Made by a program: the position numbers and the translations under genes. Below the pieces are notes generated by a model that ran no database searches, had not been told where the DNA came from, and saw only the letters and a program-made list of their open reading frames with translations. Positions 1 through 42,332 of a stretch of 42,332 bases of DNA are shown here, piece by piece. This stretch comes from an uncultured Lachnospiraceae bacterium. GTDB lineage: Bacteria; Bacillota; Clostridia; Lachnospirales; Lachnospiraceae. Location: assembly GCA_944380315.1 (NCBI GenBank), contig CALWHG010000070.1, forward strand, positions 1-42,332, written 5' to 3'. Within the stretch, counting starts at the first letter, position 1. Each line of letters starts with the position of its first letter.

Positions 1-900
1 AGAAAACCGCCGCAGAATTTCGGTACATTCCCTAATCTTCTGTGGCGGTACATCGCTATCATATGCTACTATTATTTTTTTTACACCAAGCCGAAGCAAT
101 ATCTTTGTTTGCTCATCATTGACCCACGATGTTTCTGTTGCAAGCCAATTATCGTAGCCCCAGCCCTCTACTTTCATGCCAGACTTTATACCCTCGAATA
201 TGATTACCTCATTCTTCCGAAGTATGTTTTCTCTGTTTTCTTTCATTCCTACGAAGAAGTCCATCACTCCCAATTTATTATATGGAAGATATTTTGGTAT
301 ACCAAGATCTTTATACTCTCTGAATCGTGTCCGGCCCTTGACTCCTACAAGATTGCCGGCATTATCATACAGTGGATAAACTATCCGGTTGGATATCTTA
401 TCTATGCGAATTCCATACTTTTTCATTATGTCTGGAGCTATTCCTTCCTCGATCCATTCCTCTGGTATTTCATCGGCAAACCTATTCATATAATCTGCCG
501 GAAGAACGTCTCTCACAATTGAGGACGTGTTTTCTGGCGATTTTCTCACGGCATCATTTAACTGCCTATAGTACGCCACTATCGGCGGTATCTCCAGGTT
601 ATCAAGCGGTACGCCTGACATCTGACTTATCTTCTCAAGCGCCTGCGGAAAAGATAAATGCTCGAAAGCAATAAGCCAGTTAATGATATTGCCAGAGATC
701 CCACAAGAGAAGCAATGAAAAAAGTCTCGTTCCGGTCTGATGTAGAGCGAAGGCGTTTTGTCTACATGCCGAGGACAATGGCACGCCCAGCCACTGGATC
801 CTTTCGGGTGAAAGTCATATGTTTGAGAAGCATATTCCAAAAGGTCCACCTTTTCGCACATAGCCCTTAAGGCTTCTTTATCATAATGAACCTTTGTCAT
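1..900 (-). CDS. DNA primase, CHC2 zinc finger + TOPRIM (3' end cut off by window edge)
   Basis: I translated this directly from the minus strand. It starts at the ATG complement at 898-900 and stays open for 300 residues to the window edge, so the C-terminus is missing. The N-terminus has a CHC2-type zinc finger with C42-x2-H45 and C63-x2-C66 (CPRH ... FHCFSCG), the DnaG-family element that recognises template. A TOPRIM core follows, with the glutamate motif FEGIKS near residue 236 and the acidic motif YDSD at 280-283. It would make RNA primers for phage DNA replication and lies directly downstream of the helicase gene (4-base gap), the usual primase-helicase pairing. The partner could also be described as a gp4-like split primase/helicase, but the two activities are on separate proteins here. 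Confidence 0.93.
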   Translation of the reverse strand, partial: MTKVHYDKEALRAMCEKVDLLEYASQTYDFHPKGSSGWACHCPRHVDKTPSLYIRPERDFFHCFSCGISGNIINWLIAFEHLSFPQALEKISQMSGVPLDNLEIPPIVAYYRQLNDAVRKSPENTSSIVRDVLPADYMNRFADEIPEEWIEEGIAPDIMKKYGIRIDKISNRIVYPLYDNAGNLVGVKGRTRFREYKDLGIPKYLPYNKLGVMDFFVGMKENRENILRKNEVIIFEGIKSGMKVEGWGYDNWLATETSWVNDEQTKILLRLGVKKIIVAYDSDVPPQKIRECTEILRRFS

Positions 901-904
901 TGTG

Positions 905-2269
905 CTACTGCTCCGCTTCTATGTTATCAAACGGCAATGGATGAGAATCATGCTGTTTGGCCTCTTCTATTCTCATCCTGCTGCCGTCAAAGTTAAAATC
1001 TATATATTCATCCTCATCCATCTGTAAACCAAGTCTATTCAAATCTACCTGTAAAGCAAAGTTACCACAAGCAGATCCATCTACTCCCATCTCTTCGGAT
1101 GTCTTTTCTCTCCAGAGAAGCGACGCAGATACATACCTTTCGAGCTTGTCAGAGTCTGCCACCTGATTTTGCCGGTTAAGCTGTGCCCCTGCCAGCATAG
1201 CTATACCAAGTTCTCCGGCGACATTGTTCTTCAGAAAATCACATCGGGCGCCGAGTGCATTATAGTTTTCCGCCGCCGACAGAATGTTACTTTTTATATA
1301 GTCGAAGATACTAAACTCAAGACCGATCTTATACTTGAGAATCTTATGTACTGCATATATCTCTTCCTCGCTCGTAGTTGGCGCATAAATGTGGACAAAT
1401 GGTTGTTTCTTCATCCACTCATTGGCTTTCGCTAAAGCCTGGCCTTCTTCGTATGAATACATCCCGGTCTTAATGCTTTTAATCTCAACTCCGGTCAGAT
1501 TTGCTAACATTCTCTCATAAAACAATCTGTCCTGCATCTCCGTGTCAAAAAACAACGTAGGTACGCCACTTTTGATCTTATGCATCGCCTCGTTCAGAAA
1601 GAACGCTGACTTACCCTTTTTCATACGAGCCTTCAGCAGCACCAGCTCTCCGGGTTCGTACGTCAGAAAATCATTCAGATGCATAAACTTCGATGGAAGT
1701 CCGTATGTGCCTGTATCTGTGCGCCGGCTGCAGACTTCTGTCCATAAGTCATCTACTTTATCTCCGAACATTTGGATCTCAGTAGACGCCAGATACTTCT
1801 CCGAAAGATCATTGAGCTTAGTGTTGGCTTTAGAATTCAGTTGGGACAGATCCACCTTTTCGTCAAAGCAAAGCCGTTCCATGTCACCGGCAGTGGTATA
1901 GAGGTCTCTTTTATATGCCATGGTCACTACATTCTTGACCAATAGCTTATATTCCTCCAGCGTTTCTCTCGCGGCATACTGACTTAATGAGATAAACTCT
2001 TGCATGTCCGTCAAGTTATGCTGAGCCATCGTCCGCAAAACGCCTTTATTAGAGTTGAGCATATTGCTTAGATTGACCGCATCTATATTGTCGACGCCTT
2101 GTTTGAATAGTTCGGATATGGCCCAATATATACAGCCATTTTCTACGTTATAGAAATAACCCGGTTTAAGATAATCAGTGTGAAGAACATACTCTGGATG
2201 AACAATGAGAGTTGCAATAATTCCGGCTTCGGCTTGGTTATCAGATAGCACCGATAAATCTCTTGCCAT
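905..2269 (-). CDS. dnaB: Replicative DNA helicase, DnaB-like
   Basis: This 454-residue protein has the DnaB layout. An N-terminal primase-interaction domain (residues 1-105, starting with the typical 'QAEAGII'-type stretch) is followed by a RecA-like ATPase. The Walker A motif is ARMKKGKS at residues 214-221, followed by an FFDTEM strand near 236-245. The Walker A is slightly degenerate: it lacks the usual GxxxxGKT spacing of glycines but keeps GKS. It should unwind the phage fork as a hexamer together with the primase encoded next to it. The start ATG is preceded by AAGGGG at a good distance. The first 50 residues resemble the DnaB N-terminal domain, which supports a loader- and primase-interacting helicase rather than a monomeric UvrD-type one. 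Confidence 0.9.
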   Translation of the reverse strand: MARDLSVLSDNQAEAGIIATLIVHPEYVLHTDYLKPGYFYNVENGCIYWAISELFKQGVDNIDAVNLSNMLNSNKGVLRTMAQHNLTDMQEFISLSQYAARETLEEYKLLVKNVVTMAYKRDLYTTAGDMERLCFDEKVDLSQLNSKANTKLNDLSEKYLASTEIQMFGDKVDDLWTEVCSRRTDTGTYGLPSKFMHLNDFLTYEPGELVLLKARMKKGKSAFFLNEAMHKIKSGVPTLFFDTEMQDRLFYERMLANLTGVEIKSIKTGMYSYEEGQALAKANEWMKKQPFVHIYAPTTSEEEIYAVHKILKYKIGLEFSIFDYIKSNILSAAENYNALGARCDFLKNNVAGELGIAMLAGAQLNRQNQVADSDKLERYVSASLLWREKTSEEMGVDGSACGNFALQVDLNRLGLQMDEDEYIDFNFDGSRMRIEEAKQHDSHPLPFDNIEAEQ

Positions 2270-2281
2270 CCGTCCCCTTTC

Positions 2282-2749
2282 TTACTGAAACAAAGAATCC
2301 AATGTTCGTTTCGGCGCGGGCCTATACTCAAAAGTCTGCTCCGGCGATTCTCCGGACAATACAGGTTTTACTTGAATCGTACTATGTCGCTGAGCTTCAA
2401 ACGCTGCTTTCATTTGTCTGTTCTGCACGATGTAAGCAATTCCCGCGGGATATGTGAGTGGTTTCCCCTGCTCTAAGTGCCGTCGAATGGCAAACAGGAT
2501 ATACTCTGCCTCAAACCCCTCCTCATATACGAGCTTATTGATTACTTTCCGAAGTTGCCAGAAAACGACATCTGGGTTCACTTGTTTATAAAACACATCT
2601 ATTATTTGTTCTATCGTCTCCTGTTCATGAAGACAGTCAGGGTGATAAAGTTTTCCAGAACGTTCAATCTCTGTACCTGGTTCAATGTCATGCGTTTGAT
2701 GTCGGCAGTATTTGTAAGCACAACGAAGTTTTTTCGGTTTACCTGCCAT
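2282..2749 (-). CDS. Small replication-operon protein with a putative N-terminal zinc site
   Basis: This is a 155-residue protein that I do not recognise. The chosen ATG lies 5 bases after a GGGGG ribosome binding site; a GTG two codons upstream is the alternative. Near the N-terminus two cysteines about six apart (CAYKYC) and an H-x-x-x-C pair (YHPDCLH) could form one zinc site. The rest looks helical, with aromatic residues around 'VFWQLRKVINKL', and ends in a Gln/Pro-rich tail (TLDSLFQ). Its position between helicase/primase and SSB suggests a helicase loader or replication accessory factor. That role is inferred from context only. It overlaps the upstream gene by about 10 bases, so the two are probably translationally coupled. 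Confidence 0.8.
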   Translation of the reverse strand: MAGKPKKLRCAYKYCRHQTHDIEPGTEIERSGKLYHPDCLHEQETIEQIIDVFYKQVNPDVVFWQLRKVINKLVYEEGFEAEYILFAIRRHLEQGKPLTYPAGIAYIVQNRQMKAAFEAQRHSTIQVKPVLSGESPEQTFEYRPAPKRTLDSLFQ

Positions 2750-3050
2750 AATCACCCCCGAGATCTACCGCAAAGCCATACTCATCGATCAATCGTTGTC
2801 TAATAGAGCCAAGAGTCTCCTCGCCGCTCGTCCACTTCGGCATTTGATCTTCGATGTATTGAAGCACCGGCTGACACTCCTCCGGCGATAGCTTCAGTAT
2901 CTTTATTAATGCCTCTGCGAATAGCAAAAACATAGCCTCTACTCGGCCATCCGTAAGGACTTTCTCCTGCCGTTTTACAAAATACTGTCGGAGCTCAGCC
3001 TCAACCTTCCGTTGCCTGCGTTCAACCTCCCTACGTTCCACTCTGTTCAT
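2739..3050 (-). CDS. Hypothetical protein, charged coiled-coil N-terminus
   Basis: This is a 103-residue protein whose first 35 residues are very rich in Arg, Glu and Lys (RREVERRQRKVEAELRQ) and predict a coiled coil. The remainder looks helical. The ATG overlaps the stop codon of the RNA ligase gene upstream in an ATGA arrangement, a clear sign of one operon with coupled translation. I cannot assign a function. Proteins of this size next to DnaB-like helicases are often loaders or accessory factors, but no specific motif supports that here. Confidence 0.8.
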   Translation of the reverse strand: MNRVERREVERRQRKVEAELRQYFVKRQEKVLTDGRVEAMFLLFAEALIKILKLSPEECQPVLQYIEDQMPKWTSGEETLGSIRQRLIDEYGFAVDLGGDYGR

Positions 3051-3688
3051 ATCACAAAATCCTCGACTTTGACTTTAACTATCACGCGCTTTCCACGACG
3101 ATCTAAGAGCTCTATCATAGGTCTGCCAACCACACCCTCCATATCTGCCGTGCCCATCATTGACTTAGGGCGAAGCTTGATAAATTCCACAGCATCTTCT
3201 ATCGTGCCCGTAAGTACTATCGGGACACAATCTATTCCGAAGGTCTGTGCAATATCTTCGACGGCGTCCCTCTTAAACCAGAGATTCTGCTCAGGAAGAT
3301 ATACATCGAACAATATGAACGATACATCTGACCGGTACGTGCTTCCGCGTTTTTGTATCTTCGGCCCGTAACCCTCTCCGTAAAGGATTACTTTCGTTTC
3401 TCCGAATTTCTGTTCAAACAGCTCCTCGTTGTCGTTTCCTCCGAAGAACTCTATAAGCTTATTAAGGAGATCCGCCGGTATCTGTGCACGCTCCGTACGC
3501 CCGTGATACTCTACTTTGTGACCGTCCCAGCAAACGGATATATTGGTGCCGTCAATTTTCTCGGTCCATAAAAATTTATTATCTTTCAGATACTCAATCG
3601 TCTCATCTCGAAAATTACCCTCGATGAGCTTCTTAGTTCCCTCAGTATCTCGTTCAAATACTCCGGAAATTTTATGATACTCAATCAT
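3047..3688 (-). CDS. RNA ligase, Rnl2-like nucleotidyltransferase
   Basis: This 213-residue protein carries the covalent nucleotidyltransferase motifs of RNA ligases. Motif I is EKIDGTN with the AMP-accepting lysine at residue 44. Motif III is near YGEGYG (103-108), motif IIIa near FILFDVY (124-130), motif IV at EGVV (184-187) and motif V at KVKVE (205-209). It ends just after motif V, so only the catalytic domain is present. The start is the ATG at 3686-3688 with an AAAGGGG site upstream, giving an 8-base overlap with the previous gene; a reading frame 25 codons longer lacks a ribosome binding site. It would seal 3'-OH/5'-phosphate ends in RNA, possibly broken tRNAs, and may work with the kinase-HD enzyme at 38117. 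Confidence 0.88.
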   Translation of the reverse strand: MIEYHKISGVFERDTEGTKKLIEGNFRDETIEYLKDNKFLWTEKIDGTNISVCWDGHKVEYHGRTERAQIPADLLNKLIEFFGGNDNEELFEQKFGETKVILYGEGYGPKIQKRGSTYRSDVSFILFDVYLPEQNLWFKRDAVEDIAQTFGIDCVPIVLTGTIEDAVEFIKLRPKSMMGTADMEGVVGRPMIELLDRRGKRVIVKVKVEDFVI

Positions 3689-3995
3689 GATCAGGCCCCT
3701 TTTCTTTAGGAACTCCCACTCTGGTTGCCGACCGCAGTGTTCTCTTGACTTCACAATGCCCACCTACAAACCGCTTTGTTATGGCGGCACATAGTCCAGC
3801 GTATTCGTTAAACTCCTCGCCATCCTTAACTTTGACTTGCACCGATGAGCCATCGGCAAATTTTACATAAGTGATCTTCTTCTTATGATTAAAGCTAACA
3901 AGTTCTATCTTAGGGATCAGATCGCTTGTCTTCTCGACAACCGTACGACAGTCAAGCAATGGAAATAAGTTCATAAACTCCATAGAATCAACCAT
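3681..3995 (-). CDS. Hypothetical phage protein in replication operon
   Basis: This is a 104-residue protein of unknown function. The start was set at the second in-frame ATG because GAGAGGGG lies 6-8 bases before it. The middle has a short beta-rich pattern (KKITYVKFADGSSVQVKV), and the C-terminus is basic. It sits between SSB and RNA ligase and overlaps the ligase gene by 8 bases, so it is probably co-expressed with the replication genes. Confidence 0.75.
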   Translation of the reverse strand: MVDSMEFMNLFPLLDCRTVVEKTSDLIPKIELVSFNHKKKITYVKFADGSSVQVKVKDGEEFNEYAGLCAAITKRFVGGHCEVKRTLRSATRVGVPKEKGPDHD

Positions 3996-4012
3996 ATTAT
4001 TACCCCTCTCTA

Positions 4013-4459
4013 TCAAAATGGCAGGCCCTCGTCCTCCGCATCCTCGGGAATGTCCATAAAGCCTTCGTTCAATTCTTCTTTTTTTACTGTCTTCTTGCCG
4101 GAAGTTCTGGTAGTCTGAGTCGAGACAGAATTCTCACCGACAGACCTCTTGCTCTCAGCAAACTCTATCTCTTCCACTACGATATCAAGCGTATTTACTG
4201 TATTCCCGTCCTTATTTTGGTACTTGCCAGACTGCAGACGACCCACAATCTCTGCTTTCATACCCTTTGAGAAATACTTCTCTACGAATTCTCCCTGGGC
4301 GCCAAAAGCAACACAGTTCACAAAATCAGCCTCGTACTCACCATCTTTGTTTTTGAATCTTCTCTGTATTGCCACTCCGAATCTGGCTATAGTTCTGTCA
4401 CCGGAAACACGTATATCAGGATCCCCGGTAAGTCTTCCGCTTATACTTACTTTATTCAT
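4013..4459 (-). CDS. ssb: Single-stranded DNA-binding protein
   Basis: This 148-residue protein has a clear OB-fold SSB sequence: NKVSISGRLTGDPDIR at the start, then ARFGVAI, the 'DFVNCVAFG' core and GRLQSGKYQNKDG. It closes with a flexible linker and an acidic tip ending DEGLPF, the typical SSB tail that recruits partner proteins. It coats single-stranded DNA during replication and recombination. The ATG follows AAGGAGGATGT. It is 12 bases downstream of the Sak4-like ATPase, and such pairs of SSB with a single-strand annealing or recombinase protein are common in phages. Confidence 0.95.
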   Translation of the reverse strand: MNKVSISGRLTGDPDIRVSGDRTIARFGVAIQRRFKNKDGEYEADFVNCVAFGAQGEFVEKYFSKGMKAEIVGRLQSGKYQNKDGNTVNTLDIVVEEIEFAESKRSVGENSVSTQTTRTSGKKTVKKEELNEGFMDIPEDAEDEGLPF

Positions 4460-4471
4460 ACATCCTCCTTG

Positions 4472-5392
4472 TTACTCGACTATAGGCGATATATTCTGTA
4501 ACTCCGCATAACACTCTTCTGCTGCCGCAAGTTCCTTTATCGCGTTGGGATTGCCCGATTTCACATACTTCTTGAGAGCCTCCATCAAAGGTTTGTTTTT
4601 AGATCCTCCGAGCTCTTTGCAAAGTGTTATGATATCTTTCTTAATCTGATCCAGTTTTTCTTCATCCGAAATCTCAGCCTCTAAAAAGCTCTTCACCGGC
4701 TTTGATGAGGCGGGTGCATCGCCTGTGTTCGCCCACTCATAAAGCTTTTCTCCGTCTTTTTCGGTCAAGACCTCATATCTGCCTTCAAATAGATGTGTGT
4801 TGTCCTTGTCAGCCGAAGCAATATGTGTAGCCTGCTCGATAATCAAAGACACAGTATACTCAAAGCCGATGTCCTTATCCTGCTGTGCGCCTACGCCTAC
4901 CTTAACCGGAACCTTTTTCCCGTTTTGATCTACCCGATCCCAGACGTCCTTACCTCTCGCAGTAGCGATTATGTGAATAGGAGCACTTAATATAGCCTCC
5001 ATAAATTTTCGATGTTTAGGTTTAAGCTTCGACCAATTTAACCAACTATCACCGGGCATTTTGTCGTGTGTATCATTCAACCATGTCCACTCATGAGTCA
5101 AGGAATCAATGATAAGAACTTTATATCCTGCGTTTACCGCCTCATCGAGCGCCTCTAAATACTTATCAATGGTAAATGGATCATCTAACTGTACGAGATC
5201 GTAATCAAACTCGTTGGCGTAATAGAGATCTCTGGAGCGTTCTGTACCAATGTACGCAATATCGCTTCCGCACTTAGAAGCAATACCCTTGGCAAGTCTT
5301 AATGCACTATAACTCTTACCACAGCCTGACGGTCCGCTGAGTAATACCTTGAGCCATACCTGCTCTCTTTTGGCCTTTTGAAATCCAGCCAT
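4472..5392 (-). CDS. Sak4-like RecA-fold ATPase / phage recombinase
   Basis: This 306-residue protein starts at an ATG preceded by AGGAGGAAACAT; a longer frame upstream has no such site. It has a perfect Walker A (GPSGCGKS near residues 19-26) and a Walker B (VLIIDSL near 88-94). The sequence matches the phage nucleotide-binding AAA_24/Sak4 type, a RecA-like ATPase that promotes strand annealing with SSB. The C-terminal 80 residues form a charged helical tail (residues 230-300) absent from minimal Sak4 proteins. The SSB gene immediately follows, which supports a recombination role. It is the first gene of the replication operon, and its leader lies downstream of the RNA array terminators. Confidence 0.85.
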   Translation of the reverse strand: MAGFQKAKREQVWLKVLLSGPSGCGKSYSALRLAKGIASKCGSDIAYIGTERSRDLYYANEFDYDLVQLDDPFTIDKYLEALDEAVNAGYKVLIIDSLTHEWTWLNDTHDKMPGDSWLNWSKLKPKHRKFMEAILSAPIHIIATARGKDVWDRVDQNGKKVPVKVGVGAQQDKDIGFEYTVSLIIEQATHIASADKDNTHLFEGRYEVLTEKDGEKLYEWANTGDAPASSKPVKSFLEAEISDEEKLDQIKKDIITLCKELGGSKNKPLMEALKKYVKSGNPNAIKELAAAEECYAELQNISPIVE

Positions 5393-5483
5393 ATGTTTCC
5401 TCCTTTTAAAATTATGTTTGGAATTAGTTAAGATTTTCGAGGAATTTTTTAGATTCGTTGTAAGATTTGATGACTCGAAAAAT

Positions 5484-5568
5484 AGATGACCCGCAAAAAG
5501 GGTCAAGAAAAAAGGGCAGACGAGTGTTGATTCTCGCTTACCAATCAGCCGCAGCCGATCCTGCCCTT
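5484..5568 (-). terminator. Tandem terminator-like hairpins closing the RNA array
   Basis: Two hairpins lie in tandem on the minus strand. The first (5512-5568) pairs AAGGGCAG with CTGCCCTT over 8 bp and is followed directly by a run of T. Its 41-nt interior contains a smaller hairpin GCGAG/CTCGT. The second (5488-5504) pairs GACCC with GGGTC over a 7-nt loop and is followed by ATCTATTTTT. Both fit intrinsic termination of the RNA array before the replication operon. The long interior of the first also resembles a tRNA acceptor stem with D- and T-like arms, so it may be a processed RNA as well. Confidence 0.5.
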
Positions 5569-5639
5569 AAACTATATTATTCACCACACTTAAGGAAAAT
5601 TATTCAATTGTCAAGGAGCGATGATCTGCTGATATAAAA

Positions 5640-6202
5640 CCAACAGATAAATTCCGTGAGCAGGAGTCGAACCTGCTATTATATGCCGCCGGGCCACAGA
5701 GCCAAATAAATGGAGAATCTAACATGGGCGGCCACAGTCACCACAACTACGGCCAAGTGGATAGGCGGGATTTGATACCCGCACGCAACCTTTTTAACGC
5801 TCGCTCGTTTTTAATCTACTCAGATTGTTAGTTTGCCTTTCGATGACCCTCGAATGTCTATGTCAACACCCTTATGCCTCTCTCGGTCAGTCTGTACTGG
5901 TGCGCCTCAGTGGATAACTGATATTTACCCCTCGTTCGGGCGCTGAGTTCGCAGCTACCGCAGCAAGAGTATGTTGCCAGTCCCTACTGTACGTCTACTT
6001 CCGCCACTATCCAACCTTATGGATGATGGTGCTATCGGTCCATCTGCCCGTCCGATTTCCACGGAGACTCGACTGTGCATTTCTGCTTACGTTTGTCATT
6101 CCGGCACGTCCTAACGCTTTTGCATGCAGAAACATAGTTGTGGCCGGGATTAGACTGCGCTGTGGCTACGGCTTTATGCACAACCATATACGACAGCCCA
6201 AA
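5640..6202 (-). ncRNA. Candidate large structured non-coding RNA downstream of tRNA-Leu(CAG)
   Basis: About 560 bases with no credible gene follow the last tRNA of the array. The minus strand is dense in short helices. At its 3' end is a canonical 17-nt T-arm (GCAGG TTCGACT CCTGC, 5660-5676) with no matching anticodon arm. Others include GGTTGTG/CACAACT enclosing 6136-6184, TTTCTGC/GCAGAAA around 6080-6136, GCCGCC/GGCGGC, an AATCT-GAGT-AGATT tetraloop hairpin, GCGGG/CCCGC with an 8-nt loop, and overlapping TGAC/GTCA and TTCGA/TCGAA pairings that would make a pseudoknot. Large ornate phage RNAs such as ROOL and GOLLD are known to lie next to tRNAs in Firmicutes phages. Assignment to either is inference. 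Confidence 0.4.
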
Positions 6203-6276
6203 TGTCCGAAGAGGGAGTCGAACCCTCAAAATTCGCAACCTGAATGCGACACGTATACCAATTCCATCATTCGGAC
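6203..6276 (-). tRNA. tRNA-Leu(CAG)
   Basis: The cloverleaf has acceptor stem GTCCGAA/TTCGGAC, anticodon arm TCGCA-TTCAGGT-TGCGA and T-arm GAGGG-TTCGACT-CCCTC. The anticodon CAG reads CUG. The D-region looks like tRNA-Leu (GGAATTGGTA). The variable loop is only 5 nt (ATTTT) instead of the long class II arm. No 3' CCA is encoded. The gene is 74 nt. Confidence 0.88.
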
Positions 6277-6279
6277 TGA

Positions 6280-6353
6280 TACCGGAAGAGGGAATTGAAC
6301 CCCCAGATCGATGATTTTGAATCATCCGCCTATACCAATTCGGCTATTCCGGC
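6280..6353 (-). tRNA. tRNA-Leu(CAA)
   Basis: Acceptor stem GCCGGAA/TTCCGGT, anticodon arm GATGA-TTCAAAA-TCATC and T-arm GGGGG-TTCAATT-CCCTC. The anticodon CAA reads UUG. As in the neighbouring Leu(CAG), the variable loop is short (about 5 nt), unusual for tRNA-Leu. It lies 3 bases from the next tRNA. Confidence 0.88.
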
Positions 6354-6357
6354 AAAA

Positions 6358-6442
6358 TACCCTCGGTGGGAGTCGAACCCACACAATCATTTCTGATCCC
6401 GAATCCTTAGTCCGGTGCATATTCCAATTCTGCTACGAGGGC
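6358..6442 (-). tRNA. tRNA-Leu(AAG), class II variable arm
   Basis: Acceptor stem GCCCTCG/CGAGGGT, anticodon arm CCGGA-CTAAGGA-TTCGG, a true long variable arm (ATCA-GAAA-TGAT) and T-arm GTGGG-TTCGACT-CCCAC. The 7-nt anticodon loop gives AAG, which reads CUU. A34 tRNA-Leu genes are rare in bacteria. This is the only one of the four Leu tRNAs here with the long variable arm. Confidence 0.85.
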
Positions 6443-6446
6443 TAAA

Positions 6447-6520
6447 TACATCCAATGGGAATCGAACCCATACCTGATAGATTTTAAGTCTACTGCGTCT
6501 GCCTATTGCGCCATGGATGC
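6447..6520 (-). tRNA. tRNA-Leu(TAA)
   Basis: Acceptor stem GCATCCA/TGGATGT, anticodon arm GTAGA-CTTAAAA-TCTAT and T-arm ATGGG-TTCGATT-CCCAT. The anticodon TAA reads UUA. The D-region (AGGCAGACGCAG) is typical of tRNA-Leu(TAA), but the variable loop is just 5 nt (CAGGT). Confidence 0.88.
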
Positions 6521-6524
6521 TTAA

Positions 6525-6597
6525 CGGGTGCACAGGGACTCGAACCCCGAACCTTTCGGTTAACAGCCGAATGCTCTGCCAATTGAGCTATGCATCC
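6525..6597 (-). tRNA. tRNA-Asn(GTT)
   Basis: Acceptor stem GGATGCA/TGCACCC with one A-C mismatch, D-arm AGCTC..GAGC, anticodon arm TTCGG-CTGTTAA-CCGAA and T-arm CGGGG-TTCGAGT-CCCTG. The anticodon is GTT. The discriminator is G, as usual for tRNA-Asn. Confidence 0.92.
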
Positions 6598-6600
6598 AAG

Positions 6601-6683
6601 TGGGTAGAGATGGACTCAAACCATCGATGTTTCTGATGTGCCTGATTTACAGTCAAGGGTGATCGCCGCTACACTACCTACCC
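6601..6683 (-). tRNA. tRNA-Tyr(GTA)
   Basis: Acceptor stem GGGTAGG/TCTACCC, anticodon arm CTTGA-CTGTAAA-TCAGG, a long class II variable arm and T-arm GATGG-TTTGAGT-CCATC. The anticodon is GTA. The 83-nt length fits bacterial tRNA-Tyr. Confidence 0.92.
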
Positions 6684-6687
6684 AGAA

Positions 6688-6760
6688 AGAGTATAGCGAG
6701 ATTTGAACTCGCGCCACCTGTTTGGAAGGCAGGAATGCTAACCGCTAACACCACATACTC
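6688..6760 (-). tRNA. tRNA-Gly(TCC)
   Basis: Acceptor stem GAGTATG/TATACTC, anticodon loop CTTCCAA (anticodon TCC) on a CCTGC/ACAGG stem with one mismatch next to the loop, and T-arm GCGAG-TTCAAAT-CTCGC. Confidence 0.9.
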
Positions 6761-6764
6761 TTAA

Positions 6765-6838
6765 TTGCAAGGGCAGGATTTGAACCTGCGACCTCTGGGC
6801 TATGACCCCAGCGAGCTACCAAACTGCTCCACCCTGCG
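6765..6838 (-). tRNA. Initiator tRNA-fMet(CAT)
   Basis: The first acceptor position is an unpaired C1:A72 (CGCAGGG with CCTTGCA), the mark of bacterial initiator tRNA. The anticodon stem CTGGG/CCCAG carries the three G:C pairs next to the CAT-containing loop (GTCATAG). The T-arm is GCAGG-TTCAAAT-CCTGC. A phage copy of tRNA-fMet could favour initiation on phage mRNAs. Confidence 0.9.
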
Positions 6839-6843
6839 ATAAA

Positions 6844-6922
6844 GAGGAACTGGTAGGACTCGAACCTACGACAACCACTGGATTACTCCTTAGTTGCTCT
6901 CTCCAACTGAGCTACAGTCCTC
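6844..6922 (-). tRNA. tRNA body without a readable anticodon
   Basis: The acceptor stem (GAGGACTG with CAG-T-TCCTC, one bulged T), D-arm (GCTC..GAGC, AGTTGG loop) and T-arm (GTAGG-TTCGAGT-CCTAC) are all good. The 26 nt between the D- and T-stems do not form a 5-bp/7-nt anticodon arm. The best fold is ACT-AA-GGA-[GTAA]-TCC-AGT, a GNRA-type tetraloop hairpin with a 2-nt bulge. It may be a decayed tRNA or a deliberate non-decoding tRNA. Confidence 0.6.
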
Positions 6923-7419
6923 AGTCGCTTTCCATGTCTTATCTCGACACCGGTGTGTGCACCACCCGCCAGCAACCACATTTACAAGCTACGCATATCT
7001 GGCCGAGCTTGCGTCGCCAAATGCTCCTTGTGCGCCTGGCACATGAGCTAAAAATATAGCCTTTGTCGCTGTTTTGTCCCAACGTTTTCCGTGGTAATGG
7101 GCCTTCGGCGGTTGCGATCCGCTCACTATTCAATATTCGCACCTTCCCTCAGTGCAAGGACATTGATCTTCCCCGCGACTCTCCTGTTGCTACACAAGTT
7201 GATCTTGGCTATGCCCCGGTAATCGCTTAATCGTTAAATGTTCAAGGAACTGCGAAAATCGGATTCTCGCTCCCACACATGGTGAGTGAGTAGTTGATAA
7301 GCCCCACCTCCTGCTTATCACTTCTGGCCGCACATACCGAAATGGCCATTCCACATACGGTCAAAAACCGGCGACTCCGCAAAACCGGCCGAGCGATCGC
7401 TACTTAATGACATATGCGC
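6923..7419 (-). ncRNA. Candidate large structured non-coding RNA inside the tRNA array
   Basis: About 500 gene-free bases lie between a tRNA body and the chain of stem-closed units. Minus-strand structure includes an 8-bp hairpin TGATAAGC/GCTTATCA (7295-7320) whose loop is AGGAGGTGGG, a GCGAGAA/TTTTCGC hairpin, CTC-A-CCA-[TGTG]-TGG-GAG, and CAAGCT/AGCTTG overlapping ACGCA/TGCGT (a possible pseudoknot). Others are GTGC/GCAC, TGCGA/TCGCA, and perfect palindromes AATGGCCATT and AGCGATCGCT that could form kissing loops. The size, helix density, palindromic loops and tRNA neighbours resemble ornate phage RNAs of the ROOL/GOLLD kind. I cannot confirm a family without a covariance search. Confidence 0.35.
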
Positions 7420-7474
7420 TTACTCCCTGTCACAAACGCCACTATTTCACATCTCTCCACTTTGTTTGGAGTAA
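7420..7474 (-). ncRNA. Stem-closed unit 1 (55 nt)
   Basis: A perfect 7-bp end helix TTACTCC/GGAGTAA encloses 41 nt with a possible inner pairing ACAAA/TTTGT. No anticodon or T-arm is visible. It is one of a run of stem-closed units spaced like tRNAs in this array. Confidence 0.35.
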
Positions 7475-7509
7475 TTTACTACGGAGTTTTTAAAAGTAAT
7501 GTTTAAGGA

Positions 7510-7588
7510 ACGCAGGTCCAATTCCAAAGGAATTCTAAGTCTTGCGACCTACTCCCATTCGGGAACCCAGGTTTGTTCTTTCCTGCGT
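7510..7588 (-). ncRNA. Stem-closed unit 2, cloverleaf-like (79 nt)
   Basis: The end helix is ACGCAGG/CCTGCGT (7 bp). Three hairpins fill the interior in tRNA order: TCCC-GAA-TGGGA, AGGTC-GCAA-GACTT (a GNRA tetraloop where an anticodon loop would be) and AATTCC-TTT-GGAATT. The overall form is a four-way junction of tRNA size, but no arm has tRNA consensus bases. Unit 3 begins 5 nt away. Confidence 0.45.
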
Positions 7589-7593
7589 CCAAT

Positions 7594-7647
7594 CGTGAGC
7601 TCTGGTGAAAATCCAGAAGCCAGCTCTCGATGTCAGGCTTACTCACG
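7594..7647 (-). ncRNA. Stem-closed unit 3 (54 nt)
   Basis: The end helix is CGTGAG/CTCACG (6 bp). Inside are AAGCC/GGCTT and a 5-7-5 arm TCTGG-ATTTTCA-CCAGA at the T-arm position. It lies 2 nt from tRNA-Arg(CCG), typical of tRNA spacing. Confidence 0.4.
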
Positions 7648-7649
7648 CA

Positions 7650-7721
7650 TTTCGCCAAAGAGAGTCGAACTCTTATTCTCAGATCCGGAATCTGAAGTTC
7701 TATCCATTGAACTATGGCGAC
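7650..7721 (-). tRNA. tRNA-Arg(CCG)
   Basis: Acceptor stem GTCGCCA/TGGCGAA (first pair G-A), D-arm GTTC..GAAC, anticodon arm TCAGA-TTCCGGA-TCTGA and T-arm AAGAG-TTCGACT-CTCTT. The anticodon is CCG. Confidence 0.9.
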
Positions 7722-7726
7722 TTAGC

Positions 7727-7769
7727 ATCTCGACGGGGAGTTGGTTTCGGCATCCAACGAAGTCGAGAT
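7727..7769 (-). ncRNA. Stem-closed mini unit with T-arm-like hairpin (43 nt)
   Basis: An 8-bp helix ATCTCGAC/GTCGAGAT encloses a 5-bp GTTGG/CCAAC hairpin whose 9-nt loop (ATGCCGAAA) looks like a T-loop with two extra bases. The unit is acceptor stem plus T-arm only, a minihelix-like RNA. Confidence 0.4.
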
Positions 7770-7811
7770 CTGTTACAGTTCTATTCACGCAACCTTGCTC
7801 CAAAAGTGCTC

Positions 7812-7841
7812 TGCGGAGAACTCTGCAACTAAAACTCCGCA
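7812..7841 (-). ncRNA. 7-bp hairpin in the spacer before tRNA-Ser
   Basis: TGCGGAG pairs with CTCCGCA over a 16-nt loop. It ends 2 nt from tRNA-Ser(GCT). The neighbouring 7770-7811 shows only weak pairing (for example AGTTCT/AGAACT). Confidence 0.3.
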
Positions 7842-7843
7842 AA

Positions 7844-7926
7844 CGGTATTGCCGTGACTCGAACACGGACTGCATTGCTGCAGGAAGGATTAGCAATCCT
7901 CTGCGATACCTTTACGCCACAATACC
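7844..7926 (-). tRNA. tRNA-Ser(GCT)
   Basis: Acceptor stem GGTATTG/CAATACC, anticodon arm GAGGA-TTGCTAA-TCCTT, class II variable arm CTGCA-GCAA-TGCAG and T-arm CCGTG-TTCGAGT-CACGG. The anticodon is GCT and the discriminator G, as expected for Ser. Confidence 0.92.
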
Positions 7927-7932
7927 TAATTC

Positions 7933-8000
7933 GGTTTCCTTGTACATAAGCCTACTTGATCCCTATTCGAGTGCTCTTAGAAGTTTGCTGTGAGGAAACC
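7933..8000 (-). ncRNA. Stem-closed unit with CAGCAAA motif (68 nt)
   Basis: A 7-bp end helix GGTTTCC/GGAAACC encloses 54 nt. Directly after the 5' helix strand comes TCACAGCAAA, shared with three other units. Inner pairs are weak (ACTT/AAGT, CTT/AAG). It ends 6 nt before tRNA-Ser(GCT). Confidence 0.45.
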
Positions 8001-8006
8001 TCTTTT

Positions 8007-8096
8007 CTGTTTTCTGTAATTGTTGGACTCGAACCAACTCGTTTTGAATTCGCAGATCAATTCTTTTACCTAAAAGTTTTTGCTGTAAGAAAACAG
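8007..8096 (-). ncRNA. tRNA-like RNA with 9-bp end helix; Y-RNA-like candidate (90 nt)
   Basis: The end helix is CTGTTTTCT/AGAAAACAG, 9 bp and perfect. Inside, in tRNA order, are a D-like arm CTTTT-AGGT-AAAAG, an anticodon-like arm GAATT-[GATCTGCG]-AATTC with an 8-nt loop, and a canonical T-arm GTTGG-TTCGAGT-CCAAC. There is no tRNA acceptor stem. Unpaired TACAGCAAAAA and AATTAC join the arms to the end helix. Bacterial Y RNAs of the YrlA type combine a tRNA-like module with a Ro-binding helix made from the two RNA ends, and this layout fits. The Ro60-like gene at 8651-10108 is about 550 bases upstream on the same strand. A defective tRNA-Gln(CTG) is the other reading. Confidence 0.5.
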
Positions 8097-8099
8097 GTT

Positions 8100-8141
8100 T
8101 TGTTTGCCAGTTTACATTCCGCGGAATTATTCGGCAAACAA
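8100..8141 (-). ncRNA. Stem-closed mini unit with palindromic loop (42 nt)
   Basis: A 9-bp helix TTGTTTGCC/GGCAAACAA encloses 24 nt that contain the perfect palindrome ATTCCGCGGAAT. The unit is 1 nt from tRNA-Glu and 3 nt from the next unit. The palindrome could fold on itself or dimerise two RNAs. Confidence 0.45.
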
Positions 8142-8142
8142 C

Positions 8143-8217
8143 TGATCCCCGGCGGACTCGAACCGCATCATTTTCGCCGTGAAAGGGCGATGTCCTGACC
8201 AATTAGACGAGGGGACC
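8143..8217 (-). tRNA. tRNA-Glu(TTC)
   Basis: Acceptor stem GGTCCCC/GGGGATC, D-arm GTCTAATTGGTCAGGAC, anticodon arm TCGCC-CTTTCAC-GGCGA and a T-arm with loop TTCGAGT and one terminal mismatch. The anticodon is TTC. Confidence 0.9.
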
Positions 8218-8356
8218 GCACCGGCATCCGCCGGTATCCGCATTATTTATCGAGCTGCTTACGCTCTACCAGGCATTCGATTTCAGTACATCATGTAGAA
8301 ACATAAGAAGGAGTTCCAATGGAATATATGTAATGGCACATGCCTGGAGTGCCGAT
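8218..8356 (-). other. Spacer between tRNA-Glu and the next tRNA body
   Basis: There is no gene here. It holds a CCGGC-GGAT-GCCGG hairpin just before tRNA-Glu and a GAGC-GTAAGCA-GCTC hairpin followed by TCGATAAATAA. A similar GCGTAAGCA..TTGATAATTAAATA stretch precedes tRNA-Gln at about 10641-10663, so it may be a shared leader or promoter element. A plus-strand AAGGAG-ATG peptide of four codons is probably chance. Confidence 0.3.
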
Positions 8357-8440
8357 AAGAGACGCCGGGACTCGAACCCGGATCTTGCTCTCCCTGTTTT
8401 ACGTAGCGCTACGCTGCTCTTCCCATTGAGCTACGTCTCT
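8357..8440 (-). tRNA. tRNA body with tetraloop in place of the anticodon loop
   Basis: The acceptor stem AGAGACG/CGTCTCT, D-arm (GCTC..GAGC) and T-arm CCGGG-TTCGAGT-CCCGG are all perfect. The 34 nt between D- and T-stems should hold a class II anticodon arm. They instead fold as GCGTA-[GCGC]-TACGT, five pairs over a 4-nt loop, followed by 19 unpaired nt. No T33-plus-anticodon can be placed. It is either a degenerate Leu/Ser-type tRNA or a tRNA-shaped RNA that cannot decode. Confidence 0.6.
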
Positions 8441-8446
8441 TTATTT

Positions 8447-8635
8447 TTAATCATCAGCGACCGCTATCAAAAATGCCAACAGCATAATGATTCCACCCCA
8501 GATGAAGGTCGCCGTATTGATATCCATGTCGTAAGCTATCAGCTTTGCTATGAGAAACGAAACTGCCACAACTATCAACCAACTCATGAACAAAGTCGAA
8601 AGCAGTAACACGGTCTTAAGAATCTTTACCCACAT
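8447..8635 (-). CDS. Small two-helix membrane protein
   Basis: This 62-residue protein is almost entirely hydrophobic, with two predicted membrane helices (about residues 7-30 and 40-60) joined by a short polar turn and ending VADD. The ATG follows a GGAGAGTAGG stretch. It is 15 bases downstream of the Ro60-like gene and just before the tRNA array continues, so it is probably co-transcribed with both. Size and topology would suit a holin-like or membrane-modulating peptide, but no specific family is recognised. Confidence 0.6.
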   Translation of the reverse strand: MWVKILKTVLLLSTLFMSWLIVVAVSFLIAKLIAYDMDINTATFIWGGIIMLLAFLIAVADD

Positions 8636-8650
8636 CCTACTCTCCGTTTC

Positions 8651-10108
8651 TCAGACTACTATGATGCTTTGATATCTGTCGCTATTTAAGACATCATACA
8701 TAAGCTCCACCGGCGTCTTTCCGATACTACCAACCAGATTCTTAAACGTAGAAGCTGACTGGCCCGAAACAAGTTGGACGCCTTTATGATGAGCATCCGC
8801 CAGGAATGTATCGTGCCTGCTATCAACATTCCAAAAGACGATGTTTGGTATCTTATATCCGGCAGCATCAAACTCTTTCTTCACATAATCGTAAAAATTG
8901 TCTCCATGCAGCTGATAAGTACAACTATTTATTTCCATATCCGAGATAATAATCAACGCCTCAGGCATCTCATCCTGTGAACAATGATTTTCTTTCGCAA
9001 CAGAAAGAATCTTAAGCATCGCCGCTTCTAAGTTTGTACTGCCGTGCCACGAAGCCCTGCTGATAAAACTGATTTTGTGCCGTATATCTGCTCCTTTGAT
9101 TTCAACAAACTGCGGATCAGTAGTAAAGGTCATAAATAAGTTATGATATGGGCCATGATTTCTTTCGGCAAAATATAAAGCCAATCCAACGGAAGTCGCC
9201 ATCGGCCTTCCTGTCATCGAACCAGATACATCCGCCATAACCACTGCATTTGTTCCGGGCGTAACATAGTTCGGTAGACTGTTCCATTGCGCCGCCAAAA
9301 CATCACTGTCTACTTCTTGATACAGAATTTTCTCGACTATGTCATACGGATACAGCGTCGAAGCATTGATCTTTGCTGCTCCTGAAGTCACATCCTTGAG
9401 ATAACCCTCGAACCGTTCATTGTCATGTTTTTTGAAAGCGTTCCTGTAATTCATCATTGCACGAGATGGAACCGAGGGATATTCAATATTCGCCCAATCC
9501 CTTGCGCACATCTTAACTTCAACTACATCAAGATATTTACGAAGTGAGCTGCAAATTCTGTTATAATCTCTTACTGAATACCCAAGGTTGTTCGCCGTAT
9601 AGGCTCCCATCCTCGACGTATTCTTACTGGTTGCGTCCGCTTTCTTGAGCCACTTTGCCAAGAGGGAACAGGGGTGATTTTTCCCCATTGCCGTACGATC
9701 CGCTTCAAGTTGCCTCCGTACAATCTCCCACATATCCTCTTCGAGCGGCGTATCAATCAACGAATACATATCGTCCCATCTTCCGTAAAAGGGAATTAAG
9801 GAAAGATTTCTTCTGACTTCGTCGGCATGTTTCTTTGCGGCATAGTTAATGAGAATACGGAATGTTCTTCTTTCACCGAGACCGCCGCGGACGTCTCTTG
9901 CATAATAAAGACATCTCATAGCCCCAAGCGGATCCTCTTGATATGCAAGTTCAAATTTCTTTATTATCTCATCCTCGGAGCGAGACCTCATCGCTCCAAT
10001 CGTCGCAAACATATCAAGCAATGCACTGTCAGTTGTATTCTTTACGACCGCACCATTTTCGGTCTTTGTCCATTTTGTTTCTTCTTTCATTGCTGTTGCA
10101 AACTGCAT
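8651..10108 (-). CDS. Ro60/TROVE-like RNA-binding protein with C-terminal vWA domain (DUF2828 type)
   Basis: This is a 485-residue protein. Residues 30-280 form a helical-repeat region with the phrases 'EDPLGAMRCLYYARDVRGG' and 'IPFYGRWDDM', which I recognise from DUF2828/TROVE-like proteins. Residues 285-480 form a von Willebrand A domain with an intact MIDAS start D293-V-S295-G-S297. Ro60 proteins have this architecture: a HEAT-repeat ring that binds misfolded RNAs and Y RNAs, plus a vWA domain. A DUF2828-only label is the cautious alternative. The gene sits inside the tRNA array between tRNA-Lys and the tRNA/unit chain, all on one strand, so its RNA partners may be encoded next to it. The start follows a GGAGGGG site that lies in the loop of an AAGAA/TTCTT hairpin (10109-10125). 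Confidence 0.82.
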   Translation of the reverse strand: MQFATAMKEETKWTKTENGAVVKNTTDSALLDMFATIGAMRSRSEDEIIKKFELAYQEDPLGAMRCLYYARDVRGGLGERRTFRILINYAAKKHADEVRRNLSLIPFYGRWDDMYSLIDTPLEEDMWEIVRRQLEADRTAMGKNHPCSLLAKWLKKADATSKNTSRMGAYTANNLGYSVRDYNRICSSLRKYLDVVEVKMCARDWANIEYPSVPSRAMMNYRNAFKKHDNERFEGYLKDVTSGAAKINASTLYPYDIVEKILYQEVDSDVLAAQWNSLPNYVTPGTNAVVMADVSGSMTGRPMATSVGLALYFAERNHGPYHNLFMTFTTDPQFVEIKGADIRHKISFISRASWHGSTNLEAAMLKILSVAKENHCSQDEMPEALIIISDMEINSCTYQLHGDNFYDYVKKEFDAAGYKIPNIVFWNVDSRHDTFLADAHHKGVQLVSGQSASTFKNLVGSIGKTPVELMYDVLNSDRYQSIIVV

Positions 10109-10125
10109 AAGAACCCCTCCTTCTT
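10109..10125 (-). promoter_or_regulatory. RBS-in-loop hairpin at the start of the Ro60-like gene
   Basis: AAGAA pairs with TTCTT and presents the GGAGGGG ribosome binding site as a 7-nt loop. The helix abuts the ATG. A 5-bp A/T-rich stem is weak, but it could modulate initiation or bind a protein such as the Ro60-like product itself. Confidence 0.4.
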
Positions 10126-10146
10126 AATCTTTCATCTGTTAATCAG

Positions 10147-10219
10147 TGATCCCAGCGGGAATCGAACCCGCGACAGCTTGATTAAAAGTCAAGTGCTCTA
10201 CCGACTGAGCTACGGAATC
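10147..10219 (-). tRNA. tRNA-Lys(TTT)
   Basis: Acceptor stem GATTCCG/TGGGATC, D-arm AGCTC..GAGC, anticodon arm CTTGA-CTTTTAA-TCAAG and T-arm GCGGG-TTCGATT-CCCGC. The anticodon is TTT. tRNA-Lys is the classic target of PrrC-type anticodon nucleases. Confidence 0.94.
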
Positions 10220-10224
10220 GCAAC

Positions 10225-10282
10225 GGTCTGCATTGAATTTAGTCTTACCAATACTCTCCAACTTTTTTGCTGTGAGCAGACC
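10225..10282 (-). ncRNA. Stem-closed unit with CAGCAAA motif (58 nt)
   Basis: The end helix GGTCTGC/GCAGACC (7 bp) is followed on its 5' side by TCACAGCAAA, then AAAGTTGG and a D-loop-like GGTAAGAC. No anticodon arm or T-arm is visible. It ends 5 nt before tRNA-Lys. Confidence 0.45.
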
Positions 10283-10285
10283 TTA

Positions 10286-10357
10286 ACTTCGTGCAATAAA
10301 CTGGAATGAGATAATAATGATAAACTTAACTTGAAAGAAAGGCGCGATGCACGAAGT
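10286..10357 (-). ncRNA. Stem-closed unit with 10-bp end helix (72 nt)
   Basis: ACTTCGTGCA pairs perfectly with TGCACGAAGT and encloses 52 AT-rich nt without clear arms. It is 3 nt from the units on both sides, the same spacing as adjacent tRNAs. Confidence 0.45.
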
Positions 10358-10360
10358 AAT

Positions 10361-10409
10361 GACTTTGCGCGGGCATGAACCGCGACTCTCTTTTCAAGAG
10401 CTCAAAGTC
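10361..10409 (-). ncRNA. 49-nt mini tRNA-like RNA
   Basis: The end helix GACTTTG/CAAAGTC is acceptor-like. One small hairpin CTC-TTGAAAA-GAG and a T-arm CGCGG-TTCATGC-CCGCG follow. A whole arm of the cloverleaf is missing: either the D-arm, with GAA as a Phe anticodon, or the anticodon arm. The same bases can be read as a 28-codon peptide with AGAAGGA before its ATG (10326-10412), so a coding role is not excluded. Confidence 0.5.
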
Positions 10410-10436
10410 CATATTCCTTCTTATGTATCCTAATAC

Positions 10437-10509
10437 GCTATGCCTTCGGGAAACGTCTGGGTATAGGAAGAACAATGTTATGCGTAATATTTTTTGCTGC
10501 AAGCATAGC
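10437..10509 (-). ncRNA. Stem-closed unit with CAGCAAA motif (73 nt)
   Basis: The end helix GCTATGC/GCATAGC (7 bp) is followed by TTGCAGCAAA on the 5' side. The interior has no T-arm consensus. The overall length equals a class I tRNA. The next 54 nt up to tRNA-Gln hold only a TGGC/GCCA hairpin. Confidence 0.45.
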
Positions 10510-10563
10510 TATGAGATAAAGAAGAAGGAATTTAACATGGCAGCTTTCAAATAACGCCACCAA

Positions 10564-10634
10564 CAGCGGAGAGAGGAATCGAACCTCTACGCCGAGAATC
10601 AAAGTCTCGTGTACTACCATTGCACTACTCCGCT
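10564..10634 (-). tRNA. tRNA-Gln(TTG)
   Basis: Acceptor stem AGCGGAG/CTCCGCT, anticodon arm CGAGA-CTTTGAT-TCTCG and T-arm AGAGG-TTCGATT-CCTCT. The anticodon is TTG and the discriminator G. This is the first (most upstream) tRNA of the array. Confidence 0.93.
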
Positions 10635-10673
10635 ACTTGCTCCTATTTAATTATCAAGGTGCTTACGCCCTGA

Positions 10674-11237
10674 TTACTCAGATGCTTTATTAGTAAGCCA
10701 TTCCGAATGAGGCAAGGTCTCTATCCAGTCACAGAAAGCCTGCCACTCCGGAAGCCGATGATTCCTTCGCTGCTGATATATCGTCTTTAACTGTAAATAG
10801 TTAGTGGATATATCCGCGGTTAATTTAAAACCGGCCGGATTACTATACAAAAGACGTAGATAATCTTCCGGATCGCCCGTTTCGTTGTATTTATCGACGA
10901 GCTCCTTCATGATACCTATTATCCTTTTATCAACGTACTCAACATAAGACTCATCCAGGTCAAACCTTGAGATCCTATGCATAGTCGACTGCGAACTTAC
11001 TATCTGGAAGAAGTGATATCTCTCAGCCTCTACCCAAACCTTATTACTAAAAGTAAGATCCAGTCTCACGGTAATCCCCGAAAGGAAGTTATTATGGGCC
11101 GTCCCCGGCGGAGATGAAGCCAGTTTGTTGACAGTGGGAGTTACCTCTGTCGAACACCCCGCAACATCTACCGCCATCGGGTACTTTGAAGCCCTTATAC
11201 TTCTTTCGAGGTCATGTATCTCCACCTCGGAGACCAC
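10674..11237 (-). CDS. Conserved phage hypothetical protein, possibly ThyX-related
   Basis: This 187-residue protein has a central segment RYHFFQIVSSQSTMHR near residues 73-88, seen in a family of phage hypotheticals. It loosely recalls the R-H..S motif of flavin-dependent thymidylate synthase; that link is weak. I chose the GTG start (VSEVEIHDLE) because it directly follows the stop of the HPr-like gene and has GAGGA before it. A TTG start 19 codons upstream would overlap that gene by about 50 bases. The gene ends 39 bases before tRNA-Gln, so the RNA array may be read through from this operon. Confidence 0.78.
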   Translation of the reverse strand: MVSEVEIHDLERSIRASKYPMAVDVAGCSTEVTPTVNKLASSPPGTAHNNFLSGITVRLDLTFSNKVWVEAERYHFFQIVSSQSTMHRISRFDLDESYVEYVDKRIIGIMKELVDKYNETGDPEDYLRLLYSNPAGFKLTADISTNYLQLKTIYQQRRNHRLPEWQAFCDWIETLPHSEWLTNKASE

Positions 11238-11241
11238 GTCC

Positions 11242-11493
11242 TCAATCCTCAACTCTTGCCTCCATGTCCCAGAAGTCTTTTTCAAACATATCAATCAACT
11301 CACCATCAGTCGCGCGAAGCTCTATGGAAACCGTATGTCCTATCAATGAGAAGATGCCGAGGGTACTAAACCCGTCTATGACATATCGCCCATATCCAAC
11401 ATCTATCTCTAAGCCTGTATCTGCATATTTTCCGCAGAGCCTTGCGAGATTGCTGGCATCATCAAGTGACTGTATTCTATATGTTAACCTCAC
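11242..11493 (-). CDS. HPr-like domain protein without the active-site histidine
   Basis: This 83-residue protein resembles short HPr-like proteins of Clostridia. The middle reads YVIDGFSTLGIFSL, matching the Ser46 helix region of HPr (usually K-S-I-M-G-x-x-S-L). The N-terminal part lacks the phosphorylated His15 position, so it is unlikely to be a sugar phosphocarrier and is more likely a regulatory or structural derivative. The GTG start lies 5 bases after GGGAGG and overlaps the hydrolase stop by 4 bases (GTGA), so translation is coupled. Confidence 0.78.
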   Translation of the reverse strand: MRLTYRIQSLDDASNLARLCGKYADTGLEIDVGYGRYVIDGFSTLGIFSLIGHTVSIELRATDGELIDMFEKDFWDMEARVED

Positions 11494-12140
11494 ATATACC
11501 TCCCGAACCAATGATGGCCGATTTTGATATAGTCCTTGGCATAACTCTGTTTGCCTGTGGAAAAATATACATAATCATCCGCCGGAAGCACTGTGCGACC
11601 ATTAGCCATAACATAGTTAATCGCATCATACTGCTCTTGGATCGGAGTGTTATATGGATGGCTTAAATATTTCCATGTGGCGAATTCTCCTTCGTCGGAT
11701 AGGACTCCGTAAATCGTATTGGGGAAATGACCGCTTAAAACACGGTTCATAATCACCTCTACTACGGCCACCTGTCCCTCAAAAGGTTCCGTTTGAGCTT
11801 CCAGAGCAAGAATCCTTGCCATAAGATCATACTCTTCTCCGCTCATCCGAGCGAAAGCACTGGCATAATCTCCGCCAGAACTTATCGCATTCTCTTCGCC
11901 AATATAAGCCGAGGCTACATAATATATGTTATTGTCAATCGTTATGGTGGACCAATCACCGGACTCCTCGATTACTTTGACCGCTGTTCCATAGGGCAGT
12001 GCTGTTACTTTCTCTCCCTCTGGCGCCGTCCTTACGTTAAGTCCTGAGACCGCCGTCACATAACCCGTACCTGCAAAAGCGGTAATTGTTAGACTCATTG
12101 TCGTAAATATTGCCGCGACTATAAGTTTTCCTTTTACCAA
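11490..12140 (-). CDS. Secreted cell-wall hydrolase, SH3b + SleB/Hydrolase_2
   Basis: This 216-residue protein begins with a signal peptide (VKGKLIVAAIFTTMSLTITAFAG, cut around AFA-G). A bacterial SH3 domain (residues 28-80, GLNVRTAPEGEKV..LPYGTAVKV) follows. The C-terminus is a SleB-type hydrolase domain (residues 95-216) with LALEAQTEPFEGQVAVVEVIMNRV and ending HHWFGRY, a family that cleaves peptidoglycan. A TTG start follows GGAGG at 6 bases. It is the first gene behind a near-perfect promoter (12236-12264). A signal peptide on a phage wall hydrolase suggests export without a holin, or a role in the infected or lysogenic cell. Confidence 0.92.
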   Translation of the reverse strand: MVKGKLIVAAIFTTMSLTITAFAGTGYVTAVSGLNVRTAPEGEKVTALPYGTAVKVIEESGDWSTITIDNNIYYVASAYIGEENAISSGGDYASAFARMSGEEYDLMARILALEAQTEPFEGQVAVVEVIMNRVLSGHFPNTIYGVLSDEGEFATWKYLSHPYNTPIQEQYDAINYVMANGRTVLPADDYVYFSTGKQSYAKDYIKIGHHWFGRYM

Positions 12141-12235
12141 TATATCCTCCTTTCAAGGTGCCATTGAAGGCTTCCCGTTCCAACTGGCTTGAACTTTCTT
12201 TGTCGTGAACTGGTTTCGCCGTCAACTGTAATCAC

Positions 12236-12264
12236 ACTATAACAGTAATCGGCGAGATTGTCAA
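12236..12264 (-). promoter_or_regulatory. Strong sigma-70/A-type promoter for the hydrolase operon
   Basis: On the minus strand TTGACA (12264-12259) is followed by a 17-bp spacer and TATAGT (12241-12236). This is almost the consensus and points at the SleB hydrolase, the HPr-like gene, 10674-11237 and possibly the RNA array beyond. Confidence 0.82.
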
Positions 12265-12572
12265 GCAAATTCAAAAGTGATTTCCAAATTCTTATCAAAA
12301 TCAACGTACCTTAAGCTTTGGCTCTCAAATTCACTCGGAAACATGGTCCAAGTCCCAGACTTCGGATCCGGAAGATACACAGAGAAGTCGCCTCTCATCT
12401 CTATCTGTATCGACCCGCTCGGGAATTGCTTAAAGGCAATCGCACCATAGTTTTGTATGAGAGTGCCATTTTTGTACAATGCCGCAATACATACTATGTC
12501 TTGTTTTGTATCCGCCGCCCGCAAACGGTCCACTGCATCTAACATAGTTACATTTCTTACTGTCTTTTCCAT
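12261..12572 (-). CDS. Hypothetical protein
   Basis: This 103-residue protein starts at MEKTVRNVTM, with GGAGG 7-8 bases upstream; a longer frame has no such site. The sequence predicts a mixed alpha/beta fold with several strands (YKNGTLIQNYGAIAF, GSIQIEMRGDFSVYL) and ends in a strand rich in Phe and Glu. No family is recognised. It lies between a terminator upstream and the hydrolase promoter downstream, so it is probably a single-gene unit. Confidence 0.75.
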   Translation of the reverse strand: MEKTVRNVTMLDAVDRLRAADTKQDIVCIAALYKNGTLIQNYGAIAFKQFPSGSIQIEMRGDFSVYLPDPKSGTWTMFPSEFESQSLRYVDFDKNLEITFEFA

Positions 12573-12583
12573 AAAAACCTCCA

Positions 12584-12630
12584 ATAAAAAAACCACTACA
12601 TTACTGCTCTTACGAACAATAACGTAGTGG
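12584..12630 (-). terminator. Intrinsic terminator after the recombinase-like gene
   Basis: On the minus strand CCACTACGTTATT pairs with GTAATGTAGTGG (at least 7 perfect pairs at the base) and is followed by seven T. It ends the 12657-13637 transcript. Confidence 0.8.
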
Positions 12631-12656
12631 CTTATGTTATTTCTTGTTGCCCTTAC

Positions 12657-13637
12657 TTATTTAAAAAAAAATGGATAGTTATTTACTATCCGCGCCGATG
12701 TCGGACTATCGTACTGACTTGCAAACTCAGACATCCCAATCTCTGATTGACCATATTCAAACGGAGACATTCCATGTTCCATAGCCTTAGTTTTAATAAA
12801 GCTGACCTGTCCGAACCTCATTATGTCCACCAGACTGCATGTTGCGAGCCCAATTTCTTGTAATGCATTTAGACAGTTTAAAGAAATTCTACGTCTACAA
12901 GCAAGGCCAGATTCTTCTTTTTTTGATTTCTTGATGGGCTTTACAATATAAACACTTGCGGGATTCAATAAATAAACCTTCCTCCTCTGGTGTCCGTACG
13001 TAAACCGATCTCCTTCAAGATTCGCTTCCTGTGCATACTCATAAAGTTTATCAGATAGAATCTTTTTCCGTCCGTCTTCACTGATTATATAATGAGAGCC
13101 TCCATCGGTCTGTATGTCGCTCATCTTCAAGTGTCCTATTTCCGTGAGATCAGGGCCATGCAAACCTTCGTACAAGGCCAACAAAGAAAACTTATCTGAA
13201 GCATTAAGCTCGCCCTCACTTCGTTCACCCTCAAGATAAGATATGAATACATCTTTGTTTGTTAACTCCAGCTGCCAATTATCGTTGATCAAGTCGGAGA
13301 TATACGTCGGATCACCCATCTCTAAATAATAATTCTTTTTATCAGTATATCCATGTTGCTTATTATACCAAGTCGTATACTGACCCATGATCCAATGACG
13401 CCTCATAGCTCCGGCTAAGAAAGCAGCACCGGACGTTCGATATACCTCTTCTATCTCTTCCTTATTAAACTCTGCACTATCCTTGCCGAACTTTTCTTCA
13501 AAAGGTAAAAATTTGCGAAAAGCAGAAACTATTTTGTCGGATTCCGATTGTCTGATCTCCTCATCTGAAATCCTGTCAGTCTTAAATTTTATGTACGACG
13601 TCTTCTCTTCATTTAAAACGATATCATTTTTTCTCAT
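12657..13637 (-). CDS. Tyrosine-recombinase-like protein lacking clear catalytic residues
   Basis: This 326-residue protein starts at MRKNDIVLNE, with GAGGTGGG upstream. The middle (FSLLALYEGLHGPDLTEIGHLKMSD, then a KKILSDKLYEYA segment) mirrors the region around the first catalytic Arg of tyrosine recombinases, but Arg is not conserved there, and no HxxR or terminal Tyr box is evident. It may be a DNA-binding relative that has lost catalysis. It lies about 120 bases downstream of a true integrase gene and may modulate it. The C-terminus is rich in Phe and Ser. Confidence 0.8.
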   Translation of the reverse strand: MRKNDIVLNEEKTSYIKFKTDRISDEEIRQSESDKIVSAFRKFLPFEEKFGKDSAEFNKEEIEEVYRTSGAAFLAGAMRRHWIMGQYTTWYNKQHGYTDKKNYYLEMGDPTYISDLINDNWQLELTNKDVFISYLEGERSEGELNASDKFSLLALYEGLHGPDLTEIGHLKMSDIQTDGGSHYIISEDGRKKILSDKLYEYAQEANLEGDRFTYGHQRRKVYLLNPASVYIVKPIKKSKKEESGLACRRRISLNCLNALQEIGLATCSLVDIMRFGQVSFIKTKAMEHGMSPFEYGQSEIGMSEFASQYDSPTSARIVNNYPFFFK

Positions 13638-13754
13638 AGCCCACCTCTTGAGAAACCTAAGTTCCTCTAAAATCTTCAATTTTTTTTGATTTTACCATAA
13701 TATTGTCCAAAATAAAAGTCAGTTATATATAATTCCTGTTAAAGCCGAAACCTA

Positions 13755-14774
13755 TTAAACCGCTGTGATGATTTGCGACATCACCTGCATTGTTTTCTTT
13801 GCATTCTTAGCTTCTCTGCCGCGAATATACCTCTTTGTTACATTAGCGCTCGAATGATTCATCATGTCCTGTACAAGATATACGTCGCCCGTCTTCTCAT
13901 ACAACAAAGTTGCAAACGTTGCTCTAAGTTTATGAGGAGTAATTCTTTTATCACAAATATATTCTCCATACTTTTGCGTAACCTCGCTTATACCACCTTC
14001 GGCCAACCTCTCTCCGTATTGATTGATAAACAGTGCTTTCTCGACGAGCCTGGATTTCTTCTTTAATATAAGATACCTCTGCACCTTCCATTTTTTAACA
14101 AGCATAATCAACTCTCCAGGTATTTGATACGTTCTTGTCTTGCCACCCTTATCTTGCGCGATCAAAACTCTCTGCTCAATATCTATGCTGTTCTCATCAA
14201 GCTTATGTAATGCGGCACATCTTATCCCAGTAGTAAGGAATAAGCTTACTATCAAAAGATCCCTGTTCCTCCAGTCAGGTAGCCCCGCTTTAATCATTGC
14301 GGTTACATCATAGTTCCTAATGCAGTCTAAATACTCATGAACCTCATACTCCGTCAGATAATTATTGCTCCTTTTCTTAATCGTTTCGGCGCTTTCAAAT
14401 GCCTTCGGCCTCTTTACCGTCTTCATATAATCCTCAGGCGAAATCTTCTCTCTACTTCCGGGCAAATTGCATAATGTAAAGAATGTTGATAACTGTCTCA
14501 ACGCTGAATAAATATCTATCTGATATGTGGAAGTCTTAAGAGAAAACTCTCTCATATACCCAAGATAATCCATGAGACCAATCTCTTCTGGATTCTTCTT
14601 AGTCCATTCCACAAACGCCGCCGCTTTAGTAATGTAAAGATAAACGGTATTGTTAGATCTTCCAACGGCAAGATAGTTCGCAAAATCCCGCAAGAAATAT
14701 AAATCGGCATGTTTACCTATGAATCCTTCTATCCGCTCGTCGATCTTAACTTCATATAATTCTGCTCCTGTCAT
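13755..14774 (-). CDS. Tyrosine recombinase (integrase/resolvase)
   Basis: This 339-residue protein has an N-terminal SAM-like core-binding domain (residues 15-105) and a catalytic domain with the expected residues: Arg185 (TTGIRCAAL), a Lys in the beta-hairpin near 212, His281 and Arg284 (PHKLRATFA), His307 (MNHSS) and Tyr316 (KRYIRG). The spacing Arg-HxxR-H-Tyr is standard. It could integrate the phage or resolve genome dimers. The ATG follows TTGGAGGTAACT. No attachment site was recognised nearby. A terminator lies just upstream, so it has its own start of transcription. Confidence 0.93.
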   Translation of the reverse strand: MTGAELYEVKIDERIEGFIGKHADLYFLRDFANYLAVGRSNNTVYLYITKAAAFVEWTKKNPEEIGLMDYLGYMREFSLKTSTYQIDIYSALRQLSTFFTLCNLPGSREKISPEDYMKTVKRPKAFESAETIKKRSNNYLTEYEVHEYLDCIRNYDVTAMIKAGLPDWRNRDLLIVSLFLTTGIRCAALHKLDENSIDIEQRVLIAQDKGGKTRTYQIPGELIMLVKKWKVQRYLILKKKSRLVEKALFINQYGERLAEGGISEVTQKYGEYICDKRITPHKLRATFATLLYEKTGDVYLVQDMMNHSSANVTKRYIRGREAKNAKKTMQVMSQIITAV

Positions 14775-14786
14775 AGTTACCTCCAA

Positions 14787-14814
14787 CAAAAAAAGACCGT
14801 CACATTCGACGGTC
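14787..14814 (-). terminator. Intrinsic terminator after the 14831 gene
   Basis: On the minus strand GACCGTC pairs with GACGGTC across a 6-nt loop, followed by seven T. It separates the small-gene operon upstream from the integrase. Confidence 0.85.
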
Positions 14815-14830
14815 TGCTAATATCTACGCA

Positions 14831-15133
14831 TTATACCTTTTGAGCCTCCTTTAGCTTCTCCTTGAGCTCCGGTGGCATATTATAAGTCATCCAGTCCTCC
14901 GGCGGGATCATTGCAATCACCGATCCAGTGCTATAATCCATTACTTTATTAAACTTTCCATCTCTGACCACCGCACAACGCTGGCCGGTCCTCTTCCAAT
15001 AGCATGCTCCATGCGCATCATACATCACCGGAACCCACGGCTGCTGTTGCTGCTGCGACTTCATCATCTGATTGTTTCTGCTTGCATCATAAAGAAGCGA
15101 TGCGATGATAATTATAAATCCTATTATCGCCAT
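14831..15133 (-). CDS. Small membrane-anchored, glutamine-rich protein
   Basis: This 100-residue protein starts at the ATG 6 bases after GGAGG. The first 17 residues are a hydrophobic membrane anchor (AIIGFIIIIASLLYD). A Gln-rich linker (SQQQQQPW) and a soluble domain rich in Tyr, Pro and Asp follow. It is probably a single-pass protein with the C-terminus inside the cell or periphery. No function is recognised. The gene ends next to a strong terminator. Confidence 0.75.
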   Translation of the reverse strand: MAIIGFIIIIASLLYDASRNNQMMKSQQQQQPWVPVMYDAHGACYWKRTGQRCAVVRDGKFNKVMDYSTGSVIAMIPPEDWMTYNMPPELKEKLKEAQKV

Positions 15134-15178
15134 GTTCATCCTCCTTCTTTTAACTATTAATCACATTTTATCATATGT

Positions 15179-15445
15179 TTATATACTTTCAAGCATATCC
15201 AAGGCAGCGCCCAAGCCTTCCATTACCTCTTCTACCTGAGCTATTGCTTCCTCTAAAGCATCAATGGCTTCTTCGGAGGCCGTAGCACGACTTCCCTCTC
15301 TTAAATTCTCCGGTATACCATCATACGCCACTTCTTCATCATCCTTTGTTTCCTGCATATGAGCCACTATATTCTCACAATTTGAGATCATGGTGTTTAA
15401 CATTCTGATCTCGTTTACCACACGCCTCCGCCTATCTCTGTTCAT
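15179..15445 (-). CDS. Hypothetical acidic coiled-coil protein
   Basis: This 88-residue protein starts at MNRDRRRRVV, 5 bases after GGAGG. It is helical with two heptad-like stretches (RMLNTMISNCENIVAHM and EAIDALEEAIAQVEEVMEGL), so a coiled-coil dimer is likely. Function unknown. Confidence 0.75.
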   Translation of the reverse strand: MNRDRRRRVVNEIRMLNTMISNCENIVAHMQETKDDEEVAYDGIPENLREGSRATASEEAIDALEEAIAQVEEVMEGLGAALDMLESI

Positions 15446-15519
15446 ATCAACCTCCATTTTTGAATGAGTTTCTTCCTATTATATATAGCAACGGCTCCCA
15501 GCCACGCCGGAAGCCTCTA

Positions 15520-15717
15520 CTATGTTTCCCGTATTTGATCACCAAGGTAGCAACCCACATCGGCAACTCTTACCGCAGCCACATCCTGGCAACCCACTAT
15601 CCTCTCCTGAACATCCTGTAGTATATTAGACAACTGGTCTCTTGCGTCGGTAGCATCGCCTGCTGCAATAGGAATCTCTAATGCCATATTCACGGTATAA
15701 CAATACTCATGTTTCAT
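15520..15717 (-). CDS. Hypothetical protein
   Basis: This 65-residue protein has a beta strand (YCYTVNMALEIPI) and a helix (DARDQLSNILQDVQERI) followed by a second strand, compatible with a small alpha/beta fold. The ATG has GAGGA 8 bases upstream and overlaps the end of the upstream gene by 11 bases. Function unknown. Confidence 0.7.
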   Translation of the reverse strand: MKHEYCYTVNMALEIPIAAGDATDARDQLSNILQDVQERIVGCQDVAAVRVADVGCYLGDQIRET

Positions 15718-15931
15718 CCGACGATTCCTCTATATCACTCAAAGGACATCTTGGTGTACCTCTATAGTCAGCAAAGCTATGCGGCCCATCCGTGCGAATC
15801 CTCTTAGGATTTCTTTCACAGACCATGCATTCACATCCATCATCGGAACAGAATGTTATATCCTCCCTAATCCATAAAGCCATATGTCTTTTACTCCATT
15901 CTTCACTCCAGTCATCAGTCCATAACGCCAT
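15707..15931 (-). CDS. Small cysteine-rich phage protein (putative zinc knuckle)
   Basis: This 74-residue protein starts at an ATG 6 bases after AGGAGG. It contains C-x4-C-x-C-x2-C followed later by another Cys, in the pattern DITFCSDDGCECMVCERNP. I recognise this from small proteins common in clostridial phages and conjugative elements. It probably binds one zinc ion; the partner is unknown. Confidence 0.78.
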   Translation of the reverse strand: MALWTDDWSEEWSKRHMALWIREDITFCSDDGCECMVCERNPKRIRTDGPHSFADYRGTPRCPLSDIEESSDET

Positions 15932-15942
15932 GTCCGTCCTCC

Positions 15943-16110
15943 TTACATAGTACGCACACCCTTTGGATTAAGTCTTTCCTTTACCTTAGATGGCTGACTT
16001 AATTCAAGAATCCTACAAATATCCGCCAAGCAAAACATTGGGCCACAATCATCCATAGTAACTCTTACCCTGCCAAACTCTCTGTTCTCAAATACCTGTA
16101 ATTCGTTCAT
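15943..16110 (-). CDS. Short stand-alone BRO-N domain protein (55 aa)
   Basis: I translated this from the minus strand. It opens with NELQVFENREFGRVRV, a clear BRO-N start (compare FKNKEFGQIRT in the 36192 gene), then reads PMFCLADICRILEL as BRO-N should, and stops after 55 residues. A GGAGG site lies 7 bases before the ATG. It is about half a BRO-N domain with no KilA-C, so it is either a remnant or a minimal regulator. It overlaps the DUF4406 gene by 4 bases (ATGA), which implies that it is still translated. Confidence 0.75.
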   Translation of the reverse strand: MNELQVFENREFGRVRVTMDDCGPMFCLADICRILELSQPSKVKERLNPKGVRTM

Positions 16111-16406
16111 TGACTGTCCTCCATCAAGATTTCCATACCCGTACCCATGGCATATCCATACTCACGGTTAGCGCCAGGACTCTCCTCCCATCCATGCATC
16201 ATATAGATCCCGTCACACATCTTGAGCATCAGAAAAGCCATATCCATATACTGCGCATACGTCGTACTTTCCGGCAAGCATGCGTTCACCTTGGCGGGAT
16301 TCACCACCTCTACATTAGGCTTCCGGAGCATTATCTCTTCAGCTCTCTCGAATCGTGCCTTATAATCACTTGTTCCGGTAATAGGTCCGGAAAGATATAT
16401 CTTCAT
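16107..16406 (-). CDS. DUF4406 protein, nucleoside 2-deoxyribosyltransferase-like
   Basis: This 99-residue protein opens with MKIYLSGPITG, followed by a helix, VVNPAKV and a MLKMCDGIYMMHGWEESPGA segment. These are the hallmarks of DUF4406, a relative of nucleoside 2-deoxyribosyltransferases and common in phages. The family's usual catalytic Glu could be one of the glutamates in 'GWEESPGANREYGYA'. Activity on nucleosides would fit nucleotide salvage or base modification, but this is inference. The start was set 9 bases after GGAGG. Confidence 0.87.
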   Translation of the reverse strand: MKIYLSGPITGTSDYKARFERAEEIMLRKPNVEVVNPAKVNACLPESTTYAQYMDMAFLMLKMCDGIYMMHGWEESPGANREYGYAMGTGMEILMEDSQ

Positions 16407-16407
16407 G

Positions 16408-16857
16408 TCAATCAACCTCCTTTAATCCATCAAACATCCACTCAAGATACGTTTTGTCTACTAAAACCTCGGGCTGAACCAAATCAATCTGGCCAGTTTC
16501 GTTTCGTTTATAAACGCCACACCAAATCCGACCGTCATCTGAAACATCGGTCTTTAAAGATATCTCTCCAAGCGAAGTCCCACGACCAAGTTCTTTTTCT
16601 ACCGCAGCAATGACCTTGTCTGCGTCTTTCCTCTCCGGTCCCCAGTCCCACCAGACTATTGGCCGACAGTTCTTGTCTCCAGGAAACATCGGAGCCCACT
16701 CCTTAAAGCCTTCAAAGTAGTAGAACACAGTAGTCTTTGTCTGTTTCGTGCCGGAATGATCGTTATACTCGGCCAAAACTTTATAATATCCACTCTTCAT
16801 CGGTAATGTTCCGTCCCACGGACTAATTCGGGTACTCGGTTTATATATAAAATTCAA
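16408..16857 (-). CDS. Hypothetical phage protein
   Basis: This 149-residue protein has a TTG start 5 bases after GGAGGG. The first half is aromatic-rich with beta strands (GYYKVLAEYND, TTVFYYFEGFKEWAPM, PIVWWDWGPE), and the second half is mixed. It resembles phage DUF551-like or similar W-rich small domains, but I cannot name the family with confidence. It follows its own promoter at 16890-16918. Confidence 0.72.
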   Translation of the reverse strand: MNFIYKPSTRISPWDGTLPMKSGYYKVLAEYNDHSGTKQTKTTVFYYFEGFKEWAPMFPGDKNCRPIVWWDWGPERKDADKVIAAVEKELGRGTSLGEISLKTDVSDDGRIWCGVYKRNETGQIDLVQPEVLVDKTYLEWMFDGLKEVD

Positions 16858-16889
16858 TTTAGCCCTCCTGTCTGCTGTCTTGTAAGCTT

Positions 16890-16918
16890 ATCGTATCATC
16901 ATGTTCAAAACCTGTCAA
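16890..16918 (-). promoter_or_regulatory. Promoter upstream of the 16408-16857 gene
   Basis: On the minus strand TTGACA (16918-16913) and TACGAT (16895-16890) are 17 bp apart, a good sigma-A type promoter for the operon from 16857 leftward. Confidence 0.72.
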
Positions 16919-16946
16919 GCTCAATATCAGTTCTCCCCGATTAAGG

Positions 16947-17114
16947 TTAAAAATCATTTCCGCTTCTATGATCTTCTATCATGCTTAGTCTCGCCCGTGA
17001 CATAATAGACGAAGCCTCGCCATCAGACTTGCTCTCCCTTAGTGCAGCAATCACACCTTCATCATATCCCAGATCTCTTGCTATCCTGATATACATCTTG
17101 ACTCCTCGCATCAT
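16947..17114 (-). CDS. Hypothetical protein (55 aa)
   Basis: The ATG pair at 17109-17114 follows GAGGAGGTTTT; the frame stays open further upstream but has no start signal there. The short protein is helical and charged, with IARDLGYDEGVIAALRESK. Function unknown. Confidence 0.6.
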   Translation of the reverse strand: MMRGVKMYIRIARDLGYDEGVIAALRESKSDGEASSIMSRARLSMIEDHRSGNDF

Positions 17115-17148
17115 AAAACCTCCTCGGTATCTCTTGCGTTCTACGTTC

Positions 17149-17508
17149 TTAAAAGTTTCTATCGCAACTATGTTCTCGCTTAAGTATCGTATATGTGCTC
17201 CTGCATAGCACAACGTACATTGACCACATTTTGCCGTACCGGTGACAAAGAACATCTTCGATGCATTCCTCAGTATTTTCGTACAACTCCTCAAACGGTA
17301 CCGCCAACTGAACCATGTCTGAATCATAGATCGCCAGGCCTCGTTCAAATTCCACTACATCAAAGTAAATATAAGACACAACCTCTTGTTCTATGTCCTC
17401 GTCACAGAGATCTTCCCCGCTTCCTTTTGCTATATGAAGAAGTTCATCATATTCAGGGACGTATACGTAAATTTCTCCATAAGGATTTTTTCTTGTCCAT
17501 CTTGACAT
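17149..17508 (-). CDS. Hypothetical protein, acidic
   Basis: This 119-residue acidic protein has an ATG after AGGAGGTTGATTGT. The pattern VSYIYFDVVEFERGLAIYDSDMVQL suggests a beta-alpha sandwich. The C-terminal 30 residues are basic with three Cys. Function unknown; it belongs to a row of gut-phage type small genes. Confidence 0.75.
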   Translation of the reverse strand: MSRWTRKNPYGEIYVYVPEYDELLHIAKGSGEDLCDEDIEQEVVSYIYFDVVEFERGLAIYDSDMVQLAVPFEELYENTEECIEDVLCHRYGKMWSMYVVLCRSTYTILKREHSCDRNF

Positions 17509-17523
17509 ACAATCAACCTCCTT

Positions 17524-18330
17524 TTAGAAACCCTTTATGCTATTGCAGAACCTATCCCACTCCTTTTTCTCTATGCCGAACATTCCGCCGCTCTTTTCAT
17601 GCTTCTCCATGTCACTAAGAGACTCAGCCTCAGCTTCAGTATTATCTGAGAACAATTTATATATAGTAAATCCAATACCGAACTTATAAAGCTTCTTGGC
17701 AACATCGGGCGGAACTGCTATCATACCTGGCCATTCATAACCAAACGACTTCGTCTCCGCATAAGTTATGCAAGTACTTGGGCCATCTTCGCATAAAATC
17801 TTACCTATAATATTTCTAATGCGTCTATTCTTCTCCATCGGATCGACAAACGCCAGATATACGTTGTTCAATATATCGTCCTTTGTAGACGAGGATATTA
17901 AATCTTCGGTCCAAACTTCTCCCAATATATCCAGTACATCTCCTTTACACAAAGTCTCCGAATAGATAACATCCTCTCGTTCTGACGGCCAATCGACGCA
18001 GATCTCTTCAACCTCATGTTCGTTGATTTGCTCAAAGATTTCCACCAATACCTTTTTAATCCTCATCGAGTTCATGGGTGCAGAAATTTCATCCCCAAGA
18101 CTCCTGCAGTACACATCACCTTGGCCGCCATAAATCCCTACAATCAATATGACCTGGTCAAAGCACTTGATGATCTTGACTCCCCACCATGTAGTCAGGT
18201 CCGCTGCAAGCTTGATTGCACGTCCGAGCACTTCATCTTTGGTGTCAAATGTGAACGGTATCGTTACACCAAAATCCCTCCTACGATTAAGCTCTTCGGC
18301 CAAATCCTGCACATTTACGAATTCAAGCAT
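17524..18330 (-). CDS. Hypothetical protein (268 aa)
   Basis: The start was placed at MLEFVNVQDL, with GGAGG 9 bases upstream; another ATG 3 codons earlier is possible. It is an alpha/beta protein with a glycine-rich turn GIYGGQGD near residues 65-72. The ATG overlaps the preceding gene by 8 bases. No family is recognised. Confidence 0.75.
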   Translation of the reverse strand: MLEFVNVQDLAEELNRRRDFGVTIPFTFDTKDEVLGRAIKLAADLTTWWGVKIIKCFDQVILIVGIYGGQGDVYCRSLGDEISAPMNSMRIKKVLVEIFEQINEHEVEEICVDWPSEREDVIYSETLCKGDVLDILGEVWTEDLISSSTKDDILNNVYLAFVDPMEKNRRIRNIIGKILCEDGPSTCITYAETKSFGYEWPGMIAVPPDVAKKLYKFGIGFTIYKLFSDNTEAEAESLSDMEKHEKSGGMFGIEKKEWDRFCNSIKGF

Positions 18331-18646
18331 CGTCCTCATCCTCCGTTATCTCAAAATTTTTTATATCATCCCTTACACTGTCATAGTCGACCACGCCATA
18401 TCCTATCAGCGGGCCACAAAAGTCATCGCCGTAGCTATACAAAGCATAAAACATACCCTCGCACGAACGGCCTTCGAGCAACTCCTCGGCCGTATTCCCG
18501 TAATAAATATCTATCAGACGACCACGCCAGGGATGGTTGCTAAAATATGTAATAGGTTCAAGCTTGTGGCTATATGGGATATTCTTCTCATTCTCTTCAA
18601 AAACCAGCATCACAAACGCGCTACCAATAATGTCTTTTACAAGCAT
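18323..18646 (-). CDS. Hypothetical protein (107 aa)
   Basis: The start was set at MLVKDIIGS, 6 bases after AGGAGGG. It is aromatic-rich with an acidic end (ITEDEDDA). It lies between two genes of unknown function, 1 base from one and overlapping the other, so it is part of one operon. Confidence 0.75.
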   Translation of the reverse strand: MLVKDIIGSAFVMLVFEENEKNIPYSHKLEPITYFSNHPWRGRLIDIYYGNTAEELLEGRSCEGMFYALYSYGDDFCGPLIGYGVVDYDSVRDDIKNFEITEDEDDA

Positions 18647-18647
18647 A

Positions 18648-19256
18648 TCAACCCTCCTTGTCCGACCAAATGTTCGCCATATTGGTCTTTGAAAACTTAT
18701 ACACACCAACCTCTTCGCAGCGGAAATACTCTAAAGCCATCCTTTCAGCTTCTTCTCTATCGAACGCCTTTAGCAATATATTCTCGCTCCCACAGTCATT
18801 CCTGTTGTATGCAAGCCAAAAGTCTTTTTCTCTATTACCTACCACATCCACAGTCGAAACAGGTTTACCCGTAAGAGGATCAATATCAAGCGGAAACATC
18901 GGTGAATTCATATACTCGACAAACTCCTTTGTATTAAGACATTTCAGCGTATAGCCATCGTCTACGAATACATAGTTGTCATCATACTTAAACTCATAAT
19001 CGTCTACACAGAACCACTCTCCCTCATTCTCCTGAAGGTCAGCCAAGAACTTACTGTAAATGGGCTGGCCAGTCTTCCAGTCAAACTCAATAGGAATACG
19101 ATTTCTTTTCATGTAGTCATACATGTTATGTACCGAATTAAAAAGTACCGTTTCAGTAGGTGTGAATAACCAATATCCCATCCCATCCACCTTAAAGGTA
19201 TAATTATCTACCTTGATCTGCCCACAAGAGTTTATATATTCCTCAAATTTATGCAT
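18648..19256 (-). CDS. Hypothetical protein (202 aa)
   Basis: The start was set at MHKFEEYIN, 6 bases after AGGAGG. It contains two similar segments (GYWLFTPTETVLFNSVHNMYDYM and a later NYVFVDDGYTLKCLNTKEFVEYM), each followed by a GQPI/GKPV turn with a nearby Asp. This is an internal duplication of about 75 residues. The C-terminus has AFDREEAERMALEYF, a typical amphipathic helix. Function unknown. Confidence 0.77.
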   Translation of the reverse strand: MHKFEEYINSCGQIKVDNYTFKVDGMGYWLFTPTETVLFNSVHNMYDYMKRNRIPIEFDWKTGQPIYSKFLADLQENEGEWFCVDDYEFKYDDNYVFVDDGYTLKCLNTKEFVEYMNSPMFPLDIDPLTGKPVSTVDVVGNREKDFWLAYNRNDCGSENILLKAFDREEAERMALEYFRCEEVGVYKFSKTNMANIWSDKEG

Positions 19257-20556
19257 CCTTAGCCTCCTTTTGCTCAAAATCAAGAGTCACTGTTCCCTTC
19301 CACGCGGATCCTATGAGACCATAAACGTCGTCCACGGAATAACCATGTCGACTTTTGCCGGTCTCTATCTCTGCGTCCCAGATACATTTGACTGGAAGCT
19401 CCACATCTTTATCCAGTGCAATCGCCAATACGCTTCCTCCACCTCCCCATGCATCGAACAGTCCGCACATGGCGTTCTTGGATATCGTTATTGACCCTTC
19501 TCCGGTACGATCTTCAAGACGTACACTTCTATTTGCATCAGCATCCGCATACATCTTCTCCCTCAATTTGATAAAATCCAGCAGCTTCATATGTACCAGA
19601 AATGTTATAGTTCCCAGAGAGCTTGATAAATTCTCAAGTTCCTGAACGCAGCTATCAACAAATGGATCCGTGAAATGTATTGTCGTGCAGGTTTGGCGAT
19701 CCACTTCCGATTCTGCGCAAACAAGAGCATCCCTTTTTACACACGCCTCTCTGAGCTCTGTCTCCTTGCCCTGCTGCCTCGCCAGCCAAAGTATAGATGA
19801 GTTCTCGTCAACCGTACCATCTCCGCTGTAATTGAGCACATTATCACAGGTAAAGTCATAGTTAGCATTGCCCACATCAAGCATAATGTTGACATTTACG
19901 TCATCGTTCCAATCTTCCGGATCATAGTAAAAAGAATAAGTATTTATATAATCCAAAAAATGGCCCTCATCTCTGTTCCAAACAGCTCGCGCCTGATTGG
20001 TCAAATTATCTTTTATAACATCTTCGAGACTCCCAACGCTATAGATATAGTTATCACTCTCCCACTCATTGAGCATCTCATATAAACACTCCATCGGGGA
20101 ATCCGCATCAGATATATCGCGCAACCGATCCTTACCTATTTCGTCTCCGTACATCCTATCAAGCCTAATGCAGCCATCCTCTGATACATGATAAATCCGA
20201 TCAATGATCCGATCGATCTCATGCTCCAAGTCCCTAAAGCTCATGCCATTTTGAACTGCTGCAGACAATTCTGAAAGCATCCACTGAATGTTTTTTGCAT
20301 CATCCACTAACTCAACGACCCCGGGCACACCAGATGTACCATTTGCCTTAGCCTCAAGCCAACCAGCAACATGCTTCTCTACATCAAAATCATCCGCCTG
20401 CCCCGCCAGATCTTCGACAAAATCTTTTTTGGGCACTATGATACTGAAATCTTCCCCGGCAGGAGAACACATGCCGATCTCTACCTCGTTATCATATTCT
20501 CTTACACACCACTGTAAGTCTTCTGCGATCTCTCCATATTTCTCTTTGTAATCCAT
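19249..20556 (-). CDS. Large acidic hypothetical protein (435 aa)
   Basis: This is the largest unknown of the block. The first 60 residues (MDYKEKYGEIAEDLQWCVREYD) form a helical and beta lead seen in gut-phage hypotheticals. The middle is acidic (WNDDVNVNIMLDVGNANYDFTCD), and the C-terminus carries a glycine-rich GGGGSVLAIALDKDVEL loop. It overlaps the next gene by 8 bases. It could be a defence-related or structural accessory protein, but nothing specific supports that. Confidence 0.78.
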   Translation of the reverse strand: MDYKEKYGEIAEDLQWCVREYDNEVEIGMCSPAGEDFSIIVPKKDFVEDLAGQADDFDVEKHVAGWLEAKANGTSGVPGVVELVDDAKNIQWMLSELSAAVQNGMSFRDLEHEIDRIIDRIYHVSEDGCIRLDRMYGDEIGKDRLRDISDADSPMECLYEMLNEWESDNYIYSVGSLEDVIKDNLTNQARAVWNRDEGHFLDYINTYSFYYDPEDWNDDVNVNIMLDVGNANYDFTCDNVLNYSGDGTVDENSSILWLARQQGKETELREACVKRDALVCAESEVDRQTCTTIHFTDPFVDSCVQELENLSSSLGTITFLVHMKLLDFIKLREKMYADADANRSVRLEDRTGEGSITISKNAMCGLFDAWGGGGSVLAIALDKDVELPVKCIWDAEIETGKSRHGYSVDDVYGLIGSAWKGTVTLDFEQKEAKDA

Positions 20557-20558
20557 AG

Positions 20559-20867
20559 CTACCTCCCGAAATAAAATTCTGCGTTATCCGATTTATTCGC
20601 TCTAACCGCCGCCTCAGTCGTGATCTCGCACTCTCCGACCACATTATGGTTACGCCAGATCTTATACTTTCTCGTCGGCTGTCCATCCTTTAGTACAAGA
20701 AAATGTTGATTCTCAAAACATAATCTCGTACCTTCGCCAGGCAGAAATGCTGTTCTAATCTTCGAGTTAAACATTGCAGTGCCTGTGTATTGAAGGCGAG
20801 CAAACTCCGATTCGCTGAAGATAAACAACTCTTTGTATACAGGATCTAAAAGTTTTATTCTTTGCAT
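20559..20867 (-). CDS. Hypothetical protein (102 aa)
   Basis: The ATG follows GGAGGTATTGCTGC and overlaps the upstream gene by 13 bases. It is basic and beta-rich, with KDGQPTRKYKIWRNHNVVGECEI. Function unknown. Confidence 0.72.
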   Translation of the reverse strand: MQRIKLLDPVYKELFIFSESEFARLQYTGTAMFNSKIRTAFLPGEGTRLCFENQHFLVLKDGQPTRKYKIWRNHNVVGECEITTEAAVRANKSDNAEFYFGR

Positions 20868-21196
20868 GCAGCAATACCTCCTTCTGTAAGTTCTTTCATG
20901 ACATCATCAGTGTATGAAGCCAATTCAACTGCCGTCATCCGTCCAAGTTCTCTGATTTTAGTTTTTGTATACGCCCTCACTTCAGATTTGAAAGCTGGCG
21001 GCAGCTCCTGCTCAAATCCGCACATGGGGCCTTCGTATACATTCAGGAGAAAATCGTGAGCCATTATAAAGTACAGCCGCTCCATAGCCCAGTCACTCAG
21101 TAAACCAAAGTCGGGCGACATCTTCCCCATAATCTCCAAATCAGCCACGACATCGACAATATAGATTATTGTTCGTATGATATAAACGCTCTTCAA
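20855..21196 (-). CDS. Hypothetical protein (113 aa)
   Basis: The TTG start lies 8 bases after GGAGG. The N-terminus is hydrophobic (VYIIRTIIYIVDVVADL), perhaps an amphipathic helix or membrane-associated; the rest is helical. Function unknown. Confidence 0.7.
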   Translation of the reverse strand: MKSVYIIRTIIYIVDVVADLEIMGKMSPDFGLLSDWAMERLYFIMAHDFLLNVYEGPMCGFEQELPPAFKSEVRAYTKTKIRELGRMTAVELASYTDDVMKELTEGGIAACKE

Positions 21197-21199
21197 TCT

Positions 21200-21394
21200 T
21201 TATACCTCCACGTCATACTCTCGCATAAACACCGTACCCGGCTCTCCGTTTATGTCTTTCTTCATAGCTATACGCAAGTCGGCGTGTTCTTTCAATGGCT
21301 CATCACCGGGACGATCATACTTCCAAAGTCTACCGGCAGAATCCTCGAACACCATACGACCAGCGGCATCAGTCGCTTTATACTTTACGTACAT
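21200..21394 (-). CDS. Hypothetical protein (64 aa)
   Basis: The ATG follows AAGGAGGCTGT. It is a small beta-rich domain (MYVKYKATDAAGRMVFEDSAG, then LRIAMKKDINGEPGTVF). Function unknown. Confidence 0.7.
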   Translation of the reverse strand: MYVKYKATDAAGRMVFEDSAGRLWKYDRPGDEPLKEHADLRIAMKKDINGEPGTVFMREYDVEV

Positions 21395-21403
21395 ACAGCC
21401 TCC

Positions 21404-21865
21404 TTACCCCGCCGTCTGCTTAGAATAAAAGTTGACGCTTCCTTCTCCGATCACTCTAACGTCGCTATACCAGATCGAATTCCCGCCCAAATTCGTTATC
21501 GTGACCTCTCCGTCGAAGTTCTCAATCAATGTATGACACCAGCCGCCGTAATTTTCTTTGAAACGCGGGTTCAGTCTCAAAACGTCTTCTTCGTACATGA
21601 CGCATACCAGTCCAGCATCAGCGCAGAACTCTCCGAGCACTGTATCGTCCTCTTCTTTGTATACCGTACAGCCCCAGTCTCCATATATGGTACTGGCAAT
21701 AAGGCCATCTACTCCCAGCACGTTTTTGAGAATATCTGAATTACCCTTTCCGCGATACTCGTCGGGATCGGCCTTATTTATTGCCTCACATATCTGCGAC
21801 CAAAGAGCATCATCTTTCACTACATAACAAGGATCCGCAATTATAATGTTGCCGTTAAATTTCAT
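21404..21865 (-). CDS. Phage hypothetical with ADPCY motif (153 aa)
   Basis: The ATG follows AGGAGGGG. The opening KFNGNIIIADPCYVVKDD is typical of a phage family with the ADPCY motif. The protein is beta-rich with Cys at several positions (YGDWGCTVY, AGLVCVMY, GGWCHTL). Function is unknown. It overlaps the next gene by 4 bases. Confidence 0.78.
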   Translation of the reverse strand: MKFNGNIIIADPCYVVKDDALWSQICEAINKADPDEYRGKGNSDILKNVLGVDGLIASTIYGDWGCTVYKEEDDTVLGEFCADAGLVCVMYEEDVLRLNPRFKENYGGWCHTLIENFDGEVTITNLGGNSIWYSDVRVIGEGSVNFYSKQTAG

Positions 21866-22161
21866 AATCTATGCCCCTCCTGTAACCCATACTGCTGTTC
21901 CATTTCCTGCCATGATCGAGGCGTCACATCGTCTCCAATCCGAGGGATTGGCCAAAAATCACCATCTTCCCAATGCCATCCACAGCCACCATTGTCACAC
22001 GAGTCTTCTTTAATTGACAAAGGAAGAGTATCCGAGCCATTATCCCACTGGATGGTAACCATTCGCCCCATGTACTTATCCATTTCTCCCATACCGTTCC
22101 AATGCGCAGGGCGATTAGGGAATGACTTAACTACAACTTTCTCTCCTACGTGAAATCTCAT
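21862..22161 (-). CDS. Hypothetical protein with small beta-barrel N-terminus (99 aa)
   Basis: The ATG follows AAAGGAGGTTAAAA. The start RFHVGEKVVVKSF and the MGRMVTIQWDNG segment resemble a KOW/MIB-like beta-barrel, and a CDNGGCGWHWEDGDFW motif follows. Often seen in phages; function unknown. Confidence 0.75.
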   Translation of the reverse strand: MRFHVGEKVVVKSFPNRPAHWNGMGEMDKYMGRMVTIQWDNGSDTLPLSIKEDSCDNGGCGWHWEDGDFWPIPRIGDDVTPRSWQEMEQQYGLQEGHRL

Positions 22162-22187
22162 TTTTAACCTCCTTTATACTTTCAATC

Positions 22188-22592
22188 TTAATCTCCATCG
22201 TCTTCCGCTATTTCCGTGACTCTATATCCGCGAGCTTCAAGCTCGAAGATAAGATCATCATCCGAAGCATCCTTTATAACTACTGCCTGCGCATCAAGGT
22301 TCTTACATTCGTAGTTCTCTATGACATACCTACCGTCATAATCACCGTAATAATCAAGCGCTCCTTTGATCGGTATATTATTATTCTTCAATCTCTGCAA
22401 AGCTTCCGTCAGGTCGTCATCAATATCTCCGAGACAAACATCACGATACTCAATAGCCGCAGAACCATAATCATCCGCCGCCAGGCAATCATCTACGTCA
22501 TCCGGAAGCAGTTCATAGCCATCAAGTATCTCCAGCACCTTGTCCGTATCCTTTTTCGGGAAAAAGATCACTCCATTCATATAAAGTTCCAT
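22188..22592 (-). CDS. Hypothetical protein (134 aa)
   Basis: The start is at MELYMNGV, 6 bases after GGAGG. It is acidic; residues 10-50 form a helix-rich segment with DDVDDC, and the C-terminus (FELEARGYRVTEIAEDDGD) is acidic. Function unknown. Confidence 0.72.
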   Translation of the reverse strand: MELYMNGVIFFPKKDTDKVLEILDGYELLPDDVDDCLAADDYGSAAIEYRDVCLGDIDDDLTEALQRLKNNNIPIKGALDYYGDYDGRYVIENYECKNLDAQAVVIKDASDDDLIFELEARGYRVTEIAEDDGD

Positions 22593-22604
22593 ATGCAACC
22601 TCCA

Positions 22605-23351
22605 TCACGCATCACAACCAGGACAATCCTCGCAATCCCGGCGGATCCACTGGCCATGCTCATTCTGATATAAGCAATTCGATTCGCTCCAACAGAAAAT
22701 ATAGGTATCAAAAGCCGCTTGGCTCTCATCGACAAAAGAGTTCAAAAAGCCCTGATCGCCTTTATACATCGCATGTCCCGTATTATGCCCGATATGCTCA
22801 TCCGCCCACCAGTGCTCTATCTCAAGGTCTGGATACATCTTCGCCAGTTTAGTTATTATCGGAGCAGGACTGGACCAGGCCGTCTGGAATCTTATTTGAT
22901 CAGGACCGTCTTCATGCAATTCATAAGCATTCCACTTTGTACCCCAGTGATCCAGACACCATCTATACCATGTCGGTGCACCATACGCCAGCTGATTCTC
23001 AATGTATCTAACGCCCCTATCATATGCGTCCTCTATTGGGTTATTTAAAAGCTTGCGTACGCAACTGCAATAATAATCGAGCTCTGTTGCCTCATAGCTT
23101 CCTCTCCCAAGTGTTTCTCTCAGAATCGATCTGTCCCAACTTGTCAGCTCAGAATATCTCTTGGCACCTCGATTCGACACGGCCCAAATTACACACGCAG
23201 CCATGTCAGGTCCGTTTTCGATATTCAAAGCGTCCGGCATAGGTATAATCTTATTGAAATCAAGAATCTTCTCGCCGTCATCATCTACGGAATATATCGG
23301 GAGACTACCGATTCCCTTTGCTTTTATTACGTTAGTCACATGGTTAGGCAT
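22605..23351 (-). CDS. DUF1281/Api92-like ferredoxin-like fold protein
   Basis: This 248-residue protein opens with MPNHVTNVIKAKG and continues to FNKIIPMPDAL, the clear signature of the Api92-like (DUF1281) family of phage and plasmid proteins. It has a Trp- and Tyr-rich middle (APTWYRWCLDHWGTKWN) and a Cys-rich end (DCEDCPGCDA). The function of the family is unknown. The ATG follows AAAGGAG. Confidence 0.88.
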   Translation of the reverse strand: MPNHVTNVIKAKGIGSLPIYSVDDDGEKILDFNKIIPMPDALNIENGPDMAACVIWAVSNRGAKRYSELTSWDRSILRETLGRGSYEATELDYYCSCVRKLLNNPIEDAYDRGVRYIENQLAYGAPTWYRWCLDHWGTKWNAYELHEDGPDQIRFQTAWSSPAPIITKLAKMYPDLEIEHWWADEHIGHNTGHAMYKGDQGFLNSFVDESQAAFDTYIFCWSESNCLYQNEHGQWIRRDCEDCPGCDA

Positions 23352-23352
23352 T

Positions 23353-23673
23353 TTAATTCTCCTTTCCTACTATCTCGTACGGTATCAGTAGGGGTTTATC
23401 GTATCCCGCCATACCAAGTGCATCTGGAATCACACCGGCAAGGCTTTCGTATCGGTCATGTATATAGTATTCATAGACCAGCATGCCGCCGTCATCCGAT
23501 TCTCTCGTCACCGCTTCCTCGACCGTTGCGCAGTCATACCACACCTCATAGAAAACACAATCAACATAACCATCTTCTATGTCGCACTCCGTCAGCATAG
23601 TACTGTCACAGTCTACGATCCGGAGCATGTCACTCCCTACTCTCGCATACAGATCGCCATACAGTTCCTCCAT
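23353..23673 (-). CDS. Hypothetical protein (106 aa)
   Basis: The ATG follows AGGAGGCGAATTAA. It is an acidic beta-rich protein (VFYEVWYDCATVEEAVTRESD). Function unknown. Confidence 0.74.
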   Translation of the reverse strand: MEELYGDLYARVGSDMLRIVDCDSTMLTECDIEDGYVDCVFYEVWYDCATVEEAVTRESDDGGMLVYEYYIHDRYESLAGVIPDALGMAGYDKPLLIPYEIVGKEN

Positions 23674-23687
23674 TTAATTCGCCTCCT

Positions 23688-23879
23688 TTATGATCGCTCA
23701 TAAACACTTTTCGGGCATATCACTCCCTGAGCTCTCAGTACCCGTAACATTCGCGAGATTGAATATCCTATGAATTTTTCATGGTAGATCCTGCCGCCAC
23801 GGTAGCTGTGATCTTTTATCCATGCACACAGTCCCCAGTGTTTTCGCTCTACTTCAATCAACTCCTTCGTCTTATTCAT
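23688..23879 (-). CDS. Small basic hypothetical protein (63 aa)
   Basis: The ATG lies 4 bases after GGAGGGG. It is basic, with RKHWGLCAWIKDHSYRGG and an ISRMLRVLRAQG helix that could bind nucleic acid (a winged-helix-like pattern is possible). It is the first gene behind the promoter at 23935-23963, so it could be a regulator; this is inferred from position. Confidence 0.72.
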   Translation of the reverse strand: MNKTKELIEVERKHWGLCAWIKDHSYRGGRIYHEKFIGYSISRMLRVLRAQGVICPKSVYERS

Positions 23880-23896
23880 AACCCCTCCAACCTTAT

Positions 23897-23986
23897 TGAT
23901 GTAATTTCATTTCACCATTGCAACCTTGTCTTCTTATATAGCCTATAAGTGAAGTTTTGTAAATAGTTCTTCATCAAATTACATCG
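23897..23986 (-). promoter_or_regulatory. Promoter flanked by a 10-bp inverted repeat
   Basis: On the minus strand TTTACA (23963-23958) and TATATA (23940-23935) are 17 bp apart, pointing at the 23688-23879 gene. The promoter is flanked by GATGTAATTT (23897-23906) and its exact inverse AAATTACATC (23977-23986), about 70 bp apart. A repressor bound to both could loop the promoter. Part of the left element also occurs at 37105. Confidence 0.65.
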
Positions 23987-24004
23987 TAAATCACATCCTC
24001 ACCC

Positions 24005-24032
24005 AATAAAAAAGACCTCCCGCAGGAGATCT
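24005..24032 (-). terminator. Intrinsic terminator after the 24036 gene
   Basis: On the minus strand AGATCTCC pairs with GGAGGTCT (8 bp, one G-T) and is followed by six T. It lies just after the stop of 24036-24218. Confidence 0.85.
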
Positions 24033-24035
24033 CCG

Positions 24036-24218
24036 TTAGTTCATATAATCACAGTTTGCTACATCTTCCCAGGCTCGGAACCAGATCTTGGCTCGCAGGC
24101 TCTTAGCCACACCGCAATCTACCCAATCCGCCGAACTCAGCCCAAAGTAATGACAGTCGCAAGCATTTTCGTATGCATTCTGCGCCGTCTGATTTTTATA
24201 TCTTCTCCGATAAACCAT
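24036..24218 (-). CDS. Small basic/aromatic hypothetical protein (60 aa)
   Basis: The ATG follows GAGGTGGG. Two Cys and four aromatic residues cluster near the middle (DCHYFGLSSADWVDCGVAK). Function unknown. It lies between the peptidase gene and a strong terminator. Confidence 0.65.
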   Translation of the reverse strand: MVYRRRYKNQTAQNAYENACDCHYFGLSSADWVDCGVAKSLRAKIWFRAWEDVANCDYMN

Positions 24219-24228
24219 AACCCACCTC

Positions 24229-25284
24229 TTATGCGATCTGAGACATTGTCGGGACTACGTCATCCACATCCTCTGTGTTCTCCTGTATGCCTTCTATTTC
24301 CGATTCATACATGAGAAGTATGCCGTAATCTCCTACTTGATCTCTGACGTACTCTAATTCAGCCGGTGTATAATAGGCCAGCAGGGCAAGATATTCATCA
24401 CGAATAGAATCCGGTATGCTCTCAATATCAAGCCCATCGTCGAAATAGTCTTTATCTTCCGGCAGCTGTGCGTGATCCTGTTCCGAATCAACGTCTTCCC
24501 AAGCATACCAGTCTTCATCGTAGTAATTGTACTTACCGCCCGAATACCATCCATAGCTTGAATATGACTTGTAGAATTTACGCTTGATATACTCATACTG
24601 CGGGAAATCAGCCTCGGCCGCTTCGCTGACTATTTCTACGACCTTTTGTATGGTCGCGTTTAGATGTTTGCGGTTGATATACTCATGCTGAGTATGAGGA
24701 TTATAATAACCAGACGAAAGATTCACCGCCGCGACTCCCAGTTCAGGAGCAATATATGAGATATCACTAAACGACCCCCAGTCCGTTACGAATCCTTTAC
24801 TAATAATATATTTTTCAAAATTCCGATTATCACAATCATAGAAAACCGCATCGTCCTTTCCCTTTCGATCTATCTCAATAATCAGCTTCAGATCTCCAAG
24901 TTCCGGCAGAATTATGCCGGCCCTATAATCTGAACAAAACGCCATACTTCCGCGACAGCCCGTTTCCTCGTCACAAGCAAACAGAAGCCATGGTTTGATC
25001 GGAGACTGCTTATAGATAGTATGCAGAGCATAAACACCACATCTATCGTCTCCGCCGATTCCCTGCGGTGACATTATTATATTCCCATCATCTGACTCAC
25101 AGATATCCCGGACTGGTTCTTTATGCACCGTATCAAGATGCGCCACCAACATAATAGGTGCCTCGCCGGGTACAAGAATATATTTACCATCTGCGACTAT
25201 CGCTTCTTTGTCCTCATACATCTGCTCAAGTATCGAAAACAATTTGTCCTGAGTAGGTCTCAGAAAATACTCTAAAGATCTCAT
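24229..25284 (-). CDS. M20/M28-like zinc metallopeptidase
   Basis: This 351-residue protein starts at MRSLEYF, 7 bases after GGAGG. It has the di-zinc aminopeptidase ligand set: HLD (H49/D51), GIGGDDRCGV (D79/D80 bridging), DEETGCRG (E106/E107, base and ligand), EIDRKG (D139) and HEY (H200/E201). The order and spacing match co-catalytic zinc exopeptidases of the M20/M28/M42 group. The last 110 residues form an acidic, Tyr-rich extension (YNYYDEDWYAWEDVD) that ordinary peptidases lack. Substrate unknown; it could process a phage or host peptide. It overlaps the gene upstream by 4 bases. Confidence 0.88.
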   Translation of the reverse strand: MRSLEYFLRPTQDKLFSILEQMYEDKEAIVADGKYILVPGEAPIMLVAHLDTVHKEPVRDICESDDGNIIMSPQGIGGDDRCGVYALHTIYKQSPIKPWLLFACDEETGCRGSMAFCSDYRAGIILPELGDLKLIIEIDRKGKDDAVFYDCDNRNFEKYIISKGFVTDWGSFSDISYIAPELGVAAVNLSSGYYNPHTQHEYINRKHLNATIQKVVEIVSEAAEADFPQYEYIKRKFYKSYSSYGWYSGGKYNYYDEDWYAWEDVDSEQDHAQLPEDKDYFDDGLDIESIPDSIRDEYLALLAYYTPAELEYVRDQVGDYGILLMYESEIEGIQENTEDVDDVVPTMSQIA

Positions 25285-26981
25285 GCTATATCCTCCATTT
25301 CTGTCACATTTGCTCCGCAGGCAGGGCATGTCCCATCGCTATTCGGCTCTATAATTTCTCCGCAAGACGGGCATACCGGATAATTGCCGATAAACTCATC
25401 ACATACAAACCGTGGTCCATTCGGTGTTTCTACCTCGTTAAGTGTTTCCAATGGAACCAGTTCGCCACAATAACTACAAGTTCCATAATACTGATTGGCG
25501 CAATCGTCACAGACCAATACTCGTTCGCCATTCCGGACTACGTTAACCATGCGATCCTGGGTATGCCATTCGCCACACTCAGCGCATTGCTCGCAATACT
25601 GATCTCTGCATTCCGGGCAATAATATGCACCGTCGATCTCTGTCATGACCGAAGAGGTCCAGTAAGTGCCACACTGATCACACTGGTCGAAATGCTCGTC
25701 TCTGCAATCCTCGCAAACCGTTATCCAATCGCCGTCACTATTGCGAACGGAATATACATCTTCTCCTTCGGCACCACAGAAGTCGCAGATACGCATATCT
25801 TCATCACCATCTCCATCGTCACACTCAAAGCAGCACAGGCCGTCCGAGATTTCTTCTCCGCATTTAATACAAAGTCCATAAGTTCCTACCACTAAAGGAC
25901 TTACAAGTCCTTCTGCCACATCACAATCGTTACGAATACTGATACGTCCATCAAACTGCGAATAAGCCCAGTCCTGATATCCGCCGAAACCTCGCCCCGC
26001 CTTGACCAAAGGACTGTAACTACCGGTCGACGAATACGTTTTCCATATATTGGGCATATCTTCCAACATAGAGATCTCTCGCTGGACCAGATCTCTATAT
26101 AAACGAGACTCTTCTACTGCTCCATACACTCCGCCGCCCGTATTGTACATTCTGCTCTGTAGCAAAAGTCCACTGCCAGGGCGATACGCAAATATCTGCC
26201 TGGTAGTCTTTCGGTTATTGAATGTTTCCGGATCATTAGGATCGGCGACGGTAAACACTATAAAGCTGGTATTGTCTCTTGCATACCCGGAGCATCCGAC
26301 ATTATAAGAGTACTCCGTTGAATTGAAAGAATGACAGCTGGTCAATGTCGCTCCGCGCCTATCTCCCTTTGGATTACTCATAGTAAGGAAATGCGCCGGA
26401 TTAATGCTGACATACAGTTTAAAATCAATCTTCTTGGCAGATAACTCATCCGCGAACTTTGCATACAGTCTCTGAAATTCACTGCCGGCGGTCTCATCGG
26501 CTATTCCCTGCGCCACACATACATCCCTGAAGATCCTGCTGGGCTTTTTATTCGGAGCATATGCGCCCGGCGCCAGTCGCTCGATCGCGGCAATGTATGT
26601 TTCCCTTACGTCATTTTCTACGTCAGGACATGCAAAGAACCTTAAAGCATCCAGAAAGACATCGAGATTATCTTCAGTGATAATACCCTTTGCCGCATTT
26701 TCATAGATTGTTATTCCTAAGTACCATATAGTGTCTCGATTCAGATCGTGCGTCCTCGTGCCGTTAATAACCAGGGCATCCAGTTCCTCATTCCAGCACG
26801 GTGACTTACGAAACAACTCTCTCAGATCCTGCTTGGCCTTGGTGCTGTCCGCTGCAAGTCTGCGTATAAATTCGTTCGACACACAGTCAAGGACCCTTGT
26901 ATCATCCGTATACTTCCCATAATCCTGCAAAGCCTGCCGAATATTCTTTTCGGCCATATCAATTTTTGCCTGCATTTCCAT
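25281..26981 (-). CDS. Large zinc-ribbon-rich phage protein (566 aa)
   Basis: The N-terminal 370 residues are of unknown fold; a KLYVSINPAHFLTMSNPKGDRRGATLTSCHSFNS stretch may carry catalytic residues. The C-terminus has at least eight C-x2-C pairs (CIKCGEE, CDFCGAE, CDQCGTYW, CAECGEWH, CSYCGEL, CPSCGEI, CPACGAN), so four or more zinc ribbons lie in tandem. I recognise the type from large genes in Clostridia phages and mobile elements, but no function is assigned. The ATG follows GGAGG. It overlaps the peptidase gene by 4 bases. Confidence 0.85.
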   Translation of the reverse strand: MEMQAKIDMAEKNIRQALQDYGKYTDDTRVLDCVSNEFIRRLAADSTKAKQDLRELFRKSPCWNEELDALVINGTRTHDLNRDTIWYLGITIYENAAKGIITEDNLDVFLDALRFFACPDVENDVRETYIAAIERLAPGAYAPNKKPSRIFRDVCVAQGIADETAGSEFQRLYAKFADELSAKKIDFKLYVSINPAHFLTMSNPKGDRRGATLTSCHSFNSTEYSYNVGCSGYARDNTSFIVFTVADPNDPETFNNRKTTRQIFAYRPGSGLLLQSRMYNTGGGVYGAVEESRLYRDLVQREISMLEDMPNIWKTYSSTGSYSPLVKAGRGFGGYQDWAYSQFDGRISIRNDCDVAEGLVSPLVVGTYGLCIKCGEEISDGLCCFECDDGDGDEDMRICDFCGAEGEDVYSVRNSDGDWITVCEDCRDEHFDQCDQCGTYWTSSVMTEIDGAYYCPECRDQYCEQCAECGEWHTQDRMVNVVRNGERVLVCDDCANQYYGTCSYCGELVPLETLNEVETPNGPRFVCDEFIGNYPVCPSCGEIIEPNSDGTCPACGANVTEMEDIA

Positions 26982-26998
26982 TTCGTTTTCCTCCTTTT

Positions 26999-27025
26999 AC
27001 AAAAAAAGATCCGTCTACTCGGATC
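26999..27025 (-). terminator. Intrinsic terminator after the 27034 gene
   Basis: On the minus strand GATCCG pairs with CGGATC across AGTAGA and is followed by seven T. It directly precedes the ribosome binding site of the zinc-ribbon gene, so that gene needs its own promoter or read-through. Confidence 0.8.
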
Positions 27026-27033
27026 CCATTTCA

Positions 27034-27750
27034 TTAACTATTGTGTTCCTGCTTCTCAAGCTCTTTCCGTACTATCCTCTGTCTCCAAATATCAAGATCT
27101 TCATACTTAAGACCCAAAGCATTCAGTCCTTCTTCATATTCTCCCGTGTAGCCCGCTTCATGATTAGAGAGTTCCGTGGCTACCGCTTCTCTGAAATATG
27201 ACTCAGTATTCATGAGTCGCTCGTGCTCAGCCTTAAGATGTTTGTACATCTCAAACTGTCTATCTCGTGCGTCCTTGTCCTTCATATAGCAGAAAGATAC
27301 GGAATTGAAGTATTCATACTCTTCCAGACTCTTCTTTCGTTCCGCTCGTTCTTTTTCGCTTCCGATAAAGAAACAGCTTGCATAGTCATACTGCATGATC
27401 CAGTAATTACGCAGGAAATAGTCTTTGCGACGATATTCACCGTAATCCTTCACAGGCTCCATCAGTTCTGCATCGGTAAAGAGTTTCTTCCGCATTGCTT
27501 TTATGTATTCCCCTCGAAGCTCATCCGTTGACAATTCCATATGTCTCCAGTGAAGCTCGTATTCGTTCGCATACCTTATCTGCCGACCGTTCCGGAACAC
27601 CACACAGCTAAAGCCAAAGTACCCGCCGAAGTCTATGAACATAAGCTCATGATCCTTGCAAAGCGTAAATGCGGTTTTGGCAAGTTTTCGAGCGTCGGCT
27701 TCAGTCAGGCTCTCGATATCCTTTATTCTATATTCTTTCGTTTCCGCCAT
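27034..27750 (-). CDS. Conserved gut-phage hypothetical protein (238 aa)
   Basis: The ATG follows AAGGAGGAGGGATAA. It is helical with aromatic patches (HELMFIDFGGYFGFSCVVF, LRNYWIMQYDYASCFF). It is a family frequently seen in gut phages but without known function, and it starts a two-to-three gene unit ending at the terminator. Confidence 0.77.
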   Translation of the reverse strand: MAETKEYRIKDIESLTEADARKLAKTAFTLCKDHELMFIDFGGYFGFSCVVFRNGRQIRYANEYELHWRHMELSTDELRGEYIKAMRKKLFTDAELMEPVKDYGEYRRKDYFLRNYWIMQYDYASCFFIGSEKERAERKKSLEEYEYFNSVSFCYMKDKDARDRQFEMYKHLKAEHERLMNTESYFREAVATELSNHEAGYTGEYEEGLNALGLKYEDLDIWRQRIVRKELEKQEHNS

Positions 27751-28038
27751 TTATCCCTCCTCCTTTACGTAATACGCCGGAAATCTTCCCGTCTCTGCAT
27801 TACAGTTGTAATAGGTGAAACTGTTTACTACATCGTCAAATTTCGACCGAGGCACTACCGTTTCCCAGTCATTCACTATCGGGGCATAAGTCCCTTTTTG
27901 AGCCATATATTCCATTCTCCACGGGCCGAATGGCCTCATGTTTACAGGGCAGAGTAGCACCGGCCGCCCCTGGTCATACAGTTTACGAGCTCGCCGCTTG
28001 TCTATCCTTACCCATCCGTCTATGACATATCTTCGCAT
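27751..28038 (-). CDS. Hypothetical protein (95 aa)
   Basis: The start is at MRRYVIDGWV, 7 bases after AAAGGTGG. It is basic and opens with RRYVIDGWVRIDKRRARKL, then a Pro-rich middle (PVNMRPFGPW). The gene abuts the 27034 gene. Function unknown. Confidence 0.74.
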   Translation of the reverse strand: MRRYVIDGWVRIDKRRARKLYDQGRPVLLCPVNMRPFGPWRMEYMAQKGTYAPIVNDWETVVPRSKFDDVVNSFTYYNCNAETGRFPAYYVKEEG

Positions 28039-28063
28039 AACGATACCACCTTTATGCCAGCGA

Positions 28064-28600
28064 TTAAGTACAGACAAATCCCTCACTACTGTCTGAGTCT
28101 ACTACCACTGGAAACAGAAAAAACTCACATCCTTTGCCCGTAAAAAGAAAAGGCGCAGACGAATACCCTCGGCTATTTTTTCTTTCAAATGTCTTAGGTC
28201 TATGATCGCCCGTCGCCCGCATTGCCAGCAGCATAAATTCCGCATTCGCACCCTGACCGTTTCCAAAGCGGTAAATGACCCTGTGAGACTTACGAGGATA
28301 CATCTGCTTCCACTTTGCCTTGGCCTCCGCCATCTTTTCCTTAAATGTGTCCGGGTCGTATGTGTACAGTTCAGTATGGAAATCTTCGTCAAAGTATTCA
28401 TCAGCACGGTCAAGCCCCTGGATCTCTGCGCAGTCCGCAAGCTTGTCCTGTGGCTCGTCGAATCGCATTATCATGCAATACCCATCCGTTACGTACTGAC
28501 GACCATCTCTGCCGATCCATGTTCCGGCCAAACTCGACCTCTTATTCTTTACAGCCATCTTCATAAGTCTCTTTGCCACAGCTATTGCATCAATCCTCAT
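28064..28600 (-). CDS. Hypothetical protein with clamp-like N-terminus (178 aa)
   Basis: The start is at MRIDAIAVAKRLMK, 5 bases after GGAGG. The segment WIGRDGRQYVTDGYCMIMRFD resembles the DNA-clamp-like or YTVTD pattern of some phage processivity proteins, but the similarity is weak. The C-terminus is basic and Gly/Ser-rich. Unassigned. Confidence 0.7.
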   Translation of the reverse strand: MRIDAIAVAKRLMKMAVKNKRSSLAGTWIGRDGRQYVTDGYCMIMRFDEPQDKLADCAEIQGLDRADEYFDEDFHTELYTYDPDTFKEKMAEAKAKWKQMYPRKSHRVIYRFGNGQGANAEFMLLAMRATGDHRPKTFERKNSRGYSSAPFLFTGKGCEFFLFPVVVDSDSSEGFVCT

Positions 28601-28808
28601 CGTCGACCTCCTTGTTCCCACATGTGTCATAAACTCCAGCATCTTTCAGTGCCTGATAAATCTCATGCGCCACGGTCTGCATCTGTGCTGCGGTCGCCCG
28701 CATTCCTTTCGTCCGCCGCAGTTCCTCACTATCCCACGCCATCAGGGCAAGCGCATTAAGTACGTCAGGCTCCGCATGAATCTCTCCAATATATGTCTTG
28801 ACCGTCAT
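28590..28808 (-). CDS. Small acidic hypothetical protein (72 aa)
   Basis: The ATG lies 5 bases after AAAGGAGG. It is helical (ATAAQMQTVAHEIYQALKD) and ends EVDDED; it overlaps the next gene by 11 bases. Function unknown. Confidence 0.75.
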   Translation of the reverse strand: MTVKTYIGEIHAEPDVLNALALMAWDSEELRRTKGMRATAAQMQTVAHEIYQALKDAGVYDTCGNKEVDDED

Positions 28809-28823
28809 CTCATTCCTCCTTTA

Positions 28824-28988
28824 CTAAGCAAGCCGCACTCCGCCGATGTTCCGCCAGCCGATAATATCTCCGACAAAATCCCAGCGATCATATGTTTCCT
28901 GCTCTCTTGTCCAGTAATTGCCGTACTCAGCCACTCCACGCCTGCGGCCGTTCTCTCTTGTTTCATGATTCAAATTTCTAATCTTCAT
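28824..28988 (-). CDS. Hypothetical protein (54 aa)
   Basis: I translated this from the minus strand. The ATG lies 5 bases after AAAGGAGG, and the reading frame is 54 codons (KIRNLNHETRENGRRR...). It is Arg/Trp-rich and ends GGVRLA. Strong ribosome binding site and tight packing (15 bases to the next ATG) support it. Confidence 0.62.
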   Translation of the reverse strand: MKIRNLNHETRENGRRRGVAEYGNYWTREQETYDRWDFVGDIIGWRNIGGVRLA

Positions 28989-29013
28989 ACGATCCTCCTT
29001 TGTTTATCAAAAA

Positions 29014-29217
29014 TCAGCATGCCCCTACTCCAAAAGGGTATGCAATCTTTACCATAGTCTCCCGAACAGTACACAGTCCCAATTTATAGTGGGACAAAGC
29101 TTTGTTGATGGCGTCGATGTACATTTGTTTTGCCTCGGGATTCATCCACATTTTTGCCCGACAGTCCGCAATCTGTGCGTTTGCAAACTCTTTCATATAC
29201 CTTGGAATTTTCTGCAT
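29014..29217 (-). CDS. Small helical hypothetical protein (67 aa)
   Basis: The ATG lies 6 bases after GGAGG. It is helical and Ala-rich (NAQIADCRAKMWMNPEAKQMYIDAIN) and could be an inhibitor-type phage peptide, but nothing specific supports that. A 9-bp inverted repeat lies just upstream. Confidence 0.7.
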   Translation of the reverse strand: MQKIPRYMKEFANAQIADCRAKMWMNPEAKQMYIDAINKALSHYKLGLCTVRETMVKIAYPFGVGAC

Positions 29218-29237
29218 AGTTTCCTCCTGTCCTCATT

Positions 29238-29269
29238 TTGAGGGTAAAATTAGCCGATTATACCCTCAA
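29238..29269. promoter_or_regulatory. 9-bp inverted repeat upstream of the 29014 gene
   Basis: TTGAGGGTA and TACCCTCAA are perfectly inverted, 14 bp apart. TATAAT appears on the minus strand inside the right-hand arm and spacer. No T-run follows, so it looks like an operator or attenuating hairpin rather than a terminator. Confidence 0.5.
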
Positions 29270-29300
29270 TTTAAGGCCAATGTCCCTCGCTTCCTAACTC

Positions 29301-29663
29301 TTAAAAATCGTACCGGTCGAGAACTTCCGCTATTGCCTGTCCAAGCAGATAACACCGGATAGTCACGTCAAAGTACTCCCACTCTTCGTCCAGGAGTTTC
29401 TCACCTACCACGGAAGGCTCCACGCCAAACTCCGACAGAGCCTCCTTCAGCAGGTCCATGTTATCCATGACATATTCTTTGGCTTTCCATGTATTGAAGG
29501 TATAGCTTCCGCTTGCGTTTCCGGTCACGCTATCCTCGACCCAAAGTTCGTCATTGAGCTTTTCCTCCAGGCATTCCCGGTCGTTCCTATACTCTGGCAT
29601 ATAAATATTATCCAGAATATACTGACTGATATCGTGTTTCATTGCTTCTAAATAGTTATACAT
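29301..29663 (-). CDS. Conserved hypothetical protein (120 aa)
   Basis: The ATG follows GGAGGCGGAGC. The sequence (MYNYLEAMKHDISQYI, GNASGSYTFNTWKAKEYVMDN) resembles proteins shared by Firmicutes plasmids, ICEs and phages. Function unknown. It overlaps the membrane protein gene upstream by 8 bases. Confidence 0.78.
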   Translation of the reverse strand: MYNYLEAMKHDISQYILDNIYMPEYRNDRECLEEKLNDELWVEDSVTGNASGSYTFNTWKAKEYVMDNMDLLKEALSEFGVEPSVVGEKLLDEEWEYFDVTIRCYLLGQAIAEVLDRYDF

Positions 29664-29856
29664 GCTCCGCCTCCTTGTTTATTACTGAATAAGCTTCCAG
29701 GATTCCCCCGGCCAGAATCAGACCCAGGAATACCCAAAACATTGTTACCAGTGTCTCCGTCGCAAGTCCTCCATCGACTCCGCCCGCCATGAGCAAGGCC
29801 AGAATGAATCCGCCCGCAAGCAAACCGCAGGCCAGTCTATGTGCTACTTTCCGCAT
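29656..29856 (-). CDS. Small two-helix membrane protein (66 aa)
   Basis: The start is at MRKVAHRLACG, 7 bases after GGAGG; the upstream extension lacks a site. Two membrane helices (GLLAGGFILALLMAGG and LVTMFWVFLGLILAGGILEAY) with a short loop and a basic start place the N-terminus inside. Possible holin-like or transport accessory protein. Confidence 0.7.
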   Translation of the reverse strand: MRKVAHRLACGLLAGGFILALLMAGGVDGGLATETLVTMFWVFLGLILAGGILEAYSVINKEAEHV

Positions 29857-29879
29857 CTCTTTTGTCCTCCTTTGTTTAA

Positions 29880-29912
29880 TACAGAAAAAGCCGCCAAAGC
29901 TTTGACCCTTTG
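29880..29912 (-). terminator. Possible terminator hairpin
   Basis: On the minus strand GTCAAAG pairs with CTTTGGC (one G-T) followed by GGCTTTTTC. It is modest but plausible, ending transcription from the region to the right. Confidence 0.4.
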
Positions 29913-30324
29913 ACGACTGATATAAATCAAACCCCGGACAGAATATCTCCGGGCAAATATTCAATTGTGTTACGTCATTGTTTCATTTTTCTTTATTGTC
30001 TAAAATGCATTTATGCCATAAAAAGACTTTTGTCTGAATCCTTAACAGAATACACTCAACGTATAAGTGTAACGGTAGTACCGCATCTATACCCCCGTCA
30101 ATGCAGGGTGTGGCGCAGAATGCGCAGACTATCCCTACATAGAGCCCATGTCTTACTACGTGCGCACGGCTCCAACTCGCGCCAACTCAAACAGTTTGTC
30201 AGACTGCGGGCATCCCGAGCGAGTCCCCGACCCCGGCCAACCTTAACAGACCGTACTTTTACAGAGTACAGTGCTAAAGCGCAAGGGTTATAAAAAAACA
30301 GCTATCTACTCCGCATAGCGCAAG
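29913..30324. other. Gene-poor stretch
   Basis: I see no supported gene. The stretch is GC-richer than its surroundings and has several short palindromes, for example GTACTcTgtaaaAGTAC near 30252. A GCTAT/ATAGC hairpin followed by TTTTTTT (minus strand, 30292-30325) may terminate the small frame to its right. Confidence 0.4.
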
Positions 30325-30651
30325 CTACTTGTATCCGACGAGTCGAGCGCCAGCCCAACTATATCGTCGCGCGGAAATAGCCTTAAACAATCCGTCATTA
30401 TCCGCCCGTGATGGTACAATACGCCCGTCAACGTATGTACGCCAAAAGTAAACGCAATCGTTCCCGTATAGATGTAAAGCATACTTTACATTACATCGAC
30501 TGAGCGCGTGCATGCCTCCATCATGAGCTTTTGAGATATCCCCCGTCAGAGCCCCGTCATACGGACAGACCTCCCCCGTAAGATATCTTAAGTCTGTTTT
30601 TTGTTTGTCAATGTGCCCTCCGCGCGGTCGGTCGTTAAACCGCTGTCGCAC
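30325..30651 (-). CDS. Doubtful small open reading frame (108 aa)
   Basis: This frame codes for CNVKYALHLYGNDCVYFWRTYVDG and similar plausible protein sequence, but the GTG start has GGAGG 14 bases away, and a palindromic operator lies inside the frame at 30472-30491. An internal ATT near 30611 after GGAGGGCAC would be an unusual start. It is either a real gene with a rare start or non-coding regulatory DNA. Confidence 0.35.
   Translation of the reverse strand: MRQRFNDRPRGGHIDKQKTDLRYLTGEVCPYDGALTGDISKAHDGGMHALSRCNVKYALHLYGNDCVYFWRTYVDGRIVPSRADNDGLFKAISARRYSWAGARLVGYK
30472..30491. promoter_or_regulatory. Palindromic operator, copy 1
   Basis: ATGTAAAGCATACTTTACAT is a perfect 20-bp palindrome apart from its centre. 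It matches 31733-31752 at 19 of 20 positions and the half-site pair at 31561-31574, so it looks like the binding site of a phage or plasmid regulator. Confidence 0.6.
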
Positions 30652-30793
30652 GGATACTATATCCGCCTCCAGCGCTAACCTTTAACGGATAAGTCCCTTC
30701 TTTTGGTTGTGGGATAGCGTGAGTCCCTTTGAAGGGTACGCCTTACGCTTTGCGTAAACGCTCACGCTTGCCATTTATGGCTATGGCTTGCCA
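30652..30793. repeat. Three-way-junction structure, gene-free
   Basis: At 30716-30768 AGCGTGAG pairs with CTCACGCT and encloses two hairpins, TTACGC-AAA-GCGTAA and CCCTT-CA-AAGGG. Next to it CTTGCCATT occurs twice (30767 and 30786) with ATGGC/GCCAT between. It could be an RNA element on either strand or a single-strand origin. Confidence 0.5.
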
Positions 30794-31513
30794 TTACTTA
30801 GTGCTATAGTCCACCTTCTGCAGTGTGCCTGTCTCAGTGTCCATCGTCGCATATTTTGCGGTATGTATGAGATACTCAAGGATACAACGGATAAACAAGT
30901 CAGCGACCTCCGCTTGTTTCCTAAGCTGCACAAAGTGCCCATCAGTATATGCCTTGCCCGTTGCCTTCCTTGCACCGGAAATATACTTACTTGCTACTTC
31001 CGCAAATTTCTCGACCGCTTTGCCGTTATCAACGTTAGCTATACCCATGCCCTCCAGTATGAAGGCTATTTCTCTTTCATAGTTCGCCTTAGAACTTGCT
31101 TTACTTGTGCCCATAGACTGAACATATGCCTCCGCTATTGGACAGCGTTTTACCTTCTTCTTGCCGTTGACGTTTTCCTCCGTGTAAACCACTTTAAGCT
31201 CAGCCATAGTTGTTACTTGAGTATTGCGTACTTTTTCCGCTACTGCCTTATAATCAGACTCCGCCTTAGTTTTTGCGTCAAGGTATGGAGTCTTAGACAT
31301 GCCGTCAAGCCTTCCTATCTCGTCGAGAGTCTTACCCTCCTTCAGGAGATCTGCGGTTTTGCGCTCAATTTCCGCAATATACGCCTCCGCTGTCTCGATA
31401 GCCGCTTTTTTTGCCTTCCTTGCCTGGTCCAGTGTCTTAATAGACATACTGTACGCATTAAGGGCATCGAACGCCTCCGCTGTCATGGTTACAAAATTCA
31501 CTCTTTTAGACAT
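30794..31513 (-). CDS. Hypothetical coiled-coil protein next to the origin region (239 aa)
   Basis: The start is at MSKRVNFVTMTAEAF, 5 bases after AGGAGG. It is lysine-rich and almost entirely helical, with a coiled-coil segment (KTLDQARKAKKAAIETAEAYIAEIERK). No enzyme motif is visible. Its promoter (31573-31602) overlaps an operator, so expression is regulated. The place next to DnaA boxes suggests a replication, copy-control or partition role, by position only. Confidence 0.78.
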   Translation of the reverse strand: MSKRVNFVTMTAEAFDALNAYSMSIKTLDQARKAKKAAIETAEAYIAEIERKTADLLKEGKTLDEIGRLDGMSKTPYLDAKTKAESDYKAVAEKVRNTQVTTMAELKVVYTEENVNGKKKVKRCPIAEAYVQSMGTSKASSKANYEREIAFILEGMGIANVDNGKAVEKFAEVASKYISGARKATGKAYTDGHFVQLRKQAEVADLFIRCILEYLIHTAKYATMDTETGTLQKVDYSTK

Positions 31514-31560
31514 AAAGTCCTCCTTCTGCATGTATACCATGCCTTAAAAAAATATTCATA

Positions 31561-31602
31561 ATGTAAAGGTACATATAATCAGTAGGTGCTTACCTGTATC
31601 AA
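31561..31602 (-). promoter_or_regulatory. Promoter with overlapping operator
   Basis: On the minus strand TTGATA (31602-31597), an 18-bp spacer and TTATAT (31578-31573) form a promoter for the 30794-31513 gene. ATGTAAAGGTACAT (31561-31574) overlaps the -10 end and shares the half-site of the two 20-bp palindromes. A repressor binding here would block transcription. Confidence 0.6.
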
Positions 31603-31671
31603 GTTTTTTGCTTGATTGATTATGGCTACACTATGCCAGGACTACAGGAAAAAGCAAATAGGGCATAGTTT

Positions 31672-31775
31672 TGTGGATAACTTGTGGATAAATGATGTAG
31701 TTAGGCGGTTGAGAGGTGAAACTTTGCTAAAAATGTAAAGCTTACTTTACATTTTGAGGTCCATTTTGTGGATAA
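31672..31775. other. Candidate replication origin: three DnaA boxes
   Basis: TGTGGATAA (the complement of TTATCCACA, a perfect DnaA box) occurs at 31672-31680, 31683-31691 and 31767-31775, all in the same orientation. The palindromic operator copy 2 lies between them. Transcription runs leftward to the left of this area and rightward from 33.5 kb, as expected around an origin. Confidence 0.65.
31733..31752. promoter_or_regulatory. Palindromic operator, copy 2
   Basis: ATGTAAAGCTTACTTTACAT lies inside a longer AAAATGTAAA/TTTACATTTT inverted repeat (31730-31755). It differs from copy 1 at a single centre base. Confidence 0.65.
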
Positions 31776-32810
31776 CTTAATGCCCCGGTTAAAAACTATA
31801 ATTTTTAAGGGGGGTATTAAAAACGCCAAAAAGCCTTTGCCTGCTTTGCCCCCGGTTATGTCATCATCTTCCAAACTCGCCGCAAAAAATCGGCATTCCC
31901 CATCCTCTCTCCGTCATTTATCAAAACCCGCCGTAAATATAGTGATAAAAATTTTATCAATTCGTAAACAAAAGCCATCGAAGCATTTTCGGCAAATGCT
32001 AAAAATTGCAAAATTTCACAATTACACCATTAGTCAGCATTTAGGCGCACTTGAAACACATAGGAGTTTTCGGAATTTTCACGAATGAATAAAATGCGAC
32101 AAAGGGTATAAGAAAAACTTAACACATAAAATCGAACGGAGATTATGATAGGACTGATTGGCAACATGTGATAATTATAAGTAATAGTTATATTTAGCGA
32201 ATTTTATTAATATAAGTTTTAGTTATATTACTAATGTTTAGTATGAATAGATCTGTATATCTCTTCATATCTCTCCATAAGTATATCTTAACTCTGCCGC
32301 AGACATCATCCGCCGAAATGATCTAACAGATCTCGCCCGTAGAAACCTTCGGCAGAAATCTCGCCGAAGTAATCCCTTTTCTGCTTGATTACACTTAATG
32401 TGTCAGGCGAAGTATCGTCAAGGGCGTAAGCTGCGGAGCAGTACGTAGCGAAGCGCAGTACCCTTTACGATGCGAAGACAGACACATATAATCCCACCGG
32501 CAGAAAAGATATAACGGATAGTCTATTCTCTCCGGAATCTTGCCGCAAAGGCTTTCACCTTCGATGACTCCAACATCCACCAATAAATACAACCTTTTCA
32601 CCCTACTTATCATCTGGGTAAATTGTAGCCGAATGATTAGTACAACAAAAAAGATGTCGCTTGATTTTGATGTGGTATAATAATGGATTACACTACAGAG
32701 GATGAGGCTACAAAGAGTGGCGCTCGACCGATAGGGAAGAGTCGACACTCTCATAAAAGAGGCCTCTGAGGCCGATAATATGGCTTAAATCGCTGAAATG
32801 AAGTTTGTAA
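31776..32810. other. Gene-free AT-rich stretch next to the DnaA boxes
   Basis: No supported gene lies here. A very AT-rich part (about 32140-32270, with many AAT/TTA runs) would serve as a duplex-unwinding element. At 32421-32470 AAGGG pairs with CCCTT around internal hairpins. AGAGGCCTCT at 32759-32768 is a palindrome. Confidence 0.4.
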
Positions 32811-32851
32811 GAATTAAATCTTTATGAACGTAGTGAATAAAGATTTAATTC
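32811..32851. repeat. 15-bp perfect inverted repeat
   Basis: GAATTAAATCTTTAT and ATAAAGATTTAATTC are perfectly inverted across an 11-nt loop. No T-run follows; it would form a long hairpin in single-stranded DNA or RNA. Confidence 0.75.
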
Positions 32852-32898
32852 GTTTAAATGGATATAGCATTTAGTGGGCTGGTCTATATGTAGTAGTA

Positions 32899-32954
32899 AC
32901 TACATTGAGATATAGTCAATGGTAAGAATAGTCTATGGTTACTCTCAATGTAGT
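32899..32954. repeat. 12-bp perfect inverted repeat
   Basis: ACTACATTGAGA and TCTCAATGTAGT enclose 32 bp with nested ATAG/CTAT pairing. Directly to its left ATGTAGT-AGTA-ACTACAT forms a separate 7-bp hairpin, so two structures share a strand. Confidence 0.7.
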
Positions 32955-33001
32955 AGTCAGAACATTGTATATAACCAGTATCTGCAGATATAAGTAATAT
33001 C

Positions 33002-33200
33002 ATAAGAGAGGATTATATACATTTCTATGTAGTAACCTTAGAATATAAGATATATCTATAAGAGAAGGTTATATACATTTAAAGTAGTAACTATAGAATA
33101 TAAGATATATCTATAAGAGAAAGTTATATACATTTAAAGTAGTAACTATAGAATATAAGATATATCTATAAGAGAAAGTAAGATACATTTATATAATATA
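33002..33200. repeat. 55-bp tandem repeats (about 3.5 copies)
   Basis: The unit begins ATAAGAGAAAGTTATATACA and contains AGTAGTAACTATAGAATATA and TATATCT. Copies start at 33002, 33058, 33113 and 33168. The first copy and the partial fourth have diverged; the middle two differ at one or two bases. Each holds a TATAGA/TCTATA inverted pair. Such iterons near DnaA boxes are typical of replication origins or a regulator array. Confidence 0.75.
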
Positions 33201-33560
33201 AGGGGGTATCATCCAGCGACAACTCGTAAGTGGAACATCAACCATTTTGGTGTCCTCTGAATCACGGCTTCTTTCCTGCCTTTCCGCTCTCCGGCGAAAA
33301 CTCCCTATATATAATCGTGAAATTTTTATCATTTTCTTACCGTTTCTGCTCCATTCTGGCCAATTTCTGTTTTTTTCTGCCCACAATCACTTCAATTTCA
33401 CTTTTTTTCATTTTCTTGCCGCAAACACTTGCATAAATCCAGGATTCTGGTACAATACAACTAACATCGACGTGAACAGGTTTTGGCGTAAACCAATAGC
33501 GGCGAGAACTGCAACCAGTATATATACAGCCTGACGCGCGGGCAAGAAAGGAACCAATAG
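33201..33560 (+). promoter_or_regulatory. Leader and promoter of the rightward operon
   Basis: No supported gene lies here. TTGCAT (33429-33434) and TACAAT (33451-33456) with a 16-bp spacer form a plus-strand promoter about 100 bases before the first ATG. The leader has GTTTTGGCGTAAACC, which could form a small hairpin. Confidence 0.6.
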
Positions 33561-34751
33561 ATGACCGGAAAGCTAACCACAACCCCTGTAACCCTTGCCA
33601 TAAGGACTCCGAAATATGATCTGATGGCTTTCTCTTCTACCGGATTCGGCTCCGTTAGATGCTTTGATGCTGTGGATAATGCCTGGTTCTTGGGCAAAGA
33701 CGTTGCTACCGCGCTTGGATATCCATTTCCCATTCAAGCGGTCAGAGCTCGCGTCAAGAGTTGTGACCGGAAAGTATTTCTCAAATCCATGTTCAACCCG
33801 CCGGAGCAGCAGACGCCTTTCGAGCTTCCTGCCGAAGCCATCCCCAATCGCGGGGCTACCTTTATTAATGAGGCTGGCATATGTTCGCTGGTGATCGGAA
33901 GTAAGCATTCCGCGGCCAAAGACTTCCTGCCGTGGGTATTTAGAGACATTCTTCCTGCTTTGCAAGTCGAGTGTCCAGCTTTAGTTTCTCCGTCCCCACA
34001 AGTTGCAACGGAGCCAATGGTTATCGGCGGGGTGGAGTGTTTCGAGAAAGATGGGATAGCCTATTTGCGTCTGGAGACGGTAGCCAGAGGGCTTGGTTTT
34101 ACAGAAATAAAAAACGGCATCGAATACATTAAGTGGCGCAGAGTCGAGACTTATTTAAGAGAGTTGAGTTTCGCCACTTGTGGCGAAAGACCAGAATTCG
34201 TTCCGGAGAGTGTCTTCTATATGCTGGCGATGAAGGCCAACAATGAGACGGCGCACAGATTCCAGTGGAGGATTGCAAATGACATCCTGCCAACGCTCCG
34301 GCGCACAGGTACATATAGTCTTCCCGGCGTAAAACCCGAGGCATCAACTCCGATACTTGTAGAAGCTCCCGAGGTTATTGCTGCCAGGCAGAAGATGGAA
34401 GAAGCCATGGTCGGTCCCGATGAACTGTGGACTTTTACCAGAACGGCCAAGTGTTTTGGTGTCAGCATCTCCGAGTTAACCAATTACCTCCGCGATAGCG
34501 GATACATTGAGAAGAACTCGGATGACCTGTGGCTCCCTACTGATAAGCAGGGTGACCGGAGGTTTTTTGAGGTCAAAACACGTATGCCTCGTTGCGGCAA
34601 AGGCCGGATCTTTCCGCAGGCATACACCACCCAAGCAGGTCGAGCCTACTTCTCTACCTTGATCAACGCGGCAAGAGTCGCCGGTGAACTGTATAAAGGA
34701 AGTGAAGCGAACAAGGCGGCCGGAGCTAAGAGGCGAAAGAATCCGAGTTAA
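33561..34751 (+). CDS. BRO-family regulator with two BRO-N domains and KilA-C
   Basis: This 396-residue protein carries a first BRO-N domain (about residues 25-135: VRCFDAVDNAWFLGKDVATALGY ... INEAGICSLVIGSK ... WVFRDILPAL). A second, more diverged BRO-N-like domain (about 150-250) reads YLRLETVARGLGF and FQWRIANDILPTLRRTG. The C-terminal 100 residues are a KilA-C domain (TRTAKCFGVSISELTNYLRDSGYI). BRO/KilA proteins bind DNA and act as phage regulators or antirepressors. A doubled BRO-N is less common. The start has AAAGGAAC upstream. Confidence 0.88.
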   Translation: MTGKLTTTPVTLAIRTPKYDLMAFSSTGFGSVRCFDAVDNAWFLGKDVATALGYPFPIQAVRARVKSCDRKVFLKSMFNPPEQQTPFELPAEAIPNRGATFINEAGICSLVIGSKHSAAKDFLPWVFRDILPALQVECPALVSPSPQVATEPMVIGGVECFEKDGIAYLRLETVARGLGFTEIKNGIEYIKWRRVETYLRELSFATCGERPEFVPESVFYMLAMKANNETAHRFQWRIANDILPTLRRTGTYSLPGVKPEASTPILVEAPEVIAARQKMEEAMVGPDELWTFTRTAKCFGVSISELTNYLRDSGYIEKNSDDLWLPTDKQGDRRFFEVKTRMPRCGKGRIFPQAYTTQAGRAYFSTLINAARVAGELYKGSEANKAAGAKRRKNPS

Positions 34752-34765
34752 TGGAGGATGATTAC

Positions 34766-34782
34766 TGTACGAAAAACGTACA
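34766..34782 (+). promoter_or_regulatory. Small palindrome after the double BRO gene
   Basis: TGTACG and CGTACA flank AAAAA. A TATAGA follows at 34784-34789 and could be a -10 with TTACTG (34762-34767) as -35. Promoter and operator are both possible. Confidence 0.35.
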
Positions 34783-34860
34783 CTATAGAATTGAGCGACA
34801 AGTTGTCTCTAAATAAACAAAGGAGATGTTGAATATCATGATCGTCCGAGGGGATATCTT

Positions 34861-34944
34861 ATGGACATCACATATAAGATCAGCCCGGCAGGCGTGACCA
34901 TGCTTACCGAGGCATTTTCGGAAAGGAAGGCTGTAGCGCTATGA
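34861..34944 (+). CDS. Possible 27-residue peptide
   Basis: GAGGGG lies 7 bases before the ATG. The reading frame ends in TGA overlapping the next ATG (ATGA). Coupling with a secreted peptide makes translation plausible, but the length gives weak support. Confidence 0.35.
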   Translation: MDITYKISPAGVTMLTEAFSERKAVAL

Positions 34945-35081
34945 AGATGATTAAAAGAATAATGCTGTGTACGATGTTGATGGTCTGCGGCGCGGCCGTA
35001 GGATCTTGCGGAATGATGCCGGCGCTGGCGGACCAGAACGTTGAGTGTATAGTGACACCGGAAAGGAGTGACTGTGACTGA
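34941..35081 (+). CDS. Small secreted peptide (46 aa)
   Basis: The frame KMIKRIMLCTMLMVCGAAVG has a basic start and a hydrophobic core ending in ALA-D, a signal peptide or small lipoprotein pattern. The site is AGGAAGG, about 10 bases away. The frame overlaps the RNA ligase start by 8 bases. Confidence 0.5.
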   Translation: MKMIKRIMLCTMLMVCGAAVGSCGMMPALADQNVECIVTPERSDCD

Positions 35082-36192
35082 CAACTCATATCTCTGCAGA
35101 TTCATCTCGGAGCACCCCGATGATTGGCGGGAGCTGCTCGCCGAGAAGAATATCAAGATCTCCGACGAGTCGCCCTACTCTATTTTTAACTATAATATCG
35201 GCGCGGACTTCTTTGATCCCATAGTGCAGGAGGCCCGGGGCATCATAATAAATACGGAGACGATCGAGGTTGCCTGCTGGCCTTTCCGGAAATTCGGCAA
35301 CTGGGATGAACCTTATGCGGACGAGATTGACTGGTCCACCGCGAGAGTCGAAGAAAAAATCGACGGCAGTATAGTAAAGCTCTGGTGGGATCCGCTGCGA
35401 AATACATGGAGATGGTCCACTAATAGCGTTATAGATGCGCTCAATGCCAAGGTTGGGACATGGACAAGCTTTCTGTACTTGATTACTTCGGCAAAGAATT
35501 ACGATGAGATCAGAAACGCTATAAAGAGCGGACGTGTGTCCAAGGATAGAACATACATATTTGAGCTTGTTGGCCCAGAGAATCAGGTGGTCGTTCGTTA
35601 TGCTGAGCCGTATCTCTACCATATCGGCACGAGGAGCAATGTAAACGGACAGGAGTACCGACCGTCCATTGGAATCTCTCATTCGCCGACGTTTGAAGTA
35701 TCGGACCTGGGCTCTTGCATAGAGATGGCAGAAGCGTTGAATTCGAGCCATATGTTCATTTTAGGGGAAGGGTTTGTGGTCATTGATGCCAATTGGCACC
35801 GGATCAAAGTCAAATCGTCGTGGTACAGGATCATGCATCATGCCATAAATAACGGAGTTATGACCGCGGAAACTATAGTCAATCTGATTCGTGCTAACGA
35901 GGATATTGATGCCTACTGTCGAAACTTCCCCGCACTCTCCCGCCATTTTAAATATTACCAATGGCAAGTTGAGGAGCTGAAGTACGGAGCGGAAGAGGTT
36001 TGCCGGATCGTAGATATGGAGCGGCTCAATAGCTTCGACCGCAAGCAGATAGCCCTGCGGATAAAGGACAATCGGTATGCGGCGATCGGGTTCAGACATC
36101 TTGATAGCGGCAAGTCAGCTGCAGAGATACTGGCGGACATGACTGATCGAGCGTGGTTAAAATATATCAAACAGTACGAAAAGGAGAGTTAA
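35074..36192 (+). CDS. T4 Rnl1-like RNA ligase
   Basis: This 372-residue protein starts at a GTG 6 bases after AAAGGAG. It has the RNA ligase motifs: motif I EEKIDGS with the lysine at residue 95, motif IIIa FELVGPEN (163-170), motif IV EGFVV (232-236) and motif V IKVKS (244-248). It also has the conserved upstream ARGIIIN (54-60). A C-terminal domain of about 115 residues follows, as in T4 RNA ligase 1, which repairs tRNA. Along with the kinase-HD enzyme it can heal and seal cut tRNAs. The window therefore holds two ligases, with one of each type. Confidence 0.9.
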   Translation: MTDNSYLCRFISEHPDDWRELLAEKNIKISDESPYSIFNYNIGADFFDPIVQEARGIIINTETIEVACWPFRKFGNWDEPYADEIDWSTARVEEKIDGSIVKLWWDPLRNTWRWSTNSVIDALNAKVGTWTSFLYLITSAKNYDEIRNAIKSGRVSKDRTYIFELVGPENQVVVRYAEPYLYHIGTRSNVNGQEYRPSIGISHSPTFEVSDLGSCIEMAEALNSSHMFILGEGFVVIDANWHRIKVKSSWYRIMHHAINNGVMTAETIVNLIRANEDIDAYCRNFPALSRHFKYYQWQVEELKYGAEEVCRIVDMERLNSFDRKQIALRIKDNRYAAIGFRHLDSGKSAAEILADMTDRAWLKYIKQYEKES

Positions 36193-36896
36193 TGACAACG
36201 GACGTAACAGTATTTAAGAACAAAGAGTTTGGACAGATACGAACAGTAATGATCGACGGTGAACCGTGGTTCGTAGGAAAGGACATTGCGGAAGCGCTGG
36301 GCTATAGTAATTCTCGTAAGGCATTGGCAGATCATGTTGATGGCGAGGATAAGATTCAGAACGATGGGGTAACGATTCGGGACTCCATCGGGAGAGAACA
36401 ATGTCCTACTGTTATTAATGAGTCAGGATTATACTCTCTTATCTTGTCCAGTAAGATACCTTCCGCCAAGCGGTTTAAAAGGTGGGTGACGGCAGAAGTG
36501 CTCCCCTCTTTACGAAAGACTGGCGGGTTCATTCTTCAGAAACCTGACTCCTATATGATAGAGGATCCCGTGGAGCGCGCGCAAAGGTGGACTGAGGAGT
36601 ATAAAGAGAAGCTGGCGTTACAAGACAAAATCGCCAAAGATGCTCCAAAGGTCGCGATCTACGATCATTTTCTCGGCGGTGATGACCGCATGACTATTAG
36701 TGACTGTGCTAAGCTTTGGGGTGTCACCAGGAACGAGCTCTTCTCTTTCCTGTATGATCATGGCTTCTGTATTAAAGACAGTACTACGGGCAAGTGGATC
36801 CCAACGGCGGAGCACAAGTATGACGGGATGTTTGAGGTCAAATGGTTTCGCCCATGGAATAGTCCCACCAGCCATCCATCGACATATATCACCTGA
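36192..36896 (+). CDS. BRO-N/KilA-C regulator, interrupted by an in-frame TGA
   Basis: This 234-residue protein opens FKNKEFGQIRTVMIDGEPWFVGKDIAEALGY, a textbook BRO-N, with INESGLYSLIL and WVTAEVLPSLRKTG to close it. KilA-C starts at MTISDCAKLWGVT. It stops at TGA (36894-36896) right where the KilA-C continues. The same frame stays open after the TGA as EGREILYPQIHAEKF until TAA at 37047-37049. The stop of the RNA ligase overlaps the ATG (TAATG). Confidence 0.87.
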   Translation: MTTDVTVFKNKEFGQIRTVMIDGEPWFVGKDIAEALGYSNSRKALADHVDGEDKIQNDGVTIRDSIGREQCPTVINESGLYSLILSSKIPSAKRFKRWVTAEVLPSLRKTGGFILQKPDSYMIEDPVERAQRWTEEYKEKLALQDKIAKDAPKVAIYDHFLGGDDRMTISDCAKLWGVTRNELFSFLYDHGFCIKDSTTGKWIPTAEHKYDGMFEVKWFRPWNSPTSHPSTYIT

Positions 36897-37049
36897 GAAG
36901 GCCGAGAGATCTTGTATCCTCAGATTCATGCGGAAAAGTTCGCAGGTCAACTTACCAAGTGCTGCGATGTGTATCGAGATGGGATGGAGAACCGCAGACG
37001 GGCCGTTAAAGCATATTGGGGGAATTTGCGGCAGCAGATAGCTCAGTAA
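36897..37049 (+). pseudogene. In-frame continuation of the KilA-C domain after TGA
   Basis: These 50 codons in the same frame encode the missing end of KilA-C (EGREILYPQIHAEKF...). They line up with YTTQAGRAYFSTLI in the double BRO protein. TGA is an ordinary stop elsewhere in this window, so this is a nonsense change or a read-through signal. Confidence 0.6.
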
Positions 37050-37103
37050 TAGCCAAAACATGTTGCTTTGTACTTTGATAACTGAATATCTAATGTAATT
37101 TTA

Positions 37104-37154
37104 AATGTAATTTCATTTTTAACTATTGCATGACGATGATTGTGATGCTATACT
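37104..37154 (+). promoter_or_regulatory. Promoter and operator-like repeats of the Rha-like gene
   Basis: TTGCAT (37126-37131), a 17-bp spacer and TATACT (37149-37154) form the promoter. Two copies of ATGTAATTT lie just upstream (37093 and 37105). The second continues as ATGTAATTTCATTT, which is also found at 23898. Confidence 0.75.
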
Positions 37155-37199
37155 TCAGTCACAATTACACTTAATGCAATTATTTTTAAGGAGTTTCAT

Positions 37200-38081
37200 A
37201 TGATAAGTTCAATCAAATATGCAAGCAATGTTGCTAACTTCGATGATGTATCGCTTGTCAACATCAGATACATAGATGGGCGCGAGGTGGCCGTTGCCGC
37301 AAGTACTGATATCTGCCGAGCATTCGGCAAAGCTCATGATGATGTGCCCAGGGACATAAGGGAAATGGAAGCTGGAATAGAGTTCTACTCAGAAAACTTC
37401 ATACCGGCGTCTTATATCAACTCTCTTGGGCAGTGCCAGCCCATGTACTACGTCAAAAGAGATGGGTTTGCGGTCCTTACGGCCAAGTATAATGACAACC
37501 GCTCTGCGGGGTATAGGTTTAAGGAGCTGTTCTTTAATCAATACCAGCGTACCGAGAAATACCTAATGGAGGCCATAGCTAAAAATCCTGTGCGCTACTC
37601 TCCTGCTTTCGGGCCTTCTGCGTCCGTTGACATGGATCGTCTCGTGGAGGTCTGTGATAAACTATCGGATGCTATTATGTGTCTTGCTTCCCCATTAACT
37701 TCTCTCACCGACATGAGAAATATTATGCGTGAGGATTTTGGGATGGCTCAGCAGGAAGATGTCGATGGCATAAGAAACACGGAACAGTCGGTGATACCTA
37801 TTGATGGCTACCGGCCGGTAATCAAAGAGGAAGATAAAGTTGAATACGGCATCAGAGACTTGGCTGAATTCGTGGGAGTGAATCAAGGTATGGTCTCAAA
37901 GTGGCTGAGAGTCAATGGCTATGTGTGTACTGGAAGAAATGGTCGAGCGTGCCCGAGCGTCGATCCAGACAAACAGGGGGTATTTGCGTCGACTGCTATC
38001 GGCAGAATCAAATTTAACGAGAAAGGTTTACTGCGGCTTGCCTCAGAAATGTCGGTAGATGTAGGGCGAAAGATTCAGTAA
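37200..38081 (+). CDS. Rha-family phage regulatory protein
   Basis: This 293-residue protein has the Rha N-terminal domain (about residues 30-115): HDDVPRDIREM ... YSENFIPASYINSLGQCQPMYYVKRDGFAVLTAKY. The C-terminal 70 residues form an HTH-like, KilA-C-related segment (IRDLAEFVGVNQGMVSKWLRVNGYV). Rha proteins are phage regulators, and the control region in front suggests autoregulation. The ATG lies 6 bases after AAGGAG. Confidence 0.9.
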   Translation: MISSIKYASNVANFDDVSLVNIRYIDGREVAVAASTDICRAFGKAHDDVPRDIREMEAGIEFYSENFIPASYINSLGQCQPMYYVKRDGFAVLTAKYNDNRSAGYRFKELFFNQYQRTEKYLMEAIAKNPVRYSPAFGPSASVDMDRLVEVCDKLSDAIMCLASPLTSLTDMRNIMREDFGMAQQEDVDGIRNTEQSVIPIDGYRPVIKEEDKVEYGIRDLAEFVGVNQGMVSKWLRVNGYVCTGRNGRACPSVDPDKQGVFASTAIGRIKFNEKGLLRLASEMSVDVGRKIQ

Positions 38082-38116
38082 AGGACTAAAAAGAGGAGGT
38101 GTCTAAGGGTTTGAGC

Positions 38117-39094
38117 ATGATTGAAGAGTATACAAGGCCTAAATTTTATATGCTTATGGGGCTGCCGGGCAGTGGCAAAACAACAATCGCGTCGCAGCTT
38201 TATATGAATGATCCGAATGCTGTTCTTTTATCGTCGGATGAATTTAGGAATGATATATGCCCGGGAGATTATTCAAAAGAGGCACACGGAAAAGTTTTTT
38301 CCGCGATGAACTCTGCTGCGAGGAAGGCCGTGAAGGATGGCTTTACCGTTGTATATGATGCAACGAATCTTTCTCGTAAACGCCGTATGGGGCTTAGAGA
38401 GTTAATGGGGAATGACCATGAGAAAGTATGTATTTGTGTTCTTAAGTCCGTTAGGGATTGTATTCAGCAAGACAGGAGCCGAGTCCAGTCCGTGGGCGCA
38501 GATGTCATCCGCCGCAGTTTGGGGAGCTTCTGCCCGCCGCATATCTGTGAAGGGTGGAACTCTATAGAGTTAGTCGGTGCCACGAACACAGACGAGGCTG
38601 TAAAGAATGTGCTGAATTGGCAGGGGTATGTGGCTTCTACGAAAACATTTAATCAGAAGAGCAAGTGGCATGAACATACTTTGGGGGAGCATATGAGGCT
38701 CACGGAAGAGTATGCCGTTGCCGAGGGATGCAACGATGTCGTCAGGCTGGCTGCAAGATATCACGATGTGGGCAAGCTCTTTACTCAGGAGATGGATGAC
38801 GAAGGAGAAGCTCACTATAAATATCACGCTAATGTCGGGGCGTACGAATTCCTGCTGTGGAAGTATTCGCAGGCGGTGCTTAATCTGGATAATACTGATT
38901 CCCGTACATGGTTAGATGTTGCGAACCTGATATACTGTCACAAGCTTCCGGCAGACTGGAGAAGAAGTCCTAAAGCCTCGGAACGAGCCCAAAAGGTTTT
39001 AGGCGAGCAGACCATGGATTGGCTTATGGCATTGAATCATGCGGATATCTTAGCACATGGCGAGAAGGCAAAGGAGGCGATTTTAGAGAAATAA
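38117..39094 (+). CDS. Polynucleotide kinase-HD end-healing enzyme
   Basis: This 325-residue protein has an N-terminal P-loop kinase (Walker A GLPGSGKT at 15-22, SSDEFR at 39-44, YDATN at 80-84, lid QDRSRVQSVGADVIRR at 118-133). An HD phosphohydrolase domain follows (residues 183-325, RYHDVGKLF with H216/D217, then HYKYHANVGA). Known bacterial HD-Pnk enzymes heal RNA ends, with the HD domain as 2',3'-phosphoesterase and the kinase as 5'-OH kinase, but in the opposite order. Here the kinase comes first, as in T4 Pnkp. The start was chosen at the ATG after AAGGG; GTG or TTG starts 6 and 2 codons upstream are possible. Confidence 0.87.
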   Translation: MIEEYTRPKFYMLMGLPGSGKTTIASQLYMNDPNAVLLSSDEFRNDICPGDYSKEAHGKVFSAMNSAARKAVKDGFTVVYDATNLSRKRRMGLRELMGNDHEKVCICVLKSVRDCIQQDRSRVQSVGADVIRRSLGSFCPPHICEGWNSIELVGATNTDEAVKNVLNWQGYVASTKTFNQKSKWHEHTLGEHMRLTEEYAVAEGCNDVVRLAARYHDVGKLFTQEMDDEGEAHYKYHANVGAYEFLLWKYSQAVLNLDNTDSRTWLDVANLIYCHKLPADWRRSPKASERAQKVLGEQTMDWLMALNHADILAHGEKAKEAILEK

Positions 39095-41703
39095 TGTCAA
39101 AATTTGGATATGAGATACGCAACATCGAAGCAGGTTCGCTTTACTATTACAATATGGGGCTGAGAAAGAGCTACGACTGCACTGTTGGGATGTTGAGTAA
39201 TAGTCTTCTTCGAGATTACTTAAATACTGCAGGGCTTGAAGCTTGGCGAAACGAGGCAACTCTTGATGTCATATGTCTGGAGTTTTCTTATGGGACCCGG
39301 TCATATGAGGAAGAGCACGGGCACATTGAAAGACTCATACAGCAGCTAAAGGAGCTCGAAGACTTCTCCGAGGATGAAAAAGCAGCACGACTTGAGAAGT
39401 ATAATGAGCTTCTGGCGTTTACCGAAGCGAATAAGGATCGGTATGTGAAGATCAGCAAAGAAGAACTGCGGACTATTTACTATACCCATGGAGTAGATAT
39501 AACCTATCCAGGGTACAAAAAGCAAGAGCGGCGGCCTGATCTTGACAGAACAATCCACTACAGAATGTTATATCGATCTCCGGGTAAAGCCAAGAAGGGC
39601 TCCTGCATATTCATTAACGAGAAATTATATGATGGAGCCCTCAAGTTTATCCGCATGGGGATAGATCTTCCGGAGAAAAATGCCCCTATAGTGGAGATCG
39701 GCGCTTACTCCTCTCTCGTTGGCAGTTCTATCATAGATAAAATACAGATCCTGCCGAAGAACATATTGGTGTTGAAGGATTTTGATTCCGCTATGCGGAC
39801 CAACGTAGTCTCGGTAGAGACCGATAAAGAAAATCATTGTCGAGCGGTTCGCCGCAAGAATTATGAAGTAAAGAACACTTTGTTTGATGGACAAGCTTTA
39901 ATAGATTCATCTATATTCCCCTCTTGGGCCAATGGCTATGTTCTACTGCGCCATCACTTCTGTAAGATGGCAGCGTTCAATAGTAATATTCAACTATTTT
40001 TCCAAGATTATTTCGGCGAGGAATATGATACGGCAGTGCTTACTGACATGTTTGGTAATAAGCACATGGCAAAAGACATCAAGCTGATCACTACGAACAA
40101 CGCCATGAAATGGCTTAAGTTTGGGGTTTCGTATGATTACTGGATTGATCGTATTGCTCAGAATGGTTATATGTTCGGCGTCGTTAAGACCGCGCATAAG
40201 AGTAAACTTGGCGATCTCCAACGCATGAGCTATCAAATGGTTAACTCTCTTGATATGGACGGACTTGAGGATGTTTTTCAGGACAGCCTTGACTATGTGT
40301 ACCGCCTTAAGAGCGATGACGCTTTCTTCCTGGATTATCTGCGCGACAATGCTTCGTTTGTGAATGACTATGAACCCTTGGTGGCGCTCTGCGAGCAGGA
40401 TCCAACGTTTATTGACTGCGACTACTTCAGGGAGAGGCGTAGGACCATAACCTATACGTATATGGCGCAAGTCCGTAGTGGCAAGGTGCTGGAAAAGGGA
40501 GACAATCTTGTTATAGTCGGTTCCCCGTATGCGATGTTGCTCCACTCTGTCGGAGAAGATCCTGAAACAGACGACACATTCGCTGTTGAGAAAGATAGTA
40601 TTCAGTGTTTTACGGAGAGGTTTGATGAAGGCGAGTATCTTGCCGCATTTCGTAGTCCGTTCAATGGCAGAGGAAATATGGGGGCTCTTCATAATATCAG
40701 GCATCCCAAGCTTGATAGATATTTTAGTTTGGGGGAACAGATCATAGCGGTTAATTTGGTGCATACAGACTTTCAGGCTCGAAATAATGGATCTGATCAG
40801 GATAGTGACACAATATACTGTACTAATCATCCCCAAATAGCTGAGTTTGCGAGATATTGCTATACTCACTACCCCACCATCGTTAACAATATACCGATGG
40901 AGACCAATCATTATGATAATACCTTAGAGAACTTCGCCAAGATAGACAATACTTTGGCCAAAGCGCAAAGGAATATCGGGGAATCCAGTAATCTTGCACA
41001 ACTCTGTCTTACATACACATATAATTTTAAGGCGAGAAAGTACGAGGATTATGTTTGTATTCTGTCCGTCATTGCACAGGCGAGTATTGATAGCGCCAAG
41101 AGAACATATTCTATAGACATTGGTGCCGAGATAGCAAGGATTCGAGCCGATATGAACATAAAAAAGCACGGCTATCCTCTGTTTTGGGAGGTGATAAAGA
41201 AAGAAGACATAAAGAGAGAAAAACTGAATACAGAGCTTATGTGTCCGATGAATAGATTACTTGCGCTAAAAGCCCCTATGTATAGGCATCCGACTCCGGC
41301 AGTCCCTTTGAGTGAATATTTCATACGGTTCAAGCTGTCTGGGCATCGCAGAAAGTCTATGCGTGTTGAAAGATGGATACAGGAGTTTGGAATTGATGCG
41401 AAGATGGAAAAGGCCAATTTAGGAAGGTTTACGGTTCCATGGGAAGAGACTTATCTTCAACAGGATTTTGATAACCTTGTCGCTGCCATTCGTTCAACAT
41501 ATTTTTCCAGTCAATACATAGGTCTTATGGCTTGGCTGCTTGATCGGAGTTTGGGCATAAGTAATAGAGTCCGTGCGAAAATAAAAGATTCACAGGCAGC
41601 GACCAACAAAAACAGGGTTGTTATGATGAGCGTTCTGTATTCGGTGAATAAGAGTAGCTTTCTCAGGTGTTTTAGTCGTAGAGTCAGCAATATGTCACAT
41701 TAA
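39094..41703 (+). CDS. Two-barrel RNA polymerase-like protein (YonO/RdRP-like)
   Basis: This 869-residue protein shows an AAFRSPFNGRGNMG segment followed by NGSDQDSDTIY, with D568-x-D570-x-D572. This is the metal-binding DxDxD motif of two-barrel RNA polymerases (cellular RdRPs and the phage YonO type, usually DbDGD). The distance between the RSP and the DxDxD motifs (about 55 residues) suits that family. The expected role is transcription of phage genes independent of the host polymerase, or RNA synthesis of some other kind. The gene starts within the stop of the kinase-HD gene (TAATG), so both act in one operon. The call rests on motif reading only. Confidence 0.6.
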   Translation: MSKFGYEIRNIEAGSLYYYNMGLRKSYDCTVGMLSNSLLRDYLNTAGLEAWRNEATLDVICLEFSYGTRSYEEEHGHIERLIQQLKELEDFSEDEKAARLEKYNELLAFTEANKDRYVKISKEELRTIYYTHGVDITYPGYKKQERRPDLDRTIHYRMLYRSPGKAKKGSCIFINEKLYDGALKFIRMGIDLPEKNAPIVEIGAYSSLVGSSIIDKIQILPKNILVLKDFDSAMRTNVVSVETDKENHCRAVRRKNYEVKNTLFDGQALIDSSIFPSWANGYVLLRHHFCKMAAFNSNIQLFFQDYFGEEYDTAVLTDMFGNKHMAKDIKLITTNNAMKWLKFGVSYDYWIDRIAQNGYMFGVVKTAHKSKLGDLQRMSYQMVNSLDMDGLEDVFQDSLDYVYRLKSDDAFFLDYLRDNASFVNDYEPLVALCEQDPTFIDCDYFRERRRTITYTYMAQVRSGKVLEKGDNLVIVGSPYAMLLHSVGEDPETDDTFAVEKDSIQCFTERFDEGEYLAAFRSPFNGRGNMGALHNIRHPKLDRYFSLGEQIIAVNLVHTDFQARNNGSDQDSDTIYCTNHPQIAEFARYCYTHYPTIVNNIPMETNHYDNTLENFAKIDNTLAKAQRNIGESSNLAQLCLTYTYNFKARKYEDYVCILSVIAQASIDSAKRTYSIDIGAEIARIRADMNIKKHGYPLFWEVIKKEDIKREKLNTELMCPMNRLLALKAPMYRHPTPAVPLSEYFIRFKLSGHRRKSMRVERWIQEFGIDAKMEKANLGRFTVPWEETYLQQDFDNLVAAIRSTYFSSQYIGLMAWLLDRSLGISNRVRAKIKDSQAATNKNRVVMMSVLYSVNKSSFLRCFSRRVSNMSH

Positions 41704-41890
41704 GAATGCACAAAAAGTGGCATATAATTTGAATATTGGATCCATTTCTATTAGGAGTATGGCCTCTTTTCGATTTATCACTAAAATCATAATAATGATA
41801 AGAGAAAGAGGGAAATAAATCGTATTTTCGCAAGCTCTATGCTTGTAAAAACTTAAATCAAAATACATAAAAAAAGGAGAAACAACAATT
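41704..41890 (+). promoter_or_regulatory. Intergenic leader with candidate promoter for HU
   Basis: TATAAT at 41723-41728 with TTAAGA (41700-41705) at 17 bp gives a candidate promoter. A CAAGC-TCTAT-GCTTG hairpin (about 41831-41845) precedes the ribosome binding site. No gene is present. Confidence 0.45.
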
Positions 41891-42178
41891 ATGACAGCAT
41901 CAGAAGTTATCAGAGAAGTAGCAAAGACAAGCGGACTGACAATCAAGGACACAACCAAGTTTATGAGGGCGCTTGAAGAGGTCGTTGAGACCCATATCGC
42001 GACCGAGGATGAGATCCGTGTATTCAATGGCCTGAAGGTCGGCACCAAGATGGCTGCTGCCAGAAAGTACAGAAACCCTCAGACCGGCGAGCTTGAGACT
42101 ATTGCGGCTCATAAGGCTGGCTATGCAAAGCTTGGCAAGCGCTTTAAGGATATCGTTAAAGATAACGCAGAGAATTGA
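41891..42178 (+). CDS. HU-family DNA-binding protein
   Basis: This 95-residue protein is an HU/IHF family member: helical start TASEVIREVAKTSGLTIKDT, a beta-arm region with RNPQTGE, and the GYAKLGKRFKDIV close. HU bends DNA and could organise the phage chromosome or help origin opening. The ATG follows AAGGAG. Confidence 0.93.
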   Translation: MTASEVIREVAKTSGLTIKDTTKFMRALEEVVETHIATEDEIRVFNGLKVGTKMAAARKYRNPQTGELETIAAHKAGYAKLGKRFKDIVKDNAEN

Positions 42179-42190
42179 TCATACAACCGT

Positions 42191-42210
42191 GGCGGGCGGT
42201 ATATCCCGCC
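42191..42210 (+). terminator. GC-rich hairpin after the HU gene
   Basis: GGCGGG and CCCGCC pair across 8 nt, followed by AAATATAAAA. There is no strong T-run, so it may be a weak terminator or an mRNA stabiliser. Confidence 0.45.
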
Positions 42211-42239
42211 AAATATAAAAAAGAAATGAGGGATTTTTA

Positions 42240-42332
42240 GTGATCAGAGTGACGCGCGATGAAGCTTTCATGCTTAGAGAGAAAGGTCGCCGTAATGATG
42301 TGCACGTTCATAGCAGTACTCATTACAAAAGC
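42240..42332 (+). CDS. Start of a phage hypothetical gene (cut by window edge)
   Basis: A GTG lies 7 bases after GAGGG. The frame encodes IRVTRDEAFMLREKGRRND and runs to the edge of the window. The type is common in phages; function unknown. Confidence 0.6.
   Translation, partial: MIRVTRDEAFMLREKGRRNDVHVHSSTHYKS

What the first reader, a model, noticed from the sequence alone, without database searches (positions are those of the whole stretch)
7420..10509. Chain of non-tRNA, stem-closed RNA units tiled between tRNAs
Between the tRNAs I find about ten minus-strand segments, each closed by a perfect 6-10 bp helix: 7420-7474, 7510-7588, 7594-7647, 7727-7769, 7933-8000, 8007-8096, 8100-8141, 10225-10282, 10286-10357, 10361-10409 and 10437-10509. 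Lengths are 42-90 nt and gaps to neighbours mostly 1-6 nt, the spacing of adjacent tRNAs. Only two carry a T-arm consensus. By rough count about two such helices would be expected by chance in the spacers. Ordinary decay of tRNAs should not keep perfect end helices while losing everything inside. They may be processed by tRNA maturation enzymes and act as decoys, Ro/Y-type RNAs or other regulators.
Basis: partly seen in the sequence, partly recalled or inferred. Interest (0 to 1): 0.9.

Follow-up and report, generated by a model that had tools for sequence, protein, structure and literature searches.

The report
Phage Y RNAs around Ro gene
Four of the eleven odd RNA units in this phage's tRNA cluster look like Y RNAs, small tRNA-mimicking partners of the Ro protein, and they flank a divergent Ro-like gene in an arrangement that recurs in many other phages.

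Summary
Four units (10437-10509, 10225-10282, 8007-8096, 7933-8000) share N(A/G)CAGCAA directly after the 5' strand of the closing helix. They bracket ORF 8651-10108, a divergent Ro60 homologue (DUF2828/DUF7788, phrog_850). In 84 related loci the same helix-plus-motif units lie beside the homologous gene: 147 on its strand, 6 on the other; 68 of 84 loci have at least one. The helix covaries at all eight pairs. With no helix requirement, 106 of 139 upstream motifs have the helix, against 6.8 when the downstream sequence is shuffled. Many family units carry T-arms, anticodon-arm-like hairpins or a permuted tRNA module. So this is a phage Y-RNA array with its own signature. Phage Y RNAs as a kind are in print. 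The other seven units are not explained by this; one is a D-arm-less mini-tRNA. Expression, protein binding and function were not tested.

The parts
8651..10108 (-). Gene of a divergent Ro60-like protein (485 aa; DUF2828 + DUF7788/vWA, phrog_850)
   Evidence: Pfam 1.5e-37 and 1.8e-38; phrog_850 6.7e-147; profile alignment to cellular TROVE proteins, probability 93.9, E 1.6e-7 over 368 columns
10437..10509 (-). Y-like RNA unit 1 (73 nt), upstream of the Ro-like gene; helix then TGCAGCAA
   Evidence: rank 2 of R1 hits in the window, 15.1 bits, E 0.13; fold z -0.12, so no unusual overall stability
10225..10282 (-). Y-like RNA unit 2 (58 nt), upstream of the Ro-like gene; helix then CACAGCAA
   Evidence: rank 1 of R1 hits in the window, 20.1 bits, E 0.0064; fold z -3.2
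8007..8096 (-). Y-like RNA unit 3 (90 nt), downstream of the Ro-like gene; helix then TACAGCAA; contains a T-arm and a second hairpin
   Evidence: R1 hit 8008-8095 rank 3, 14.2 bits, E 0.21; sub-threshold tRNA match 8022-8075, 23.1 bits; fold z -1.2
7933..8000 (-). Y-like RNA unit 4 (68 nt), downstream of the Ro-like gene; helix then CACAGCAA
   Evidence: weak R1 hit, rank 7, 8.8 bits, E 5.5; fold z -1.5
10361..10409 (-). Helix-closed unit without the motif: mini-tRNA with acceptor, one arm and T-arm but no D-arm
   Evidence: fold (z -2.4)
10286..10357 (-). Helix-closed unit without the motif (10 bp), unexplained
   Evidence: fold z -3.3
8100..8141 (-). Helix-closed unit without the motif (9 bp), unexplained
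   Evidence: fold z -3.3
7727..7769 (-). Helix-closed unit without the motif (8 bp), unexplained
   Evidence: fold z -3.2
7594..7647 (-). Weaker helix-closed unit without the motif, unexplained
   Evidence: not in the list of helices of at least 7 bp; fold z -1.9
7510..7588 (-). Helix-closed unit without the motif (7 bp), unexplained
   Evidence: fold z -2.9
7420..7474 (-). Helix-closed unit without the motif (7 bp), unexplained
   Evidence: fold z -1.5

Best explanation
Four of the units are Y RNAs of a phage Ro ribonucleoprotein. Shown here: each is a 58-90 nt segment closed by a 7-9 bp helix whose 5' strand is followed at once by N(A/G)CAGCAA; they lie on the strand of, and on both sides of, a gene for a divergent Ro60 homologue; the same RNA architecture, with covarying helices, accompanies that gene in most relatives examined; and many family members contain parts of a tRNA. 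Inferred: the helix with CAGCAA is the part held by the Ro-like protein (the lower stem is where Ro60 binds known Y RNAs); the units are cut out of the tRNA transcript; and the variable upper part, often tRNA-like, is a scaffold or lure that brings tRNA-acting enzymes or a nuclease to the Ro ring, in a setting of RNA repair and quality control (the window also encodes two RNA ligases and a kinase-HD protein).
For: Motif in four units and nowhere else in the window as TYRCAGCAAA. Ro60 homology of the middle gene. 147 same-strand against 6 opposite-strand units near the gene; 12 of 17 viral, 43 of 52 genome and 13 of 15 phage loci have at least one. Motif alone: 139 upstream on the gene's strand, 4 on the other; 106 of 139 with the helix against 6.8 (maximum 16) with shuffled downstream sequence. 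Covariation at eight of eight pairs. Independent search with one helix variant: 25 of 49 viral contigs encode phrog_850, 12 of the 14 of at least 60 kb, against 680 of 50,697 phage records. T-arms in 36 of 154 units (0.2 in shuffles) and anticodon-arm-like hairpins in 40 of 154 (5.1 in shuffles). RNA ligases and kinase in the window.
Against: No expression or binding data for these RNAs. The window's four are divergent: R1 gives only one of them E below 0.01 in the window, 7933-8000 scores E 5.5, and in the whole assembly the best is E 0.33 (150 of 629 candidates scored). None of the four has a complete tRNA module, and 10437-10509 is no more stable than its shuffles. 16 of 84 loci have no unit by the fixed rule (three of them begin at the gene). 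24 of 49 contigs with the RNA pattern show no phrog_850, though records may be fragments and some matches chance. The four units match no Rfam Y-RNA family at the gathering score.
Confidence: 0.83

Rival explanations
1. All units are decayed or truncated tRNAs that happen to keep their acceptor stems.
For: They lie in a tRNA array with tRNA-like spacing; 10361-10409 folds as a D-arm-less tRNA; 8007-8096 carries a T-arm and a sub-threshold tRNA match.
Against: A fixed motif after the helix shared with units in phages of other hosts, strand bias and linkage to the Ro-like gene, and covarying helices are not expected of decay. Acceptor stems are not followed by NACAGCAA.
Confidence: 0.07
2. The units are structured RNAs cut out by tRNA-processing enzymes that work as decoys for host tRNA-cutting nucleases or processing enzymes, without needing the Ro-like protein.
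For: tRNA-like spacing; anticodon-arm-like hairpins and T-arms in family members; RNA-repair genes in the window.
Against: The strong linkage to the Ro-like gene and the constant helix-plus-motif beside a variable rest point to a shared protein partner. The window's four units show no clear anticodon arm.
Confidence: 0.07
3. The helices are cis elements of one long transcript, for instance processing or regulatory sites controlling the Ro-like gene, and not separate RNAs.
For: Most units in relatives lie just upstream of the gene (106 helix-bearing motifs within 700 nt).
Against: Two of the four in the window lie downstream of the gene, as do units in LeBron, FelixO1 and the Staphylococcus phage; they occur in several copies and some enclose tRNA modules.
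Confidence: 0.03

Closest known systems
Bacterial Y RNAs: YrlA/YrlB and Deinococcus Y RNA (Chen et al. 2014, not held; Rfam RF02553 YrlA)
   Same: Encoded beside a Ro60 homologue; ends joined by a stem; family members carry a permuted tRNA-like module.
   Different: The phage units have NACAGCAA right after the 5' strand of the closing helix; the three cellular candidates do not show this arrangement, although a CAGCAA lies just 5' of the stem in G105 (there paired in the predicted fold) and in G066, so a link cannot be excluded. Units are multiple and mostly short, many without a tRNA module.
Ro60 / Rsr proteins (TROVE, PDB 1yvp, 2nvo)
   Same: Profile alignment over 368 columns including the vWA domain; the cellular set used for it matches 1yvp and 2nvo.
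   Different: The phage protein falls in Pfam DUF2828 and DUF7788 and shows no TROVE match at E up to 1; aligned identity 18%.
Putative Y RNAs of Listeria phage CKA15 (PMC12282133, passages read)
   Same: The paper suggests Y RNAs near an Rsr-like gene of the same family in a P100-like phage.
   Different: Its candidates CKA15_059-061 lie at 26388-26698; the three units of the present family lie at about 25289-25553, next to the gene.
Phage tRNA arrays
   Same: Same strand, same tight spacing.
   Different: None of the eleven units is among the 15 tRNA matches of the window.

Membership tests
Y RNA | Encoded beside a Ro60 homologue | tested here: met
   for the window; 68 of 84 related loci
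Y RNA | 5' and 3' ends joined by a conserved lower stem | tested here: met
   helix in all four units; covariation in 45 relatives; 106 of 139 without selection for a helix
Y RNA | At least one Y RNA of the genome has a tRNA-like domain (recalled from Chen et al. 2014) | tested here: inconclusive
   in the window only a T-arm and a hairpin in 8007-8096; in the family 36 of 154 units have a T-arm and L009, L027 and LeBron have a permuted module
Y RNA | Bound by the Ro60 homologue through the lower stem | not testable with these tools
   no binding data
Y RNA (Rfam YrlA, RF02553) | Gathering score 69 bits | tested here: not met
   no YrlA match at gathering in the window or in 8 of the related loci
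Ro60 (protein) | TROVE domain by Pfam cut-off | tested here: not met
   no TROVE match or 106
Ro60 (protein) | Homology to Ro60/Rsr along the length with a C-terminal vWA domain | tested here: met
   hhalign probability 93.9, residues 48-457 with 67-488; DUF7788 with weak VWA_2
tRNA | Cloverleaf at the gathering score of RF00005 (29 bits) | tested here: not met
   none of the eleven units among the 15 matches; 8022-8075 at 23.1 bits

The most novel reading that the evidence does not exclude
Phages with a DUF2828 Ro protein carry arrays of Ro-held tRNA mimics that show anticodon arms (most often with GUU or UUU at the anticodon place) or T-arms as interchangeable baits, so that the Ro ring captures or blocks host tRNA-cutting defence enzymes while phage RNA ligases mend cut tRNAs.
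Probability: 0.2. Interest if true: 0.85.

Novelty: new variant of a known kind. Interest (0 to 1): 0.6.

Why it matters
680 of 50,697 phage records searched, among them P100, FelixO1 and LeBron, carry this Ro-like gene, in the rows seen mostly annotated as RNA-binding, Ro-like or hypothetical. A simple signature (7-8 bp helix plus NACAGCAA) now points to its likely RNA partners, so that what a viral Ro ribonucleoprotein does during infection becomes testable in standard laboratory phages. It also suggests a second place to look for Y RNAs in Listeria phage CKA15 besides the one proposed in print.

Tried and rejected
YrlA (RF02553) search of 299 genomes: 192 have weak matches, none over the cut-off. 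Three of the listed matches (G066, G105, G003) lie close to a TROVE gene found and were read; the others were not inspected. Since that model contains tRNA-like parts, many are probably neighbouring tRNAs (inference). Not useful as a family test.

CKA15_059-061 of Listeria phage CKA15 as members of this family (PMC12282133, passages: CKA15_059 and _060 take about 67% of phage transcripts at 40 min): rejected by position. Whether the units themselves are transcribed there was not seen; the paper mentions two further strongly transcribed unannotated regions near tRNA genes without coordinates in the passages read.

Large structured RNAs in the non-coding stretches 5507-6202 and 6925-7415: fold z -0.9 and -1.1, no support.

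Motif-less units as a conserved class: in 115 pieces upstream of related genes with motif units removed there were 47 helices of at least 7 bp (12 shuffles: mean 34.2, maximum 42), 20 of at least 8 bp (10.3, 18) and 4 of at least 9 bp (2.9, 4). That is above all 12 shuffles at 7 and 8 bp, but the 8-bp list holds a tRNA (L009) and, by eye, two units with variant motifs (L059, L066). A modest excess, unresolved.

Solved-structure search with the phage profile A3 at E up to 10 gave five rows, of which two reach from a vWA-type molecule (8s05, 1e-5; 5a8j, 0.41) and none is Ro60; the link to Ro60 rests.

Selection and dropped rows: the sequences of A2 were chosen because they have a helix, so the percentage paired is inflated; one search is the test free of that. 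A1 had 52 rows; eight were left out and one (L058) added to give the 45 of A2. One search used 154 distinct of 156 units. Far from the gene one search also found 22 same-strand and 7 opposite-strand units. Of nine TROVE loci seven were aligned (A5); L165 (a stop inside) and L157 (no long frame) were left out. L026, one of the closest Ro relatives, was left out of A3 and A4 because of a stop at codon 4.

Papers: PMC12282133, PMC4726728, PMC7790460, PMC7824862, PMC9569102 and PMC13148394 were seen as passages only; other papers only as search listings. Chen et al. 2014 (PMC4201824) and PMC10870794 are not held; what is said of the 2014 paper is recalled or taken from papers that cite it. I found no print source that names this motif in searches, which cover an open-licence library only; of the 183 papers ten were listed and none was read.

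The confidence was lowered by 0.02 for it.
Full report
What the window is. The 42,332-base window is contig C70 of a 2.19-Mb draft assembly of 80 contigs. It encodes a DnaB-like helicase, integrase-like proteins, antirepressors, two RNA ligases (3047-3763, phrog_548; 35068-36192, PF09511) and a kinase-HD protein (38099-39094), so it is most likely phage or prophage DNA. On the minus strand between 6203 and 10634 there are 15 tRNA matches.

The observation. Other spacers of the same cluster show no excess.

The ORF in the middle of the array (8651-10108) matches DUF2828, DUF7788 and phrog_850, 'RNA-binding protein'. Relatives in mycobacteriophages are annotated as Ro-like RNA binding proteins. 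Compared as profiles with seven cellular TROVE proteins, which themselves match the solved Ro60 and Rsr structures, the phage family aligns over 368 columns at probability 93.9 and E 1.6e-7. It shows no TROVE match in Pfam: a divergent Ro60 homologue.

The shared motif. Four units, two on each side of this gene, have N(A/G)CAGCAA right after the 5' strand of the closing helix: 10437-10509, 10225-10282, 8007-8096 and 7933-8000. TYRCAGCAAA occurs four times in the window, all in these units; shuffles give 0.46. With a looser motif and a helix in a fixed place the window has five hits, the four units and 34285-34393, antisense to an ORF; 60 shuffles give 0.8 on average and at most 3.

Relatives. 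I fetched 17 viral contigs, 52 genome contigs and 15 of the 680 phage records that encode the Ro-like protein. By one fixed rule there are 147 units near the gene on its strand and 6 on the other; 12 of 17, 43 of 52 and 13 of 15 loci have at least one. Phages of Listeria, Mycobacterium, Bacillus, Salmonella, Staphylococcus, Enterococcus, Campylobacter and Fusobacterium are among them, and contigs from Lachnospiraceae, Erysipelotrichaceae and other Clostridia assemblies. Without a unit by this rule: 5 viral, 9 genome and 2 phage loci (Vibrio D481 and Synechococcus B23). Three of these 16 begin at the gene; L009, one of the closest relatives, has units with variant motifs, read by eye; B23 has CAGCA units by a looser rule.

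A test free of selection. Strict NACAGCAA, with no helix asked for, occurs 139 times within 700 nt upstream on the gene's strand and 4 times on the other. Of the 139, 106 have the helix in the fixed place; with the downstream sequence shuffled the mean is 6.8 and the maximum 16. Elsewhere 26 of 101 on the gene's strand and 1 of 42 on the other have it, and inside the ORF 0 of 10.

Covariation. In 45 short units, none from the window, 94.2% of cells pair and all eight pairs show changes on both sides; 93 cells carry double changes against 2-17 when the partner strand is slid. These units were picked for having a helix, which inflates the percentage; the variety of pairs is not chosen for.

Back to the window with an independent model. 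R1, built from those 45, ranks 10225-10282, 10437-10509 and 8008-8095 first to third in the window (E 0.0064, 0.13, 0.21); 7933-8000 is seventh (E 5.5). Across the whole assembly the best hit is again 10225-10282, at E 0.33, with 150 of 629 candidates scored, so the model alone would not prove membership. The case for the four rests on motif, helix, strand and neighbour together.

The reverse search. One helix variant with the motif was sought in 2.9 million viral contigs without reference to any gene: 49 contigs. 25 of 49 encode phrog_850 and none has TROVE; among contigs of at least 60 kb it is 12 of 14. In named phage records the gene is found in 680 of 50,697. The 24 others may be fragments, chance matches or true exceptions.

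tRNA mimicry. Of 154 distinct units, 36 contain a T-arm (0.2 in shuffles) and 40 an anticodon-arm-like hairpin (5.1 in shuffles), most often with GUU (9) or UUU (6) at the anticodon place. Several have a long stretch after the T-arm that reads as a closed acceptor stem and a D-arm, a permuted tRNA; L009, L027 and LeBron examples were folded. Whole tRNA-like molecules in normal order lie inside units of L072, L074 and L092. RNAs of similar layout were found beside cellular TROVE genes as weak YrlA matches in G105, G066 and G003. They do not show the helix-then-motif arrangement, but in G105 and G066 a CAGCAA lies just 5' of the stem, so a relation to the phage motif is not excluded. In the window only 8007-8096 has a T-arm, and none of the four has a full module.

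How it most likely works. Shown: conserved RNA, covarying stem, fixed motif, linkage to a Ro60 homologue, tRNA-like parts in many members. Established for relatives: Ro60 and Rsr bind the lower stem of Y RNAs, and in Deinococcus the Y RNA ties Rsr to PNPase (PMC4726728, passages). Inferred: here the stem with CAGCAA is the Ro site, the units are cut from the tRNA transcript, and the upper part recruits or baits tRNA-acting enzymes. [quoted passage not shown] LeBron gp53, the Ro-like protein, was scored cytotoxic on overexpression, as were a phage RNA ligase and a polynucleotide kinase (PMC13148394, passages).

What stays open. Seven units have no motif. One is a D-arm-less mini-tRNA. Five others with helices of at least 7 bp remain; the largest count in 300 shuffles of the whole 931 nt was five, so they too are in excess. 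In relatives motif-less closed helices show a modest excess of uncertain make-up.

Relation to the literature. That phages carry Y RNAs is in print (Chen et al. 2014, not readable here; cited for mycobacteriophages in PMC12282133). In Listeria phage CKA15 the authors suggest that three strongly transcribed regions may be Y RNAs; in the record these lie at 26388-26698, while the three units of the present family lie at about 25289-25553, next to the Ro-like gene. I therefore rate this as a new variant of a known kind.

Noticed in passing
window 5759-6012, minus strand: By eye, a tRNA-Leu-like start (GGATAG, D-arm-like stretch) and a matching T-arm with acceptor end are about 250 nt apart: possibly a tRNA with an insertion, or a broken one.
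   Followed up: no
window about 5651-5703, minus strand: By eye, a T-arm with a 7-bp acceptor-like helix but no room for the other arms: another mini-tRNA like 10361-10409.
   Followed up: no
window 8357-8440, minus strand: tRNA match of 47.3 bits that ARAGORN does not call; the anticodon region looks expanded.
   Followed up: no
L156 (Listeria phage cka15, record 26388-26698): A stretch reported as the most transcribed of the phage (PMC12282133, passages) is not part of this RNA family; its nature is open.
   Followed up: partly
L026:5001-6455: The Ro-like frame of one of the closest relatives has a stop at codon 4: a later start, a sequencing error or recoding.
   Followed up: no
L072:4632-4738, L074:4496-4600, L074:4607-4716, L092:1901-2024: Whole tRNA-like molecules in normal order (32-55 bits) lie inside the closing helix of Y-like units.
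   Followed up: partly
L003-type cellular loci: L151 (G105), L153 (G066), L165 (G003): Likely cellular Y RNAs beside TROVE genes, below the YrlA cut-off, with an anticodon-arm-like CUGUUAA loop and a permuted tRNA module.
   Followed up: partly
window 34285-34393, minus strand: Fifth helix-plus-motif hit, antisense to ORF 33561-34751 and far from the array; taken as chance.
   Followed up: no
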